DNA of 64,000 nucleotides from Frankia alni ACN14a (GTDB lineage: Bacteria; Actinomycetota; Actinomycetes; Frankiales; Frankiaceae): assembly GCF_000058485.1 (NCBI RefSeq), contig NC_008278.1, positions 5,822,962 to 5,886,961 of the forward strand. Reading direction: 5' to 3'. Numbering within the stretch: position 1 is the stretch's first letter; each line of letters starts with the position of its first letter. Below are positions 1 through 64,000 of the stretch, piece by piece. Made by a program: the position numbers and the translations under genes. The notes beneath the pieces are model-generated. The model made no database searches. It saw nothing but the letters and a program-made list of their open reading frames with translations, and had not been told where the DNA came from.

Positions 1-416
1 AGGAGTCGCCGCCGGCCGTCGACCAGGACACCGAAGGTCAGCAGATCACTCAGACCGCGCCAGAACTCGGCCGCGTCGCCCGCCCATTCCGGCACCCGCT
101 GCGGCGGAAGACCTGCGCGCACCAGCAGCCGGCCGGCCGACGACCGCGAACTGTAAATCGTGGCCAGCTCGGAGATCTCGGCCTCGGACAGCCCCGCATC
201 GCCGCCCGCGTCCTCGGCGTCCGAACCTGCGCCCCGAGCGTCATCCGACGCGGCATGCGGTGTTGCGGCCGGACTCCCAGCCCGGGGGCGCTCGGCGCCG
301 GCGGGCCCCAGGTTCACCTGCGCGCCGAGGAACCCGCCCCGGTTGTCGAGGGTACCGACATCCCCGAAACTGACGGCGAGAGAGTTCGGCTGCGAATCGT
401 GCCGGTCGGACACCAT
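1..416 (-). CDS. EAD1-domain protein, N-terminal part (runs off left edge)
   Basis: The ATG at 416 opens a frame with no stop down to base 1, so 138 residues are visible and the C-terminal part lies outside the window. Residues 13-35 hold the motif SFGDVGTLDNRGGFLGAQV. A proline/alanine-rich linker follows. From about residue 75 there is a helical segment (LSEAEISELATIY, then RSSAGRLL, AGLPP, EFWRGL, DGRRRLL) that fits effector-associated domain 1 (EAD1). EAD1 is known as a death-domain-like adaptor recruiting effectors in prokaryotic conflict systems. The missing part probably holds an effector or NTPase domain, but that is inference. The gene lies 33 bp downstream of the membrane protein gene at 450-1019 and is probably co-transcribed with it. 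The ribosome binding site is weak. Confidence 0.7.
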   Translation of the reverse strand, partial: MVSDRHDSQPNSLAVSFGDVGTLDNRGGFLGAQVNLGPAGAERPRAGSPAATPHAASDDARGAGSDAEDAGGDAGLSEAEISELATIYSSRSSAGRLLVRAGLPPQRVPEWAGDAAEFWRGLSDLLTFGVLVDGRRRL

Positions 417-449
417 CGTCGGATCCCGCCCTTCGTCGGCCCGCGGCTT

Positions 450-1019
450 CTACTGATGGTCGCGGTGCTGATGACTGATCGTCGAACCGAGCCGCCCGCC
501 GCGGTTGTCCAGGTGCTCGATCCTGCCGATGCTGGTGGTGATGTTGTTGTAGTAGGTGTTCACCTGGCTCGCTCGAGGGTTCTCGACCGCCTTCGCGATC
601 AGGTCGGCGAGATGGCTGATGGCGGCCGGATCGCGCCCGACGACCACCTCCACCGGGACTCCCGCCGACTCGAGGACGATCGAGTGAAGTATGTACCCCC
701 GCCCGCCTGCCATGAATGCCTGGACGACGCCGGCCAGAGCGGCCGGAACGCCCACGACCAGGAGGACCGAAGCCAGCACGAGGATGATGCTGGCCGGGAA
801 AGTCAACTCTCCCGCGCCCAGGAACGGCAGATTCACGAAGGCGCCGACGGCCAACGGCAGGTACCACCGCCATTTCGCCAGCAGGGCCGCTCCGAGTCCG
901 CCCTGAAATCCTATCCTCCGCTCGATTCTGGAGACCCTGGTGATGGTACTGAGATTGTAGACGTCACGACCGATGTACAGGAGGCCGCCCTGCACCGTGA
1001 TGCCGGTACCCTGACTCAT
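450..1019 (-). CDS. DUF6232-like two-helix membrane protein with C-terminal motif
   Basis: This protein has 189 residues. The start at 1019 follows a purine-rich GGGGATGGA. Residues 1-45 form a small beta-rich segment (ITVQGGLLYIGRDVYNL). Two hydrophobic helices follow (about 50-70 and 75-98), and then a soluble tail, the arrangement expected of DUF6232 proteins. The extreme C-terminus, about residues 164-181, reads IGRIEHLDNRGGRLGSTI and matches the N-terminus of the downstream EAD1 protein in about 10 of 19 positions. The pairing suggests that the two products interact through this motif, with the membrane protein as partner or executor. The DUF assignment comes from pattern recall and was not tested. 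Confidence 0.65.
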   Translation of the reverse strand: MSQGTGITVQGGLLYIGRDVYNLSTITRVSRIERRIGFQGGLGAALLAKWRWYLPLAVGAFVNLPFLGAGELTFPASIILVLASVLLVVGVPAALAGVVQAFMAGGRGYILHSIVLESAGVPVEVVVGRDPAAISHLADLIAKAVENPRASQVNTYYNNITTSIGRIEHLDNRGGRLGSTISHQHRDHQ

Positions 1020-1470
1020 TCCATCCCCGATCTCCCACTCACCCGGGAGCTCACGGTCCAGGCAGTTCCGCCCGCTGACGGACTCGCGGTGATCCCTGTT
1101 CCAGGATAGTCGGCGCATGGAACGGAAGTCGCGGAGATTCCGGCACACAGCCGGAGTCGTCGGCCGACCGTCCGCCCTTCCCGCATGGAGGCCGGTCGGA
1201 CATGGCCGCCCGCCGACCCGTCCCCCGGCCCACCTCGGCCTTCTCACTCCCTCCCGTTCGACGGTGCCCGTCGGCGCATCCCCACGACCCGTGACCGGGA
1301 TCCGCGTGCGGGCCATGGTCGCCACGACGGGGCGCCGGCCTGTCCGGGACGCGCGCGCACGGAGGTCGCGCCGACGTGTGACGATGGACGGGATGTCGGG
1401 TCGGGTCGGCGGACCGCCGGCCGCGCCGATTGCCGGTCGTGGGCCGTGAGCCGGGGAAGCGGAGGATGCT
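1020..1470. other. Intergenic region, divergent promoters expected
   Basis: This 451-bp gap separates the leftward membrane/EAD1 pair from the rightward SsgA-like gene, so promoters for both should lie here. I see no convincing coding frame, repeat or strong palindrome. The GGAGG at about 1460, just before 1471, is the ribosome binding site of the SsgA-like gene. Confidence 0.5.
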
Positions 1471-1908
1471 ATGTCACAGCGCCGCCCGCCGGTCGCGAAC
1501 CCCTTCGAGTCGCAGATGTCGGCCTTCCTCGTCCAGCCGGACGGCACCCGCGCGCCGCTGCCCGCGGCGCTGCGCTTCGACCGGGCCGATCCGTTCGCCG
1601 TCAGCCTGCGGCTACGGACGAGCACCGTGCAGACGGTCACGTGGACGTTCGCCCGTCAGCTCCTCATCGACGGCGCCCGGCGGCCGACCGGTGTCGGCGC
1701 CGTGGAGGTGCGCCCGGCGTTCCACGACGGGACCAGGCTGCTCGTCCTGTCGCTGAAGTCGGCGTCCCGGCACACCGAGGTCCAGCTCCGCCACGAGCAG
1801 GTCGCCGCGTTCATCAACGACACGCTGGCGGCGGTTCCCTCCGGCGCGGAGAGCGATCAGGTCGACTGGAACGCCGAACTGAACAGGTTTCACGACGACG
1901 ATTCGTAG
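1471..1908 (+). CDS. SsgA/SsgB-family sporulation and cell-division regulator
   Basis: This protein has 145 residues, the usual size for the SsgA-like (SALP) family. It shows the family's typical pattern: LPAALRFDRADPFAVSLRL near residues 29-50, then WTFARQLLIDGARRPTGVGAVEV, and a C-terminal VAAFINDTLAAVPSGAES. SALPs occur only in morphologically complex actinomycetes, where they help place division and sporulation septa and control peptidoglycan remodelling. GGAGG sits about seven bases before the ATG. The gene stands alone. I cannot tell which SALP subtype this is. Confidence 0.85.
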   Translation: MSQRRPPVANPFESQMSAFLVQPDGTRAPLPAALRFDRADPFAVSLRLRTSTVQTVTWTFARQLLIDGARRPTGVGAVEVRPAFHDGTRLLVLSLKSASRHTEVQLRHEQVAAFINDTLAAVPSGAESDQVDWNAELNRFHDDDS

Positions 1909-1973
1909 GCGACGGTCCGATCGGCAGGCGGCCGGGTAGCCGACCACGACCACCGCTGCCGGCTGCGACCGCG

Positions 1974-2669
1974 CTACTGGCCGCCGGCGCCGGAGGGCTG
2001 CAGGCCGCGCAGCATCGCGGCGAGGATCCTGGCCAGGCGCGGTTCGACGTCCACGATGGCGTGCGCGAGCCGGGGGTCGGCGCGATAGAGCGCCGCGATC
2101 TCGGGCGACGGCGTGGCGATCTGCCAGAACGTGCCGGCCAACGCCGTCGCCGCTGCCACCAGGTCGACGACGGACCCCTCCGGGAGGCCGGGCAGGGCCG
2201 CGCGCACCGCGGCGACGATCTCCGCCAGCGCGCCACGGGTCGTGAGCTTGAACTCCCGCACCCTGGCCACGGACACGTTCCGTTCGAGGTTCATCGGAGC
2301 CTGCGCGAGCAGGTCGCAGAACAGCGCCCGCGCGGCCAGCGTCGAGGCGAACACCGCCGCGACAGCGTCCGCATCGGCGGGGGCACTGGCGTCGGCGACG
2401 GGGCGTGTGAGGGCGCGCAGCGACGCGCAGACTGCCGGCGCCCATTCCCGCCAGCCCTCGGCGGTGAGGCGCAGGAAGATCTCCTCACGCGTCTCGAAGT
2501 ACCGCAGCATGGCGGACTTGTGCATCCCGACCGCGGCGGCGATGTCCGTCAGCGTGACCTGCCGGACCCCGTGCTGCTCGCCGAGCCTGCGGGCCGCGTC
2601 GAGGATCGCGGCTTCGCGGACGCGCTTGGCCTCGGGCGAACGAGCGCGCTGGAAGTCGTCCGTCGACAC
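1974..2669 (-). CDS. TetR-family transcriptional repressor
   Basis: From the GTG at 2669 the protein has 231 residues. An upstream TTG at 2687 would add six residues but overlaps the palindromic operator, so GTG is preferred. The N-terminal helix-turn-helix (ILDAARRLGEQHG, VTLTDIAAAVGMHKSAMLRYFETREEIF, about residues 20-66) is a classic TetR_N domain. The C-terminal helical part would bind the ligand or form the dimer. It diverges from the SDR gene starting at 2729 with a perfect 7+3+7 palindrome between them. It therefore most likely represses itself and the dehydrogenase until an unknown ligand binds. Confidence 0.9.
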   Translation of the reverse strand: MSTDDFQRARSPEAKRVREAAILDAARRLGEQHGVRQVTLTDIAAAVGMHKSAMLRYFETREEIFLRLTAEGWREWAPAVCASLRALTRPVADASAPADADAVAAVFASTLAARALFCDLLAQAPMNLERNVSVARVREFKLTTRGALAEIVAAVRAALPGLPEGSVVDLVAAATALAGTFWQIATPSPEIAALYRADPRLAHAIVDVEPRLARILAAMLRGLQPSGAGGQ

Positions 2670-2681
2670 CGGCCGATCATA

Positions 2682-2698
2682 GCGCAACGCGGTTGCGC
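2682..2698. promoter_or_regulatory. Candidate TetR operator
   Basis: GCGCAAC-GCG-GTTGCGC is a perfect 7-bp inverted repeat around a 3-bp centre. It lies between the divergent TetR and SDR genes, 13 bp from the repressor's GTG and 30 bp from the SDR start. Its size and place fit a TetR dimer site controlling both directions. Confidence 0.75.
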
Positions 2699-2728
2699 AA
2701 CTTAGCGGAACGGTGTTTTATTAACCCC

Positions 2729-3613
2729 ATGCAGCAGACCTCCAGGCAGCAGACCTGGTTCATCACTGGTTCCTCGCGCGGGTTCGGCCGCGCCCTCGCG
2801 GTCGCCGCCCTCGCCGCCGGCGACCGGGTCGCCGCGACCGCCCGGCGGCCCGAACAGCTCGCCGATCTCGTCGCGAAGTACGGCGACGCCGTCGTGCCGC
2901 TCCAGCTCGACGTCACCGACCCGGCGGCGGCGCGCGCCGCCCTCGCGCAGGCCGCGTCGCGGCTGGGCCGGCTGGACGTCATCGTGAACAACGCCGGCTA
3001 CGCCAACGTGGCGCCGATCGAGACCGGCGACGACGCGGACTTCCGGGCCCAGTTCGAGACGAACTTCTGGGGCGTCTACCACGTCTCGAAGGCGGCGATC
3101 CCCCTGCTGCGCGCGCAGGGCGGCGGGCTCGTGATGCAGTTCTCGTCCGTGGGCGGCCGGGTCGGGGGGTCGCCCGGGATCGCGTCCTACCAGGCGGCGA
3201 AGTTCGCCATCGACGGCTTCAGCCGGGTCCTGCGGGCCGAGACCGCACCGTTCGGCGTCCGGGTGGTCGTGGTGGAGCCGAGCGGATTCCGCACCGACTG
3301 GGCCGGGGCGTCCATGACCGTGCACGACATTCCCGCCGAGTACGCGAGCACCGTGGGCGCGCTGAACGCGCGGGTGCGCCAGAGCGACTCCGGCGCCGCG
3401 GGCGATCCGGCGCGGGCGGCGGAGATCCTCGTCGCCCTGGCCCGACGCCGTGACATCCCCGAGCACCTGCCGCTGGGCGTGAACGCCGCCGAGGGGTCGA
3501 TCGCACTGGATCGCCGACTTCTGGCGGCGGACCTCGCCTGGCGCGACGTGAGCCGTTCGGCCGACTTCGCCGAGCCCTACCCGGTCGAGTTCCCGCCGGA
3601 CTCCGCGGGTTGA
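2729..3613 (+). CDS. Short-chain dehydrogenase/reductase (classical SDR)
   Basis: This protein has 294 residues. The cofactor motif is TGSSRGFG (family pattern TGxxxGxG), an NNAG motif follows, and the catalytic set is visible as S in QFSSVGG, Y in SYQAAK and the K four residues later. The Rossmann fold therefore looks complete and active. The substrate is unknown; an SDR next to a TetR regulator often handles the compound the regulator senses. The ATG at 2729 is chosen over the TTG at 2693, because the extra residues lie in the operator/promoter and match nothing in the family. No clear ribosome binding site precedes it, so the mRNA may be nearly leaderless. Confidence 0.9.
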   Translation: MQQTSRQQTWFITGSSRGFGRALAVAALAAGDRVAATARRPEQLADLVAKYGDAVVPLQLDVTDPAAARAALAQAASRLGRLDVIVNNAGYANVAPIETGDDADFRAQFETNFWGVYHVSKAAIPLLRAQGGGLVMQFSSVGGRVGGSPGIASYQAAKFAIDGFSRVLRAETAPFGVRVVVVEPSGFRTDWAGASMTVHDIPAEYASTVGALNARVRQSDSGAAGDPARAAEILVALARRRDIPEHLPLGVNAAEGSIALDRRLLAADLAWRDVSRSADFAEPYPVEFPPDSAG

Positions 3614-3658
3614 GCAAGGTGCGTTGAGGTAGCTGGCGAGGAAGGCGCGGGGGTCGGG

Positions 3659-4471
3659 TCAGCCGGTCCGGTGCGGGCGTGGGCGCGGGCGCGCGGCGAC
3701 GAGGACGGCGATCTCGGGCCGGCCGGTGGGATGCAGCAGATGGGCCGCCGCCGGTTCCCCGACCAGGTCGAACGTCGGATGGCCGAACGCGCCGATTCCC
3801 CGGCAGTCCCACACCAGGTCCAGGGCCGGATGGTCCGCGCGCAGCAGCGCGCCGATCTCGGCGATCCGCGGGTCACCGGCGTGCAGGTCGGCGGCCATGC
3901 GAAACTGCCGTGCCACCGGCAGCAGCAGCTCGGCGGGCGCCGACGCGGCGGCGAGCAGCCAGAGCACGTGCCGGCGTGCCGGTTCGTGCCCGGCGGGGTC
4001 GCCCCAGGCCCGAGCCCAGGCCGCGTTGGTGGCGACGATGTCGAGATGGTGGTCGAGCAGCGCCGCCGGGCTCGCCGGCCAGCTGTCCAGCAGCCCGGCG
4101 AGCCCACGCAGATGCTCGCCGGGCGGGGCGATCGCCGGCGGCTCGGGCGCCACCAGCCGGCGAAGGTGCCGCCGGCCCACCTCGTCGAGGCGCAGCACCC
4201 GGCCGACGGCGTCGAGGACCTGCGCCGAGGCCGTCACCCGGCCCTGCTCCAGCCCGGTGTACCAGGTCAGGCTGACGCCGGCCAGGGACGCGAGTTCCTC
4301 GCGGCGCAGCCCCTGGATGCGGCGACGCCCCCCGGCGGGGAGTCCGACGCTGGCCGGTTCGACCAACCTGCGGTACGCCCGCAGGCAGGCCCCGAGCTCA
4401 CGTCGCCGAGCCGCCGGGGTGGCCGGGGTGGCCGGGGTGGCCGTCCAGGGTGTCACTTCCACTGGCACCAT
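3659..4471 (-). CDS. XRE-family regulator with MmyB-like ligand domain
   Basis: This protein has 270 residues. After a short ATPATPATP repeat (9-bp tandem units at about 4420-4446), residues 17-85 form a helix-turn-helix (LRREELASLAGVSLTWYTGLEQGR). The rest is the MmyB-like domain, with the typical ALLDHHLDIVATNAAWARAWGDP and a C-terminal segment ending in a basic tail. In actinomycetes such regulators usually sit divergently beside an oxidoreductase gene and control it. Here the neighbour is the F420-type monooxygenase at 4520. The gene converges with the SDR gene, with stops 45 bp apart. Confidence 0.85.
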   Translation of the reverse strand: MVPVEVTPWTATPATPATPAARRRELGACLRAYRRLVEPASVGLPAGGRRRIQGLRREELASLAGVSLTWYTGLEQGRVTASAQVLDAVGRVLRLDEVGRRHLRRLVAPEPPAIAPPGEHLRGLAGLLDSWPASPAALLDHHLDIVATNAAWARAWGDPAGHEPARRHVLWLLAAASAPAELLLPVARQFRMAADLHAGDPRIAEIGALLRADHPALDLVWDCRGIGAFGHPTFDLVGEPAAAHLLHPTGRPEIAVLVAARPRPRPHRTG

Positions 4472-4519
4472 CGGCAGGCTCCTGGTCTGCGTACCCAACC
4501 TTCGACCAGGCTGGTGGAC

Positions 4520-5482
4520 GTGATTCGTATCGGCGTCAACCTCGCTGCCGGCCTCGGCACTCCCGGTTCCGGCAACCTCATCGACGACCTTGCGGCGATC
4601 GCCCGGACGGTGGCCGCCGCCGGGGTGTCCACCGCCTGGCTGCCGCAGGGCTACGGCTACGACTCCATCGGCGTCCTGACCGCGGTGGCCCGCGAGGTGC
4701 CGGGCATCGAGCTGGGCACCTCCGTCGTCGTCGTCCAGCCGCGCCATCCCCGGGTGCTGGCCGGGCAGGCGTTGACGGCGCAGGCCGCGGCGCACGGCCG
4801 GTTCACCCTGGGGCTCGGCGTCAGCCATCCCGGCCTGTTGGAGATCTACGGCCAGCCGTTCCACCGGCCGGTCGCCGCGCTGCGCACCCACCTCGACACC
4901 CTGCTGCCGATCCTCGACGGACGCCGCGTTCCCGGCGCCACGGGGATCGGATCCGACCCCGCCGGCAGCGCCGTGCCCGGCGCGGGGGTCCGCGTCCCGG
5001 TGCTGCTCGGCGCCCTCGGCCCCACGATGCTGCGGCTGGCCGGGGAACGCACCGACGGCACGATCACCTTCCTGGCCGGACCCCGCACCATCGGTGACCA
5101 CGTGGTCCCGCTGATCGGCGCGGCCGCCCGGGATGCCGGCCGGCCGGCGCCGCGCGTCGTCGTCGGGCTGCCGGTGGCGGTGACGTCCGCACCGGACCGG
5201 ATCCGCACCGAGCTCGACGCCGAGTACGCCGACTACGCCGCCCTGCCGTCCTACCGCACGGCCCTCGACCGTGACGGCTTCACCCAGCCGGGCGCCATCG
5301 CCGTCGTGGGCGACGAAGACGCGGTCGTCGACCAGCTCGCCGCCTACCACGCGCTCGGCGCCACCGATGTCCTGGTCAGCCTGGTCGGCACGGCCGAGGA
5401 ACGCGCCCGGACCCTGCGCCTGCTCGGCGCCGACCCGCTCGTCCACCCGAACCAGCCGGCCTCGCCACGCCGCGGGACCTGA
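4520..5482 (+). CDS. Luciferase-like, probably F420-dependent oxidoreductase
   Basis: From the GTG at 4520 the protein has 320 residues; a GTG at 4514 is also possible. It is a TIM-barrel bacterial-luciferase-like protein: IRIGVNL at the start, HGRFTLGLGVSHP, PVLLGALGPTMLRLAGERTDGTITFLAGP, and a C-terminal GDEDAVVDQLAAYHALGATDV. That pattern fits the F420-using branch (TIGR03564-like) rather than FMN luciferases, though cofactor use is inference. It diverges from the MmyB-like regulator. A paralogue with the same segment order lies at 31366-32358. The substrate is unknown. Confidence 0.85.
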   Translation: MIRIGVNLAAGLGTPGSGNLIDDLAAIARTVAAAGVSTAWLPQGYGYDSIGVLTAVAREVPGIELGTSVVVVQPRHPRVLAGQALTAQAAAHGRFTLGLGVSHPGLLEIYGQPFHRPVAALRTHLDTLLPILDGRRVPGATGIGSDPAGSAVPGAGVRVPVLLGALGPTMLRLAGERTDGTITFLAGPRTIGDHVVPLIGAAARDAGRPAPRVVVGLPVAVTSAPDRIRTELDAEYADYAALPSYRTALDRDGFTQPGAIAVVGDEDAVVDQLAAYHALGATDVLVSLVGTAEERARTLRLLGADPLVHPNQPASPRRGT

Positions 5483-5544
5483 CGCCGAAGCCGCTCACCC
5501 ATCGTCGCCGCCACCGGTGCGCCACCTGTCGCGACAGGCGGCCG

Positions 5545-8112
5545 TCACCGTCCCGTTCCCGCGGACTGGACGGGTGGGGTGCGCAGGACGGCGCGGGCGG
5601 GGAGCAGGCTGCCGGCCATGGCCAGGAGCAGGCCGGAGCCCAACAGGGCGGCGACCCACTGCGGTGGTACGTACGGGGTGCCGGTCCCGCTGATGCCCCG
5701 GCTGAAGGGCACCAGGGTGGCGGCGGTGATGGCGGCGCCGACGACGAGGGCGATGGCGGTGATGAGGACGGCCTCCCAGCGCACCATGCGCATCACCTGG
5801 CGGCGGGTGGCGCCGGTCAGTCGCAGGGTGGCGAACTCCCGGCCGCGTTCCAGAGTGGCCATGGTCAGGGTGTTGACGACGGCGATCGCGGCGAAGGCGG
5901 TGAGCAGGGCGACCAGGAGGTAGTTGGACCAGGCGCCGAGGTCCTCCTGCTGCTGTTCGGCGCCGTCGAGGGCCGCGCTCCCGAGGGCTGCGCGGTCGTG
6001 GACGTGCAGCCCGGGCTGGGCGGCGACCAGCGCCCGCCAGTCGATGTGGGCCCCGGGTGCGGTGTCGACCAGGATGGTCTGGATCAGGGGGCTGGTGGTG
6101 TGGGTGGCCACGACCGGAGACGGCAGCAGGTAGTCGCCGAACCCGATGCTGCGCCGGTAGACGGCGACCAGGCGCAGGTCGCGTCGGGTGCCGTCGCCGA
6201 GCCACAGTCGGACCGTGCGCCCCACGTGCTTGCCGTGGGCCCGGTCGGCACTCAGGGCGACGGTGTCGCCGCGCAGGTCGGCCAGCGAGCCGGCGGTGAC
6301 GTCGAGGTCGAGCAGGCCCGAGGTGCCACCGGGGGTGCCGGGGGGGCCGGGGGGGCCGGCGAAGGTGATGGCCTGGGCGGCGTAGCTGTCCGAGCCGCCG
6401 GTGACGACGGTGGTGGGGGTGAGGCCGGCCGCCGCGGTGACGCCGGGGGTGGCGCGGACGGTGTCGACGAAGCCGGCCGGCAGTCCCTGGCGGGTGGTCA
6501 ACGCCTGGTCGGCCAGGACGCGGTCGCGGCCCTGCACCTCGCTGGCGTGGGAGCGGCTGGTCTGGAGGAACAGCAGTGTTCCGCCGAGGGCGGTGCACAG
6601 GACGAGGGGGGTGAACACCGCGGTGACCCGACGGGTGTGGGCCCTGCTGTTGGCCACGGCGAGGAAGCCGGTGGTGCGGGACAGGCCGCGGATGAAGGGG
6701 CCGAGCAGGGCGAGGGCCAGGCGGGCCACCAGCGGTCCGAGCAGGCCGGCGGCGAACAGGTGGAGCAGGACGGCGCCGGCGGCGATGGCCGTGAGCACGC
6801 CGCCGGTGAGGAAACGGGTCGTGGCGACCACGGCGATCCCGCCGGCCGCGCACAGCAGCCCGAGCAGGAGCCGGGCGAATCCGAGGCGGGCAGGCGGAAC
6901 GGTGGCCTCGTACAGGGCCTGCGCCGGGCGCAGGCGGCCCGCTCGCAGTCCGGTGACCAGAACGGCGAGCTGTGCGGTGAGCACGGTGGCGCCCGCGCCG
7001 ACGAGCAGCGGGATCCATCCCACGTCGAGGCGCATCGCCGCGGGTGCCACCCCGTGGTCGACCAGGACGGCGCGCAGGACCCAGGCCAGCGCGGCACCGC
7101 CCACCAGGCCGGGCAGACAGGCGAGCAGGCCGAGTACCAGGGTCTCCCCGCAGATCAGCCGGCGGATCTGGCGTCCGGTGGCGCCGACCGCGCGCAGCAG
7201 GGCCAGCTCGCGCCGGCGCTGCTGCACCGACAGCGCCAAGGTGCCGGCGAGCACGAACAGCGCGACCGCCATCGAGATGCCGCCGAAGGTCGCGCTGAGC
7301 GCGACGACGTTCTCCAGGGCGCCGTCCACGTCGAGGAACTCGGCGGCGCCGCGGCCGTCGCCGGTGCGCACCGACAGCGGCAGGCCGTGCAGGCTCCGGC
7401 GGACCGCCTTGGCCACGGTTGCGGAGTCGGAATCGGGGGCGGGATAGACGCCGAGGACGTCCACCAGGCCGGCGGTGAGGCGGTTCGCCTCGGCGTCGGC
7501 GACGAAGACGGCGGGCCCCGGATCGGCGCTGTGGGGAGCGGCGACACCGACGACGCTGTAACCGCCTGCTACCCGGTCGGTGGCGGCCACGGTCACCCGG
7601 CTTCCGGGAGCGAGACGCGCGCGGCGGGCAAGGTCGGCGTCGACCACCACTTCCCCGGGGCCGGCCGGTGCGCGTCCCTTCGTCAACCGGTAGGGGGTGA
7701 GCCGGGCGCTGTCCCAGCCGTGGAGCTGCACGGTGTCGGGGGTGGTGATCTCGGTTCCGGCTGTGGCCAGTCCGACGGGCAGCGAGACGTCCGGTACCAC
7801 CTCGGCCACGCCGGGGACGGCACGCAGCCGGTCGGCGAGGCCCGGTGCGGGGCGTACCCGCTCTGGCAGTGCCACGTGCTCGGTGTTCTTCCCGTCCCCC
7901 GAGCCGTAGGTGAAGGCCAGTGACTGCCTGCCCGCGACCACCAGAGGGACGTCCCGGTAGCGCTCGGCCGGCGGATGAGAGGTGAGCGCGGACTGGAACA
8001 GCAGCCCGCACGCGGTGATCAGCGCGCAGGTACACACCAGGGCGACGAACGAGCCGAGGAAGGCGGACCTGCGCGTCCGCAGCGTCCGCAGCGCCAGCCA
8101 GAGCACCGTCAC
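5545..8112 (-). CDS. FtsX-type ABC transporter permease (MacB-like, two FtsX domains)
   Basis: From the GTG at 8112 the protein has 855 residues. An N-terminal membrane helix (AFLGSFVALVCTCALITACGLL) is followed by an extracytoplasmic domain. A first FtsX block (about residues 250-370), a central hydrophobic pair, a second extracytoplasmic domain and a second FtsX block with NTLTMATLERGREFATLRLTGATRRQV follow. This fits MacB/LolCE-type permeases, which power export or envelope work rather than classical import. The start overlaps the ATPase stop in a GTGA quartet, so the two are translationally coupled. Cargo is unknown; antimicrobial peptide or lipoprotein handling are the usual roles. Confidence 0.9.
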   Translation of the reverse strand: MTVLWLALRTLRTRRSAFLGSFVALVCTCALITACGLLFQSALTSHPPAERYRDVPLVVAGRQSLAFTYGSGDGKNTEHVALPERVRPAPGLADRLRAVPGVAEVVPDVSLPVGLATAGTEITTPDTVQLHGWDSARLTPYRLTKGRAPAGPGEVVVDADLARRARLAPGSRVTVAATDRVAGGYSVVGVAAPHSADPGPAVFVADAEANRLTAGLVDVLGVYPAPDSDSATVAKAVRRSLHGLPLSVRTGDGRGAAEFLDVDGALENVVALSATFGGISMAVALFVLAGTLALSVQQRRRELALLRAVGATGRQIRRLICGETLVLGLLACLPGLVGGAALAWVLRAVLVDHGVAPAAMRLDVGWIPLLVGAGATVLTAQLAVLVTGLRAGRLRPAQALYEATVPPARLGFARLLLGLLCAAGGIAVVATTRFLTGGVLTAIAAGAVLLHLFAAGLLGPLVARLALALLGPFIRGLSRTTGFLAVANSRAHTRRVTAVFTPLVLCTALGGTLLFLQTSRSHASEVQGRDRVLADQALTTRQGLPAGFVDTVRATPGVTAAAGLTPTTVVTGGSDSYAAQAITFAGPPGPPGTPGGTSGLLDLDVTAGSLADLRGDTVALSADRAHGKHVGRTVRLWLGDGTRRDLRLVAVYRRSIGFGDYLLPSPVVATHTTSPLIQTILVDTAPGAHIDWRALVAAQPGLHVHDRAALGSAALDGAEQQQEDLGAWSNYLLVALLTAFAAIAVVNTLTMATLERGREFATLRLTGATRRQVMRMVRWEAVLITAIALVVGAAITAATLVPFSRGISGTGTPYVPPQWVAALLGSGLLLAMAGSLLPARAVLRTPPVQSAGTGR

Positions 8113-8843
8113 CCCCCGAGCCCGAGCAGGCGTCGGGCCACCGCCGCGGCCGACGGATGGGGCACGGTGTCCACGACGCGGCCGTCGGCGAGGAACACGA
8201 CCTCGTCGGCGTACTCGGCCGCGCCGGCGTCGTGGGTGACCATCACCACGCTCTGGCCGTAGTCGTCGACCGCCTCCCGCAGCAGGCGCAGCACTCCCCG
8301 CCCGGACTCGATGTCCAGCGCCCCGGTGGGCTCGTCGGCGAACACGATCTCGGGACGGGTGACCAGCGCCCGGGCGATGGCCACCCGCTGCTGCTGCCCG
8401 CCGGACAGCGCCGCCGGGCGGTGCCGGACCCGCTCCTGCAGGCCGGTGCGCGCCACCACCTCCCGCACCCACGCGCGGTCGGCACGGGTTCCGGACAGCC
8501 GGAAGGGCAGCGTGATGTTCTCCAGGGCCGTCAGCGATTCGACGAGGTTGAACGCCTGGAAGACGAACCCCATCTCCCGGCGACGCAGTTCGGTCAGCTC
8601 CGGCTCCGGCATCCGCGCGAGATCCCGTCCCGCCAGCCACACCGACCCCGAGGTGGGACGGTCCAGCCCGGCGGCGCAGTGCAACAGCGTGCTCTTTCCG
8701 GAGCCGGAGGGCCCCATGACCGCCGTGAAGGCACCGCGCCTGAATCCGACGCTGACGCCCCGCAGCGCCGTCACCCCGGCCAGACCGCCGCCATACGACT
8801 TGACGACCTGCTCCAGCCCCACCACATCCACGTCACCGTGCAT
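8109..8843 (-). CDS. ABC transporter ATP-binding protein (MacB/LolD type)
   Basis: From the ATG at 8843 the protein has 244 residues. An ATG at 8852 and a GTG at 8864 are also in frame, but AGGAAG is best spaced for 8843. Walker A is GPSGSGKST, the Q-loop is FVFQAFNLVESLTALENI, the signature is LSGGQQQR, Walker B is IVFADEPTGALD, and the H-loop is VTHD. The segment after the Q-loop is typical of the LolD/MacB/FtsE group. It precedes its permease with a four-base overlap, and the pair should form one complex at the cytoplasmic membrane. Confidence 0.93.
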   Translation of the reverse strand: MHGDVDVVGLEQVVKSYGGGLAGVTALRGVSVGFRRGAFTAVMGPSGSGKSTLLHCAAGLDRPTSGSVWLAGRDLARMPEPELTELRRREMGFVFQAFNLVESLTALENITLPFRLSGTRADRAWVREVVARTGLQERVRHRPAALSGGQQQRVAIARALVTRPEIVFADEPTGALDIESGRGVLRLLREAVDDYGQSVVMVTHDAGAAEYADEVVFLADGRVVDTVPHPSAAAVARRLLGLGG

Positions 8844-8903
8844 GACCCACATCTTCCTACCCACAGCGACCCCATGCGTACGCTCACGACAATCTCACGG
8901 GCC

Positions 8904-8972
8904 GACTCGATGCCGGCCCTCGACTCGATGCCGGCCCTCGACTCGATGCCGGCCCTCGACTCGATGCCGGCC
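8904..8972. repeat. 18-bp tandem repeat, 3.8 copies, intergenic
   Basis: The unit GACTCGATGCCGGCCCTC is repeated perfectly at 8904, 8922 and 8940, with a partial copy at 8958. It sits between the ABC ATPase gene and the DGPF gene in what should be promoter sequence. It could vary in copy number by slippage. Confidence 0.9.
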
Positions 8973-9081
8973 GCAGAGCAGGCGTCGAATTTTCGTCTGG
9001 GTGCCGTGTCGATCGGCGGCTGTGCCGTTCGACCTGGTGGTGAGAGGGTCGGGAGGCGACCCGTGATCGAGGAGGTCAACG

Positions 9082-9501
9082 ATGGCGAAGTACATGCTGA
9101 TCATGCGGGCCACGGACGAGTCCCTGGCGACGATGATGGCGACGCCCTTCGAGGAGATGCTCGAGACCATGGGCCGTTTCAACGAGGAGCTGATCCGGGC
9201 CGGCGTGCTCGTCGCCGCCGAGGGCCTCGACGATCCGACCCAGGGCGTGGTGGTCGACTTCGGCGGCGAGGCTCCGGTCGTCACCGACGGCCCGTATGGC
9301 GAGACGAAGGAGCTGTTCGGCGGCTTCTACCTGATCGACGTCGCCTCGAAGGAGGAGGCGGTGCAGTGGGCTCGACGGCTGCCGGCGAGCGCCGGCGCGA
9401 AGTGCGAGGTCCGCCGGGTGCCGACCATCGACGAGTTCCCGCAGGACAACGAGTGGGTCATCAGGGAGCGGGCGTGGCGCGAGCGGACCGGCCAGCTCTG
9501 A
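9082..9501 (+). CDS. YciI-like DGPF-domain protein
   Basis: This protein has 139 residues, preceded by GAGGAGGTCAACG. It begins MAKYMLIMRA and carries the diagnostic TDGPYGETKE near residue 73, followed by LFGGFYLIDV. It is a ferredoxin-like-fold member of the YCII-related family. The stop overlaps the start of the ECF sigma factor gene by one base (TGATG). DGPF proteins are characteristically encoded next to ECF42-group sigma factors. Their biochemical role is not settled, but the pairing suggests they act in the same regulatory unit. Confidence 0.9.
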   Translation: MAKYMLIMRATDESLATMMATPFEEMLETMGRFNEELIRAGVLVAAEGLDDPTQGVVVDFGGEAPVVTDGPYGETKELFGGFYLIDVASKEEAVQWARRLPASAGAKCEVRRVPTIDEFPQDNEWVIRERAWRERTGQL

Positions 9502-10877
9502 TGTCCGCGGCCGCCGATGGTCCGCCGCGTGACGAGTCGGCACGTGACGAGTCGGCACGTGACGAGTCGGCGCGGCGGGCCGTCGAGGCCGTCTGGCGGA
9601 TGTCCTCCGCCCGGATCGTCGGCGCGCTCGCCCGCTATACGGGCGACGTCGACCTCGCCGAGGATGTCGCGCAGGAGGCGGTGGCCCAGGCGCTCGTCGC
9701 CTGGTCGCGTGACGGTGTGCCGGCGAACCCGGTGGGCTGGCTGCTCACGGCGGCCCGGCGGCGCGCCATCGACGGCTTCCGCCGCCGGTCGGCCCTCGAC
9801 GAGCGATACGCGCTGCTCGCCGGTCCGCTCGCCGAGGGCGAGACGAGTTCGGGCGGCGTGGGCCCCGGTTCGGGTTCGGGTTCCGGTTCCGGCGCGGTGC
9901 CCCCGGCCGACCCGTCGGACGACCTGCCGTGGGATCCCGACCGGGTCGACGACGACGTCCTCGCGCTGATGTTCGTCGCCTGCCACCCGGTGCTCTCCCC
10001 CGAGGCCCGCGTGGCGTTGACGCTGCGCGCGGTCGGCGGTCTGACCAGCGAGGAGATCGCCCGGGCTTTCCTCGTACCTGTCGCGACGGTCCAGGCGCGG
10101 ATCACCCGGGCGAAGAAGACCCTCGGCGCGGCCAGGGTGCCGTTCGCCCTGCCACCGGCCGAGGAACGGCGCGGTCGGCTCGGTGGTGTCCTGAGCGTGC
10201 TGTATGTGATCTTCACGGAGGGCTCGACGGCGACAGCCGGTGACAGCCTGCTGCGCCCCGACCTCGCCTACGAGGCGATCCGGCTGGCCCGGACGCTGGC
10301 CGCCCTGATGCCTGACGAACCAGAGCCACACGGGCTGCTCGCCCTCTGCGAACTCACCGCCGCCCGCTTCCCCGCCCGCACCGGGCCCGACGGCGAGGCC
10401 GTCCTGCTGGCGGACCAGGACCGGCGCCGATGGGACCGCTCGGCGATCCGCCGCGGGATGGCCGCCCTCGACCGGGCCGCGGCCCTCGGGGCTGCCGGCC
10501 TCGGACCGTACGGCCTGCAGGCGGCGATCGCCGGCTGCCATGCATCGGCGCCATCGGTCCCGGAGACCGACTGGGAACGGATCGTGCTCCTCTACGAAGC
10601 GCTCGGCCGCGTCGCTCCGTCCCCCGTCGTCGAGCTCAACCGGGCCGTCGCCGTCGCAATGGCGCAGGGACCGCAGCAGGCGCTGGCCATCGTCGACCAC
10701 CTCGTCGCCACCGACCGGTTGGCCGGGTCGCACCTGCTCCCGAGCGTGCGCGGCGAGCTGCTCGGCCGGCTCGGCCGCACGTCGGAGGCCCGAGCCGAGC
10801 TGGAACTCGCCGCCCGACTGTGCCGCAACGCCCGCGAACGAGCGGTCCTCCTCCGCAAGGCGGCCGCGCTGGCGTGA
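9501..10877 (+). CDS. ECF42-type RNA polymerase sigma factor with TPR-like C-terminus
   Basis: This protein has 458 residues. Region 2 is RIVGALARYTGDVDLAEDVAQEAVAQAL and region 4 is LTLRAVGGLTSEEIARAFLVPVATVQARITRAKK. A long C-terminal helical domain (about 210-458, with the family's YVIFTEG segment) replaces the usual anti-sigma control. Length, C-terminal extension and the upstream DGPF gene fit the ECF42 group. Two low-complexity inserts stand out: DESAR three times near residue 12, and a GSGSGSGSG linker near residue 123 between regions 2 and 4. The start is the ATG in the TGATG overlap. Confidence 0.9.
   Translation: MSAAADGPPRDESARDESARDESARRAVEAVWRMSSARIVGALARYTGDVDLAEDVAQEAVAQALVAWSRDGVPANPVGWLLTAARRRAIDGFRRRSALDERYALLAGPLAEGETSSGGVGPGSGSGSGSGAVPPADPSDDLPWDPDRVDDDVLALMFVACHPVLSPEARVALTLRAVGGLTSEEIARAFLVPVATVQARITRAKKTLGAARVPFALPPAEERRGRLGGVLSVLYVIFTEGSTATAGDSLLRPDLAYEAIRLARTLAALMPDEPEPHGLLALCELTAARFPARTGPDGEAVLLADQDRRRWDRSAIRRGMAALDRAAALGAAGLGPYGLQAAIAGCHASAPSVPETDWERIVLLYEALGRVAPSPVVELNRAVAVAMAQGPQQALAIVDHLVATDRLAGSHLLPSVRGELLGRLGRTSEARAELELAARLCRNARERAVLLRKAAALA
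9528..9572 (+). repeat. 15-bp in-frame tandem repeat, 3 copies
   Basis: The unit CGTGACGAGTCGGCA encodes DESAR three times at the N-terminus of the ECF sigma factor. Copies are identical except for the last base of the third. Confidence 0.9.
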
Positions 10878-10888
10878 CCGTCCTCCGC

Positions 10889-10902
10889 GGTTCCGCGGAA
10901 CC
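10889..10902. other. Perfect 14-bp palindrome after the sigma factor gene
   Basis: GGTTCCGCGGAACC lies 12 bases after the stop at 10877, between convergent genes. It has no loop and no T-run, so it may be a regulatory palindrome or a poor terminator. Function is unknown. Confidence 0.4.
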
Positions 10903-10956
10903 GGCGGGAGGGCCAGCTGCCTGGTTTCCGGCCAGAGCACCTGTCAGTCCCGATCA

Positions 10957-11874
10957 TCAGGACACGGCGCGTTCCTCGGTCTCGACGGGCTCGGGGCGGA
11001 AGGTGGGGATCTGCTCGCCCGCCTCGATCGGGATCGTGAGGCGGTTCTGCTGCGGGGCGAGCGGGCAGGGGGCGTACGGGGTGTAGGCGCACTGCAGGTT
11101 TCCGGCGCGGTTGAAATCGAGCACGATCCGCGTGCTGCCCGGGGCGGGCAGGGGGGTGATCAGCCGGCGGCTGGCGCGGTAGGTCGTGATGCCGCTCGTC
11201 GCGTCGGTGAACAAGATGAGGCCGGCGTCCGCGAGATGCTCGGCGCGCAGGAGGATCAGCCGCAGCTCGGCACCGTCGAGCGTGAAGACGGCCTCGCCGA
11301 CGGCCTCGTGGGTGTGCACGATGCCGTCGACCGCCGCGGCGACCTCGATCGGGCGCGGGGCGGGGTACGGCGCGAACTCGGCCGGGATCACCCAGGCAGG
11401 GTCGTGGTCGAACGCCGGCGTCCGGACGTAGGCCTCGCGCAGCGGGTGCCGGGGATCGAGCGAGCGCAGCAGGTCGTTCCCGCCGCGGCGGGACAGCTCG
11501 ACGACGACGTCGCCGAACGACGCCGCCCGCCGGAACTCCCGCTCGCGGACGGAGCCGAAGACGTGGCGCCCGGTCACGGTCCTGCCGTCGACGACGAGGG
11601 ACTCCCCCGCGTCGAGGTCGACGACCGGTCCCTGCTCGCCCGTGGCCCACCGTCCCGGGAAGCCCTCGACGCGGCGGGGTTCGCCGTCGAGGAAGTGCAG
11701 AGCGCTGTAGGCGAGGAAGCCGTACGGCTGGCGCCGCTGCTGCTCGGACTCCTCCCGCCACGCGTCCCACTCGGCGCGCGCGGCCGCGACGCCGGCCGCG
11801 GTCTCGGTGGCAGGCGCGGTCTCGGTGGCAGGCGCGGTCTCGGTGGCAGGCGCGGTCTCGATCGCGGAGGTCAT
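10957..11874 (-). CDS. DUF1684 family protein
   Basis: From the ATG at 11874, seven bases after GAGGAG, the protein has 305 residues. The N-terminus is low-complexity (ETAPAT three times). The body is the DUF1684 domain: YSALHFLDGEP, then VFGSVREREFRRAASFGDVVVELSRRG, a beta-rich middle, and a C-terminal FNRAGNLQCAYTPYAPCPLAPQQNRLTIPI with the family's conserved NPPCAYTPYATCPLPP-like region. Biochemical function is unknown. It is the last gene of the leftward transport/monooxygenase operon, which suggests a part in handling the same substrate. Confidence 0.85.
   Translation of the reverse strand: MTSAIETAPATETAPATETAPATETAAGVAAARAEWDAWREESEQQRRQPYGFLAYSALHFLDGEPRRVEGFPGRWATGEQGPVVDLDAGESLVVDGRTVTGRHVFGSVREREFRRAASFGDVVVELSRRGGNDLLRSLDPRHPLREAYVRTPAFDHDPAWVIPAEFAPYPAPRPIEVAAAVDGIVHTHEAVGEAVFTLDGAELRLILLRAEHLADAGLILFTDATSGITTYRASRRLITPLPAPGSTRIVLDFNRAGNLQCAYTPYAPCPLAPQQNRLTIPIEAGEQIPTFRPEPVETEERAVS
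11800..11853 (-). repeat. 18-bp in-frame tandem repeat, 3 copies
   Basis: The unit GGTCTCGGTGGCAGGCGC (plus strand) encodes ETAPAT repeats near the N-terminus of the DUF1684 protein. Confidence 0.9.
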
Positions 11875-11939
11875 GGTCGGCTCCTCATCCTCGATGGTCC
11901 AGATCCTCGGTGGTCCAGGTGCGTGGACGTGGGCGACGG

Positions 11940-12971
11940 TCACGCCGTCGGTGCCCGGTCGTGCGCAGGGAGGCGCGGGAAGATCTCCTGCGCGATCAGC
12001 CGCAGCCCGTCGCGGAACTGGGGGGAGGACTGCGGCAGCGGGACGCTGAACAGGTAGTCGGTCGAGCGGGTGAACGCGGCGTCCTGCAGGAGCTGTTCGA
12101 TGATGTCGTCCGGATTGCCGTACTTCACGTTCGACCTGGTCAGGAACTCCTCGGCCGTGGCCGGCGGGCCGCCCGGGGTGACGTACTGGCCAGGGTTGCG
12201 GCGCAGCTCGGAGTCGAGCAGGGCGATCGCGTCGCGCTTGGACGCCGCCGGGAGCAGGACGCGGGAGATGCCGATCCGCGGGCTGCGCTCACCGGCGTGG
12301 GCGTCGAGGTAGTCGTTGATGAGACCCGCCTGGACCTGGCCGGCGTCCCCGGACGGGACCAGCCGGTGCAGGAGCAGCCGGTCACCGGCGCGCCCGATCT
12401 CGGCCGCCGTCCGCGGGTTGCCGGTCGCCTGCCACAGCCGCGGCAGCAGCCCGGCCGGCGGCGGGTACAGCTTCACCTCCTTGTCGCCGGCGGCGATCGT
12501 GCCGGCGAGGGCCCGGCGCAGATCGTCGAGCGCGTGGGCGTACAGCGACTCCCGGTCGTCCTCGGACAGGTTGAAGGCCTCGAAGGCGACGGTGGAGAAA
12601 CCCCCGCCGTTGCCCTTGCCGACGCCGAACTCCAGCCGCTCGCCGCTCAGGGCGTCGACCAGCGCCGCCGTCTCGGCCAACCGGATCGGGTTGTCGAAGG
12701 TCAGCGGGACCACCGCGGTTCCCAGCCTGATCGTCGTCGTGGTCTGCGACGCCGCCGCGAGGAAGGTGAGCGCGGACGGGAGACCGATGAGGGTGAAGTG
12801 CGCCTCCGCGGCCCATGCCGTCTCGTAGCCGAGCTCCTCCGCGAGGCGGATGACCTCGAGCGACTGGTTGTACGTGCGGGCGGGCTCGCCGTCCGCGGGA
12901 ATCGTCAGGAACAGCGACAGGCCGCGCTGGGGATGCGATGTCACCGGATTCGATGTCACGTCCACGGTCAC
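11940..12971 (-). CDS. LLM-class flavin-dependent oxidoreductase
   Basis: From the GTG at 12971, eight bases after GGAGG, the protein has 343 residues. It is a bacterial-luciferase-like TIM barrel: LSLFLTI, AEELGYETAWAAEAHF, IRLGTAVVPLTFDNPIRLAE, LSGERLEFGVGKGN, and a C-terminal NVKYGNPDDIIEQL. These enzymes use reduced FMN or F420 to oxidise small organics. It follows the FAD hydroxylase gene in the operon and precedes DUF1684. The substrate is unknown; the presence of two LLM enzymes with a peptide-type ABC importer points to breakdown of an imported compound. Confidence 0.88.
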   Translation of the reverse strand: MTVDVTSNPVTSHPQRGLSLFLTIPADGEPARTYNQSLEVIRLAEELGYETAWAAEAHFTLIGLPSALTFLAAASQTTTTIRLGTAVVPLTFDNPIRLAETAALVDALSGERLEFGVGKGNGGGFSTVAFEAFNLSEDDRESLYAHALDDLRRALAGTIAAGDKEVKLYPPPAGLLPRLWQATGNPRTAAEIGRAGDRLLLHRLVPSGDAGQVQAGLINDYLDAHAGERSPRIGISRVLLPAASKRDAIALLDSELRRNPGQYVTPGGPPATAEEFLTRSNVKYGNPDDIIEQLLQDAAFTRSTDYLFSVPLPQSSPQFRDGLRLIAQEIFPRLPAHDRAPTA

Positions 12972-13057
12972 CGTCAGGACCTCCGATGCAGGATTGTGGT
13001 GAAGTGCGGGTCGCCGGCCGGCGCCCGGGGAACGGACCGCGAGCAGCGGGCCTTGTG

Positions 13058-13145
13058 CCGTTCGGTGGAGCTACCGTTCTGCGGAGTCGACGAGCTGCCG
13101 TTCGGTCGGGTCGACGAGCGGCCGTTCGGCGGAGTCGACTAGCTG
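13058..13145 (-). repeat. 24-bp tandem repeat across the 3' end of the FAD hydroxylase gene
   Basis: Three full copies (13074-13097, 13098-13121, 13122-13145) plus a partial copy at 13058-13073 are seen. In frame they encode QLVDSAER, PLVDPTER, QLVDSAER. The stop codon (13071-13073) lies in the degenerate fourth copy, so the repeat has probably extended the protein's C-terminus. Confidence 0.85.
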
Positions 13146-14903
13146 GCCGAAGGCCTTGGTCTGCGTCTGGGCCGGCGGCTGGGCGGGGAGCCGGCCGCGG
13201 CCGTGGACCAGGTCCAGCACCGCGCCGGCGTCGACGTCGTCGAGGCCGCTGCCGTCGCCGCGCCAGGCGACGTGATGGTCCGGCCGGACGAGCGCGTAGG
13301 GGGCGCCGTACAGCTCGCGCGCCGCCGGATCCGGCAGGTGGATGACCTCGATCTCGAGGCCCCGGGCGTCGGCCGCCGTCTCGAAGGCGCCGACGGTGCC
13401 GGCGGTGCCGGCGTCGTCGGCGAGGACGAGCAGCGCGACGTGGGAGCCGATCCGGTCGTAGAGGGTGAACCCGAAGGGGTCGAGGTTGCCGTTCGGCGCC
13501 CGGTGTCCGGGTCGCGCGTCGTCGGCGTACGCGTAGGCGTCCCAGGGCGCCTCGGCCTCGAGCTGGCCGTCCTCGTACCGGATGACCGACGAGGCGTCGT
13601 AGCGCTCGTCGAAGACGACCCCGAGCGGCAGGCTCCGGCCCTCCCCGAGGATCGCGCCGATCTCGGCGCGCCGCCGCACCGCGTCCGGGCCGGTGTCGGC
13701 GTCGTCCGGGACCCCGAGGGCGCGGACGCGCTCGTAGGCGGCCGTGTGCCGGCGGTCATCCGCCAGGGCGTAGTCGGCGATCCGCCAGTTGTGCGGGCGT
13801 CGTTCCTCGTCGTAGGAGTCGAGCAGCGCCTCGCCGGCCTGGCCGCGCAGCACGGCCGCGAGCTTCCAGCCGAGGTTCACCACGTCGCCGAAGCCCTCGC
13901 ACAGGTTGCCCCCCGGCGTGCGGACGTGCGCCGCGTCGCCGACCAGCGCAATCCGGTCACGGTAGAAGGTGTCGGCGATGCGCGTGGTCTTGAAGAACGG
14001 GGTCAGCGACACCACCTCGAGGTCGACGTCGAAGCCGAACGCCGCCCGGGCCTGGGCGATCAGCTCGTCGGTGGTCGGGTCACGATCGAGCGGGTACGGC
14101 CCGGCGTACGCCCGCCAGTCGGTCGCGTTCAGGGCCGCGAGGAAGCCGGAGTAGCGGTCGTTGTAGATGACCGCGGTGGCGGGCGGGAACGCCCCGAGCG
14201 CGGCCGAGGTGTCCGAGGTGGTCCGCACGACGAACCGGAAGTACCGCTCGTCGGCGTAGCTGCCCGAACGCGGAATCCGCGCCAGCGTGCGGACCGTGCT
14301 CGACCCACCGTCGGCGCCGACGACGTACCGGGAGCGGATCGTGCGGCGCCGGCCGGTCTCGACCTCGACCACCGTCGTCGTCACGCCGTCGGCGTCGCTC
14401 GCGAGGCCCTCGACCCGCCAGCCGCCCGAGACCGCGGTGCCGATCTCCGCGAGCCGGTCGAGGAAGACGCGCTGCAGCACCGTCTGCGGCCGGCGCAGCA
14501 TGGTCTCGGTCGAGTACCGGCTGGTCGCGCCGAGCCCGAACGACCGCAGGGTGGTCCCCGCGAGCTGGTGCCCGGCGAGCGAGGTGAGCAGGAGGTTGCC
14601 GGTGCTCCACTCGGGCGGGAAGGTCCACGCGTGCTGGATCCGCTGCAGCAGCCCCCAGCCGCGGATGACCTCGAGCGCGCGGGAGGTGTACCCCGCGGCG
14701 CCGGCCCGGACCAGCGTCGCGCCGAGCGCGGCGTCCACCACCGCGGCCTGCACCCCGTGCCGGTGGAGCTCGAGCGCGGTGCCGAGGCCGTTGGGTCCGG
14801 CCCCGACCACGAGGACGTCCACGTGCTCGGCGGGCTCGGTCCGCGGGAAGGTGAGGGCGTCGACCTGCCGCTTTCCCCGCGTGATCTCGTTGCGTGCGGG
14901 CAT
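13071..14903 (-). CDS. FAD-dependent aromatic-type monooxygenase (PheA/TfdB family)
   Basis: This protein has 610 residues. The FAD-binding dinucleotide motif is VVGAGPNGLG near residue 30, the middle motif is VVGADGGSSTVR, and the second FAD motif is IALVGDAAHVRTPGGNLCEGFGDVVNLGWKLA. This layout fits class A flavoprotein hydroxylases of the PF01494 group with a thioredoxin-like C-terminal domain (FTLYDRIGSHVALLVLADD). Substrates in the family are usually phenolic or aromatic. The last 24 residues are a tandem repeat with no family counterpart. Start and upstream stop (14906) are two bases apart, so the operon is tightly packed. Confidence 0.9.
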   Translation of the reverse strand: MPARNEITRGKRQVDALTFPRTEPAEHVDVLVVGAGPNGLGTALELHRHGVQAAVVDAALGATLVRAGAAGYTSRALEVIRGWGLLQRIQHAWTFPPEWSTGNLLLTSLAGHQLAGTTLRSFGLGATSRYSTETMLRRPQTVLQRVFLDRLAEIGTAVSGGWRVEGLASDADGVTTTVVEVETGRRRTIRSRYVVGADGGSSTVRTLARIPRSGSYADERYFRFVVRTTSDTSAALGAFPPATAVIYNDRYSGFLAALNATDWRAYAGPYPLDRDPTTDELIAQARAAFGFDVDLEVVSLTPFFKTTRIADTFYRDRIALVGDAAHVRTPGGNLCEGFGDVVNLGWKLAAVLRGQAGEALLDSYDEERRPHNWRIADYALADDRRHTAAYERVRALGVPDDADTGPDAVRRRAEIGAILGEGRSLPLGVVFDERYDASSVIRYEDGQLEAEAPWDAYAYADDARPGHRAPNGNLDPFGFTLYDRIGSHVALLVLADDAGTAGTVGAFETAADARGLEIEVIHLPDPAARELYGAPYALVRPDHHVAWRGDGSGLDDVDAGAVLDLVHGRGRLPAQPPAQTQTKAFGQLVDSAERPLVDPTERQLVDSAER

Positions 14904-14905
14904 GG

Positions 14906-16279
14906 CTACCGTCGCTCCCCGTCGTGGACCGGACCGCTGGACTCCCCCGCCGCGCTCGCGCGGCCGCCGGCCGGTGCGCCGCCGATCCCGAGGTTGCCCC
15001 GCAGGGTGTCGTGGGCGTACTCGCGCCGAAAGCGGCCGCGGTCCTGCAGCTGCGTCACCACGCCCTCGATGAACTCGACGAAGCCCGCGGGCTGGACGTC
15101 GATGTTGATGACGAAGCCGTCCGACGCCCGCGTGTCGACCCACTCCACGATGTCGTCGGCGACCTGCTCCGGGGTGCCCACGATCAGCCGCTGGCCGCCG
15201 GAGAGGTTGTGGAACAGCAGCTGACGGATGGTGAGCCCACGGCGGCGCGCCTCGGCGACGAGCTGGTCGCGACGCGCGGTCACCGCCGGTGCGGCGGCCC
15301 GCTGCGCCAGCTCGGCGTAGGGAAGCTGCGCGTCGAGGTCGAGCCTGGAGACATCGAACTCCAGCTGCGCGGTGAGGAGCTCGACGAGCGGCCCCACGGC
15401 GAGCAGCTCGTCGAGCTCCCGCTTGCGTTCGCGGGCCGCGGCCTCGGTCGCCCCGAGGACGGTGAACAGGCCCGGCAGGACGAGCAGGTCGTCGGGATTC
15501 CGCCCGTTCGCCGCGGCGAGCCCCTTGACCTCGGCCGAGAACTCCCGCGACAGCTCCGGCAGCCGCTGTGAGGTGAACAGCGCGTCCGCCCAGCGGGCGC
15601 CCAGCTCCTTGCTCTGCCTCGACGCCCCGGCCTGGAAGAGCACCGGGCGGCGGCCCTGGTAGCCGCCGGGCAGCGGAAGCACCCCGGACGTCCGGTAGAA
15701 CTCGCCGCTGAAGTCCACGGGCCGGGTGCGCCGCGCGTCGATGTAGACGTCGGCCGCGGCGTCGGCGACCACGGCGTCCTCGGGCAACGAGGCCCACAGC
15801 GCGTCGACGGCGGAGATGAACTCCTCGGCCTTGCGGTAGCGCGCCTGCGGTTCGAGGACCTCGTCGACGCCGAGCGCGGAGCGGGTGACGTCCTCCTGGC
15901 TGGTGATGATGTTCCAGCCGGCGCGTCCCTTGCTGACGTGGTCGAGGGTCGCGATCGAGCGGGCGAGCAGGAACGGGTTGCCGTGGATCGCCGGGTTGGT
16001 CGACACCAGGCCGATGTGCTCGGTCTCGCGCGCCAGCGCCGCGAGCAGGACGGTCGGATCCGTCCCGCGCCACGGCCGGCGGTAGGAGGCGGCGTCGAGC
16101 GAGCCGAGGCGGTCGGCGATGAAGATCGCATCGAAGCGGGCCCGCTCGGCGAGCCGCGCGATCTCGGTGTAGTAGTCGATGCCGGCGATCCAGTCCGACG
16201 TCGGCGGCAGGGTCTTCCAGGCCGCGTCGTGGCGGCCGGTCGCCTGCAGGTTCAGGCACAGTCGCACCTGTCGAGTCAC
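14906..16279 (-). CDS. NtaA/SnaA/DszA-type FMN-dependent monooxygenase
   Basis: This protein has 457 residues, the expected length. Typical segments are the N-terminal RLCLNLQATGRHDAAWK, ARLAERARFDAIFIADRL, ATLDHVSKGRAGWNIITS, and RPVLFQAGASRQSKELGARWADALFT. These mark the nitrilotriacetate monooxygenase/DszA branch of the luciferase superfamily, which oxidises chelators, dibenzothiophene sulfone or alkyl sulfides using FMNH2 from a separate reductase. It follows the ABC transporter genes in the operon and is probably the first catabolic step. I see no flavin reductase gene in the operon. Confidence 0.92.
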   Translation of the reverse strand: MTRQVRLCLNLQATGRHDAAWKTLPPTSDWIAGIDYYTEIARLAERARFDAIFIADRLGSLDAASYRRPWRGTDPTVLLAALARETEHIGLVSTNPAIHGNPFLLARSIATLDHVSKGRAGWNIITSQEDVTRSALGVDEVLEPQARYRKAEEFISAVDALWASLPEDAVVADAAADVYIDARRTRPVDFSGEFYRTSGVLPLPGGYQGRRPVLFQAGASRQSKELGARWADALFTSQRLPELSREFSAEVKGLAAANGRNPDDLLVLPGLFTVLGATEAAARERKRELDELLAVGPLVELLTAQLEFDVSRLDLDAQLPYAELAQRAAAPAVTARRDQLVAEARRRGLTIRQLLFHNLSGGQRLIVGTPEQVADDIVEWVDTRASDGFVINIDVQPAGFVEFIEGVVTQLQDRGRFRREYAHDTLRGNLGIGGAPAGGRASAAGESSGPVHDGERR

Positions 16280-16333
16280 GAGTATTCCTTGCGGTCGTCG
16301 GGAGCGGGAGGTCGTCGGAAGCAGGTGGTCGTC

Positions 16334-16391
16334 GGCGTCAGGGGGCGTCCGCGTCAGGGGGCGTCGACGTCAGGAGGCGTCGACGTCAGGA
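16334..16391. repeat. 16-bp tandem repeat, about 3.5 copies
   Basis: Units of the form GGCGTCGACGTCAGGA/G are arrayed immediately downstream of, and overlapping, the stop codon of the fused ABC ATPase gene. Slippage here could change the C-terminus. Confidence 0.8.
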
Positions 16392-18176
16392 GACGGCGAG
16401 GCCGGCCCGCAGCCGTTCGCGCTGCTCTCGGTCGGCCGGTCGGGAGGTGAGGGTCGGCGCCGACTCCACGAGCAGCCGGGTGTACGGGTGCGACGGCGCG
16501 CTGACGATGCGCGCGGTGTCGCCGGCCTCGACGATCCGGCTGCGGTAGAGCACGATCGTCCGGTCGGAGATGCCCGCGACCGAGCCGAGATCGTGGGAGA
16601 TGAACAGCATCGCGACGTCGAGGGTGGAGCGCAGCTCGCGGAGCAGCTCGAGGATCGCGACGCGGTTGGCCGAGTCCAGTGCGCTCACCGGCTCGTCGAG
16701 GATCAGCAGGCGCGGCTCGCCGATGAGCGCACGGGCGATCGCCACCCGCTGACGCTGCCCGCCGGAGAGCTCGCCGGGGAACCGCTCCAGCAGCGACTCG
16801 TCGAGCCGGACGGCGCGGAACTGGCGGCGGACGGCGGCGGCGATCGCCGCCCGGTCGAGCCCGCCGCGGATGCGCAGCGGTTCCGCGACGGACGCGGCGA
16901 CGGTGTGTTCCGGGTCGAGGCTGCGCAGCGGATCCTGGAACACGTACTGGACGACGCCCTCGCGGCCGAACGCCCGCCGCTGGCGCCCCGACAGGTGGGT
17001 GACGTCCCGCCCGCCGACGTGCACGGACCCGGCCGAGGCCCGCACCAGGCCGAGCACCGCGCGCGCGAGGGTCGACTTGCCCGCCCCGGACTCGCCGATG
17101 ACGCCGACGGTCTCGCCCGGGCGGATCACCAGGGAGGCGTCCTCGAGCGCCTGCTTGCGCCCGCGGCCGCGGCCGAACTGGACGCCGAGCCCGTCGACCC
17201 GCAGGACCGGCTCCAGCGACTCGGGCGCGCTCGAACTCCTCGGCTCCGGTACCTGCACCTGCACCGGGGCCTGCACCGGGGCCGAGCCCGATGCCGGCGC
17301 CGATGCCGGCGCCGAGGCCGGCGGGCGCGAACCGGTGCCGGCGGCGCGCAGGCCGTACTGCTCGTGCTCGGCGACCAGCAGCCGGGTGTACTCGTGCCGC
17401 GGGGCGTGCAGGATCGCGGCCGTGGGGCCCTGCTCGACGACGTGCCCGTCGCGCATGACCAGCACCTCGTCGCAGAGCTGGGCCACGACGGCGAGATCGT
17501 GCGAGACGACGATGAGCGACAGCCCGATCCGCTCCTTCAGCTCGACGAGCAGGTCGAGGATGCCGGCCTGCACCGTGGTGTCGAGCGCGGTCGTCGCCTC
17601 GTCGGCGATGAGTACCTCGGGATCGAGAGAGATCGCGATGGCGATGAGGACGCGTTGCAGCATCCCGCCGGACAGCTCGTGCACGTACTGCTCGTAGACG
17701 TACGCGGGATCGCGCAGGTGGACGGCGTCGAGCAGCTCGATGGCCCGCTGTTTCGCCGCGGGCCGGTTGAGCCCCTGCTTGACCCGCAGCACCTCCTGGA
17801 CCTGCTTGCCGACCCGGATCGACGGGTTGAGGTACGACGCCGGGTCCTGGAACACGGCGCTGATCGAGCTGCCGCGCAGGGCCGTCCACTCCGGCCGGGA
17901 CAGGCCCGCGACGTCGCGGCCGAGCAGCTCGATCGAGCCGCCGGCGACCTCGATGTGCTTCGGCAGGACGCCGAGCACGGCCTTGCAGGTCAACGACTTG
18001 CCGCTGCCGGACTCCCCGACGATGCCGACGACCCCGCCGCGGGCGAGGCGCAGGCTCACGCCGTGCACCAGCTCCTCGTCGGCGGCGTCGTTGTGGATCC
18101 GCACGTCGGTCAGCGTGAGCACCGTGTCGCGGCCGGCCGCGTCGCGGTCGGCGGGACCAGGCACGCTCGGCGTCAT
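16386..18176 (-). CDS. Fused DppD-DppF ABC transporter ATPase
   Basis: From the ATG at 18176 the protein has 596 residues and holds two complete nucleotide-binding domains. The first has GESGSGKS, LSGGMLQR and VLIADEATTALD; the second has GESGAGKS, LSGGQRQR and LLILDEPVSALD. An alanine/proline-rich linker (about residues 280-325) joins them, and each ends with the oligopeptide-type HPYTR/HEYTR segment. GAGGAG precedes this ATG by six bases. An in-frame ATG at 18248 overlaps the permease stop (ATGA) and would add 24 residues of MTDVPA repeats, so the real start could be either. It should energise the DppBC permease pair. Confidence 0.9.
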   Translation of the reverse strand: MTPSVPGPADRDAAGRDTVLTLTDVRIHNDAADEELVHGVSLRLARGGVVGIVGESGSGKSLTCKAVLGVLPKHIEVAGGSIELLGRDVAGLSRPEWTALRGSSISAVFQDPASYLNPSIRVGKQVQEVLRVKQGLNRPAAKQRAIELLDAVHLRDPAYVYEQYVHELSGGMLQRVLIAIAISLDPEVLIADEATTALDTTVQAGILDLLVELKERIGLSLIVVSHDLAVVAQLCDEVLVMRDGHVVEQGPTAAILHAPRHEYTRLLVAEHEQYGLRAAGTGSRPPASAPASAPASGSAPVQAPVQVQVPEPRSSSAPESLEPVLRVDGLGVQFGRGRGRKQALEDASLVIRPGETVGVIGESGAGKSTLARAVLGLVRASAGSVHVGGRDVTHLSGRQRRAFGREGVVQYVFQDPLRSLDPEHTVAASVAEPLRIRGGLDRAAIAAAVRRQFRAVRLDESLLERFPGELSGGQRQRVAIARALIGEPRLLILDEPVSALDSANRVAILELLRELRSTLDVAMLFISHDLGSVAGISDRTIVLYRSRIVEAGDTARIVSAPSHPYTRLLVESAPTLTSRPADREQRERLRAGLAVS

Positions 18177-18194
18177 CGGTTGCTCCTCAAACAC

Positions 18195-18248
18195 AGCCGG
18201 AACGTCAGGCATGGACGGAACGTCAGTCATGGCGGGGACGTCAGTCAT
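18195..18248 (-). repeat. 18-bp tandem repeat, 3 copies, between permease and ATPase genes
   Basis: Read on the minus strand the units encode MTDVPA, MTDVPS, MPDVPA, each opening with an ATG. The first ATG overlaps the permease stop. The repeat therefore multiplies possible start codons for the ATPase. Confidence 0.85.
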
Positions 18249-19153
18249 GGCCGGGACGGATCTGTCGGGTCCGCCAGCTCCGCCAGCGCGGCGAGTCGCC
18301 GGGTCCGGTTGGAGCGGGCGGTCTTCTCGCCGGTCAGGGCGCGGCCGGTCTCGCCCGCGGCGTCCCGGATGGCGTCCGCGAGCAGGTTGCAGGCCAGGAC
18401 GGCGGCGAGGATGAGCAGGGTCGGGAAGACCGGTGCGTACGGCTTCTGGGCGAGGTAGCCCAGGTCGGAGGCGAGGATCCCGCCCCAGGTCGGGGTGGGC
18501 GGCTGGATCCCGATACCGAGGAACGTCAGGCTCGAGATCACCACGAGCCCGATGCCGAGGGTGGTGGCCAGAGTGACGGCGATCGACGGCAGCACCTTGG
18601 ACCACACGTGGCTGCGGACGATCCAGCTCGTCGACGCCCCGGCGATGGAGGCCGCCTCCACGTACTGCGACCGGGCGACGGACATCGTCGCCGCCCGGCT
18701 CACCCGGTAGAACACGGGTGCGATGAGCATGCCGACGACGATCATGGCCTGGGTGATGCCGTTGCCGAGCAGCGCCGTCATGGCGACCGCGAAGACGAGG
18801 AACGGCAGGGCGATGAACGTGTCGACGACCCGCAGGCTCAGCCACTCGAACACCGAGCCGAGATAGACCGACAGGATGCCGGGGATCGTGCCGAGTACCA
18901 GGGCGATCCCGGCGACCTCCAGCGCGCTGAGGATGCTCAGCGGCGCGCCGGCGAGGATGCGGCTGAGCACGTCGCGGCCGATGTAGTCGGTGCCCAGCAG
19001 GTGGCTGGCCGAGGGGCCGGCAAGCGTCCGGTCGCTCCCCTTCAGCGGGTCGTAGGGCGCCAGGACGGGGCCCAGCACGGCCACGACGGCGATGATCGCG
19101 AGCAGGGCGAGGGCGACCCGCGCGCTGGTGAGCCGCAACAGTGTTCTGATCAC
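18245..19153 (-). CDS. DppC-type ABC transporter permease
   Basis: From the GTG at 19153 the protein has 302 residues. One N-terminal helix (ARVALALLAIIAVVAVLGPVL) is followed by the short loop with LGTDYIGRDVLSRILAGAP, which is the OppC_N signature. Five helices come next, with the coupling EAA-type loop EAASIAGASTSWIVRSHV. It forms the membrane channel with the DppB-type permease encoded three bases upstream. Confidence 0.92.
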   Translation of the reverse strand: MIRTLLRLTSARVALALLAIIAVVAVLGPVLAPYDPLKGSDRTLAGPSASHLLGTDYIGRDVLSRILAGAPLSILSALEVAGIALVLGTIPGILSVYLGSVFEWLSLRVVDTFIALPFLVFAVAMTALLGNGITQAMIVVGMLIAPVFYRVSRAATMSVARSQYVEAASIAGASTSWIVRSHVWSKVLPSIAVTLATTLGIGLVVISSLTFLGIGIQPPTPTWGGILASDLGYLAQKPYAPVFPTLLILAAVLACNLLADAIRDAAGETGRALTGEKTARSNRTRRLAALAELADPTDPSRP

Positions 19154-19156
19154 GCC

Positions 19157-20179
19157 TCAGACCCCCCGGTTGGCGTCGGGGGTGACGCGGTTGAGCACGA
19201 TGTTGACAAGCAGGTTGAACACCACGACGAGGACGACCGAGACGACGAGCACGCCCTGTACGGCCGGCACGTCGCCGCGGACCGCCGCCTGGCTGGCGTA
19301 CACGCCGTACCCGGAGAGCCCGAAGATCGCTTCGATGATCACCGCTCCGCCCAGCAGGTTGGGGAACTTCAGGCCGAGGACCGCCAACGCCGGCGCAATG
19401 CCGTTGCGCAGCACGTGCACGAAGAAGATCCGGCGCGGGCCGAGGCCGCGCACGATCGCGCCGGTGACGTAGTTCCCGCGGTAGGCCGACACCAGCCCGT
19501 TGCGCAGCTGCCGGGCGACGTCGGCGGCCGTGTCGAAGCTGAGCGCGATCGCGGGGAGGATCAGGTGGCTCAGCCACGGGCCCAGCCCGGCCTGGATCGG
19601 CACGTAGCCCGCGGCGGGCAGCAGCTGCAGGCTGACCGCGAACACCGCCGCCAGCCCGATCCCCACGATGAACGGCGGCAGCACCGAGATGACCGTGGTG
19701 AAGGTCGTGATCGCCCGGTCGGGCCAGCGGGTGTGGAAGTGGGCGGCGAGCGCGCCGAGCAGAAACCCGAAGACGATGCCGAGGACGAGCGCGACCCCGG
19801 CGGCCGAGAGCGTGATGGCGGCCCGCTGGCCGAGCGCGTGCGCCACGCTCAGCCCGTTGTACCAGCTCTTTCCCAGGTCGCCGTGCAGGAGCGAGCCGAG
19901 CCAGTCCCCGTACTGGACGAGGAAGGGGCGGTCGAGGCCCCACGTGTGTTCGATGGCCGCCACGGCCTGCGGGGAGGCCGCGTCGCCGAGCTGCAGGTAG
20001 GCGGGGCTGCGCCCGCTGAGATGCCCGAGCAGGTAGGTGAGGAAGGTGCCGAGCAGGAACACCGGGACGAGGATCCCGAGCAGCCGGGCGGTCGAGGCGA
20101 CCGCCCGGCTGATCCGGTGGGCGACCACGCCGCGACGGGCGGCAGGCGGCGCGGTGAGCGCGGGTGGCGGTGCGGACAC
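19157..20179 (-). CDS. DppB-type ABC transporter permease
   Basis: From the GTG at 20179 the protein has 340 residues. It shows the DppB order: first helix (LGILVPVFLLGTFLTYLL), a periplasmic-side loop with GLDRPFLVQYGDWLGSLLHGDLGKSW, then five helices with RQLRNGLVSAYRGNYVTGAIVRGLGPRRIFFVHVLRNG as the ATPase-contact loop. It belongs to the dipeptide/oligopeptide/nickel importer family and lies directly after the solute-binding protein gene. Confidence 0.92.
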   Translation of the reverse strand: MSAPPPALTAPPAARRGVVAHRISRAVASTARLLGILVPVFLLGTFLTYLLGHLSGRSPAYLQLGDAASPQAVAAIEHTWGLDRPFLVQYGDWLGSLLHGDLGKSWYNGLSVAHALGQRAAITLSAAGVALVLGIVFGFLLGALAAHFHTRWPDRAITTFTTVISVLPPFIVGIGLAAVFAVSLQLLPAAGYVPIQAGLGPWLSHLILPAIALSFDTAADVARQLRNGLVSAYRGNYVTGAIVRGLGPRRIFFVHVLRNGIAPALAVLGLKFPNLLGGAVIIEAIFGLSGYGVYASQAAVRGDVPAVQGVLVVSVVLVVVFNLLVNIVLNRVTPDANRGV

Positions 20180-20240
20180 TGGCTTCTACTCCCGTCGATG
20201 AACGGCGTTGGTCGTGTCTTCAGGGTTGGTCGGGGTCGGC

Positions 20241-21794
20241 TCAGTCGCCGTGGGTGAACGTGACGCCCTTCCAGCTCAGGAAGCCGTCGATCGCGGGCAG
20301 GTCGGAGAGCGACTTCTTCTTGGCGATGGCGGAGGCGTAGGTGTAGAGCGACACCGTGGAACCGTTCTCGTAGCCGGCCTTGGCGGCGGCCTGCAGCCGG
20401 GAGGGGTAGTCCGGCGAGTCGATGGGCGTGGCCCGGACCGCCTTGAGCGCCTGCTGGAAGGGCGCGGACGTGTACGGCGAGCTCAGGTTGAGCACGCCCC
20501 CGGTGTCGTAGTGCTCGGTCAGCGCCTGGACGTGGGAGTCACGGCCGACGTAGCCGAAGATCGACGCGGCGAGGGTCTTGCCGTAGTACCCCTTGCTCCA
20601 GTTGGCGAAGTCGGTCAGTTTGATGGTCGTCCGGATGCCGACCGCCTTGAGCTGCTCCTGGAGGACTTCCGCGACCTGGTCGAAGTTGTTGGCGAGGCCG
20701 GCGATCTCGAAGGAGATGGCACCGTCCGCGTAGCCGGCCTTCGCCAGGATCTCCCGGGCCCGGGCGGGATCGTAGGGGTGCTCGGAATCCAGCGCGCCGA
20801 CGTAGGCCGGGTGTCCCTTGGGGAAGGGCTGGTGGGAGGGCTCGCCCTCACCGAACCCGAGTTTGGTGGCGAACTCGGCGGGGTTGACGGCGTAGCGGAT
20901 CGCCTCGACGACCTTCGGGTCGGTGAACGGCGCCTTGTTGATGTTCAGGCTCAGGAAGGTCGACCCCCACTGGCGGTTGACCCCCGCCAGGATGTCGAGA
21001 CCCGCGCCGCGCGCCTGCTGGATCTGTGACCCGTCGATCTGGGCGAAGTTGTACACGCCGGACTGCAGGCCCGGCACGAGCGTGTTCGCGTCGATGCCGA
21101 AGTTGATCTCGATCCGCTTGACGTGGATGTTCGCCGCGTCCCAGTAGCCGTCCCACTTCTCCAGGACGATCTTCGACTCGGGGACGATCTCCACGACCTT
21201 GTACGGACCGGCGCCGACCGGGTTCGTCTGGCTGAGCTTGACCGGGTCCGCCTGCGCGGCCGCCTTGCTGGGCAGCATGCCGCCGCGCACGGACAGCAGG
21301 TAGGGGATCTGGTAGTCCTGCTGGCCAAGATCGAGCCGCACCGTGAGGTCGTCGATCACGGTCGCCGACCTGACGTTGTTGTACGAGCCCTTCAGCGCCG
21401 AGTTCTGCTGCGTCTTGATCCGCTCGATGTTGAACTTGACGGCCTCGGCGTTGACCGGCGTCCCGTCCTGGAAGGTCAGCTTGGGCTTCAGCCGGATGGT
21501 GATCTGGTCGCCCGCCTGGTTGTACGAGTAGCCCTCGGCGAGAGCCGGCTTCACCTCACGCTTCTCGTTCAGCGTGAACAGCGACTCGTAGATGGGCGTG
21601 AGGTAGTTCGTCGCCGCGGTCGATCCGGTGACGACCGGGTCCCAGGCGACCGGGATCTGCTTGGTCCCCCAGTGGACCGTGTCCGAGCCGCTCCCCCCGC
21701 CGGCGGCCGCACTGGTCGAGCATCCGGCCAGCAGCGCGCCGGCCGTCACCAGTGCGGTGAGGACGCCGAGGCGCCTCTTTCTCGTTCTGAACAT
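20241..21794 (-). CDS. Extracellular solute-binding lipoprotein (family 5)
   Basis: From the ATG at 21794, next to GGAGAGAA, the protein has 517 residues. A lipoprotein signal peptide ends in LLAGCS. The mature part has the family 5 features: YESLFTLNEKREVKPALAEGYSY, FQDGTPVNAEAVKFNIERIK, GAGPYKVVEIVPESKIVLEKWDGYWD, and YDPARAREILAKAGY. Such proteins bind oligopeptides, nickel or other medium-sized ligands and deliver them to DppBC. It is the first gene of the operon, as expected from the need for excess binding protein. Confidence 0.92.
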   Translation of the reverse strand: MFRTRKRRLGVLTALVTAGALLAGCSTSAAAGGGSGSDTVHWGTKQIPVAWDPVVTGSTAATNYLTPIYESLFTLNEKREVKPALAEGYSYNQAGDQITIRLKPKLTFQDGTPVNAEAVKFNIERIKTQQNSALKGSYNNVRSATVIDDLTVRLDLGQQDYQIPYLLSVRGGMLPSKAAAQADPVKLSQTNPVGAGPYKVVEIVPESKIVLEKWDGYWDAANIHVKRIEINFGIDANTLVPGLQSGVYNFAQIDGSQIQQARGAGLDILAGVNRQWGSTFLSLNINKAPFTDPKVVEAIRYAVNPAEFATKLGFGEGEPSHQPFPKGHPAYVGALDSEHPYDPARAREILAKAGYADGAISFEIAGLANNFDQVAEVLQEQLKAVGIRTTIKLTDFANWSKGYYGKTLAASIFGYVGRDSHVQALTEHYDTGGVLNLSSPYTSAPFQQALKAVRATPIDSPDYPSRLQAAAKAGYENGSTVSLYTYASAIAKKKSLSDLPAIDGFLSWKGVTFTHGD

Positions 21795-21902
21795 TTCTCT
21801 CCGATCGGGGGATCGTTCGGGCATCGCGCGGTGGCCGCACCGGCGGTCGTCGCATGAAGGGCATGAACGGGCATGAACGGGCATGAAGGGCATGACGGGC
21901 TG

Positions 21903-21928
21903 GGCGACGGGAGAGAAGTCCCGTCGCC
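21903..21928 (-). other. 10-bp stem hairpin upstream of the solute-binding protein gene
   Basis: GGCGACGGGA and TCCCGTCGCC form a perfect stem around a 6-base loop, about 110 bases before the start at 21794. If transcribed it would lie in the leader of the operon. Terminator, RNA processing site or protein site cannot be told apart. Confidence 0.45.
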
Positions 21929-22085
21929 GATGTCGACGACTACTCGGAGTCGTCAGGGATGGTGTCGCGGACGACCCTGAATCGGTCCCGCGAAGATGAC
22001 GTATGGGTCGTGGCTGGAGCACTCATGCTCGGGGGCGCCGACCGCGCCCCCGTCACTCACCGACAGCGAGCGCTACCGGTGCGCA

Positions 22086-22099
22086 TGAGGTCGACCTCA
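22086..22099. promoter_or_regulatory. Perfect 14-bp palindrome, candidate operator
   Basis: TGAGGTCGACCTCA lies in the divergent region between the ABC/monooxygenase operon and the CGNR gene. It is a plausible dimer-binding site for a regulator of either direction. Confidence 0.45.
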
Positions 22100-22317
22100 C
22101 GACGGGTGACGAGCGGCATGAGCGCGCGAAGGCGCGGCAGGCCAGTCCTCGGTTCCTCGATCGCCACGGGACCGATCAAAGCCGGCCGAGGCCGCGATGT
22201 CAACCCATGTTGTAATGATTTCGATCAGGAAGCACCCGCCGTTTCCCGCCGCGACGCCCCCCATCTCATGACATCATCCCTTGATGACCTCCAAGGTCCC
22301 GCAGCCCAAGGAGTCAC

Positions 22318-23010
22318 GTGTCCACCTCCGTTGCGGCCGAGCCCGCCCCGATGCGCACCACCGCCCGCCCCAGGCCCGTCGACACCGGCAGCCTCTGTCT
22401 CGACCTCGTCGCCACCCGCACGCCGGGCGGCCCGGACCTGCTCGAGACGGCAGCCGACGCGACGGCGTGGCTCGACGCCTTCGACCTGCCGACCCCCGCG
22501 GCCGGGTTCACGTCGCGTGACCTGGAGCGGGTCCAGGCGCTGCGCGCCGCCGTGGACCGCCTCGTCCAGGCCCGCCTCGCCGGCGCCAGCCCCGACCCCG
22601 AGGACGCCGGGCACCTCAACACCTGCGCCGCGCCGCCGACGCCGACGTTCTTCCTCCGCGGGGATGCGTGGCTGCGGGTCGAGGTCCCGCAGCCCGACCT
22701 GGCCGGCGTGCTGTCCGTCCTCGCCCGCGACGCGGTCCACCTGTTGACCACGAGCGAGCCGAGCCGCCTGCGCTCCTGCGAGGGCTGCGGCCTCGCCTTC
22801 TACGACCGCTCCCCCTCGGGTGCCAGGCGCTGGTGCTCGATGAAGCGCTGCGGCGAGCGCACCGCCTCCGCCAACTACCGCCGCCGCCACGCCGATGCCC
22901 ACGCCGACGCCAACGCCGGCCACAGCGCCATCCCGGCCGACGCGGCGACGGAATCGCCCGTGCCGTCGGCGAACCCGCGTTCCCGGCGAAGCCCCGCGTC
23001 CAACCACTGA
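22318..23010 (+). CDS. CGNR zinc-finger transcriptional regulator (ABATE domain)
   Basis: From the GTG at 22318, preceded by AAGGAG, the protein has 230 residues. The N-terminal ABATE domain (LCLDLVATR, about residue 25 onward) is followed by a C-terminal zinc-finger region, CEGCGLAFYDRSPSGARRWCSMKRCGERTASANYRRR. The four cysteines fit the family, but the naming CGNR is CGER here. A tail rich in HADAHADANA repeats follows. Family members are stress-linked predicted DNA-binding proteins. The divergent position makes it the likeliest regulator of the ABC/monooxygenase operon. Confidence 0.85.
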   Translation: MSTSVAAEPAPMRTTARPRPVDTGSLCLDLVATRTPGGPDLLETAADATAWLDAFDLPTPAAGFTSRDLERVQALRAAVDRLVQARLAGASPDPEDAGHLNTCAAPPTPTFFLRGDAWLRVEVPQPDLAGVLSVLARDAVHLLTTSEPSRLRSCEGCGLAFYDRSPSGARRWCSMKRCGERTASANYRRRHADAHADANAGHSAIPADAATESPVPSANPRSRRSPASNH

Positions 23011-23083
23011 CTCCGGCCCGTCGCCATGGGCGTCCACGCCCTGGCTGGCCGGCAGCGGGGAGTCGCCCGTTGCGTGCCGACCG

Positions 23084-23140
23084 GTGGCCCTCGGATTCGT
23101 CGACGACGTCTACGTCGATGCGGACCATCGCGGAAAGGGC
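23084..23140 (+). pseudogene. Remnant of a GNAT acetyltransferase
   Basis: The frame reads ALGFVDDVYVDADHRGKG, which matches the beta-strand and acetyl-CoA-binding (R/Q-x-x-G-x-G/A-like) part of GNAT proteins. It is not followed or preceded by further family sequence. It lies in the 383-bp gap between the CGNR gene and the FAD/TPR gene, so it looks like a decayed fragment. The rest of that gap holds nothing I recognise. Confidence 0.45.
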
Positions 23141-23393
23141 GAGCCACGCCCTCGGAAGTGGAAGCAGGTCGGCAGTCATCGGGAAACGCGGGCACGGAAC
23201 AGACACACGCCCAGCGCGGTACGCGACCACTTCAGGGACGCTGGAACCTGCCGACGTGGCGACTGCCCACGTAACGTTCTGTCGATCCGGGCCACGACCT
23301 GCCCCGTCTGTGCCTAACCTGATGGCGATCAGGATGGACGGGGAGGGAGATCTTCATGCCCAGGTGTCCGCACGCATACTGTCGACGGTCCCG

Positions 23394-26072
23394 ATGAGTG
23401 CGCCGGTGGTCGTCGCGGTGGTGGGGGGCGGGGCGAGCGGTTGCCTCGCCACCGCCCAGCTGGCAAGGTCCGTGGCGGTTACCGGCCGAAGATTCACGAT
23501 CCTGCTCGTCGAACCCGACGACGTCGGTGAGGGCCTGGCGTATCGGACCCGGGATCCGCGGCACCGGCTCAATGTGCCGGCCGCGAAGATGAGCGCCTTC
23601 GACGATGACCCGCAGCACTTCCTGCGCTGGCTTCGGCGGCATGTCGCGGTCGACTTTCCGGCCGGGGGCTACGCGCCCCGCCAGTTTTACGCCGACTACC
23701 TCCGCCACACGCTGGAGGAGACGCTGCGCGCCGCGGGCGGGGTGCACTGCGAGCGGGTGCGCGCCCGCGCGACGGACGTCCGCCGGCACGGCCGCCGGCT
23801 GCGCCTCACGCTCGACGACGGCACCAGCCATCCGGTCGACGGCGTGGTCCTCGCCCTCGGGCACGGCGCTGCGACGACGTCGTGGGCTCCCCCGGCGCTG
23901 GCCCGCTCGCCGCGGTTCGTCGGTGATCCGTGGCGGGCGGATTCCCAGCCCCGCGTCCCGGCCGGCAGCGACGTGCTGCTCGTCGGCTCCGGCCTGACCA
24001 TGGCCGACATGGCCCAGCGCTGGAGCCGGGCCGGCGTGCGCCTGCACGTGACCTCGCGCCACGGGCTGCTTCCACTCCCCCACGCCGCGAACCCGGCACC
24101 GCCGCTCGCCGCCCCCCAGCTACCCGACGGACCGTTGAGCCTCGCCCAGGCCCGCCGCCTTGTCTTCGATCACATCCGCGCGGCCGACGGCGACTGGCGG
24201 CGGGCCGTGGACGCGATGCGCCCGGTGACGGCCGAGCTGTGGTCACGCCTGGACGCCGCTGCCCGCTCGCGCTTCGTCGCCACGACGATGCGGCGCTGGG
24301 ACCAGGTGCGCCACCGCGTCGACCCCGCCGTCCACGCCTGGCTGGAGCAGCGACGCGCCGAGGGATCGCTGGTCGTGCACGCCGCCCACGTCGTCGACGC
24401 TGCCGACACCGCGGCCGGCATCGAGGTCTCGCTCGGTGACGGCTCCCGTGTGGTCGCCGCGGCCGTGGTCAACTGCACCGGGGCGGGCGCCGGCGTGCGG
24501 ACCAGCCATGATCCCCTCATCATGAACCTGCTCGCCAGCGGCCTGGCGACCCCGGACGCCCTGGACCTGGGTTTCGCCACCGAGGGGTCCGGGCGGCTGG
24601 TCGCGACCGACGGACCGCGGCCGGCGATCTGGGCCATCGGACCGTTGCGGCGCGGCGAACTGTGGGAGAGCACGGCGATCCCCGACCTTCGCGGCCAGGC
24701 GGCTGCGCTCGCCCGCGCCGTCGTCACTGCCCTGCCCGGGCCACGGGTCGTCCGGCGGGTGCGCGACCCCTACGGCCTGCCCCTCACCGCCAGCCCGGCG
24801 GCGGCCGGTCGCTACGTCGCCGGGCTCGGACGGATCCTGCGGGTGCGGTCCGGAGCCGAGACGCTGGTGGCCGAGGCGGTCGCGGCCGATCCCCAGTTCG
24901 CCCTCGGGCAGGCGGTGCTGGCGCTGCTCGGTGCCGAGTGGGGCGCCGACGTCGATGTGGAAACGGCGCTGCGGAACGCTCAACGCCACGCCGGCCGGGC
25001 CGACGAGCGGGAGCGGCGCTTCATCGAGGTCGTCGCCGCCCGCATCCACGAGCCGGGCGGAGCCGGTTCGGCGGCGGCGCTGCTCAGCTACATCCAGGCC
25101 TACCCGGAGGACGCCCTCGCCGTCAGCATCGCCGTGCCGACCATCGCGTTCAACGGCGCCACGGAGATCCCGGCCGAGGCCTGGGCCCTGGTCGAAGGAC
25201 TGGCTGCCGTCTACCGCGACGACTGGTGGTACCGGGGGCTGCTCGCCTTCACCCGCCAGGAGCAGGAGCGCTGGGACGAGGCGGCCGAACTCGCCGCACT
25301 GTCGCTGGCCGTCGAACCGACCGCCGGCCACGCCGTCCACGCGAAGACCCACGTCCACTACGAGACCGGCGACCACGAGGCGGGACTGGCCTGGTTGGAC
25401 GCCTGGATCTCGACCTGCGGGTCGGACTCGTCGCATCGGGCGCACTTCTCCTGGCACGCGGCCCTGCACGAACTCGCCCTCGGTGACGACAACGCGATCC
25501 GGGCGCGTTTCTCGACCCAGCTCTCGCCGCCGGCCGTCTCCGGCGTCCGGGCGCTGATCGACTCGGCGTCGCTGCTGTGGCGCGGCCTCGCGGCCGGCGC
25601 CTGGACGTCGGTGGAACTCGGACCGGTGTTGGAGACCGTTCCCGGCGCGTTGCTCGTCGATCCGCCGACGCCCTTCGTCGGGCTCCACGCGGCCATCGCC
25701 CTCGCCGCCGTGGGAGACTGCCGCCGACTCGCGCAACTGCGCCGGTCCGCCGCCGCCCGCAGCAGCGCGGTGTTCACCGACACCGTCGCGCCGCTGGCCG
25801 ACGCCCTGATGCACCTTCTGCACGGTGATCCCGACCGGGCGACCGACGCGCTGATCGCATTGCCCGGCGTCGAGCGGCTCGGAGGCAGCGCCGCCCAGCG
25901 CGAGATCGTCGAGGACACCACGATCTACTGCGCCATCCAGGCCAACCGGCCCGACCTCGCCCAGTCGCTTCTGCAGACCCGACTCGACCGCCGCTGCTCC
26001 CCCCGCGACGTCCACCGCCGCGCACAACTCCTCACCGGCCAACAGACCGGACGCTCGTCACCGAGCGAGTGA
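23394..26072 (+). CDS. FAD/NAD(P)-binding protein fused to a TTC38-like TPR domain
   Basis: From the ATG at 23394 the protein has 892 residues; in-frame GTG 23364 and ATG 23334 are alternatives. The N-terminal half (1-450) is a YdhS-like oxidoreductase: [15 protein letters not shown] (FAD motif), [26 protein letters not shown] (second dinucleotide motif), and the closing [22 protein letters not shown]. The C-terminal half (about 450-892) starts [21 protein letters not shown] and contains [17 protein letters not shown] and [20 protein letters not shown], the pattern of the tetratricopeptide repeat protein 38 family. Each half is normally a separate protein. Function of the fusion is unknown. 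Confidence 0.8.
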
Positions 26073-26294
26073 CCGGTACTTCGTCATGGTCGACGTGGTG
26101 GTGCTCGCCCGGACGGCGACAAAGTTCATCTCCGGGTCCAGCGGACGGAGGCAATTGATGGTGGGCGGGGCGATCCCATCCCGGATGGCCAGGCAGGACA
26201 CGATCGCCTCGACCGCACCCCCGGTGCCGATCATGTGCCCGGTCATGGACTTGGTTGAGCTGACCGGGACATGTGGCGCGTACGCGCCGAACAC
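26058..26294 (-). pseudogene. FabF-like ketosynthase C-terminal fragment
   Basis: The frame reads [23 protein letters not shown], then [14 protein letters not shown] and DPEMNFVAV. This is the segment of beta-ketoacyl-ACP synthase II that contains the STKSMTGH active-site histidine region. The N-terminal two thirds, including the nucleophile cysteine, are absent, and the C-terminus shifts frame before the expected NSFGFGGHN. It is a decayed remnant of a fatty acid or polyketide synthase gene. Confidence 0.75.
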
Positions 26295-26392
26295 CCCTCG
26301 TTGCGTACTCCATCACCACCCGGTCGGCGTGAAACGTCCAGGTGGCGCTTCTCCGGACCAGCTCGAATCCCAGGTCCATCGGGCGTCCTCCG

Positions 26393-26596
26393 CTATCGCC
26401 GCTGGCTCTTCCGGTCCGGGAGAAGCATCGCGCCGGTGGTGATGACCAGCTCGAGGGCGCCCAGGAAGACAAGCACCACGCCGACCTTGGTCAGGGTGAA
26501 GACCGGGATCTTGACCCCATCCGTGGTGAAGTAGAGGATCAACCCGGCGGCCAGCATGAAGGCACCGGTGATCAGGGACTTGACATTGTTGGACAC
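26393..26596 (-). CDS. Small two-helix membrane protein (DUF5708-like)
   Basis: From the GTG at 26596, preceded by GAGGAGG, the protein has 67 residues. Two hydrophobic helices (SLITGAFMLAAGLILYFTT and TLTKVGVVLVFLGALELVIT) flank a short polar turn, and the tail is basic. The pattern resembles small actinomycete proteins of the DUF5708 type, which is my recollection and not a search result. It looks intact although it sits between two decayed genes. Confidence 0.65.
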   Translation of the reverse strand: MSNNVKSLITGAFMLAAGLILYFTTDGVKIPVFTLTKVGVVLVFLGALELVITTGAMLLPDRKSQRR

Positions 26597-26733
26597 GTCG
26601 CCTCCTCGGCGTATGAGGATCCGGGCAGCACTCCATCCTCGGCCGGCCCGCCGGTGTCGCCGGTCGACTGCGGCGAGACTGACCGCAGGTCGTGCAGAAA
26701 CCTGATGAAGAACAGTCCGAATGCGACTCCAAC

Positions 26734-27165
26734 CTAGCAGCATCCAAGCACCGCGAGTGCGCTCCGACTGCCGAAGGCCGCGATCAGCCAGGTCAGCAAT
26801 GAAACCCCGAACGGGCTCGGCCCGGAGACCTCAGTGGTTGCGATACTTGTGACCCGGCCGAACAATCTTTCGGGAACCCGCTCCTGTAGCACCAACATGT
26901 ACTGGAGATCGACGGGCTGATCACCACTCCCGCGACGAACATCACCATGAGTGCGACCGGCACGGCGGTCTGCGCTGCGAGTAGAAGAACCAGCACCCCG
27001 GAGGAGCTGACTGGACCGGATTCCGGTGTGGTCGCCGCGGCCGACGCGACCACACGGTCGGGCGCCGCGCCTCCGACTGGAGTCAGGAGAGGTAGAAGAG
27101 GCACCGCGGGATCCAGGACGGATGCCACCGCCACCAGTACTCCGCATTTCCTGTTGCGAAGTCCA
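26734..27165 (-). pseudogene. MFS transporter remnant with frameshift
   Basis: In one frame (about 26905-27134) lies LLLAAQTAVPVALMVMFVAGVVISP. In another frame (26734-26905) lies YMLVLQERVPERLFGRVTS followed by SPFGVSLLTWLIAAFGSRSALAVLG. Together they match consecutive late helices of MFS efflux proteins, separated by a frameshift near 26905-26925. The first half of the transporter is missing. Confidence 0.65.
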
Positions 27166-27289
27166 TAAACAAGCGGCTACATCCGTCGCCGGGAAAGGAA
27201 TACCACGGGAGAGTCGAGCAAGAACGCTCGGGGTCCTCGACCGGTACTGGCAGCAGATTGCCGCCCACGGCCACGGACGGCCGATCGAC

Positions 27290-27465
27290 CGGCCGCCGGC
27301 AGTGACGGAGTGGTCCGTCAGCTGGTCGTCGCCGACTTCTGGCCCATGGCCAGGAAGTACGCCGCGCACCTCGGCCAGGGCACGCTGCGCCCGCTCGGCC
27401 CCGGATACTGGTACGGCGGCCCGTGGCTCCGTGTCATGCTGCTCAGCGTTGTCAAGGAGCAATAG
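27290..27465 (+). pseudogene. Unidentified C-terminal protein remnant
   Basis: An open frame ending at a TAG (27463-27465) reads VVADFWPMARKYAAHLGQGT, then LGPGYWYGGPWLRVMLLSVV. Its composition is protein-like and it ends naturally, but there is no start, and sequence upstream of about 27280 does not extend it. It may be the tail of an enzyme lost in the same decay as its neighbours. I do not recognise the family. Confidence 0.35.
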
Positions 27466-27560
27466 CGCGATCCGGCCGCGGCTCTATGACCACCCGTTCT
27501 GGTCGGGCCGGCGGTGGGTGGCCGGGTGGTCGCATCCGTCGGTCGATCATGGGATCGCGG

Positions 27561-28037
27561 TCACTCCGCCACCGCCTTCCCGGGAAACGGCGCGGAGACG
27601 AGCGACGGGATGATCAGACGGTGAAACGGCTTCACCACCGCGAAGTAGGCGCGGCCAAGGGTGTCGTTCAGCTGCACCTCGGTGGTGAAGCTTCCGCGCG
27701 GAGCGATGCCCTCGCGGGTCGTGAAGATCGCGCGGAAGGCCAGGTGCGGGTCGGAGTCCGCGCAGACGACACGGTCGGCCTCGATCGAGCGCACGACGAG
27801 CGGACCGAACTTTCCGCCGACGGAAAGGTGGACGCTGCGGCCGTAGTTTCGTTCCTGCGTCTGGAAACCTAGGCGGCCGGCGACGACGTCCCGCGCGGAC
27901 AGCAGCATCTCCAGCCAGCGCGGTGCCGCTTCGAGGATGCGGGCGCAGAACGCCGGCGCGTCCATCGGCTCGGGCAGGGCAACGGAGTAGGTGTCGCGGT
28001 AGTCGATCCGATCAAACCGGTCGGCGGACGCGCTCAT
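27561..28037 (-). CDS. DUF2867 family protein
   Basis: This protein has 158 residues. It contains DYRDTYSVALPEPMDAPAFCARILEAAPRWLEMLLSARD and the C-terminal TEVQLNDTLGRAYFAVVKPFHRLIIPSLV, which fit the DUF2867 family of SRPBCC-like small proteins. Function is unknown. The frame is complete and lies amid pseudogenes. The ribosome binding site is weak. Confidence 0.75.
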   Translation of the reverse strand: MSASADRFDRIDYRDTYSVALPEPMDAPAFCARILEAAPRWLEMLLSARDVVAGRLGFQTQERNYGRSVHLSVGGKFGPLVVRSIEADRVVCADSDPHLAFRAIFTTREGIAPRGSFTTEVQLNDTLGRAYFAVVKPFHRLIIPSLVSAPFPGKAVAE

Positions 28038-28330
28038 GTCGGTGGTGGGGGCGGCAGCAGGTCGAGCAGGGCCGACGTGTCCAACGTGGTTGGCATGGTC
28101 ATTTATGGGACATCCTCACCGTGCATCGCTTCTGTCCGTCATCGTCGCCCTTGATTGCCACGCGGGTCAGGGCTGCCGGGCTTCCAGTGGTGCCCAACAC
28201 GATCGTCGCCGCGTCGCCCCAGGCTGACGAACTGCGCGGCGAACGCGACTTCCCGCGCAGGCAGTCGCGCCCGCCACGTCCCTCTCAGCTCACGCGCTGA
28301 ACGTGGGAACGGGGGTGTGCGGGGGCGGGC
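28038..28330. other. Intergenic region without a recognisable gene
   Basis: This 293-bp stretch separates DUF2867 from the LuxR remnant. Short open frames are present, but none has a start, ribosome binding site and recognisable sequence together. Confidence 0.4.
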
Positions 28331-28676
28331 GTCCTGTGGTTCTCTGCCACGGACCGCGTCTCCGACCTGCAGGTCTTCCGCGCCGAGCTGCGCAACGTCG
28401 CCACCGGAGGCACGGTGATCGACGCCGACCCGGTCGTCCGGCTCGTCACCCGCCGTCGCCAGGACGACCCCCTGGGCAGACTCACCGACCGGGAACGGGC
28501 GGTGCTGGCCCCTGATGGCACCCGGACACTCCAACACCGCCATCGCCATCGACCTCAACCTCGCCGTCAAGACCCTCGAGGCCCACGTGACCTCCATCTT
28601 CACGAAACTGGACCTGACACCAGGCGACCGCGAACACCGACGCGTACTCGCGGTCCTCCGCTTCCTGCGCGGATGA
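28331..28676 (+). pseudogene. LuxR/NarL-type response regulator, frameshifted 3' half
   Basis: Frame one reads DRVSDLQVFRAELRNVATGG, TVIDADPVV, then LTDRERAVLA. After a four-C tract near 28508-28511 the next frame reads LMAPGHSNTAIA, then VKTLEAHVTSIFTKLDL, and ends at a TGA. Joined, these give the end of a receiver domain plus a complete LuxR helix-turn-helix. One extra C explains the break. The phospho-acceptor half of the receiver is missing, so the gene is dead even without the frameshift. Confidence 0.8.
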
Positions 28677-28927
28677 GTCCCGTGCCCCCGGCGCCAGTAA
28701 AGATCCTCAATGCCTTGACTGTCCGATACCATCGGCCCCTGTGGCGGTAGCGCCCATCGTGTCCGCGACTGGCTGGGCATTCCCACCACAATGGTCATGC
28801 CATCGCTCCGTCGTCGAGCGGTGCCTGGGTCGTCGGCTCCCCGTTGTGCTTTCTGTTGTTGACGACGAGGATGCCCGTCCCCGGCGTCGACTCGGCGATG
28901 TTCGTGTCCTTCCGGAGAGGGGTCGTC

Positions 28928-30220
28928 GTGCGCGTCGCGATTTTCGCCGTGGGCACCCGCGGTGATGTTCAGCCCGCGGCCGTGCTCGGAGCCGAACTGA
29001 TCCGGCGCGGACACGAGGTGATCATGGGTCTGCCGGGTGAGATCGCCAGCTTCGGGATCAGAATGGGTGTCGAGGTGTCGCCGATCGGCGCGGAGCCGCT
29101 CGAGTTCATGGGATCCGAGGAGGTCCGGCGCTGGCTGGGCGCGGGCGACGTGCGGCAGGTGATCAAGGGCTTCATGGACTTCAAGCGCCAGAACACCGAC
29201 CGTATCGCCGAGGCGATGGCGGAGGCCAGCGACGGCGCGGATCTCATCGTCTCCGGGATCCTCACCGAGGACGAGGCGGCCTGTATCGCGGAATGGCGAC
29301 AGGTGCCCATGGTCGGTCTGCACCACGCGCCGCTCCGCCAGAACAGCGCCTTCCCGCTTTTCGTCCTCAGCACCCGCCGACTCCCCGGTGCGGTGAACCG
29401 TATGATGTATCCGCCGATCGAATTCGCCGGCTGGCGCGTGATCGCCGCGGACGTCAACCGGCTGCGCCGCCGACTTGGTCTTCCGCCGACCCGTGAACCC
29501 ACCCCGACCGCACTGGCCCGGGCCGGAGCGACCGAAATCCAGGCGTTCAGCCGCTTCCTGGTGCCGGAACTGGAACACTGGGACCAACGCCGACCACTCG
29601 TCGGATTCCTGGGACTGTCTCCGGAGCAGCGGCGGCTGCTCGGGGAGGACAAGCTCGACCCGGCGGTCGACGTGTGGTTGGACGAGGGCGAGCCGCCGGT
29701 CTACTTCGGATTCGGGAGCATGCCCATCCACAACGCGCGAGGCACGCTGGCGTTGATCGAGCGGGTGTCTCGTTCCCTGGGGGTCCGCGCGCTGGTCAGC
29801 GCCGGATGGACCGATCTGCCCGCGGGGATCAGCTCGGACGGTCAGGTCTGTGTGGTCGGGGCGCTCGACCATGACGCGGTGCTGCCCCGGTGCCGCGTCG
29901 CGGTGCACCACGGCGGCGCCGGCACCACGGCGGCGTCAATCGGCGCCGGCCTGCCGACCGTCGTCTGCTCGGTCCTCGGTGACCAGCCCTTCTGGGGCGC
30001 CCGGCTGCAGCGGCTGGGGATCGGGGCCACGCTGCGCTTCTCCGACCTCAACGAGCGGGTGCTGGCCCGGGCCGTGGAACCACTCCTGCACCCCGGGCGG
30101 CGGGAACGGGTGGCCCGCTTCGCCGCCCAGCTGAAGTCGGACGATGCCCCCGGCCGCACCGCCGACATCCTGGAACAGGTGCACGGCTCCCGGCCGCCCC
30201 GACCCAGGGCGGGCTCCTAG
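28928..30220 (+). CDS. UDP-glycosyltransferase-like (GT1, Glyco_transf_28 type)
   Basis: From the GTG at 28928, preceded by GGAGAGG, the protein has 430 residues. The N-terminus MRVAIFAVGTRGDVQPAAVLGAELIRRGHEV is the Glyco_transf_28 acceptor domain. The C-terminal half has PPVYFGFGSMP, VVGALDHDAVLPRCRVAVHHGGAGTTAASIGAGLPTVVCSVLGDQPFWGARL, which is the donor-binding domain with the HHGGAGTT motif. Relatives glycosylate sterols, macrolides, glycopeptides or glycolipids. The acceptor here cannot be told. It converges with the methyltransferase at 30224, with only three bases between stops. Confidence 0.9.
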   Translation: MRVAIFAVGTRGDVQPAAVLGAELIRRGHEVIMGLPGEIASFGIRMGVEVSPIGAEPLEFMGSEEVRRWLGAGDVRQVIKGFMDFKRQNTDRIAEAMAEASDGADLIVSGILTEDEAACIAEWRQVPMVGLHHAPLRQNSAFPLFVLSTRRLPGAVNRMMYPPIEFAGWRVIAADVNRLRRRLGLPPTREPTPTALARAGATEIQAFSRFLVPELEHWDQRRPLVGFLGLSPEQRRLLGEDKLDPAVDVWLDEGEPPVYFGFGSMPIHNARGTLALIERVSRSLGVRALVSAGWTDLPAGISSDGQVCVVGALDHDAVLPRCRVAVHHGGAGTTAASIGAGLPTVVCSVLGDQPFWGARLQRLGIGATLRFSDLNERVLARAVEPLLHPGRRERVARFAAQLKSDDAPGRTADILEQVHGSRPPRPRAGS

Positions 30221-30223
30221 CTG

Positions 30224-31144
30224 CTACTTCGTGGTCTTGTTGCGGACGCCGCTGACGTAGCGCACGTCTCCCATGCGCAGGTCGTCGTCCCTGAGGGGCG
30301 GAAGGCCGTGGGCGGCGAGCAGGTCTCGGACGCTTATTCCGGTCAGCGCCCAGCCGCGGTCGGCCAGGTAGGGAGCCGTCTCGTTGCGCTCACCGTAATA
30401 GCGCAGCCTCGCCATGTCGGGATCGAAACTGTGCGCACGCCAGCGTTCGGAGATGCGGTTCAGGGCTTCCTTCGTCCTGTCCTCGTCGCCCGGTTTCGGG
30501 TTGGGCCGGTTCTCGGTGGCCACCCGGCTTTCCGGCGCACTGAGTTCGGTGACGGTGTCCAGCAGGCGGTCCTGCGCCTCGGGCGGCAGGTAGCCCAGCA
30601 GGCCTTCGGCGCTCCACGCGGTCGGCCGGGCCGGGTCGAAGCCGGCGGCGCGCAGTGCGGCGGGCCAGTCGTCGCGCAGATCGACCGCGGCCACTCGCCG
30701 GTCGGCGGTGGGCACAGCGCCCAACGCGGCCAGCGTACGGGTCTTGAATTCGACGACCCGCGGCTGGTCGAGCTCGTACACCACGGTCCCGATCGGCCAG
30801 GGCAGTCGGTAGGCGCGGGAATCCAGCCCCGAGGCCAGGATCACGACCTGCGTGATACCCGTGTTCGTCGCCTCGAGGAAGAACTCGTCGTAGAACCTGG
30901 CCCGTACCTTGGCCACGTCGATGGCCACCTGCTCGACCAGGCCGTCTGGGGGCACGTCGCCGGTCGCCAGCCGGGTGAGGAGATCGATGCCGACCGCCCG
31001 GACAAGCGGTGCGGCGAACGGGTCGTCGATGAGCCGACGATCCGCGCGGGTCGCTATCGCCCGGGCCACCGCGGCCATGGTGGCGGTCGCGCCGACGCTG
31101 GACGCCAGGTCCCAGGTGTCTCCGTCGTGCCTGGTGGAAGTCAT
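30224..31144 (-). CDS. Class I SAM-dependent methyltransferase (TIGR00027/LCM-like)
   Basis: From the ATG at 31144 the protein has 306 residues. The signature is the N-terminal [38 protein letters not shown], then [19 protein letters not shown] (SAM-binding), [18 protein letters not shown], and [19 protein letters not shown]. This group (PF04072) is expanded in mycobacteria and other actinomycetes and is predicted to O-methylate small or lipidic carboxyl substrates. The neighbouring gene diverges at 31366. Confidence 0.9.
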
Positions 31145-31365
31145 GTCCTGCCCAGAAGTCGTGGTCGGGTCGCCGTTTCCGTTCTGCCTCGGCAACGTCG
31201 CGCCACACGGTATCCGCCGCAAGGACTCGGTATCGGTCAAGCGATTCGGCCGCGGCAACCGAGACCACCATGGGTGCACGGGAAGGGCCAGGAATAGTGG
31301 GGCGTCCTCGAGCGTCCACAACGATGTTCGGATTCGCGACGCGTCGTCGAAGGAGTCGGTCATCC

Positions 31366-32358
31366 GTGGGCCTCGGGATCTCGTTGCATACAGGAGCAAC
31401 CCCCGTCGGCGACACCTTGCGTGTCATCCTGGAACGCGCCCATGAGGCGGCGGAGGCCGGCGTCGACACCGTCTGGTTCTCCCAGGGACTCGACATCGAC
31501 GCGATCACCGTGTCCGCCCTCGTCGGCCGGGAGGTCCCCGGCATCGGGATCGGCACCGCGGCGGTACCGATGTACCAGCGCCATCCCCTCGTGACCGCCG
31601 CCCAGGCCAGGACCGCGCAGATCGCCACCGACGGCCGTTTCCTGCTCGGCATCGGCCTGGGAAACCGGGCCGTGGTCGAGGATGCCTTCGGCGTCCCGTT
31701 CGAGCGGCCCATCCGCCACCTCCGCGACTACCTCCGCGTCCTGCGCTCGGTGTTCGAGACCGGTGCCGCCGATGTCCAGGGCCCGACCGTCACCGCCCGC
31801 CTGCCCACGACGTCACCCACGGGTCCGCGGACCGGCGTCACCCCTGCGATCCCGCTGCTCGTCGCGGCCATGGGTCCCCAGGCCCTGCGCGCCGCGGGCG
31901 AACTGGCCGACGGAACGCTGCCCTACCTGGCAGGGCCGCGCACCCTCGCCGAGTCGATCGTCCCCACCATCGTCGGGGCGGCACGCGCCGCCGGTCGTCC
32001 CGCCCCCACCATCGCGGTCGGTGTCCCGGCCGCCGTCACCGCCGATGTCGCGGGAACCCGTGCCCACGCGGAGCGAACCCTGGCCGCCTACGGCAACGTC
32101 CCCTCCTACCGTGCCGTGTTGGACGCGGAGGGCGCGATCCACCCCGCCGACCTCGCCCTGATCGGTGACGAGGATGCCGTCGCCGCCGGCATCCGGCGAT
32201 ACCTGGATGCCGGTGCGACCGACGTGCGCATCTCCCCCGCCGCCTTCCGTACCGACGACGACCGACTGCGTACCTGGCGACTCGTCGGAGAACTGGCGCG
32301 ACGGGCCCGAACGGCCACCGGCGCGGACACCGAGCGAGAACAAGCGGGGATCGGATGA
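31366..32358 (+). CDS. Luciferase-like, probably F420-dependent oxidoreductase (second copy)
   Basis: From the GTG at 31366, eleven bases after AAGGAG, the protein has 330 residues. Segment order matches the protein at 4520-5482: [86 protein letters not shown], and [26 protein letters not shown]. It is a paralogue, not a recent duplicate, as many positions differ. Unlike the first copy it has no MmyB regulator beside it. Confidence 0.88.
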
Positions 32359-32439
32359 ACGCTCCGCCCGCACGTCCTGGACCGGACAGAAGATCGCATC
32401 CGCGCGGCGACGGGGTCGGACCCGCCGGCGGCCGCCGCG

Positions 32440-33501
<1,062 letters not shown>

Positions 33502-33664
33502 CAGGCAGTGCTCCTTCCTCACTACGGAGGGCCTGTCCCGTTCGGCGGCACCGCGAACCTCTTCCGTCCTCTTCCACGCGATCCCCGGAATGCTCCCGGT
33601 CACCTCGGGCAGGGCGAACGAGTGTCGACTCCCCACCCGTACCGGCCCGTTAGACTCTGTGCCG

Positions 33665-34354
33665 ATGCGCCTGATGCTGCTCCGACACGGCCAAACCCCC
33701 TCCAACGTCGCCGGCGCCCTCGACACAGGGCGGCCGGGAGCCGCGCTGACCGCCCTGGGCCACGCGCAGGCACGTAGGCTGCCCGACGCACTCCGCGGTG
33801 AGACGATCTCGGCGATCTACGCCTCGGTCCTGGTTCGCACTCAGCTCACCGCGGCGCCCCTTGCCGAAGCACGGGGGCTGGGAGTCGGCGTCGTGGAAGG
33901 CATCGAGGAGATCGCCGCGGGCGAACTCGAGCTGCGCAGCGACAGGACGTCCATCGCGACCTACCTCGACGTCAACGCCGCCTGGATCCACGGCGATCTG
34001 GACCGGACGATGCCGGGTGGGCAGAACGGTCACCTGTTCGTCGCCCGCTACGACACCGCGATCGCGAACATCGCGGCCGCGCATGGCGAGCACGACGCCA
34101 TCCTGCTCGTCAGTCACGGTTCCGCGATCCGAACCTGGGTCGGCATACGGGTCGGCGATGGTGGGTCCGTCGAGGATCGGTGGCTCGCGAACACCGGGAT
34201 GGTCACGCTCGAAGGCGACTCCTCGACCGGCTGGAACCTCGTTCAGTGGCATGGCGAACCGCTGGGCGGGTCCGCCCCTCCTGACGTCGCCGCCCACGAT
34301 GTCACCGGCGCTCCGCCGCGCGAGGCCGTCTCCGAGAACCGCGCGGCCGGGTAG
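33665..34354 (+). CDS. Histidine phosphatase superfamily protein
   Basis: This protein has 229 residues. The catalytic RHGQT is at residues 7-11 (phospho-acceptor histidine), the second conserved histidine is in LLVSHGSAIRTW, and a glutamate lies in VVEGIEEIAAGELE. This is the phosphoglycerate-mutase-like family, whose members act on sugar phosphates, nucleotides or phosphoproteins. Substrate is unknown. A strong terminator-like hairpin follows at 34426. Confidence 0.9.
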   Translation: MRLMLLRHGQTPSNVAGALDTGRPGAALTALGHAQARRLPDALRGETISAIYASVLVRTQLTAAPLAEARGLGVGVVEGIEEIAAGELELRSDRTSIATYLDVNAAWIHGDLDRTMPGGQNGHLFVARYDTAIANIAAAHGEHDAILLVSHGSAIRTWVGIRVGDGGSVEDRWLANTGMVTLEGDSSTGWNLVQWHGEPLGGSAPPDVAAHDVTGAPPREAVSENRAAG

Positions 34355-34425
34355 CCCGCAGCCAACCCGCACCCGGCGGATGTCTCACCCGAGACTGACA
34401 GGGAGGGCATTGCGCAGAGCGCCGG

Positions 34426-34458
34426 CTCGGCCGGTGGCTGTGTCAGCCACCGGCCGAG
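34426..34458. terminator. Hairpin between convergent genes (bidirectional terminator)
   Basis: CTCGGCCGGTGGCT and AGCCACCGGCCGAG form a perfect 14-bp stem around GTGTC. It lies between the stop of the histidine phosphatase gene (34354) and that of the YVTN protein gene (34521). It lacks a U-run, as is usual in actinomycetes. Confidence 0.75.
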
Positions 34459-34520
34459 TGCGGGGTCGTGCTCTTGCGTTGTTGGAATGCGTTACTGCTG
34501 AGGGTCTGTCTTGTCTCTGG

Positions 34521-37500
34521 TCAGGGCTTCGGCTCCAGGGCAGGCGTGGGGGACGGTACGGGAGTCGGCTCCGGCGCCGGAAGCGGAGTCGGAACCGAGG
34601 TCCCGGAAGTGGTCCACGTGATCGTGACCTCACCGTTGCCGCCGTTGACGGTGCCGGAGTTGGCTCCGGTCGCCAGGGCTGGGTTCACGATGCTCGATGC
34701 GGCGAACGAGCTCCCGCCGGCGCCCCCGGCGCCGGCGCCCCCGTAGCCGCCGAAGGTGCCGCCGCCCCCGGCGCCGCCACCACCACCGAAGTACCCGCCG
34801 CCCGCGCCGCCGCCCGCGCCACCACCGGATGTGGTGGCGGTCGGGTTCGAGCAGGCGGGGGTGTACGTGCCGTTGCAGGGTTTGTTTCCGGCTCCGCCGG
34901 TCCCGCCGGCTCCGGAGATGCCGTCAGTACCGTCGCCGCCGCAGCGCGGATCGGTCAGCGGGTCACTGGGCGCGGGATTTCCTGCGCCATGGCGGCACGC
35001 GTTCAGTCCCCCGCTGCCTCCCGCCGTCTGGGTGCCGGCCTTGCCCGGAACTCCGGCGTTACCACCATCCACGGTCGCCCCGGCGTCGGTGCCGGCGTCG
35101 CCCCCGGCCCCGCCGAGCGCGTTGCCCTGACCGCCGACGCCGCCGGCGCCGCCGCCGCCGGCGGCGACCAGCACGCGGGTGGAGAGGCCGCAGGCGAGCG
35201 TGGCACACCCACCGGCGGTGACGCGGACGTCGGAGGAGCCGCCGCCGCCGGAGCCGTTGCCACCGTTGGACGCGGTTCCGCCGTTCGCACCGGAGGCGTC
35301 ACCGGGCCCACCTGACACGCCGGTGTTGGACCCACCGAACCCGCCGAGTGCTCCCGATCCGCCGGACGGGCCGTTGCTCATCCCGCCCGAGCGTGACGCC
35401 GCCGTTCCATCGGCGCCTCTACCCGCCACGTCCACCTGCAGGACCCGGCCGCCGGTCAGACCCGTCAGCGTCCCGGTCGCCTGGCCACCGCTGCCGCCGG
35501 GACGCCCGGTGATGTCCCCCGCGGGGGACGGGTGTGCCTCGTCACCAGCGATGAAGTAGTGCCCACCCTGGGCGCCGGTCGCCGTGATCTCGACCGAGCT
35601 CACACCCGCGGGCACGGTGAAGGTGTCCGATCCGACCGTGTCATAGGTGCAGGTCATGGTTGTCGTGCCGGACTGCGCACCGGTCTTCCCACACACCGGT
35701 CCGGCTGGTACGGCCGGCGCGGGGGCGATCGCAATTCCCACCGGTCGTTCACCGACGGAAATGGGGGCTCCGGCGGTGTTGGTTGCCACGTCGATCGGCG
35801 TCACCGAATTACTGTCGCGGTTGACGGCGTAGGCGGCTACGCCGTCCGGTGTGACCGCAATGGCGAACGGCTCGACACCCCCTGTCGAAATTGTAGCGCC
35901 AGGGGTGTTGGTGGCCACGTCGATCGGCGTCACCACGTTGTCCCGTTCGTTGGTGACGTACAGAGTCCTGCCGTCGGGCGTGATCGCGATTCCGACGGGG
36001 CGGTCGCTCACCGGAATTGCTTTTCCTGCGGTGTTGGTGGCCACGTCGATCGGCGTCACCGTGGCGCTGCCTGCGTTGGCGTTGTCGGTGACGTACACGG
36101 TCTTTCCGTCGGGTGTGATCGTAACCCACTGCGGGTTGTTCCCGGCGGGGATCGGCGTGCCGGCAGTGTTGGAGGCCACGTCGATCGGCGTCACCGTGTT
36201 GCTTGCGGCGTTGGCGACATAGGCGGTCCGACCGTCGGGCGTGATCACGATACCGTGCGCGTCGTTACCCACCGGGATGCGGGCGCGGGGAGTGCCCGTG
36301 GCCACGTCGATCGGCGTCACGTCATTGCTGGCGTTGTCCACGACGTAGGCGGTCCTGCCATTGGGAGTCACCGCGACTCCGAACGGGAACCGCCCAACCG
36401 GGATCGGCGTACCGGGAGTGTTGGTCGCGACGTCGATCGGCGTCACCGTGTTGTCGGCCCGGTTCGTCACATAAACCGTCTTGCCGTCAGGCGTGACGGT
36501 AAGCCCTCTGGGGCTCGCGCCGACCCTGATCGGGGTGCCAGCGGTGTTGGTGGTGACGTCGATCGGCGTCACCGTGTTACCGGTGTTGTTGATCACGTAA
36601 GCAGTGGCCGCGGCCGGCTTCGTGCCAGGGCCCTGCGTCGGCCCCGAGGTCGGAGTCGACGTCGGAGTCGACGTCGGGGACGTAGGCGACGCGGAGGGAC
36701 TGGTCGACGGGGTGGGGCTGGGCGACGCAGAGGTACCCCAGCTGATGGTGACCTGGCCGTTCCCGGTGTTGACGGTCCCGGTGTTGACACCGGTGGTCAG
36801 AACGGCAGAGGTCACCGCGGCGGACGTGAAGGAGCTGCCGCCACCGCCACCGGCACCCGCGCCGCCGCCACCGATGCTGGTGCCACCGCCGCCCGAACCT
36901 CCACCGCCGCCGAAGTACCCGCCACCGCCGCCGCCACCAGCGCCACCGCCCGATTCCGTGTCATCAGGGTTCCGGCAGGGCGGGTTGTGCTCACCCAGGC
37001 AGGCCTGGTTTCCCACGCCTCCGACGCCGCCCGTGCCGGCGGCGCCATCAGCGCCGTCACCGCCGAAACGCGGATCGTTGGGATCGGGGGGAGGCGGCGC
37101 CGCGTGCCGTCCAGGGTTGAGCCCCCCGGCCCCGCCCGCGGTCTGGCCGCCACCGCCCCCAGGAGCCCCCGGATGGCCACCGTCGACGACGGCACCACCA
37201 GCAGCGCCGGCAGCACCGCCACCAGCGCCGCCCGCGCCGCCCAGCGCGTAGCCCTGGCCACCCGTGCCGCCACCGCCGCCGCCGCCCGCGCCGACCAGCA
37301 CTCGATCCGCCAGACCACACGTCAGTGCCGCGCAGCCAGCAGCGGCGACCCGGACATCCGAGGAACCGCCGCCGCCGGCGCCGTTGCCGCCGTTGTTACT
37401 CGCGGTCCCGCCGTCGGAGCCGCCAGCGTCCCCCTTGACGCTGGCCACACCTCCGTTGGAGCCGCCGAAACCTCCCACGGCACCCTGCCCTCCGGACGGC

Positions 37501-37970
37501 CCGTTGTTCTTTCCGCCCGAGCGGCTGGCAGCGGTGCCGTCGGCGCCCTTGCCGGCGACGTCGACCTGCAGTACCCGGCCCGACGGCAGACCCGTGATCG
37601 TGCCGGACGCCTGGCCGCCGCCCCCACCGGCGCGGCCGGTGACATCTCCCACCGGCGAGCCACCGTGAGCAGCGTCACCGGCAACAAAATAGTGGCCGCC
37701 CTGGGCGCCGACCGCCGTGATCTGAACCCACCGTGCACCCGTGGGGATCGTGAAGGTGTCCGACCCGACCGTGTTGTAGGTGCACGTCGTCCCGCTGAGG
37801 ACACCCGATTTCCCACACGGCGACGGCGAAGAAGGTTCGCAGCCGGTCAGCCCCAGACTCAGCACCATGCCCAGCACCGAAACGGACCACGCGACGACAT
37901 GACGACGTGGTAGGACTATGCGTCTCCGTCGACAGCGTGTTCGCGATCCAAGAAAACCTGCCAAGTTCAA
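34521..37970 (-). CDS. Giant lipoprotein: glycine-rich domain, YVTN beta-propeller, glycine-rich domain
   Basis: From the TTG at 37970 the protein has 1,149 residues. A lipoprotein signal ends in SLGLTGC. Residues 52-415 form a first glycine-rich domain (CTYNTVGSDTFTIPTGARWVQITAVGAQGGHYF opening). A TSPTSTPT-type linker follows. About 460-765 are seven units of roughly 42 residues, each containing TPIDVATNT...VTPDGKTVYVTN, a YVTN-type seven-bladed propeller. About 770-1,120 repeat the first domain nearly copy for copy, and the end is a PEPTPVPSP tail without a sortase motif. It should be anchored outside the membrane. Ligand is unknown. No ATG or GTG is well placed, so the start is uncertain. 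Confidence 0.8.
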   Translation of the reverse strand: MNLAGFLGSRTRCRRRRIVLPRRHVVAWSVSVLGMVLSLGLTGCEPSSPSPCGKSGVLSGTTCTYNTVGSDTFTIPTGARWVQITAVGAQGGHYFVAGDAAHGGSPVGDVTGRAGGGGGQASGTITGLPSGRVLQVDVAGKGADGTAASRSGGKNNGPSGGQGAVGGFGGSNGGVASVKGDAGGSDGGTASNNGGNGAGGGGSSDVRVAAAGCAALTCGLADRVLVGAGGGGGGGTGGQGYALGGAGGAGGGAAGAAGGAVVDGGHPGAPGGGGGQTAGGAGGLNPGRHAAPPPPDPNDPRFGGDGADGAAGTGGVGGVGNQACLGEHNPPCRNPDDTESGGGAGGGGGGGYFGGGGGSGGGGTSIGGGGAGAGGGGGSSFTSAAVTSAVLTTGVNTGTVNTGNGQVTISWGTSASPSPTPSTSPSASPTSPTSTPTSTPTSGPTQGPGTKPAAATAYVINNTGNTVTPIDVTTNTAGTPIRVGASPRGLTVTPDGKTVYVTNRADNTVTPIDVATNTPGTPIPVGRFPFGVAVTPNGRTAYVVDNASNDVTPIDVATGTPRARIPVGNDAHGIVITPDGRTAYVANAASNTVTPIDVASNTAGTPIPAGNNPQWVTITPDGKTVYVTDNANAGSATVTPIDVATNTAGKAIPVSDRPVGIAITPDGRTLYVTNERDNVVTPIDVATNTPGATISTGGVEPFAIAVTPDGVAAYAVNRDSNSVTPIDVATNTAGAPISVGERPVGIAIAPAPAVPAGPVCGKTGAQSGTTTMTCTYDTVGSDTFTVPAGVSSVEITATGAQGGHYFIAGDEAHPSPAGDITGRPGGSGGQATGTLTGLTGGRVLQVDVAGRGADGTAASRSGGMSNGPSGGSGALGGFGGSNTGVSGGPGDASGANGGTASNGGNGSGGGGSSDVRVTAGGCATLACGLSTRVLVAAGGGGAGGVGGQGNALGGAGGDAGTDAGATVDGGNAGVPGKAGTQTAGGSGGLNACRHGAGNPAPSDPLTDPRCGGDGTDGISGAGGTGGAGNKPCNGTYTPACSNPTATTSGGGAGGGAGGGYFGGGGGAGGGGTFGGYGGAGAGGAGGSSFAASSIVNPALATGANSGTVNGGNGEVTITWTTSGTSVPTPLPAPEPTPVPSPTPALEPKP
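35725..36600 (-). repeat. Seven tandem propeller units of about 126 bp
   Basis: Each unit contains GTCGATCGGCGTCACC-like sequence (plus strand) at a spacing close to 126 bp and encodes one YVTN blade. The DNA identity at these points is high, so copy number may change by recombination. Confidence 0.8.
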
Positions 37971-38333
37971 GCACCCTCTTAGCTATGCACCCCGAAACAG
38001 ACTCCAGGGGCCAGAATTGTTTTTGTCAGACCGGATACGCACACGGTGCGGTCTGATCGGCGCGCCGCATTCCTCGCGGGAAGGTCGCCGGCCCGAAACG
38101 GCACCGGCTGTCCCGCGCGATGCCATTCCAGGTCGTCGGTCGCTCAGTCAGACGCAGACGAGGAGCTGACGGTGTCCTCGGTAACCGTCCAGGGTCGGGC
38201 GACGGTGGGACACCGGTCGGCGGACGATCCGTTCCACGGTTCTGAGACCGCGGGTGCCCTCATGCGACAGGGCATCGGGCGGCGGCGCTTCGGAGCCGGG
38301 GCCGCCGCCCGCGGACCACGAGGTTGGGTGTCC
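37971..38333. promoter_or_regulatory. Upstream region of the YVTN lipoprotein gene
   Basis: This 363-bp region is AT-richer near 37,980-38,030 than the surrounding genes, as expected of a promoter reading leftward. A 7-bp inverted repeat TCAGACC...GGTCTGA lies at 38026-38056. No gene is evident. Confidence 0.45.
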
Positions 38334-39404
38334 TCAGACGCCGTCGTTGGCGCACAGCGCCCAGACGTCGGAGTAGGTGCTCGGTGAGCTCATGCCTCCG
38401 GTGTGGGTGAAGGCCGTCCAGTACGCCGCCGTGGTGGTCCCGTTACTCACCGGATTACCGCTCGAGTCGCTGGGGAAGCTTCCGTTGAGGTGGTCGCCGC
38501 CTGAGCCTGGTCCGGTGAAGTCGGTCGTGGTGACGCTACCCCCGCTGATGGCAGCGCCCCCGCTGATCAACTTGCCGTCCCCGCTGGGGCAGTTGACCGT
38601 CACCTTCTGGCCCGTGCTCCCCGCCGTCGGACCGCTCGCCTCGCTGTAGTGCACCTTCACGGTGACACCACTGATGTTGATGTTACTTCCGCTGCAGATC
38701 GCGTAGACATAGGTCTCATTGGTGCTGTTGGTGCCGTTGGCCCACCCGACGGCGGTCCAGGAGTCGGGATTGGTCTCGCCATTGGCCGCGGCCTTCAGCC
38801 CGAAGTCATGCGCGGAGTTGTTGAAGGTCGGGAAGCTGGCGATCGGCTTGAAGTCGCCGACACTGGCCGGAGTGGCACGCGCACCGCCGCCCAGCAGGAT
38901 CGTGTTCGCCGGGCAGGTGGCGGTAACCCGACCCACCGTCGTCGCCGCGGTGGGTGCGTTGACCTTGTTCATGACCACCTGGGTGTGATTGATCAGACTG
39001 CTGGTGAAGCACACCGCGAAGGGGGTCGTGGAGAAGGAACTGTCGGCCTGGCCGCCGCTTCCACCGATCCCGAGCCAGTGGGTCACGTCGGTGCCGACGA
39101 CCCCGGTGGAACCGGTGTACTCGGAGGTACCGTCCGAGCTGGGCGAAGTACCCATCACATGGTTGCCGTTGCCGGTGCCGGTGGCCTGGTTGATCCCACC
39201 TCCGGAGATCAGGCCGCTGCTGCAGTCCGCGTGGGTCGAGATCTCTGAGTTCGCGGTCGAGGGACCACTGGTAGCTCCAGGTGATTTCACCGTGACAGCC
39301 ACGGTGTTGGCGTACGCCGCGGTCGGGATGGCCACGGCCAACGCGGCACCCAGGACGAGGACGGTTCCCGCTGTGCGCGTACGCACGGACAGATGTGCTC
39401 TCAC
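38334..39404 (-). CDS. Secreted protein of unknown function
   Basis: From the GTG at 39404, preceded by GAAGG, the protein has 356 residues. A Sec signal peptide (TRTAGTVLVLGAALAVAIPTAAYA) is followed by a threonine/serine/glycine-rich mature protein with no other membrane segment. Motifs recur: CSSGLISGGG, CPANTILLGGGA and CPSGDGKLISGGA, each followed by a long loop and ending near W or Y-x-x-C, so it appears to contain three related beta-type modules. I do not recognise the family. Confidence 0.75.
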   Translation of the reverse strand: MRAHLSVRTRTAGTVLVLGAALAVAIPTAAYANTVAVTVKSPGATSGPSTANSEISTHADCSSGLISGGGINQATGTGNGNHVMGTSPSSDGTSEYTGSTGVVGTDVTHWLGIGGSGGQADSSFSTTPFAVCFTSSLINHTQVVMNKVNAPTAATTVGRVTATCPANTILLGGGARATPASVGDFKPIASFPTFNNSAHDFGLKAAANGETNPDSWTAVGWANGTNSTNETYVYAICSGSNINISGVTVKVHYSEASGPTAGSTGQKVTVNCPSGDGKLISGGAAISGGSVTTTDFTGPGSGGDHLNGSFPSDSSGNPVSNGTTTAAYWTAFTHTGGMSSPSTYSDVWALCANDGV

Positions 39405-39946
39405 GTCAACCTTCGCGTCAGGGGTGTGGTGCGGGCAGATGCGCCCATGCACACCGGAAGGACAAAGTCCGAGGGGGGCACGGGTTGTGCGACGCTGCAC
39501 CAGGTCCGCAGATGCGGCCACATCGACGGTAATCGAGCCGCATCCACGTCGAACTTCTAGTCCGTGTGTCGCTCCGTGTCAAGAGGAGTCACGAATCGGA
39601 ACTGCCCTCGATCTTGCAGTCGGACCGCCTCGGGCGCCAGCACGACTGGTCGAGCAGCCGCCCAGGGGGGATCGCTACGGGTGCGGCGCGACCAGAGTGT
39701 GGATCTGGTTGTGATTACCGTGGTCGTTACGTCGTGATCAGTTTGGCTATTCACTGGAATGTTGCGGATGAAATTGGGCGTGAGTTGATCTCGTCGTATC
39801 TGCCGGGGATCGGTTCGGTCCGTATCCCCTCCGGTCATGGATGTAGTTCCGACTGATCCTGGTTGTAGGCCCCGAAATTGCCGTCGCCGGGTCTCCACGC
39901 GGCTCCCGACCAGGGACGATGCAGAGTAAGGACCGAACCAGAAAGA
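39405..39946. other. Long intergenic region with a local GC dip
   Basis: This 542-bp stretch lies between the antiporter stop and the secreted protein start. Around 39,700-39,800 the GC content drops clearly below the neighbourhood. A plus-strand open frame there (YVVISLAIHWNVADEIGREL) has protein-like look but no identifiable homology, start or ribosome binding site. It may be a transferred or decayed fragment. Confidence 0.4.
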
Positions 39947-41215
39947 TCATCCATTGGCTTCGCGCATCTCAGGATGGCGAGCTGTCGCGGCCGCGTACCA
40001 GCGTCCGTAGCGCCGAGCGCCCCACGGCGCGGTGAGGCCGTGCAGAACCACACTCATACCAACAGTCAGCATCACCACCGGGACGATCTGGTGCTGTTCG
40101 GGCAGACCACTGGTGGCGACCAGGTCCGCGAAGACGATCGACGCCAGCCCGCGTGGCCCGAACCAGCCGACATACGCCACGGTCTGGGGTGCGACCTTTG
40201 ATCCACACAACGAGACGGCGACCGGAATCATCCGAATGACAGTCAGACTGAGCAGCCCGTAGATGACCACCGTCCAGGTCGTGTGTTCGAGGGCGGGTGC
40301 CAGGAACAGGGCGCCGAACAGCACAAAGCTCACGGAGACACCGAGCTGGGCGACATCCTGCGGCATCTGTTGCGCCGCGGCCAGGCTCTCGCGCGCGATC
40401 AGGCCGGCCACGAGGCCGGCGGCCCATGCTGCGATGAAGCCGCTGCCGTCGATCAGGTCAGCCAGCACGTAGGCCAGCGTCGCCGTGGCCAGCAGCGCGA
40501 CCGACTGCCACGGCCGGCTGGACCAGCCTTTGTTCATCGACCACCGTAGGGCCAGGGCGCCACCGGCGCCCAGTGCCACCCCGATGGCGCCGGAGGCCAC
40601 CAGGGCGCGCAGAAACACCGACGCGGCGTGTCCGCGGCCGGCGGTCTGTTCTTCCTCCTGCGCCAGGGCCAGAAAGATGGTCACGAACGGAAGGGCCAGG
40701 CCATCGTTGAGGCCGCCTTCGACATTCAGTGCATGTCGGATCAGCGGAGGAACCCGCTGGTTGTTGATGACCGGCAGCCCAAGTGCCGAGTCAGTGGGCG
40801 CCAGTATGGCCGCCAGCAGCCCCGCCTCCCATATGCCGAGGCCGGGGAACAGCACCGACGCCAGCACCCAGCCGACGGCGATGGTCAGTGGGAACCCGAT
40901 TCCCAGCAGCCGGCCGGGTAGCGGCGCCTCCGTCACCCAGGAACCCAGGCCGGCCCCCATGGCGTCAGTGAACAGCACGAGGACGAGGGTCAGTTCCAGG
41001 ACGGCGCCGACGCCGTGCTCACCGACGGACGAGGTGATCAGTCCCGCGACCTGTTCGCTGGCCAGCAGGCCGGCCGCGGTGAACACCAACGCGCCGCTGA
41101 TCGGCGTCTGCCCCAGGCGCTGATCCACCAGCGCGTAGGCCATCAGCGTCACCGCCACGACCGCGACTGCGGAGTCCAATGCTGTGCTCCCGTCCGGCGG
41201 CAACTGCGCGACCAT
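39947..41215 (-). CDS. CPA1-family cation/proton antiporter
   Basis: From the ATG at 41215 the protein has 422 residues and about 12 hydrophobic helices. It contains LVLFTDAMGAGL and LAPTDSALGLPVINNQRVPPLIRHALNVEGGLNDGLALP, where the D and ND-type acidic residues of the Na+/H+ exchanger core are visible, and late YVGWFGPRGLASIVFADLV. It probably exchanges Na+ or K+ for protons. Sequence upstream of 41215 could extend the protein slightly, but no better start is seen. Confidence 0.9.
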   Translation of the reverse strand: MVAQLPPDGSTALDSAVAVVAVTLMAYALVDQRLGQTPISGALVFTAAGLLASEQVAGLITSSVGEHGVGAVLELTLVLVLFTDAMGAGLGSWVTEAPLPGRLLGIGFPLTIAVGWVLASVLFPGLGIWEAGLLAAILAPTDSALGLPVINNQRVPPLIRHALNVEGGLNDGLALPFVTIFLALAQEEEQTAGRGHAASVFLRALVASGAIGVALGAGGALALRWSMNKGWSSRPWQSVALLATATLAYVLADLIDGSGFIAAWAAGLVAGLIARESLAAAQQMPQDVAQLGVSVSFVLFGALFLAPALEHTTWTVVIYGLLSLTVIRMIPVAVSLCGSKVAPQTVAYVGWFGPRGLASIVFADLVATSGLPEQHQIVPVVMLTVGMSVVLHGLTAPWGARRYGRWYAAATARHPEMREANG

Positions 41216-41439
41216 AGTGTGGGCGATCGAGTAGGTCCGCAAGACGATCAGGACCCTGCTCGAACGTCTTTCAGCACCAACCCGAGAGCACCATCCGCCT
41301 CCTCGGTCAAACCGGCCCGGCCCTCGATCCCGAATGCCTGTAGCCAGAACCCGACCATTCAAGATCTGTACTGGCTGTAAAAGCGGCGGTTGCCTCGACG
41401 CCGCGTGGGCACCTCTGCCGTAGCAGACGGGAGGGCTAC

Positions 41440-42270
41440 ATGTGCAGGTGGATGGGGTACCGGGGCGAGCCGATCGTCCCACGGGTGTTGTTGTACGAGC
41501 CTGAAAGATCGCTGATTGCCCAGAGTGTCAGACATGGTCCGGACCTGCTCGAACCGAACGGCGACGGGACCGGTCTGGGCTGGTACAGCCGGCGCAGGAC
41601 CCCGGCCATCTTCCACAGCGACTCACCCGCGTGGGGTGATGAGAACTTTCGGGAACTGGCCGACGAGATCTGTTCCCCGATGTTCCTCGCGCACGTGCGG
41701 GCGGGTACCGGAACGCCGGTACAGAAGACGAACTGCCATCCGTTCCGCTACCAGAAGTGGCTTTTCGTGCACAACGGATACATCGACGGCTTCGACCTGC
41801 TTCGCCGCGACCTGCTGATGGCCGTCCGCCCTGACCTGTTCGCCAACATAAAGGGCTCCACGGATTCCGAGGTGATGTTCCACCTTGCTCTGACGTTCGG
41901 GCTGGAGGAAGACCCCGTCGGGGGGTTGGAACGAATGGCCGGTTTCGTCGAGAGCGCCGGAGCCGCCGCGGGGGTTGCCGAGCCCCTGCAGATGACGGTC
42001 GGACTGGCCGACGGCGAGACACTGTTCGCCGCCAGATACGCCAGCGGGCCGGTGGTCAACACTTTGTACATGTCTGAGAGCGTCGACGCGATCCGGATGC
42101 TCTACCCCGAGCACGAACGTCTGCGGCGCATACCCGCCCACGCTCGCGCAGTCCTTTCGGAGCCGCTGAGCGAGCTACCGGGGGTGTGGCGGGAGATACC
42201 CCCGTCCACGGCACTCGTCATCACCGACACGCCACACCAGCGCCCCTTCCGACCACAGCAGCCCGGGTAA
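41440..42270 (+). CDS. Class II glutamine amidotransferase (YafJ-like)
   Basis: This protein has 276 residues. The catalytic cysteine is residue 2 (MCRWMGYRGEP) after removal of the initiator methionine. Typical further elements are GDGTGLGWYS, FLAHVRAGTGTPVQKTNCHPF, FVHNGYIDGF and STDSEVMFHLAL. This is the N-terminal-nucleophile glutaminase fold of the GATase_4/YafJ type, which can stand alone as an amidase. The physiological substrate is unknown. It precedes the GH15 gene by 166 bp. Confidence 0.9.
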   Translation: MCRWMGYRGEPIVPRVLLYEPERSLIAQSVRHGPDLLEPNGDGTGLGWYSRRRTPAIFHSDSPAWGDENFRELADEICSPMFLAHVRAGTGTPVQKTNCHPFRYQKWLFVHNGYIDGFDLLRRDLLMAVRPDLFANIKGSTDSEVMFHLALTFGLEEDPVGGLERMAGFVESAGAAAGVAEPLQMTVGLADGETLFAARYASGPVVNTLYMSESVDAIRMLYPEHERLRRIPAHARAVLSEPLSELPGVWREIPPSTALVITDTPHQRPFRPQQPG

Positions 42271-42436
42271 GCAGAGTGCAGCTGCCCCGGTTTCTCGGTG
42301 GCGCCGTCCGGCGGTTGTCATGGCGGCCGTCCCTGCCACCTGCGGTGAAGGTGCGGTGGTGGTCCACGGGACGGAGGATGGACGTTGGGGCCGTCGGGCC
42401 TGCTCATGGTCTGTGACGACCGCGGGAGGAACCACC

Positions 42437-44290
42437 ATGGACGACTACCCACCGATCGCGGATCACGGGCTTGTGGGCGACCTGCAGACCGCGGCGCTGG
42501 TCGCCGCCGACGGCACCCTGGACTGGTGGTGCACCCCGCGGTTCGACTCGCCGAGTGTCTTCGCCTCGTTGCTCGACAGCGATCGGGGCGGTTACTGCCG
42601 CCTGGCCGCTGATCTCGGCCAGGCCCACGAGGCCGGCGTCCGGCAGCTCTACCTGACCGATACCGCCGTGCTCGTCACCCGGTTCATGGCCCCGGGCGGG
42701 GTGGGCGAGGTGCTCGACTTCATGGAGCCCGACCCCTCGACCACCCCGTCGGCGCGGCATCGGCTGATCCGGGTCGCCCGGGTGGTTCGCGGCAGTCTGC
42801 CTTTCGAGTTGGTCTGCCGGCCGCGGTTCGACTACGGTCGCGCGTCCCACACGTTGCGCCAGCTCGACGACGGATCGGTGGTGTTCCACGGTCCTGACAT
42901 GGATCTGCACGTGCAGGCGACCGCCCCGATCGCGTTCCATCCGGACGGCCACGACGTCTCCGCGCGCTTCACCCTCGACGCCGGCGAGCTGGCCGCGGTC
43001 GTCCTCACCAGCGACAGCGGTGACGCCGCCGCCCGCGACGGACGCCCCGGCGGTCCGCCGCCCACCATGCAGGCGATCACCGCCTCCTTCGACGCCTGCC
43101 GCGCCTTCTGGCTGACCTGGCTGCGCGCCTCCCGTTACCGAGGCCGGTGGCAGGAGATGGTCACCCGTTCGGCGATCACCCTGAAACTGCTCACCTACGC
43201 TCCCACCGGCGCTCCCATCGCCGCCGCCACGATGGGTCTGCCCGAGCAGATCGGCGGCGAACGCAACTGGGACTACCGGTACACCTGGATCCGCGACGCC
43301 TCCCTGTCGGTCCACGCCCTGACCACTCTCGGCTTCACCGACGACGCGAACGCCTACCGCCGCTGGCTACGCGAGCGCCTCGACGCCGGCTGGACCGCGT
43401 CCGGTGAACCGCTTCAGATCATGTACCGCGTCGACGGGGAACCCCACCTGACCGAGGAGATCCTCGACCATCTGGAGGGCTACCGCCGCTCCGCGCCGGT
43501 CAGAGCCGGCAACGCCGCCGCCGACCAGATTCAGCTCGACATCTACGGCGAGGCCGCCTACGCCCTCGCCGAGGCGAGGGACATCGGCGGAATCCGCGGC
43601 TGGAACGCCTTCACCGCCGTCATCGACTGGCTCACCGACCACTGGGACCGCCCGGACGAAGGTATCTGGGAAACTCGCGGCGGCCGGCAGAACTTCACCT
43701 ACAGCCGACTCATGACCTGGGTCGCCTTCGACCGGGCCATCGGCTTCGCGACCGCCTACTCCCGTCCCGCCGACCTCACCCGCTGGCAGACGGCCCGCGA
43801 CACGGTCTTCCGGCAGATCATCGACCGTGGCTGGAACGACAAGCGCCGTGCGTTCGTCCAGCACTACGACACCGACGTCGTCGACGCCTCCCTGCTGCTC
43901 ATGCCCCGCGTCGGCTTTATCGACCCGAAAGACCCCGACTGGCTGAGCACGCTCGACGCCATGAGCGACGAACTCGTCAGTGACAGCCTCGTCTACCGCT
44001 ACAACCCCGCCGCGTCCCCCGACGGCCTGCGGGGCTCCGAGGGCACCTTCAACCTCTGCAGCTTCCTCTATGTGCAGGCCCTCGCCCGCGCCGGGCGCCT
44101 CGACCAGGCCCGCTACGCCTTCGACAAGATGCTCACCTACGCCAACCATGTCGGCCTGTTCGCCGAGGAGATCGGACCGTCCGGTGAACAGCTCGGCAAT
44201 TTTCCCCAGGCCTTCACGCACCTCGCGCTCATCGACGCCGCCATCGCCCTCGACGAGGAGCTCGACCGCGCCGAGCACCCGGCTCGCTGA
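42437..44290 (+). CDS. Glycoside hydrolase family 15 (trehalase/glucoamylase-like)
   Basis: From the ATG at 42437, preceded by GGGAGGA, the protein has 617 residues. The N-terminal beta-domain begins YPPIADHGLVGDLQTAALVAADGTLDWWC. The (alpha/alpha)6 domain includes NWDYRYTWIRDASLSVHAL, the likely general acid in DEGIWETRGG, and the likely base in AEEIGPSGEQLGNFPQAFTHLALI. This bacterial branch contains trehalases and other alpha-glucosidases; cytoplasmic, as no signal peptide is seen. Next to a MFS pump gene, 39 bp downstream. Confidence 0.92.
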   Translation: MDDYPPIADHGLVGDLQTAALVAADGTLDWWCTPRFDSPSVFASLLDSDRGGYCRLAADLGQAHEAGVRQLYLTDTAVLVTRFMAPGGVGEVLDFMEPDPSTTPSARHRLIRVARVVRGSLPFELVCRPRFDYGRASHTLRQLDDGSVVFHGPDMDLHVQATAPIAFHPDGHDVSARFTLDAGELAAVVLTSDSGDAAARDGRPGGPPPTMQAITASFDACRAFWLTWLRASRYRGRWQEMVTRSAITLKLLTYAPTGAPIAAATMGLPEQIGGERNWDYRYTWIRDASLSVHALTTLGFTDDANAYRRWLRERLDAGWTASGEPLQIMYRVDGEPHLTEEILDHLEGYRRSAPVRAGNAAADQIQLDIYGEAAYALAEARDIGGIRGWNAFTAVIDWLTDHWDRPDEGIWETRGGRQNFTYSRLMTWVAFDRAIGFATAYSRPADLTRWQTARDTVFRQIIDRGWNDKRRAFVQHYDTDVVDASLLLMPRVGFIDPKDPDWLSTLDAMSDELVSDSLVYRYNPAASPDGLRGSEGTFNLCSFLYVQALARAGRLDQARYAFDKMLTYANHVGLFAEEIGPSGEQLGNFPQAFTHLALIDAAIALDEELDRAEHPAR

Positions 44291-44329
44291 CCGCCGGCAG
44301 CGCGACGGGAAGCGAGGTACGCGGCGACC

Positions 44330-45775
44330 ATGACCGAGCAGACGCCCGACGCAGGTCCCCGCACCCCGCCACGGTCGGCCGGCACCGACCGACGAGTCCT
44401 GGCACCGCTCGCGCTCGCGCAGTTCATCTGCAGCTTCGCCGGGTCGAACATGAATGTGATGATCAACGACATCAGTCGCGACCTCGACACGACCGTCCAG
44501 GCCGTTCAGGTCGTCATCACGGTCTTCCTCCTGGTCATGGCCGCGCTGATGATCCCCGGCGGCAAGCTGACCGACCTGCTGGGCCGCAAACGCTGCTTCC
44601 TCATCGGGCTCGCGGTGTACGGGACAGGGGCCGTGCTCAGCGCCGCTGCGCCAGGTGTGGGCGTGCTGCTCGTCGGCAACTCGATCCTGGAAGGCGTCGG
44701 TACCGCCCTGCTGATCCCCCCGGTCTACATCCTCACCACGTTGCTGTTCACCGACCTCACCGCCCGCGCCCACGCCTTCGGAATGATCATGGCTGCTGGC
44801 GGCCTCGGGGCGGCGGCGGGGCCACTCATCGGCGGCCTGATCACCTCCGCGATCAGCTGGCGCGCGGCCTTCGCCTTCCAGGCCCTGGTCATTGCGCTCA
44901 TCATCGCGCTGAGCCGGTCCGTCCCCGACCCGCTTCCGCCGGACCCGCACCGTCACTTCGACATCCCCGGCGCGGTCCTGTCCGCGGGCGGCCTCACCCT
45001 CGTTGTCATGGGCATCCTCGCCGCCGACGACAGCCTGGCCCGCACGGCCGCCCTCCTGGCCGCCGGCATGCTCGTGCTGGCCGGATTCCTGCACTGGGTG
45101 CGCGTCGAGGAGCGAGCCGGCCGGGAACCGCTGCTGTCCACCAGTCTGTTCCGCAACCGAAACGCGAACCTCGGCCTCGTCACCCAGAACATCCAGTGGC
45201 TGCTGCTCATGGGCTCGTCCTTCACCGTAGCCACGTACCTCCAGGTGGTGCGTGGCTACGACGCCATCAGGACCGGCCTCATCTTCACGGCGGCCACTGT
45301 CGGTCTGCTCGCCTCGTCGCTTGCCGCCGAACGGTTCGCGAAACGTCGCTCCCAGGGCACTCTGATCACGGCCGGGTTCGCCCTGGCCGTCGCCGGAATC
45401 GTCCTCCTGATCGGCCTGGTCGCCGGATCACGCAGCCCGTGGGCGTTCGTTCCCGGGCTGTTGCTGCTCGGTCTCGGCCTCGGCGTGATGCTCACCCCCT
45501 CGGTCAACGTCGTCCAGTCCGCCTTCTCCGAACAACGCCAGGGCGAGATCTCCGGCCTCTCCCGCAGCATCTCGAACCTCGGCTCCTCCTTCGGCACCGC
45601 CATCGCCGGCACCATCCTCGTCGCCGGCCTGACCACGAACGCCTACGCCACCGCCATGGCCACCCTCGCCGTCCTCGGCGTCGTCGGCCTGGTCGTCGCC
45701 GCGCTGATGTCCCGGACCACCTCCGGGGCCGACTCGCCGGCGGGCGGCCGGCCGGAGGTCAACCCGCACGACTGA
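44330..45775 (+). CDS. MFS transporter, DHA2-type (14 helices)
   Basis: This protein has 481 residues with about 14 membrane helices. The A-motif GGKLTDLLGRKRCF follows helix 2, and motif C-like GLGAAAGPLIGGLI lies in helix 5. The family exports drugs and other hydrophobic compounds using the proton gradient. It follows the GH15 gene closely and may be co-transcribed. Cargo cannot be predicted. Confidence 0.9.
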   Translation: MTEQTPDAGPRTPPRSAGTDRRVLAPLALAQFICSFAGSNMNVMINDISRDLDTTVQAVQVVITVFLLVMAALMIPGGKLTDLLGRKRCFLIGLAVYGTGAVLSAAAPGVGVLLVGNSILEGVGTALLIPPVYILTTLLFTDLTARAHAFGMIMAAGGLGAAAGPLIGGLITSAISWRAAFAFQALVIALIIALSRSVPDPLPPDPHRHFDIPGAVLSAGGLTLVVMGILAADDSLARTAALLAAGMLVLAGFLHWVRVEERAGREPLLSTSLFRNRNANLGLVTQNIQWLLLMGSSFTVATYLQVVRGYDAIRTGLIFTAATVGLLASSLAAERFAKRRSQGTLITAGFALAVAGIVLLIGLVAGSRSPWAFVPGLLLLGLGLGVMLTPSVNVVQSAFSEQRQGEISGLSRSISNLGSSFGTAIAGTILVAGLTTNAYATAMATLAVLGVVGLVVAALMSRTTSGADSPAGGRPEVNPHD

Positions 45776-45798
45776 CTGATCTCGCTCGGGGTCGGGGC

Positions 45799-46182
45799 TC
45801 AGGTCAGAACGCGGGACTTCGCTCGCTGGAAATCCTCCTCGCTGATCTCACCATTCCTCCGGAGGTCGACCAGCTTCGCCATGTCGTCGGCAACCCCCTG
45901 GGACTGCACAGCGGACGGCTGGAACCCTTGGTACAAGGCCTGCTGCCGCTGCCGGTTCGCCATTGCCCGCTCACCCATCGAATCGCCACGGGATATGGTG
46001 TAGGCCAGAACGCCCAGAAGCGGGAGGATGATGACGGCGGTCAGCCATCCGGCCTTCCCCCAGCCGGAGAGGTCACTGCTGCGAAAGATGTCTGATATGA
46101 CGACGAAGAGCAGGTACAACCACAGTGTGAGCCCGAAGAACAGCAACATGGTCCAGAAGGCCGACAGGAGCGGATAATCCAT
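45799..46182 (-). CDS. PLDc_N/SHOCT-domain membrane protein
   Basis: This protein has 127 residues. Two helices (LLSAFWTMLLFFGLTLWLYLLFVVI and AGWLTAVIILPLLGVLAYTI) enclose the SSDLSGWGKAGW loop of the PLDc_N domain. The C-terminus DDMAKLVDLRRNGEISEEDFQRAKSRVL is a SHOCT motif. Many actinomycetes have such a protein near stress or envelope genes. It converges with the MFS gene, stops 23 bp apart. Confidence 0.88.
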   Translation of the reverse strand: MDYPLLSAFWTMLLFFGLTLWLYLLFVVISDIFRSSDLSGWGKAGWLTAVIILPLLGVLAYTISRGDSMGERAMANRQRQQALYQGFQPSAVQSQGVADDMAKLVDLRRNGEISEEDFQRAKSRVLT

Positions 46183-46363
46183 GATGAAGCCCCCTTGCGC
46201 AGGTCGAAATCGGATACCAGCGATGTCTCCTTGAAAGACTTACCCGAACTGCGCGTCACCACACGTTTCGCGGTCCTGGCGGGGAGATGAGGGAGAAGCT
46301 GTCCCCGGTGTCGGGGTGGATCGGCGAACAGGTCAGGTGCGTCGACCGTGGCGGACACGGCAA

Positions 46364-47206
46364 TCACTCGGATGAGGATCTCGCGCGTCGCCTGAAGACG
46401 CGGAGGACGGACAGGCCCTGCTCGTTGTACCAACCGCCGACGATCGCCCCTCCGGTAAGAACGACTCCGAACCCGATCAGCCACGAAAGAAACGTGAAAA
46501 TGACTCCGATCTCGCCGTAGTTCCGCTCGTTCTCGACGATCGATTCCGAGAACAGCAGCCGGCTCACCACCCCCAGGCCGGTCAGGCCGATCGTGGTGAA
46601 CACGGCCGTGGGCAGGATTTCCCGCCAGCCCAGCCGCCCGCGGACGAGAATCCAGGTACCGCTCCAGAGCAGCAGTCCCATCGCGGCGACGACAATCAGA
46701 CCCTGGCATACCTGGCCGACTGCCGTGCCGGTGAGCACCGCCCCGGTGGCGGTGGTACCAGCAAGAAAGACGATCAGTCCGGCGAGCCAGACCACCTGAG
46801 CCGGCACCCCGCGCAGGCCGAACGCCGGAATCCGGAAGACCCGCAGGTACACCGACTGCACCGCCCCGGCCAGGCTCAGTCCGCCCAGGGTCAGCCAGAG
46901 CGCGCCGAGGACGGTCCACTCGGACTGGGCGGATCCGCCGCCGCCGCCGTGGGGGGTGAAGAGACGCTCGACAGCCATCGCGGCATCGTGGTTCAGCCCC
47001 ATCCGCCTGATGATGATCTCGGCAGCGCCGCCGGGGCGCAGCGGCGACACCGCCGCCAGCGTGATGAGGAACGGGAAGAACAGCATCAGGATGAGCGCGG
47101 CGAGGGTCATCGCACCGTTGATCAGATCGCTCTCCCGCAACTGGCGGGCCAGGTTCTCCGCCGAGGACCCGCGCCATCTGTCCCGAAACCCGCCACGTGG
47201 CTTCAC
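46364..47206 (-). CDS. YihY/BrkB-family membrane protein
   Basis: From the GTG at 47206, preceded by a G-rich site, the protein has 280 residues and about six helices: GAMTLAALILMLFFPFLITLAA, then pairs around residues 95-160, and a final FLSWLIGFGVVLTGGAIVGGWY. This pattern fits the YihY/virulence factor BrkB family, whose function is uncertain. A GGGGGS turn near residue 80 is low-complexity. It lies 19 bp downstream of the DUF2252 gene, so the two are probably one transcript. Confidence 0.85.
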   Translation of the reverse strand: MKPRGGFRDRWRGSSAENLARQLRESDLINGAMTLAALILMLFFPFLITLAAVSPLRPGGAAEIIIRRMGLNHDAAMAVERLFTPHGGGGGSAQSEWTVLGALWLTLGGLSLAGAVQSVYLRVFRIPAFGLRGVPAQVVWLAGLIVFLAGTTATGAVLTGTAVGQVCQGLIVVAAMGLLLWSGTWILVRGRLGWREILPTAVFTTIGLTGLGVVSRLLFSESIVENERNYGEIGVIFTFLSWLIGFGVVLTGGAIVGGWYNEQGLSVLRVFRRRARSSSE

Positions 47207-47225
47207 GGGTCCCCACCCCCGCCCG

Positions 47226-48674
47226 TCAGCTTGCGGTGCTGATCCGTCCGGACCGCGCGGCCTCGGCGAGCGCCGCGTGATCGCGTTCGTTCTGGTCGGC
47301 GTAGGCCTCGGCGAACCGGGTGATCGCCTGATCGAAGGCGTCTGTGGCGCCGAGGTAGGCCGCGATCGCGACGCGGTCACCCGAGCGGGCGTGGGCCCGG
47401 GCGAGTGTCGCTCCGCACAGCCGCGCGAACAGGGCGAGGCCGTCGGGGTCCAGGCGTTCGGGGACCACGACGCCCTTCCAGTCCTGCAGCTGGCGGACGT
47501 AGAAGTCGCGCCGCCGCCCGTCGATGCCGTCCACCCGCTGCCAGCCGAGGAAGATGTCCCCGACGGCCTGCATCAGACGTTGTCCGGCGACGACCCGCTC
47601 CCCCTGGTTGCCGTACCGGCTCGCGGGCAGGTGATCCGCCAGGACCGACGCCTGCGCCTCCTTGACCTGCAGCAGCAACGGGTCGTCGCGGTCGCGGCCG
47701 AGCAGCAGCGCCACCCAGCAGCGGGTACCCACGCTGCCGACGCCGACGACCTTGCGTGCGACGTCGACGAGCCGGTACTGGGCGAGCAGGAAACGCCGGT
47801 CGTCCACCAGGGTGGCGCCGTACTCGTCGATGATGGTGGTGAGCTGATCCGTCAGCAGGTCGCGCTGCGCTCCGCGGAGCAGTTCGCGGACCGGGACGAG
47901 TAGCGGCGGGTCGGAGACGAAACGCGGCTGACCGTCTGTCACTTCGGTCAACCGGGCGAGGGCCCGCAGCCGGTCGCGGGACCGGGCAGTGGCGGCCGCG
48001 CGAGACAGGCGCCTGGTGTAGCGCCGTCCCAGCACGTCCCCGAGCTGGGCCCGCAGCTGATCCACTTCGATGTGGGCGTACCAGACGTCGAGGTTGGTCA
48101 GGGCCGCGAACCGGCACATCCAGGCGCGGTACGCACCGATCGCCGCGGTGACGGCCGCCCGCCGCCGCACCGGCGCGAACCCGTTACCCCGGCCTGCGAT
48201 GACCAGGCTCGCGGCCAGCCGCTTCACGTCCCATTCCCACGGGCCGGGAAGGGTCTCGTCGAAGTCGTTGATGTCGAACACCAGGTGGCGCTCGGGGGAG
48301 GCGAGCAGACGGAAGTTGAGCATGTGCGCGTCGCCGCAGAGCTGAACGTCGATCCCGGAGACCGGGGTGCCGGCAAGATCCGCCGCCATGACTGCGGCAG
48401 CACCGCGAAAGAACCGGAACGGTGACTCCAGCATGCGCTGGTAGCGCAGGGGGACGAGCTCGGGCAGCCGAGTCTGCGACTGCCGCTCGATCACGTCGAC
48501 CGGATCGGCCCGGCCCGACGTCGGCGCGTACTCGCCGTGGATCCGGCGCGGGGCGAGGCCCCTCGCGCGCTTTCCCCGGGCCGCGCGTTCGGTCGGCGTG
48601 AGCTGTTCGGACCCCGCGGACAGCCGTGGCCGCGAACCGGCCGCGACCGGCGGCGGGCTGAGGACCGCTACCAT
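47226..48674 (-). CDS. DUF2252 family protein (kinase-like fold)
   Basis: This protein has 482 residues, the usual size. Characteristic segments are RYQRMLESPFRFFRGAAAVMAADL, VQLCGDAHMLNFRLLASPERHLVFDINDFDETLPGPWEWDVKRLAASL and RKVVGVGSVGTRCWVALLLGRDRDDPLLLQVKEAQ. CGDAHxxNF and DxNDFDE resemble the catalytic and metal-binding loops of aminoglycoside-phosphotransferase-like kinases, so a kinase fold is likely, with substrate unknown. It heads the pair with the YihY gene. Confidence 0.92.
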   Translation of the reverse strand: MVAVLSPPPVAAGSRPRLSAGSEQLTPTERAARGKRARGLAPRRIHGEYAPTSGRADPVDVIERQSQTRLPELVPLRYQRMLESPFRFFRGAAAVMAADLAGTPVSGIDVQLCGDAHMLNFRLLASPERHLVFDINDFDETLPGPWEWDVKRLAASLVIAGRGNGFAPVRRRAAVTAAIGAYRAWMCRFAALTNLDVWYAHIEVDQLRAQLGDVLGRRYTRRLSRAAATARSRDRLRALARLTEVTDGQPRFVSDPPLLVPVRELLRGAQRDLLTDQLTTIIDEYGATLVDDRRFLLAQYRLVDVARKVVGVGSVGTRCWVALLLGRDRDDPLLLQVKEAQASVLADHLPASRYGNQGERVVAGQRLMQAVGDIFLGWQRVDGIDGRRRDFYVRQLQDWKGVVVPERLDPDGLALFARLCGATLARAHARSGDRVAIAAYLGATDAFDQAITRFAEAYADQNERDHAALAEAARSGRISTAS

Positions 48675-48696
48675 GCTCTGCCTCACACTGTTCCCG

Positions 48697-48771
48697 TTAT
48701 TCTGGATTTCGGCCACTCCGGCCATTCTGGATTCTCGTCACTCCGGCCGTTCCGGGTTCTCGTCACTCCGG
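48697..48771. repeat. 25-bp tandem repeat, 3 copies
   Basis: Imperfect units CCATTCTGGATTCTCGTCACTCCGG are arrayed in the gap between DUF2252 and the carboxymuconolactone-decarboxylase-like gene; the last copies run into the latter's 3' end at 48763. Confidence 0.8.
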
Positions 48772-49110
48772 ATTCTCGTTCAGGATCTCGTCCAGTCCGA
48801 GTGCGCGCAGGACGTTTCCCGCGGCCGACACGACCCGGGCACTTCCGACGATCGGCGCGATGGCGGTGGTCACGCCCTGCGCATCGGCGGCGGTGAGGCC
48901 TGCCTCCTGGGCGGCGGCGAGGTTCATCAGATAGGAAGCGGGCGCCGAGTCCACGGCGACGAGCGCCGCCAGGCGCACGAGATGGTAGGTGCGCTCGTCC
49001 AGGCCCGAGCGCTCAAGCGTGTCCAGGTGCATCTGCACGATCTCTTCGAATACTGGTGCGTCGCCGTGCGCGATCGCGCCGAGCGTCCGCTCAGGAGCCT
49101 GTGTCGTCAT
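48763..49110 (-). CDS. Carboxymuconolactone decarboxylase-like protein
   Basis: From the ATG at 49110, preceded by GGGGAG, the protein has 115 residues. The helical core YHLVRLAALVAVDSAPASYLMNLAAAQEAGLTAADAQGVTTAIAPIVGSARV matches the CMD fold. The CxxC pair of AhpD-type peroxidase reductases is absent, so a redox role like AhpD is unlikely. It may be a small lyase-like or structural member. Confidence 0.8.
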   Translation of the reverse strand: MTTQAPERTLGAIAHGDAPVFEEIVQMHLDTLERSGLDERTYHLVRLAALVAVDSAPASYLMNLAAAQEAGLTAADAQGVTTAIAPIVGSARVVSAAGNVLRALGLDEILNENPE

Positions 49111-49365
49111 TATTCTCCCCTTGCTTCGACCAGATGCGTTTCGAGGAAATTTTCCTCCTGGTTGGCTGCCCGAGGCCGGTGGCTCGCAAACATGCGACGT
49201 CAACGGATCGACGCGAAGGAAGTGGATTTCATTATTTTTCCGGAGTTTCTCGGCGCCGCATTCCCGTCTCGCCGGCCGGCAGCTTATGGTTACTCCTCGC
49301 AGGGAAAGACGCGGCCGCGGGACCGTGGGGGCGGCCGCCCCAGGCACAAAGCAGGAGGGCTCGCC

Positions 49366-50742
49366 ATGGTTGCCAGTGCTGGCGGCGGCTCCGGCAGCCC
49401 GGCGTATTCGGACGACAGGCGCCCCCTGTCCGTCGGCGAGCGGGCGGAGTACGAGCGGCTGCGCAGCGCGCAGGCGGTGCGGCACGACCGGCTACGCACG
49501 GTCGGGGCGTCCCTGCTGGTCCTGCTGGCCGTCGTGCTGGCGCCGTTCGGCGTGGTCGCCGCCTGGGCGGCCACGACGATCTCCGACACGGACCGGTACG
49601 TCGCTACCGTCGCCCCGCTCGCCACCGACCCCGCGGTGCAGAACCTGGTGATCGATCGTCTGACCGACCGAGTCGTCAGTAACGTCGACGTCAGTCAGGT
49701 CACCGCGTCGCTCGACGGCGTCCTCGCGCGAAACGGGGTTCCCCCCGTTGTCGTGGACCACGCCGACACACTGGCCGGCGCGCTGAAGACCGCCCTGACC
49801 AGCGCGGTACATCAGGTGGTGCAGGGAGTGGTCACCAGTGACCAGTTCTCCGCGGTATGGGAGAACGCCAACCGCCGGGCACATGCCGCCGTGGTGAAGG
49901 TTCTCACCGGTAAGGGCGGGCGCGCCGTGCAGGCCAAGGACGACACGATCGTGTTGGACATCGGCCCGGTCGTCGACAGTGTGCAGAAGCGGTTGGCCGA
50001 CGCCGGCTTCGAGAAGGCGAGCAGGATTCCCGACGTCGACCGAGAGATCGTGCTCCTGCGGACGGACAAACTGACCGGGGCTCAGGACGCCCTGCGTCTA
50101 CTCGCCGTCCTCGGCCGCTGGCTGCCGGTCGCGGTCGTGGTACTCGCCGCGCTGGGCGTGTGGCTGGCGCCCTCGCACCGCGCCGGTCTCATGGCCACGG
50201 GCATCGGAATCGGCGTGGCGATGATCGTGCTGCTCGTGGGACTGGCCATCATGCGCCAGGTCTATCTGGACTCCGTCCCGCCCGACACCCAGCCGCGGGA
50301 CGCGGCAGCGGCCATCTACGACACGCTCGTCCGTTTCCTGCGAGACAGCGCGCTCACCTGGCTGACCATAGCCATCATCATCGTGGTCGCTGGCTATCTC
50401 TTCGGGCCGGGACGCGGCGCCCGGGCCGTCCGCTCCGGCGCCGCCCACGCCACCGGCGCCCTCGGTCGGGCCGCGACCCGGGTGGGTGTGCGCACCGGCG
50501 CGGCGGGCCGATGGTTGGCCAGGCATCGCCGCCTCATCAGCGGGATCGTCGTCGGGGCCGGGGCGCTGGCCCTGGCGCTGTGGAACTCTCCGACCCCGTC
50601 AGCGGTCGCCCTCGTCTTGGTGATAGTTCTGTTCACCCTGGTTGCGCTGGGTGTCCTTGCCGCCGCCGGCACGACCCGACCCGGTCCCGAGAGCCCCGAG
50701 GGCAGGCGTTCCGACGGCGTCGTGGGGCCGCCGACCACCTGA
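49366..50742 (+). CDS. Membrane protein of unknown function
   Basis: From the ATG at 49366, preceded by GCAGGAGGG, the protein has 458 residues. One helix near residues 48-70 (ASLLVLLAVVLAPFGVVAAWAA) is followed by a large extracytoplasmic region (DRYVATVAPLATDPAVQNLVIDRLTDRV), then four helices between residues 245 and 440. The architecture is common in actinomycete integral membrane proteins with no assigned function. It converges with the diacylglycerol kinase-like gene. Confidence 0.85.
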   Translation: MVASAGGGSGSPAYSDDRRPLSVGERAEYERLRSAQAVRHDRLRTVGASLLVLLAVVLAPFGVVAAWAATTISDTDRYVATVAPLATDPAVQNLVIDRLTDRVVSNVDVSQVTASLDGVLARNGVPPVVVDHADTLAGALKTALTSAVHQVVQGVVTSDQFSAVWENANRRAHAAVVKVLTGKGGRAVQAKDDTIVLDIGPVVDSVQKRLADAGFEKASRIPDVDREIVLLRTDKLTGAQDALRLLAVLGRWLPVAVVVLAALGVWLAPSHRAGLMATGIGIGVAMIVLLVGLAIMRQVYLDSVPPDTQPRDAAAAIYDTLVRFLRDSALTWLTIAIIIVVAGYLFGPGRGARAVRSGAAHATGALGRAATRVGVRTGAAGRWLARHRRLISGIVVGAGALALALWNSPTPSAVALVLVIVLFTLVALGVLAAAGTTRPGPESPEGRRSDGVVGPPTT

Positions 50743-50769
50743 CACCCACGCCGATACGCACGGCCCGGT

Positions 50770-52122
50770 TCAGGCCGGCGACCGGCCGAAGGCGATGCGG
50801 ACCAGCGCGGGGAACATCCCCCAGACACCCGGCCGCGCGGCCGGGACCCCGGGCGCGTGCAGGGGAATCCGAATGCGTAGAGCCGCCGGAAGCAGGCGGA
50901 GATCCAACGGTGGCGGCAGGCGCAGCGCCTCCCCGTCCACACCGACGCTGACCGGTCGCGCGGAGTCGATGCGCAGGGTGGGGCTGGTCCACTGGTGGAA
51001 ACCGCGGAACCGGCTGATGGCACCCATGGACTCGAGCGCGACGAGGGCGGGCAGGTCGCGAGCGCGATCGACGCGCAACGCCGCCACGCCAAGCCGGCCG
51101 CTGTCGAGCCGGGGGCGGGTACCGAAACCACCAAGGCTGTGCAGCTGGTAGGCGTTGTTCGACACGAGTAGGACGTCCGCGGTCGATCCGGCCTGACCGT
51201 CCGGGCCGGTGAAGCGAAGATCCGGCGGTGCGCGGTCCACGCCCAGCAGGTCGGGCAGCATCGCGGCCGCCGTTCCCATCTTCGCGTCACGGTAGCTGTC
51301 GGACTGCACGATTTCGGCGTAGACGCCCAACGAGACGTTGTTGACGAACACGCGGTCACCGAGCTGACCGAGGTCCACGCGCTGCTCGACGGCGTGGTCG
51401 AACGCGTCGAGCGCCCCCACCACATCCTTCCGGTCGAGGCCAAGGTCAAGGGCGAAGTGGTTACGAGTACCGGCTGGGACGCAGACGAACGCCATCCCGC
51501 GCCGCCGCGCCACGTCCGCGACCAGTGCCTGCGAACCATCGCCGCCCGCCATGCCCACCACGTCGGCTCCGTGGTCGGCGGCGTCCTCGGCGAGGGAACG
51601 GAGATCAGCGTGTTCCGTGAGGGTAACGACCGTGATCCCGCGCCGGGCGGCCTCCTGAGCGAGATGGTGGCGGTCGGCGGCGCCACCCCCGGATCGCGGG
51701 TTCACCAGCAGCACGCCGCGCCGCGCGGCTCCGACCATGAGCCCCTTGGGTCGGTGTCGTCCGAAGGCGCCGCGCGCCGCGGTTCCCGACGTGACGAGCA
51801 GGCCCGCGGTGACCAGCGCGGTGGTCAGGCCGACCACCCCCGCGAAGGCGATCAGGCCGCCGAGTGTCACGGCAGCCACGACAGCCGCGATCAGGCGGCG
51901 CAGCCCCCGTCCGACCAGCGCCGTCCAGCCCGCCACCAACGCGATCGTCACGGCGGCGACCGAAACCGGCAGGGCAATCGGCCGGTCGATCAGCCGGGCA
52001 AGTACAACAGTGACCACCGCGGCGAAGCTCACCAACGCGGCCGAAGCCGCCACCCGCCGGGAGCGGGACACCGACGCTCCCGCCCGCCGCCGCCCCGCCC
52101 GGCGAATGATCCCGAAATGCAC
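50770..52122 (-). CDS. Diacylglycerol kinase-like lipid kinase with N-terminal membrane domain
   Basis: This protein has 450 residues. Four hydrophobic helices occupy residues 25-115. The catalytic domain has LLVNPRSGGGAA, the nucleotide motif VVGMAGGDGSQALVADVA, FVCVPAGTRNHFALDLGL and FVNNVSLGVYAEIV. This order fits the DAGK/sphingosine-kinase fold (DAGK_cat). Lipid substrate is unknown; bacterial relatives phosphorylate diacylglycerol or similar lipids. Confidence 0.9.
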   Translation of the reverse strand: MHFGIIRRAGRRRAGASVSRSRRVAASAALVSFAAVVTVVLARLIDRPIALPVSVAAVTIALVAGWTALVGRGLRRLIAAVVAAVTLGGLIAFAGVVGLTTALVTAGLLVTSGTAARGAFGRHRPKGLMVGAARRGVLLVNPRSGGGAADRHHLAQEAARRGITVVTLTEHADLRSLAEDAADHGADVVGMAGGDGSQALVADVARRRGMAFVCVPAGTRNHFALDLGLDRKDVVGALDAFDHAVEQRVDLGQLGDRVFVNNVSLGVYAEIVQSDSYRDAKMGTAAAMLPDLLGVDRAPPDLRFTGPDGQAGSTADVLLVSNNAYQLHSLGGFGTRPRLDSGRLGVAALRVDRARDLPALVALESMGAISRFRGFHQWTSPTLRIDSARPVSVGVDGEALRLPPPLDLRLLPAALRIRIPLHAPGVPAARPGVWGMFPALVRIAFGRSPA

Positions 52123-52642
52123 GATTACCCATCCTTCCTGGCTTCACAGCCGCCCCGCCGGGATCAGGTTCTCCTCGCGAGGCGTACCCCGTTCAGCCCT
52201 CGGTGTGCCTCCATGACCAGGGGTCCCCCGACCATGCACACGGCGGCGGTTGTGCTGCACCGTGACAGCATCGCTGAGGTGGTGATGCGGGCGTTGACGA
52301 AGAAACCCGCCGACCGCCAGCCCGACGCCCATGCCTTCGCCCTCGACCTGGCCGCCGCCGCTGCCCTCGCCGCTGGGCCGGACAGTACGGCTGTGGAACA
52401 TTCCCTGAACACCGGTTCGGCCGGGTAGGAGACATCGCTGAGGCGGCCGAGCCGGCAGGCTCGATACAGGTAAACGCCCTCGTCGAGCAGGGCCGCCCGG
52501 ACCTGGGGGCGGGGCTGGCGTCAGCGGACAAGACCGTCTCGCCGGCGTCCGCGACGAGCCAAGTCCCGCAGGCGGTCGGATTAGTTTCGCCTTTACCAGC
52601 TCCGGTCGATGCTGGCCGGCACCAGTCTGATGACATGGACGG
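52123..52642. other. Intergenic region with a kinase remnant
   Basis: This 520-bp gap holds the protein-kinase-like fragment at 52234-52428. The remaining sequence shows no gene, and neither divergent promoter is recognisable by eye. Confidence 0.4.
52234..52428 (+). pseudogene. Ser/Thr protein kinase fragment (end of kinase domain)
   Basis: The frame reads HRDSIAEVVMRALTKKPADR, then QPDAHAFALDLAAAAALA, which matches the last helices of Hanks-type kinases (the conserved R in PADR-Q). No catalytic loop or ATP site precedes it, so only the tail of the domain survives. Confidence 0.55.
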
Positions 52643-53533
52643 GTGCCGGCGACGCGATGGGGACCTCGGATCGACGAGCGGTTCGCTCGGCCGCTGCGGC
52701 GCGGGCTGCCCGCGTCGGCCCGGACACCTGGGGTGCGCGTCGTCGAGGCCGCCGGTGCGCTGCTGCGCGTCCGCGACGTCGGACAGGGGCGGACGGTGGT
52801 GTTCGTCGCGGATCCGCCGGTCACCGTGGAGGCGTACAGCGAGGTGATCAGCCGGCTCGCCGGGCGTCACCGGGTGGTCGTCCTCGAACCGCCGGGATTC
52901 GGCTTCTCAACCCCGCCGGCCGGCTTCGACGGCTCCTTCGCCGCGACCGCCCGGGTCGTCGAGGCCTTGCTGACCGACCTCGGCGGCGCGCCGATGGGGC
53001 TGGTGTTTCCCTGCGCGTTCGGCTACCTCGGCCTGGACATCGCCACCCGCCGCCCCGACCTGGTCGACCGTCTCGTGCTCACGCAGGCCCCGAGCTGGGC
53101 ACAGGAGATCGCCTGGCGGGACTCCGTCGCCCGCAGATCGCCGCTGCGCTGGCCGGGGGTCGGCCAGCTCCTCCTGCGGCCGTGCGCGCCGCTGGTCGCC
53201 CGCTCCTGGCTGCGCGCCGCCACAGCCGACGCCACGCTGACCGCCACGCTCGTCCGCCACAGCGACGCCGCGTTCGCCGCGGGGGCGACGTTCGCCCTCG
53301 CCACCGCGTTCCAGACCTACCTCAACGGCCCCGCCCCGACCCTGGCGCCGACCGTCCCGGTCACCCTGCTGTGGGGCGACGCCGACCGGTCCCACCGCGG
53401 CAGCGATCCGCAGACGCTCCGCGACCACGTCCCCTCTGTCCGTATCCACCGGTTGCCCGGGACGGGGCACTTCCCCGAGCTGCAACGCCCAGACGCCCTC
53501 GCCGCCGCCCTGGCCGTTGACGCAACGACGTGA
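52643..53533 (+). CDS. Alpha/beta hydrolase with cysteine at the nucleophile position
   Basis: From the GTG at 52643 the protein has 296 residues. The fold is shown by RHRVVVLEPPGFGFS (oxyanion region), a strand-helix turn LVFPCAFGY in place of the usual G-x-S-x-G, the acid in LLWGDADRSH, and the histidine in PGTGHFPEL. The nucleophile position therefore holds Cys, as in dienelactone hydrolases, and the flanking glycines are also replaced. It may be an active cysteine hydrolase or a catalytically altered member. Confidence 0.85.
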   Translation: MPATRWGPRIDERFARPLRRGLPASARTPGVRVVEAAGALLRVRDVGQGRTVVFVADPPVTVEAYSEVISRLAGRHRVVVLEPPGFGFSTPPAGFDGSFAATARVVEALLTDLGGAPMGLVFPCAFGYLGLDIATRRPDLVDRLVLTQAPSWAQEIAWRDSVARRSPLRWPGVGQLLLRPCAPLVARSWLRAATADATLTATLVRHSDAAFAAGATFALATAFQTYLNGPAPTLAPTVPVTLLWGDADRSHRGSDPQTLRDHVPSVRIHRLPGTGHFPELQRPDALAAALAVDATT

Positions 53534-53716
53534 CACCTCCGCTCATGGCATCCCACTGTCCGCGACAGCCGGAGGGGGCCGTGCCGGAGCCCGCGGTCCA
53601 CGTCCAGCTCGCCCAGGCCGCCGCCACCGCGCTGGACGTGCTGGCGACGCTGCGGGCCTCCCGCACCCCTGCGGGGGTCTGCGGCGGACACCGGGTCGGG
53701 GAAGTTACAGGGCTAG

Positions 53717-53899
53717 TCAGGCCCCCGCGACACCGGCGACGGCCACTAGGACGGCGAATCCAGCCCGGCCGCCGGCGCGCACCGCGGCCGGCAGGTTGGC
53801 CCCGTCGGCGCGATGCAGGATGCCGTTCATCAAGCCGGCAACGACGGAGATGGCGACGATCGCCGTCGCTGCGAGGACGACCGTGAGGCCGATGTGCAC
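53717..53899 (-). CDS. Small membrane protein
   Basis: From the GTG at 53899, seven bases after GGGAG, the protein has 60 residues. One long hydrophobic helix (LTVVLAATAIVAISVVAGLM) is followed by a short loop with HRADGANLPAAVRAGG and a second helix (FAVLVAVAGVAGA). Function is unknown. It is one of three small membrane proteins in this island. Confidence 0.6.
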   Translation of the reverse strand: MHIGLTVVLAATAIVAISVVAGLMNGILHRADGANLPAAVRAGGRAGFAVLVAVAGVAGA

Positions 53900-54096
53900 G
53901 GAGCACTCCCGAGGGGCACGAGGTTGCCCGACGCCTTGATCGCGCCAAGCGCCGCGCTTCCCCCACGGCGCTGCAGATTCTATGAGGTCTCGGCGGGGGC
54001 ATCTTCCCCGGCCACCTAATGGATCTTGCCGGAGACCGGTTGATTTTTGACAGGCCTGAATGCTCTCGCCGGCATCGTCCAATCCCCTCCGCGTGA

Positions 54097-54303
54097 TCAT
54101 GATGGTGGTTCGGGGGATTCGTCGTCTCGGGCGCGCAGGAGACGTAGGACGGCCATCGCGCGGCGGACGCGTACGGGGTTGCGACTCAACAGGGCGGTGA
54201 TTCCTGCGAGCAGGGTCAGGACCGCGTCGGGTAGGTAGCGCAGGACCAGGACGACGGCGATCAGGGCCGGGGGCGCGGCCATGCCGGCGGCGACGGTGCT
54301 CAT
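54097..54303 (-). CDS. Small membrane protein
   Basis: From the ATG at 54303, preceded by AGGA, the protein has 68 residues. One long hydrophobic region (PPALIAVVLVLRYLPDAVLTLLAGITALL) is followed by a basic segment (RNPVRVRRAMAVLRLLRARDD). Function is unknown. It lies upstream of the palindrome-rich region. Confidence 0.6.
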   Translation of the reverse strand: MSTVAAGMAAPPALIAVVLVLRYLPDAVLTLLAGITALLSRNPVRVRRAMAVLRLLRARDDESPEPPS

Positions 54304-54504
54304 GGCTGTCCTGCGCGCACTGTCATCGGCCGGCCAAGCGAGGGCCGGGCAGCCGCGGCCAGTGCGGGCACCCGCCGGGGGAAGGCGGGGTACCTGGGGC
54401 TCGCCTCCCGCCGGGTATGCCACGGCATGCCCATGGCACCCGGGCCGGTTGGGGGCGGTGGGGTGCACGGGAGCGGGAAACGGGGACGGCAACCCTCACC
54501 GGGC

Positions 54505-54544
54505 GGCAACTTCGATTGCCGACTGTTCGGCAATCGAAGTTGCC
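54505..54544. repeat. Back-to-back 16-bp palindromes forming a 40-nt perfect hairpin
   Basis: GGCAACTTCGATTGCC (54505-54520) and its exact inverse GGCAATCGAAGTTGCC (54529-54544) are separated by GACTGTTC. Each half is itself a GGCAA-N6-TTGCC dyad, and the pair forms a perfect 16-bp stem. Confidence 0.9.
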
Positions 54545-54590
54545 ACCAGCCCAGTGGGTCGTGGCGCTCGCCGCTGCGAGACCGGAGGCG

Positions 54591-54642
54591 GGCACCAGAA
54601 ATCGGACACTCCCATTAGTGGCGGTGTCCGATTTCTGGTGCC
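54591..54642. repeat. Perfect 19-bp inverted repeat with 14-base loop
   Basis: GGCACCAGAAATCGGACAC (54591-54609) and GTGTCCGATTTCTGGTGCC (54624-54642) are exact inverse copies. The stem has no T-run after it. It may be a terminator, a miniature transposable element or a protein site. Confidence 0.85.
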
Positions 54643-54677
54643 CCCTCGCCGGCCCGCACGGCGCACTCGCTGCCAGC

Positions 54678-54693
54678 GACAACGGACGTTGTC
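54678..54693. promoter_or_regulatory. GRCAAN6TTGYC palindrome
   Basis: GACAACGGACGTTGTC: GACAA and TTGTC arms around six bases, with inner C and G also pairing. It matches the 16-mers at 54505, 54784, 54864 and 58287-58362. Confidence 0.7.
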
Positions 54694-54783
54694 AATAGCA
54701 GTGAGTGCGTGTCACCACGAGTAGTGGTGACGGTGCGAAAACAGTGGTCGTTTCGCGTTGTCCCCGCGGAGCGTGGAAAATGC

Positions 54784-54799
54784 GACAACCGTGATTGCC
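54784..54799. promoter_or_regulatory. GRCAAN6TTGYC palindrome
   Basis: GACAACCGTGATTGCC, about 110 bp before the HTH gene start. Differs from the consensus GGCAACN4ATTGCC only at the second base. Confidence 0.7.
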
Positions 54800-54863
54800 T
54801 GCCTTACGCGGCCGGTCGCCGGACAGGTTTTCTCTCGGCACGACAACATTTGTCCCCCGCCGG

Positions 54864-54879
54864 GGCAACTGTCATTGCC
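54864..54879. promoter_or_regulatory. GRCAAN6TTGYC palindrome, promoter-proximal
   Basis: GGCAACTGTCATTGCC ends 30 bp before the GTG at 54910. Placement is right for autoregulation of the HTH gene. Confidence 0.75.
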
Positions 54880-54909
54880 GCCTCCGCGAGGCCGGTTATC
54901 GTCCCCGCC

Positions 54910-55344
54910 GTGGGTGATCTCGACGCCGTCTGGCAACTACTCGCCGCGCACCCGGCCACCGAGGACCCCCATGCCGGCGCCCTGGACTACCTGACCGCGC
55001 TCACCCGAGCCCAGCAGGCCCTCGCTGGCGAACTCGACCGTGCCGTCCTCGCCGCCGTCACCGCCGGCGCCGACTGGGCACAGATCGGCCGGGCCACCGG
55101 TCGCACCCGCCAAGGTGCCCGCCAACGCTGGAACCGCTTCCTCCCCCCACCAGCCCCACCCCCGACACCAGCCAGCGACGCATGGCTGCCCGTACTCTCC
55201 GACGATCCCTGGGACCGCCGCCCTCCGCCCCGTTACAGCCCACCCGAACTCCTTCACCCTCGCCTGCACACCCGTCTCGCCGACCACCAGGTCCGCCATG
55301 ACCAGCCCCCCGACGACCCCTGGCCCGCTCATCACACCCACTGA
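54910..55344 (+). CDS. Small DNA-binding protein (sigma-region-4-like HTH)
   Basis: From the GTG at 54910 the protein has 144 residues. Residues 1-50 are helical (LDAVWQLLAAHPATED, LTALTRAQQALAGELDRAV). A helix-turn-helix follows at about 57-80 (GADWAQIGRATGRTRQGARQRW). The C-terminal 60 residues are proline-rich and basic. Such small HTH proteins occur widely in actinomycetes and have no assigned role. The upstream palindromes make it a candidate for their recognition, but other regulators could bind them. It converges with the small membrane protein gene, 93 bp away. Confidence 0.75.
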   Translation: MGDLDAVWQLLAAHPATEDPHAGALDYLTALTRAQQALAGELDRAVLAAVTAGADWAQIGRATGRTRQGARQRWNRFLPPPAPPPTPASDAWLPVLSDDPWDRRPPPRYSPPELLHPRLHTRLADHQVRHDQPPDDPWPAHHTH

Positions 55345-55437
55345 CGACCAGAACATGCGATCTTGCGCGAGAAATCTTCGTCTCCCCGAAAAGATCAAAA
55401 ACGGGAGCGTTGTCGTCGGTCATGCGTGGCCCGGGGG

Positions 55438-55656
55438 TCAGATGCCGTTGTCGGTCAGGAAGTGGAGCACTGTGAGGGCCAGCATGACCGTGCCGGCGAA
55501 GGCGCATGCGCCGCACTGGATCGCGGCCGGGACGGATGCGTGATCGGCTATTTGTAGGAGGGTCCCGGTCAGCGCGGCGATGACGCCGAGCAGGACCGCG
55601 ATCAGGGTCAGGAGGATGCGGGTGGTTCTTGGCTGGTGTGGTGGGGCGCTGCTCAT
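55438..55656 (-). CDS. Small membrane protein coupled to the methylase gene
   Basis: From the ATG at 55656, overlapping the methylase stop in an ATGA quartet, the protein has 72 residues. Two helices (TRILLTLIAVLLGVIAALTGTLLQI and IQCGACAFAGTVMLALTVLHFL) enclose a short loop. The overlap suggests translational coupling to the methylase. Function is unknown; a membrane effector or toxin-like role in the island is a guess. Confidence 0.7.
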   Translation of the reverse strand: MSSAPPHQPRTTRILLTLIAVLLGVIAALTGTLLQIADHASVPAAIQCGACAFAGTVMLALTVLHFLTDNGI

Positions 55657-58052
55657 CGCAGTTCCGTTGTGGTGAGCAGGCCGGTGGTGAGGTGGTCGGC
55701 GAGGTCGGTGCGTAGTCGGTCGGCGGCGTCGGCCAGGGCGCGGTGGGCGATGATCTGGTTGTCGAGGTCGGTGAGGACCGCACCGATGCGTTGCTGTTCG
55801 CTCAGTGGTGGGCGGGGCAGTCGCAACGATCCGAGGGTGCTGGTGCTGATCGAGGGGATCGCGGTCGCTGACTGTGCACGTCGGGCGATCCAGCTCTGGG
55901 CGGCTCGGGCGGACAGGACCGCGAGCAGGTAGGCGGGGTCCACACCGTCGTGGGCGCGTAGGCGCATGAGGTTGGTGCCCAGGAGCCATCCCTGCTGGGC
56001 GGCGTCCACGCGCGCGAGCGGTCCGACCGTGCCGGTCCGCACGAACAGGATGTCGTTCTCGCGCAGGGTGAAGCGGCTCATTCCGTCGGTCTGCTCCGGG
56101 TGGATCCGCCGGGTGGTGTCCGTGCGCACCCGGCGGTCCACCAGGTCGCGGGGCGCGACCAGCCCGAGGCCCCGCTCGGTGTCACGCAGCCGGCGTGCCG
56201 TCTGGTGGGAGGGGCCGGACTGCAGGTCGCACAGCTCTTTCAGCGGGACGGTGGACCAGCCAGGGGGATGATCCCCGACGGTGGTGACGCCGGGATCGAC
56301 GCTGATGTCCTGGACTTTCGCGTCGGCGCGTTCGGCCAGCCACAGCTGTTCTTCCAGCATTCTGATCGGCCGGTGCGGTGTCGAGGCCGGCCGGTCTGGG
56401 GCGGTGCGGGCCGCGAGGTGGTCGGCGGGGTCTAGGGAGTATCCGTGCTGGGCGAGTTCGGTTCGCGGCACGGCGCGGGCCGACACACCCTCGTACGTGA
56501 CGCAGGTGGGGCCGGTCAGGTCCGCGGGGCACGCGCGCCACTGCTCCAGGCAGGCGACGACCGTACTGATCTCCGCGGTGGTGAGGATCCGCTGCTGCCC
56601 CGACACCTGGCCGCGGCCGTGCACCTCGAGGAACAGCACGTCGTCACCAGGCCGTGTGCCGGGGGCACGCAGTCCCCACAGCATCGCCGCGACCCGTGTC
56701 GGTGCGAATAGCTGCCGCGGCAGCGCGACGATGAACTCGACCGTGCCGGTGTCGAGCATGTGCTGGCGCAGGCGCTGTTCCCGGTCGTCGTCGGAGGCGG
56801 CCGCGCGGTTGGGCATGACGACGCCGGCCTTCCCGCCGGGAGCCAGTGATGCCAGCACATGCTGGAGCCAGGCGTAGTTGTCGTTGTGCGCGGGTGGCGG
56901 ATCGAACAGCCAGGTGTCGTACGGGGCGCGGGTGGAGGTCGCGTTGAACGGCGGGTTCGTCACGATCAGATCCGCGAGCGCCGCGGGTGCCTCCCGCCAG
57001 GGCGTCGGCGAACCCGGTGTCAGCCGGGCCTGGCCGCCACTGAGGCGGATACCCATCTCGGCCAGCCGGCACAGGTCCGGGTCCGCGCCGCTGCCGGACA
57101 GCGTCACCGACCCGGCCGCCTTCCACGCGCCGAGGAGCATTTCCCCTGCCCGCGCGTACGGGTCGTGCAGGTGAACCTGGTCGCCCGCACGGACGAACAG
57201 AGCCATGATCAGCTCCACCAGGGAGCGTGGAGTGGTGGCGGGCGGGCCGCTGTGCGTGTCCCACAGTTCGTAGTGGCGGAGCAGGTCACCGAAGACGGTG
57301 CGGGGCAGGTCCTCGCACCGTCGCATGATCTGCCCGAGGTCCTCCGCGGCCGGCCCGCCGAGCGCAGCGAAGCTCGTGCGGGCTTTCCCGGGGCTTGAGG
57401 GCAGACCCTGGGCTGCGCGGGCCGCCTCGATGCGCCCCCCGATCCTGCGTATCAGCCGTTGCGGGTCGCTTTGCCTGTCGCTGGCGGCGTGGACGTCGTC
57501 GCGCAGCCCGGCCCAGGACGCAGGATCGCTGTGGCGCAGGAACAGCAGGCCGGTCACGAGATGCAGGTAGACCGCGGCGGAAGCGCTCCCACGGACACGG
57601 CGTCCCAGCGGGCCGAACAACTCCGTGAGGATCTCCTCCGTGGTGCTGCCCCGCGAAGTGCCCGGCTCTACCGCGCGGCGTACCCGGCCGGCGTCGGTGG
57701 TGCCCTCGGATTCGCCGCCGTGGCGTGGGGTGGTGCTGTCCTGCGAGGTGCCCGGCCTTACCGCGCGGCGTACCCGGTCGGCGTAGGTGATGCCCTCGGG
57801 TTCACCACCGCGGCGCTGGGCGGCGGGCACACGGCGAGCGGACAGCCAGGCCAGTACCTCGCTGAGGGAGAATCGCTCCATCCCACCGTCGTCTTTCGGC
57901 TGGGGGAAGTCCGGATGGCGACGCTGCCAGTTCGTCACCGCGACTCGGCTGACCCCCGCCCACTGGGAGATCTGTCTGCGGGTGGCCAGAAGCTCCGGGG
58001 CGACCGACCACGCATGCGCACGGCCCGGCGGCGGTGTGCTGTCGTAAGGCAT
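55653..58052 (-). CDS. Fused HTH-adenine methyltransferase-specificity protein (type I M-S fusion)
   Basis: From the ATG at 58052 the protein has 799 residues. Residues 10-65 hold a helix-turn-helix (RQISQWAGVSRVAVTNWQRRHPDFPQP). A 30-residue tandem duplication follows (about 78-137). Residues about 270-560 are an HsdM-like adenine methylase: SLVELIMALF, HDPYARAGEMLLGAW (SAM motif), and ADLIVTNPPFN (catalytic NPPF). The C-terminus has an HsdS-type half: GWSTVPLKELCDLQSGPS, ENDILFVRTGTVG, NLMRLR, and IPSISTSTLGSLRLPRPPLSEQQRIGAVLTDLDNQI. No restriction (HsdR) gene is nearby, so it may be a solitary or regulatory methylase. Confidence 0.88.
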   Translation of the reverse strand: MPYDSTPPPGRAHAWSVAPELLATRRQISQWAGVSRVAVTNWQRRHPDFPQPKDDGGMERFSLSEVLAWLSARRVPAAQRRGGEPEGITYADRVRRAVRPGTSQDSTTPRHGGESEGTTDAGRVRRAVEPGTSRGSTTEEILTELFGPLGRRVRGSASAAVYLHLVTGLLFLRHSDPASWAGLRDDVHAASDRQSDPQRLIRRIGGRIEAARAAQGLPSSPGKARTSFAALGGPAAEDLGQIMRRCEDLPRTVFGDLLRHYELWDTHSGPPATTPRSLVELIMALFVRAGDQVHLHDPYARAGEMLLGAWKAAGSVTLSGSGADPDLCRLAEMGIRLSGGQARLTPGSPTPWREAPAALADLIVTNPPFNATSTRAPYDTWLFDPPPAHNDNYAWLQHVLASLAPGGKAGVVMPNRAAASDDDREQRLRQHMLDTGTVEFIVALPRQLFAPTRVAAMLWGLRAPGTRPGDDVLFLEVHGRGQVSGQQRILTTAEISTVVACLEQWRACPADLTGPTCVTYEGVSARAVPRTELAQHGYSLDPADHLAARTAPDRPASTPHRPIRMLEEQLWLAERADAKVQDISVDPGVTTVGDHPPGWSTVPLKELCDLQSGPSHQTARRLRDTERGLGLVAPRDLVDRRVRTDTTRRIHPEQTDGMSRFTLRENDILFVRTGTVGPLARVDAAQQGWLLGTNLMRLRAHDGVDPAYLLAVLSARAAQSWIARRAQSATAIPSISTSTLGSLRLPRPPLSEQQRIGAVLTDLDNQIIAHRALADAADRLRTDLADHLTTGLLTTTELR
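57640..57819 (-). repeat. 90-bp in-frame tandem duplication in the methylase gene
   Basis: Units 57640-57729 and 57730-57819 share most bases and encode variants of RRAVxPGTSxxSTT. They lie between the helix-turn-helix and the methylase domain and lengthen the linker. Confidence 0.85.
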
Positions 58053-58168
58053 GACGACATAGTCACGGAACAGGACACACCTTGGCAAACGCGCATCGCA
58101 CTGCGCAACTCGACCGCCGCGCGGTGAGGCAGCCACCAATATCTCATCTAGCTGCGTAACAGGGACTT

Positions 58169-59591
58169 CTAGCGTCGTGGCCGCCCGCACCAGGGGTTAA
58201 CAGCAGGACGAGTATCGCCGCAAGTCCGCGCACCGCCTCGGCGGTCGGCGCCCTGGTGGGGAGACGGCCACCGGAAGGCGGTGAACGACAAGCACCGTTG
58301 CCTGTCCGGCAACATCCATTGCCGCCATTCGACAATCTTGCTTGTCGGCAACGGGTATTGCCGTCCCGGCAGGCCGTAACGGTGCAGCAGCCGCAGGGGC
58401 TTGCGTGCCTGATCGGCGGTGACGGGCTGGCCGTCGCCGCCGGTACGGTGCGCGGACAGGTAGCCGGTGACCGCGGGCGTGGCCCACCATGCCTCGGGAT
58501 GACCGGCCGGGTCGCAGACCGCGGCCAACGCCAGCGCGGGGCGGGCCAGCCTGACGGGCTCGACCAGGTCGGCGGCGTCCAGGGCGAGCAGGAGCGTGAC
58601 GGCCACGGGCCGGTCGTAGCCATCCGGGCCGGCACCCCGGCCGGCCGGCATCAACGCGTCCAGCCGCTGCCCGCCAGCGGCATAGCGGACCAGGTAGGCC
58701 GTACACCCCTCCTCTTGGTTGATCATGTAGGCGGCGGCGTGGGACAACGCCAACGGCAGGTGCCCCACCGCCGCGGCCAGGTCGGCGGCGCGCGCGTCGA
58801 GCAGATGGGGCCGGCCGGCGTCGGTGAGCCGGTCGGTCAGATAGGCCACCGACTCGCCCGGGGCGTACACGTCGACGTCGACCTGCCGCCGCCCGGAACT
58901 GGCCAGCGCGGCGTCGCGCAGACGGGTGGTGACCAAGGTCCATCCGCCAGGCCGGTGCGGCGGCCACCAGCCGCCATGGCGGGTCGGGTCGGCGAGGTCG
59001 GCCGGGTCGGTGAGGTCATCGAGGACGACCAGCCAGCTGCGGTCGGTGGTGCGCAGCCACTCCAGCAACGCCCCGGCGTCCGCAACCAGGTCAGCGCCGG
59101 TCGGCGCCGGGCGCACCGACCCGCACCGCCGCCCGGGCGTACATGTCGATGACCTGACCGGCGGCCACCCACACCACCAGGTCCGCGCCCTGCCCCAAGG
59201 CGTCGTGGGCGAACCACGCCGCCAGCTGCGACTTCCCGACCCCACCCCCACCCGCCAGCACCCGGGTGCCCGGACCCGCGCCGGCGCGTCCGGTATCACC
59301 CTGGGCCAGGACCACGTCCTCACCACGGCGACGGGCAGCCACAACCTGATCCCGCAGCTCCTTCCGGGGCTGAAATGCCGACGCCAACGCCGGAGGCCGC
59401 CCCACCAGGACCGGCCACACCGGCGCCGGCCGGCCCGGAAAGTAGTTGTGCTGGGTGTTGCCGTCGCCCTGCTGCATCGCGGCAGGGCCGACGAAAACGT
59501 TGCCCGGCCCGGGCCGAACAGACTGCCCTGGCCAGTCAGGCTGACCGGGCCGGTCAGGCTGGTCGGGGCCGGGGAATGGCGTGCCCGTCAC
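58169..59591 (-). pseudogene. NB-ARC (NLR-like) STAND ATPase gene, frameshifted and 3'-truncated
   Basis: The GTG at 59591 overlaps the stop of the Bell-like gene (GTGA). The first frame (to 59091) has the motif NVFVGPAAMQQGDGNTQHNYF at residues 31-51 and Walker A LAGGGGVGKSQ at 113-122. A +1 frameshift near 59100-59115 moves the frame: the second part holds the Walker B WLVVLDDLTD, TLVTTRLRDAAL (sensor) and VGHLPLALSHAAAYM (GxP motif). Reading ends at 58169 soon after RLLHRYGL, where palindromes begin, with no TPR or WD40 sensor region. The gene is probably inactive, unless the frameshift is programmed or a sequencing error. Confidence 0.75.
58287..58362. repeat. Array of four GRCAAN6TTGYC palindromes
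   Basis: GACAAGCACCGTTGCC (58287-58302), GGCAACATCCATTGCC (58308-58323), GACAATCTTGCTTGTC (58331-58346) and GGCAACGGGTATTGCC (58347-58362) follow one another with 5, 7 and 0 bases between. They lie 235-310 bp upstream of the methylase start and within the truncated end of the NB-ARC gene. Confidence 0.9.
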
Positions 59592-60016
59592 GCGGGCCAG
59601 GCACCGAAGGTGTTGGTCTGCTGGTTGTGATCACCCTGCTGGATCGCGGCAGGCCCGGTGAACAGATTCCCGGCGAGGGTGTGCCCGCCGCTGGTGCTGG
59701 CGGCGGCCCGGACCTGCTCCACCGCCTCGGCGAGCGCGGCGGCGAAAGCGGGGTCGTGGTCGGTGGCGTCTTCCAACGCCAACTGCAGACGCTGCCGGGT
59801 CCGCGCCGACAACTCCCCTGTGTTCTGGGCTTCTTCGGCGACGCGGGCCAGGACCGGGTCGCCCTCGCCCAACGCCTGGCTCACCAGATCGTGGACCCGG
59901 TCAAGACCGGCATCGACGACCCGATCGGTTTCGGCGTCGACCCGGCCGCCGACCCGGCGGGCCTTACGTAGCGCCCACGCGGCCAGCACCCCGACCGCCA
60001 CCTCAATCCCCGTCAT
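59588..60016 (-). CDS. Bell-like membrane effector candidate with C-terminal amyloid-type motif
   Basis: From the ATG at 60016, preceded by GGGGGAG, the protein has 142 residues. An N-terminal hydrophobic helix (GIEVAVGVLAAWAL, residues 3-16) is followed by a helical bundle (DRVVDAGLDRVHDLVSQALG; LARVAEEAQNTGELSARTRQRLQLAL; FAAALAEAVEQV) and then, after a flexible loop, the motif NLFTGPAAIQQGDHNQQTNTF at 117-137. That layout fits bacterial Bell domains, which are thought to lyse membranes when seeded by an amyloid motif from a partner NLR. The downstream NB-ARC gene carries the same motif at its N-terminus. Assignment is by pattern only. Confidence 0.7.
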   Translation of the reverse strand: MTGIEVAVGVLAAWALRKARRVGGRVDAETDRVVDAGLDRVHDLVSQALGEGDPVLARVAEEAQNTGELSARTRQRLQLALEDATDHDPAFAAALAEAVEQVRAAASTSGGHTLAGNLFTGPAAIQQGDHNQQTNTFGAWPA

Positions 60017-60229
60017 CCATCTCCCCCGATCCGACCGCCGTACGCACCAGGACAGCCACGGTGCGCGCACCATCCTCCACCCTTCGAGGAACAGCGGAAC
60101 GAACAGGCAAGATTCCGGCCGCGTCCCGGGACTTGCCCGCGCCACCGAGGCTCACCGTGCACGCAAGTCCAGACATCAGTGCAGACGTCTTCAGACATCG
60201 ACACGCGCCCCACCGAGCGCCGTGTCCAC

Positions 60230-61508
60230 TATTGCGCTGACCACGATCTTTTTCGGGTTGGTCAGGCGGCTTGGGTTCGGGGTCGTCCCCAGTGTTGTTG
60301 GCGTTCGCTGCGGGCGCGTTCGCGTCGTTGGGCTTGTAGGACGGTGGGGTGGCGGGCGTAGGTGTTGCGCCAGCGCAGGTAGTCCTGCAGTCGGTGGGCG
60401 AGCGTCGGGTGGTTCGGGTGGTTCGGGTGGTTCGAGTTGCTCATGGTGAAGGTGCGTAGGGGTCCGAACTGGGCCTCGATCGGGTTCGCCCACGACGCGT
60501 AGGTCGGGGTCAGGCACAGCTCGACGTTGTTCCGTGCCGCCCAGCGGCGGATCTTCGGGGTGGTGTTCGCGGACAGGTTGTCGCAGATGACGTAGACCGG
60601 GGCGCCGTCGGGGCGGGCGGCTCTGATCGATTTCAGGGCGGCCAGCGTGTTCTGGCCGCCCTTGCGTTCGCGGGTGACGCCCCACAGCTGGTCGTCGCCG
60701 AGGGAGTAGCAGCCGTGGAAGTAGCGGATCCCATGGGTGCGCCGGTAGGTCGCGGGCAGCCGGTCCGGATGCCCCTGATCTGCCCAGCCGACTCCGTGGG
60801 CCGGGCGGATCGACAGCGGTCCGAACTGGTCGAACGCGAAACAGCGGTAGGGGCAGACCGCGGTGAGGTACTCGATCCGGTCGAGTTTCGCGTCCTTGTC
60901 CGGGTCGGTGGACTCCTTCCACGTCCGGGTCCGCTGGAAGGAGATCCGATGGGCGTGCAGGATCTGCCGCAGCCGTTCCCGGCCCACGGTGACCGTCCGC
61001 TCGGGGTTGTCCGCCAGGTAGGCGGCGAGCTTGCGCAGGCTCCAGTGGGTGAACGGCTGACCATGTTTCGCTGGGCGGGCGCGGGCCGTCGCGACGATGA
61101 ACGCCTCGTCGGCAGAGCTGATCAGGCGGGGACGGCCTCCCGCCCACCGAGGGTCCAGCGCTCCCAGACCGATCTCGTTGAACCGGTGGATCACCCCCCG
61201 GACCGTGTCCTCGTCGGCCTGGACCAGGTTCGCGATCGCGGGGACCGGGGTCCCACTCGCCGACGCCATTATGATCATGGCTCGGCGGACCCGGATCGAA
61301 CCATGCTGCCCACGGCGCACGATCGCCTGCAGTCGCTGACCTTCCTCGTCACTGAGCCGCCGCGCACGAACCGACTGTCCTCCCACCGGGCTCACCTCCC
61401 AGATCGGCATCAACCACCGATCCCGACGCTGCACCCGACACCACCCGAACCCCAGCACCCCGCCCGGCGTGTCCTCACAACCCGAAAACATTCATGGTCA
61501 GCGCACTA
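60230..61508. mobile_element. IS630-family insertion sequence with TA target duplication
   Basis: The element spans 60232-61506 (1,275 bp) and is bounded by TA dinucleotides (60230-60231 and 61507-61508), the IS630 target signature. Left end TTGCGCTGACCACGATC... and right end (reverse complement) GTGCGCTGACCATGAAT... share TGCGCTGACCA and a further TTTTCGGGTTG. The single transposase is intact, so the element may be mobile. Confidence 0.9.
60262..61410 (-). CDS. IS630-family transposase
   Basis: From the ATG at 61410 the protein has 382 residues; an in-frame start at 61491 would extend into the inverted repeat. An N-terminal helix-turn-helix (SASGTPVPAIANLVQADEDTVRGVIHRFNE) precedes the DDE domain: RCFAFDQFGPL (first D), VYVICDNLSANTTP (second D) and WANPIEAQFGPL (E). 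A late NHPNHPNHP run is low-complexity. The enzyme cuts and joins at TA. Confidence 0.92.
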   Translation of the reverse strand: MPIWEVSPVGGQSVRARRLSDEEGQRLQAIVRRGQHGSIRVRRAMIIMASASGTPVPAIANLVQADEDTVRGVIHRFNEIGLGALDPRWAGGRPRLISSADEAFIVATARARPAKHGQPFTHWSLRKLAAYLADNPERTVTVGRERLRQILHAHRISFQRTRTWKESTDPDKDAKLDRIEYLTAVCPYRCFAFDQFGPLSIRPAHGVGWADQGHPDRLPATYRRTHGIRYFHGCYSLGDDQLWGVTRERKGGQNTLAALKSIRAARPDGAPVYVICDNLSANTTPKIRRWAARNNVELCLTPTYASWANPIEAQFGPLRTFTMSNSNHPNHPNHPTLAHRLQDYLRWRNTYARHPTVLQAQRRERARSERQQHWGRPRTQAA

Positions 61509-61956
61509 GGTCCGGAGTCACGTCCTACGGACACCGGCCTGGGAATCTTCGGTGGTCCTCCACCGACTGATCGCTATCAGCGAGCTGAGCGACAACTGTG
61601 AGCCAGACCTGGTCCGAGCAGGAGTCTGCCAGGGTCGACCTTGCTCCTCGCTGCGCTCCAGTCACAGGTCATGACGCCTGCCACGCGATTGCGGCACGGC
61701 GCCCGCCAGCAGTGTCCCCGAGATGAGCAGCAGCGTGCCGTAGCAGTGATGTTGGTCGTGGTAGGCCTCCAGCGGCCGCCGTCGAACGCGCACGTACGAC
61801 AGTCTCAACGTTCAGCGAGCCGCATGCTGGACACATGATCGTCAACTCGACGCGAAAGAATCTTGAAGTCCGCTGTAACCGACCCAGAGCAGCCGGACCT
61901 GAGACAGGGGATCGCTAAATGATCACCACGTCGGCCAAATTCGATTTCCATAGCTA
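61509..61956. other. Region between the IS element and the winged-helix gene
   Basis: This 448-bp stretch shows no frame with start, ribosome binding site and recognisable protein. It is the sequence the IS element inserted beside; I see no interrupted gene. Confidence 0.4.
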
Positions 61957-62355
61957 TTGGGGCGTCACTTGGTGGAGAGCGTTCAGGCAACAGATCCTCA
62001 GAGGCAGTCCGAGATCTGGGACGAAGCGATCCGAGCCGTGCTGGAGGGTGCAGCCAAGGCGGTCCCGCCCCTCGGGCGCGCCGAGTGGCGCGTGTTCGCA
62101 GCAGTGCTGCACGAGACGGCGGCAAGATCGCAACAAACCTGCGTGCTGTCCGTCGCGATGATCCAAGAATACTCCGGCATCGCCAGTGACCGACTGGTAC
62201 GCGCCGCGCTCACGAGTCTACGCGACCGCAAGCTGATCACCTACGAAGCCCGACGGGGTCGGCCACGGGCAGGAGAACCGGGGCGCTGTCACGTCGGCGT
62301 GCCGTACGCGCACAGCGAACAGCAAGCAAAAGCGGCTCCCTTGAGTACCGGATAA
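61957..62355 (+). CDS. Winged-helix DNA-binding protein
   Basis: From the TTG at 61957 the protein has 132 residues; GTG 61972 is an alternative. The core LGRAEWRVFAAVLHETAARSQQTCVLSVAMIQEYSGIASDRLVRAALTSLRDRKLITYEARRGRP is a winged helix resembling plasmid-replication and conflict-system regulators. The tail is basic. Function is unknown. Confidence 0.65.
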   Translation: MGRHLVESVQATDPQRQSEIWDEAIRAVLEGAAKAVPPLGRAEWRVFAAVLHETAARSQQTCVLSVAMIQEYSGIASDRLVRAALTSLRDRKLITYEARRGRPRAGEPGRCHVGVPYAHSEQQAKAAPLSTG

Positions 62356-62538
62356 TCTGCAACAATGCGGCATGCCATCATGCCGCAAAAGAAGTGAGGC
62401 CATTTTTAGCACACGCAGGCAAGGGTCGTTCAACCTTCCCGCAACTCGACAGATAATTCACAGAGACGACCACCACGCCTGGCGCACCCCTAGCCTTACC
62501 CCGGACCGTCATTCAATCTCTAGGACACTGGGGTACAC

Positions 62539-63168
62539 TTGATTGGTATTCGAAATTTTGGACGCCTCGGCGCATTTCTTCTTTCGCTGCTAGCGATAGT
62601 TGGCTTGGGGGTCGTCACTTTTGTTGCGCCAGCCTCCGCCGCGCCCGTCATCTCCGAAGCGGCCGCCACACCCGCAAAGGCAGCGTCGGTCGCCCCCTCA
62701 GACGGAAAGATCGTTCAGTATTACAACGGTCAGGTCCTCTCGTGGAACAAGGACACCTGGAACGGCGCCAAGGTATGCGTCGTGACCACGCCGACCGAGG
62801 TCCACTGCTTCGACTCCCGAAAGGAGGCGGACGCCTACACCAGCACTGCCGACGGGGGGGCGACTACCCAGGGCTACGACTGCTCCCCGGGCAAGTACAG
62901 CTACATCGTCGACGCCCCCAACTATAGTGGGTACGCACTAGCATTCCGAGACTGGGGCTACTGGCAAAACCTTTCTCAGTGGGTCAGTGTGCCCTGGACA
63001 GTCAGGTCCTGGGACAACATCAGCATGAGCTGCAAGGGTTACCTGCGGTGGGGCAGCGGAGGCTCCTGCCACTACATCGCGCCGTACACCGGCCAGCCGA
63101 ACATCAATATCCCATCGTCGCAGATCTTCCTGCAGAACCCGTCGAACCCGCCCGCGCCGGGCTGCTAA
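62539..63168 (+). CDS. Secreted beta/gamma-crystallin- or I36-like protein
   Basis: From the TTG at 62539 the protein has 209 residues. A signal peptide (FGRLGAFLLSLLAIVGLGVVTFVAPASAAP) leads into a mature protein with VHCFDSRKEADAY and SGYALAFRDWGYWQNLSQWVSVPWTVRSWDNIS, the Greek-key pattern of beta/gamma crystallins and of the peptidase-inhibitor I36-like family. Six cysteines suggest disulfides. Role is unknown. Confidence 0.75.
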   Translation: MIGIRNFGRLGAFLLSLLAIVGLGVVTFVAPASAAPVISEAAATPAKAASVAPSDGKIVQYYNGQVLSWNKDTWNGAKVCVVTTPTEVHCFDSRKEADAYTSTADGGATTQGYDCSPGKYSYIVDAPNYSGYALAFRDWGYWQNLSQWVSVPWTVRSWDNISMSCKGYLRWGSGGSCHYIAPYTGQPNINIPSSQIFLQNPSNPPAPGC

Positions 63169-63212
63169 GGAGATTTCACTGAGCCTGACGGTGTGCGGGC
63201 GTGATTGATCCC

Positions 63213-63246
63213 GGGCCGGTCGCAGCGAACGGGCTGCGACCGGCCC
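63213..63246. terminator. Hairpin terminator between convergent genes
   Basis: GGGCCGGTCGCAGC and GCTGCGACCGGCCC form a perfect 14-bp stem around GAACGG. It lies between stops at 63168 and 63255. Confidence 0.85.
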
Positions 63247-63254
63247 CCAGGGCA

Positions 63255-64000
63255 TCAATGGGTTTCCCCTACCGCCGGGACCTGCCGCTGCACAGTGAAC
63301 TGGGTGTAGTCGGCCACGGTGGGGCGTTCCGGCAGCTTCAGACCGGGCGGCGCAGACGGAAGGTAGACGGTCTCGACGGTCAGTTCCTCCCCGTCGTCAG
63401 AAAGCAGCAGATAACCGAACGCCGTGGCGAGGCTTTCCGGTCCCGAAACCTGCACACCGACAGCCCGCCCGTCGCGCCCCGCCCGGTCGGTGACCCTCCC
63501 CGCGTCGAAGACACCGGGCGTCTCGGCGAGGACCTCGAACAGCGCCGCGTTCTGCGCGGCGTTCGTGTCACCCTCACGCAGCCGCCCCAGCACGGCACGG
63601 GCGACGTCGGTACCGCTCGGGATGCGGCCCTGGGCCCGCACCGGCGCCTCGAGGGCGGCGCGCAGCCGGCCGGGATCGGTGGGCAACGGAACCTCGCCTG
63701 CCGCAGCCGCTATCTCGGTCGGCCCGTGCCCGGCCGGAGCGGGTTGCGGGCCACCGACATCGTGCCCGGCCCGGTCGACCTGCTGCAGAAGCCGGTCGAC
63801 GTGCCGCGATCCGTCCGGTCGTCTCCATTCGGCCACAAGGTAGGTGGTGGCGGTCGTGGTGGCCTTCCGCCGGGCAACGGTCACGTCCAAGCCATAGGTC
63901 TGACGCACCGTGTAGCGCACAGGTCCGACACCCACGACCGGGGCGGTCCGCTGATCGCGCGCGGCAGCCAGCAGCGCCCCGACCGCCGCCTGCCGATCCC
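63255..64000 (-). CDS. CU044_5270 family protein (C-terminal part; runs off right edge)
   Basis: The frame is open from 64000 to the stop at 63255. Visible residues include ALLAAARDQRTAPVVGVGPVRYTVRQTYGLDV, EWRRPDGSRHVDRLLQQ, and a late GRVTDRAGRDGRAVGVQVSGPESLATAFGYLLLSDDGEELTVETVY. This matches the extracytoplasmic part of CU044_5270 family proteins, actinomycete membrane proteins often encoded next to an ECF sigma factor. The N-terminus and membrane helix lie outside the window. Confidence 0.75.
   Translation of the reverse strand, partial: DRQAAVGALLAAARDQRTAPVVGVGPVRYTVRQTYGLDVTVARRKATTTATTYLVAEWRRPDGSRHVDRLLQQVDRAGHDVGGPQPAPAGHGPTEIAAAAGEVPLPTDPGRLRAALEAPVRAQGRIPSGTDVARAVLGRLREGDTNAAQNAALFEVLAETPGVFDAGRVTDRAGRDGRAVGVQVSGPESLATAFGYLLLSDDGEELTVETVYLPSAPPGLKLPERPTVADYTQFTVQRQVPAVGETH

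Follow-up and report, generated by a model that had tools for sequence, protein, structure and literature searches.

The ligand-binding fold of the ALK/LTK receptors is discussed mostly as an animal receptor domain, and the titles of the ALK structures place it in the ligand-binding region. The YVTN β-propeller, for its part, occurs in the archaeal surface-layer protein 1l0q. Outside animals, the fibre protein gp24 of cyanophage Pam3 has previously been likened to C. elegans ALK, and its glycine-rich tip proposed to act in host recognition (PMC9608196). Here we analyse a 64,000-nucleotide stretch of the Frankia alni ACN14a genome (NC_008278.1, positions 5,822,962 to 5,886,961; hereafter the window), where a propeller is predicted to carry two copies of an ALK/LTK-like fold, putatively at the surface of a nitrogen-fixing plant symbiont and with a constant, uncharacterised secreted partner. 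The identity of the genome is borne out by nifH, whose frame ends exactly at the begin coordinate given for it in print (7420646; table in PMC10252897).

Results

A two-gene unit encoding a putative surface lipoprotein and its probable partner

The gene at 34521..37970 (minus strand, as are all features below unless stated) is a single open frame with a putative TTG start. Its 1149-aa product is large, if hardly the 'giant' of the first-pass annotation; the open reading frame lies at the coordinates given there, and a second gene accompanies it. Interpolation by hand in published FRAAL lists puts its locus tag at about FRAAL5410, without fixing it, and the window holds no cold-shock gene that could act as an anchor. 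Orthologues occur at seven named loci (L041, L042, L044 and L046–L049). Arg-rich and hydrophobic stretches precede a lipobox, LTGC, at aa 41–44 (37839..37850), giving a leader with a lipobox Cys. This is followed by a first glycine-rich domain, GR1 (aa 52–414; 36729..37817), a Pro/Thr/Ser-rich linker read from the sequence (about aa 415–452; 36615..36728), whose length differs from relative to relative, a seven-bladed YVTN β-propeller with edges set by eye (about aa 453–745; 35736..36614), a second glycine-rich domain, GR2, with a predicted ALK/LTK fold (aa 760–1122; 34605..35693), and a Pro-rich C-terminal tail (aa 1123–1149; 34524..34604). About 60 nt 3′ of the stop codon, an inverted repeat found by eye (34426..34458; 15 bp, perfect, with a 3-base loop) lacks a T run and is not among the elements listed by a terminator scan.

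Of 12 N-termini compared, that of the window protein among them, 10 carried the lipobox pattern, which L047 (LAGS at the site) and L134 lack. Inspection of the C-terminus by eye revealed no sortase LPXTG-like signal, only the Pro-rich tail ending in KP. These leader sequences support a lipid-anchored protein located at the surface, in line with the surface lipoprotein first proposed.

Directly upstream lies a gene, here called ADCS (38334..39521), whose secreted product belongs to no known family. Its longest ORF has 395 aa, the true start probably being further in, and the protein is probably built, judging from its sequence, of three repeats of about 100 aa, one of the three pairings scoring above all shuffles. 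In all 28 fetched loci the ADCS gene comes first and is followed by a gene for a GR-propeller-GR, GR-Ig or ADCS-Ig protein, some of these proteins being cut short. Because it precedes every second-gene architecture fetched, ADCS is probably a co-secreted partner of the second-gene protein.

The glycine-rich domains are an old, whole-domain duplication

In a full-length alignment GR1 and GR2 share 253 of 357 residues (71%), and 143 of 247 once columns that pair Gly with Gly are removed. Their local alignment score is 1313, whereas shuffling GR2 200 times gave 259 ± 18 (maximum 325). The near-copy domains of the first-pass annotation are thus real, but their likeness is not limited to the ends, the duplicated unit being the whole 363-aa domain. 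Third codon positions agree at 125 of the 253 identical residues, 49% against the 44% expected from the gene's codon usage, so that synonymous sites are near saturation, and yet protein identity has stayed at 71%. Moreover, all GR1s group in a single clade and all GR2s in another (support 100/100), which indicates that the duplication is old. Together with the composition-controlled alignment, this clade pattern upholds the proposed ancient internal duplication around the propeller. Six Cys positions are invariant in all 14 GR copies. At aa 992 and 1010, which bound the stretch 34941..34997, Cys occupies both sites in all seven GR2s, whereas all seven GR1s carry Gly and Phe.

Neither domain was assigned to a family when scanned alone against Pfam and NCBIfam, and a genome-wide search with PF12810 (curated cut-off 24.5 bits) did not reach them. 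With composition correction switched off, hmmsearch did not separate them from controls: 14 (GR1) and 10 (GR2) of 500 plain shuffles, and 50 and 68 of 500 glycine-fixed shuffles, scored as high, and the reversed sequences scored the same as the forward ones. Scores no better than shuffles, and the silence of both domain libraries, are what would be expected if the glycine-rich regions were disordered, low-complexity spacers whose likeness is duplicated junk, as would the low confidence of the model from a thin alignment described below. The conserved identity at near-saturated synonymous sites and the invariant cysteines argue against such spacers, as does the fold obtained from a diverse alignment; this reading is disfavoured, and we give it hardly any credence.

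GR2 is predicted to adopt the fold of the ALK/LTK ectodomain

Structure prediction for GR2 was run on two alignments. With 14 closely related Frankia-type rows the glycine-rich part was modelled at low confidence (mean pLDDT 35.9). The second alignment had 32 rows, 19 of them from 31 virus loci (12 virus loci that were duplicate, partial or weaker, and three Frankia-type copies, were left out), and yielded a model with mean pLDDT 66.3 and pTM 0.73, pLDDT being below 50 in 91 of 363 residues. The predicted structure combines a TNF-like sandwich with a glycine-rich bundle. In Foldseek, ranks 1–18 were all ALK/LTK, at TM-scores of just 0.32–0.44. In VIA, 12 ALK/LTK entries had Z of 13.2–15.4 over 193–223 residues, followed by the cyanophage Pam3 fibre (Z 10.2) and the Bxb1 tail tip (10.1), with all others at or below 4.1; that VIA listed no further folds was not counted as evidence.

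Profile comparisons point the same way. When 17 bacterial GR domains, out of 33 PF12810 matches, were made into a profile and searched against the PDB with E 10 as the limit, the eight chains listed were all ALK/LTK (E 4e-11 to 2e-10). By hhalign the window-type profile was joined to five non-Frankia GRs with probability 98.2 and score 98; shuffling its columns 60 times gave scores of 14 ± 2.5 (maximum 20.9), and reversing the profile gave 27. In PDB searches the GR2 sequence alone gave no match, and the window-type profile matched three chains in glycine-rich stretches, none of them ALK/LTK. Viral scans with the queries A1, A3, A5 and A6 found no, two, 28 and one relatives respectively, and a tblastn search of 50,697 phage records with GR2 and with ADCS found no match at E 0.01. 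For GR2, prediction supports the fold that ALK/LTK receptors have, TNF-like/glycine-rich or 'TG'. We class the two domains as distant relatives of PF12810, GR2 with the predicted fold, and not as members of the Pfam family. Predicted disorder had been named in the first-pass annotation as the outcome that would speak against folded domains; the 32-row alignment gave instead a folded GR2 matching ALK/LTK, where the 14-row alignment had given low confidence.

The propeller matches the generic YVTN repeat

Seven 'TPIDV' units spaced 42–45 aa apart make up the propeller, and TIGR02276 (YVTN repeat) matched in seven stretches (E 1.1e-51; 172.5 bits against a cut-off of 27.85), confirming the seven units first counted. 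In the PDB it matched the surface-layer protein 1l0q (E 9.1e-52). A search of plasmids with the whole protein listed 413 records, none with 80% coverage, and the ten places listed matched the propeller only. Three Pfam models with enzyme names exceeded their cut-offs on this domain, Lactonase (61 bits; cut-off 21.7), SGL (32; 26.3) and Arylesterase (25.9; 21.3), as would suit a protein whose active part is the propeller, a lactonase-like or redox enzyme, with the GR domains as mere carriers. In NCBIfam, however, the generic YVTN repeat was the sole model above cut-off and specific enzyme models fell far short (hydrazine synthase beta, for example, at 113.8 against 560 bits), and we consider an enzymatic propeller very unlikely.

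The unit is patchily distributed and may be exchanged between strains

The two genes lie in a conserved block (34399..39849, unstranded) common to the window and L041, and to L044 from 34420 to 39849, with differing flanks. For the five remaining named loci, the matching DNA starts at 34411–34571 and stops earlier, at 39517–39737, so that the right edge is shared exactly by two of the seven. None of the six window flank genes adjoins the unit at any of these seven loci within the stretch available; in G012 the unit and the right flank share a contig, the flank being about 18 kb away at the unit's opposite side. The gene is patchy, being matched in 15 of 58 relatives (its own genome included), and its similarity ranking contradicts that of RpoB, the one marker used: G011 has a 100% identical RpoB fragment but a GR protein at just 78%, whereas G005 has 98% and 95% respectively. 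The differing flanks and this contradiction suggest, from sequence comparison, that the unit has been exchanged horizontally, as a whole, between Frankiaceae. Short matches to the edges in other Frankia genomes had just two and one more copies in the own genome, so no transposition mechanism is claimed, and the edge comparisons with other Frankia genomes showed no empty site.

Discussion

Beyond what had been noted before, the analysis brought to light the kinship with ALK/LTK and phage tail domains, a partner gene that accompanies the unit throughout, and indications of horizontal exchange. From fold and location we infer a role in adhesion, matrix or ligand capture, and we lean, by a modest margin over doubt, towards a lipid-anchored, extracellular, two-headed binding protein for adhesion or ligand capture that works with ADCS. 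Such a protein would be kept within the wall, at a distance from the membrane, by the lipid at its N-terminus and the flexible Pro/Thr/Ser linker, with the propeller as a rigid hub. The two TG heads, fixedly different in that GR2 alone has the extra Cys pair, would grip two sites on a target, either a secreted ligand or, in adhesion, the surface of a partner. ADCS would be co-secreted as its partner, and the whole unit exchanged between Frankiaceae, as expected of a surface specificity module.

The glycine-rich bundles might instead stiffen or coat hyphae, spores or vesicles, joined by the propeller in a structural wall or matrix protein with no specific ligand. Simulations described in PMC13243192 support glycine-rich bundles that persist in three proteins of mycobacteria, and the paper also discusses glycine-rich wall proteins of plants; a YVTN propeller is, moreover, part of the surface-layer protein 1l0q. 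Yet every solved structure that matches GR2 at Z above 10 comes either from a ligand-binding receptor domain (ALK/LTK) or from a phage fibre or tail tip, and both the patchy, exchange-like distribution and the fixed GR1–GR2 differences fit specificity better than bulk structure, which leaves a structural role a serious but doubtful contender. A bolder version of the two-headed binding protein, which we regard as unlikely, is that Frankia displays two copies of an ALK-type cytokine-receptor domain with which it captures one particular secreted signal, perhaps a peptide of the plant met at nodulation or ADCS itself as co-secreted ligand or co-receptor, on a cassette swapped horizontally between strains; if true, this would be a bacterial receptor–ligand specificity module on the fold of animal ALK. 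The GR-propeller-GR protein is in any case a testable candidate for surface recognition in Frankia, and ADCS an unnamed protein family defined by strict neighbourhood. F. alni ACN14a can be transformed with a replicating plasmid, and knock-outs are foreseen by the same authors (PMC6769113).

Openly available papers on bacterial glycine-rich domains of the ALK type, and on Frankia YVTN proteins, included the Pam3–ALK comparison and work on polyproline II; among those listed we found no such bacterial surface-protein architecture. Compared to the TG ectodomain of ALK/LTK (PF12810), the predicted GR2 fold is alike over 193–223 residues at Z 13–15, with a motif order like that of bacterial and viral PF12810-type domains, although the PF12810 model itself misses the window domains. 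Unlike the ALK/LTK receptor tyrosine kinases, the window protein has no kinase, EGF-like or membrane-receptor family (whole protein, Pfam and NCBIfam, up to E 1), and carries two GR copies around a propeller, with extra Cys-bounded loops. The phage tail fibre and tip proteins (Pam3 gp24, 7ypx; mycobacteriophage Bxb1, 9d93) resemble GR2 in fold at Z 10, but Pam3 gp24 is described (PMC9608196) as a trimeric virion fibre with a helical shaft, and the window protein is a cellular propeller lipoprotein. With 1l0q it shares YVTN blades, the match being limited to the propeller. Closest at hand is a paralogue in its own genome (G000 C1, about 7032.4–7034.2 kb) with a GR, a Big_3_5 Ig-like domain and C-terminal repeats: there too an ADCS gene precedes, but the single GR lies above the PF12810 cut-off (40.2 bits), the Ig-like domain takes the place of the propeller and the leader, by eye, lacks a lipobox. 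One fold, predicted here for GR2, would join animal receptors, phage tail tips and bacterial surface proteins; the fold is known, and the architecture and the cassette are new.

Architecture of the predicted lipoprotein and age of its duplicated glycine-rich domain

The open reading frame at 34521–37970 on the reverse strand (1149 aa) is present as described by the first-pass annotation, and encodes a basic and hydrophobic leader, then a lipobox and, between two glycine-rich domains (GR1 and GR2), the seven YVTN propeller blades that had been claimed. GR1 and GR2 had also been taken for near-copies, and this is borne out over the full domain length, with identical residues at 253 of 357 aligned positions (143 of 247 once Gly-Gly columns are set aside) and a local score of 1313 against 259 ± 18 in 200 shuffles. 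Third codon positions are alike at 125 of the 253 identical residues (49%) compared to 44% predicted from codon usage and, because this agreement barely exceeds the prediction, the copies are old and kept by selection.

The genome carrying the window is a single contig whose nifH frame ends at 7420646, matching the position published for Frankia alni ACN14a (PMC10252897). Searches with GR2 gave matches in 15 of 58 genomes, its own counted and one (G031) marginal (E 3e-4). A 14-copy profile matched 13 of the 296 genomes of the class, again with its own counted, all from the same family and three genera, the match in G003 spanning only 45 residues in a gene like that of the own-genome paralogue, which combines a GR with an Ig-like (Big_3_5) part. 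Records of Frankia and Parafrankia supplied nine named loci. Alignment of the entire protein was possible for seven of them, and all seven keep the order leader–GR–linker–propeller–GR–tail (the contig of L042 ends within the tail). The gene is split into two ORFs in L043 (Ca. F. nodulisporulans), and L045 itself sets in only just ahead of GR2. The relative in L047, with LAGS where the lipobox Cys is expected, may be secreted and not lipidated. In a 17-row tree (eight proteins plus the paralogue), all GR1s form one clade and all GR2s another, each with 100/100 support; the duplication therefore predates the split of these lineages or travelled with the gene. All 14 GR copies share six Cys positions, and two more hold Cys in seven of seven GR2s and none of seven GR1s.

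A putative secreted partner in a probably mobile two-gene unit

Directly upstream, on the same strand (38334–39521), lies the gene for a secreted protein provisionally named ADCS after its motif, for which family libraries gave no family. ADCS probably consists of three repeats of ~100 residues: repeats 2 and 3 align with a score of 72, above 200 of 200 shuffles (maximum 62), the other two pairings falling within the shuffle range (49, maximum 62; 73, maximum 74). Across the class, ADCS matched 21 of 296 genomes, 18 from the same family, two (strong) from another and one marginal. The intergenic stretch of the pair is longer by ~235 nt in L041 (3425–3659) and L044, a segment missing from the window at 38030/38031.

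We examined 28 stretches around the stronger ADCS matches, setting aside the window, matches that were short or weak, and four further strong ones (G006, G007, G009, G014), and found a same-strand partner gene after ADCS in every stretch. Classed by best match, the partner was of the GR–propeller–GR type in nine (the fetched stretch stopping ahead of the propeller in L126, L129 and L130), and of the GR–Ig type in 14 (with the Ig part beyond the cut in L133, L139 and L140). In the remaining five (L146–L150), an ADCS-like domain precedes the Ig and C-terminal half found in the GR–Ig partners. Since the ADCS-like domain there occupies the GR position, the two heads appear interchangeable, which is our ground for calling ADCS a putative functional partner of the GR protein. 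A second ADCS cassette in the own genome (C1, about 7031321–7034248; L012, L135) has a GR–Ig (Big_3_5) partner. L134 (G014) bears in tandem ADCS, GR–Ig and a GR–propeller–GR start that lacks a lipobox and is cut at the contig end. Frames are broken in L144 and L145 (GR–Ig class) and in L150 (ADCS itself), these disrupted cassettes belonging to G003, G233 and G019.

Six genes that flank the pair in the window were tested, and none was found beside it in any of seven named loci, over ~6 kb on either side or as far as the contig reached. The matches of L041 and L044 to the window stop at the identical base, 39849, beyond which each diverges, and those of the other five stop sooner (39517–39737). 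By RpoB (597 aa), G011 ranks first at 100% and G005 lower at 98%, whereas by GR protein G005 is first (95%) and G011, at 78%, equals G023 of another genus; in the tree, G011 copies (L049) pair with those of G023 (L047; 100/99). Given this conflict in ranking, with RpoB as the one marker, the differing flanks and the tree pairing, we read the two-gene unit as horizontally exchanged.

Predicted kinship of the glycine-rich domain to ALK and LTK

Library scans with GR1 and GR2 gave no family match. The own-genome paralogue, which aligns to GR2 residues 1–118 with 51% identity, scores over the cut-off for PF12810 (ALK_LTK_GRD), a family with matches in 26 of the class's 296 genomes (above that cut-off in 24). 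Elsewhere in the class, PF12810 matches lie in giant open frames of 3464 (L050), 3322 (L053) and 2578 aa (L051/L075), the last with five. A profile of 17 of the 33 PF12810 matches listed, paralogue included, retrieved only ALK/LTK chains from the PDB (8/8 matches listed). In hhalign, the window-type profile matched five non-Frankia members with probability 98.2 and score 98 (controls: at most 20.9 for 60 profiles with shuffled columns, and 27 when the profile was reversed), and all 17 domains, the paralogue among them, with probability 99.8. With composition correction, hmmsearch scored GR1 at −12.9 and GR2 at −17.5, each beating 500/500 plain and 500/500 glycine-fixed shuffles (means −55 to −68) and their reversed sequences (−56 and −44). 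With the correction off, GR1 and GR2 were indistinguishable from shuffles and reversed copies scored equally, which warns against over-reading sequence scores.

As to whether the domain is disordered or folded, which the first-pass annotation had left to structure prediction, GR2 modelled from 14 close rows gave low confidence (mean pLDDT 35.9), and from 32 rows, 19 of them from virus contigs, and no templates, a folded, ALK/LTK-like prediction (pTM 0.73, mean pLDDT 66.3). pLDDT is below 50 at 91 of 363 residues, the longest run (107–145) being mostly an insertion absent from the virus rows. Foldseek ranks 1–18 against the PDB were all ALK or LTK, at low TM-scores (0.32–0.44), and VIA gave Z 13.2–15.4 for 12 ALK/LTK entries, followed by the Pam3 fibre (10.2), the Bxb1 tail tip (10.1) and the rest at 4.1 or less. 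The model also matched 121 predicted viral proteins (E 0.001 or better). ALK-like glycine-rich domains are encoded on virus contigs (L151–L181), one of which has two (L153, L161).

A possible role and comparison with known proteins

Solved examples of the GR2-type fold with a stated role all bind something: ALK fragments in the PDB are titled ligand-binding region, and host recognition is proposed for the glycine-rich tip of Pam3 gp24 in PMC9608196. The simplest reading of the protein is a bivalent surface binder, in which the lipid would serve as anchor, the propeller as hub and GR1 and GR2 as differentiated binding heads; its main rival is a matrix protein. Among the papers listed by our literature searches, none described a GR–propeller–GR protein, its pairing with ADCS and a swap of heads, or the signs of exchange. 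Bacterial PF12810 proteins were known before, as were the propeller and the fold itself, and PMC9608196 already points out that gp24 resembles C. elegans ALK.
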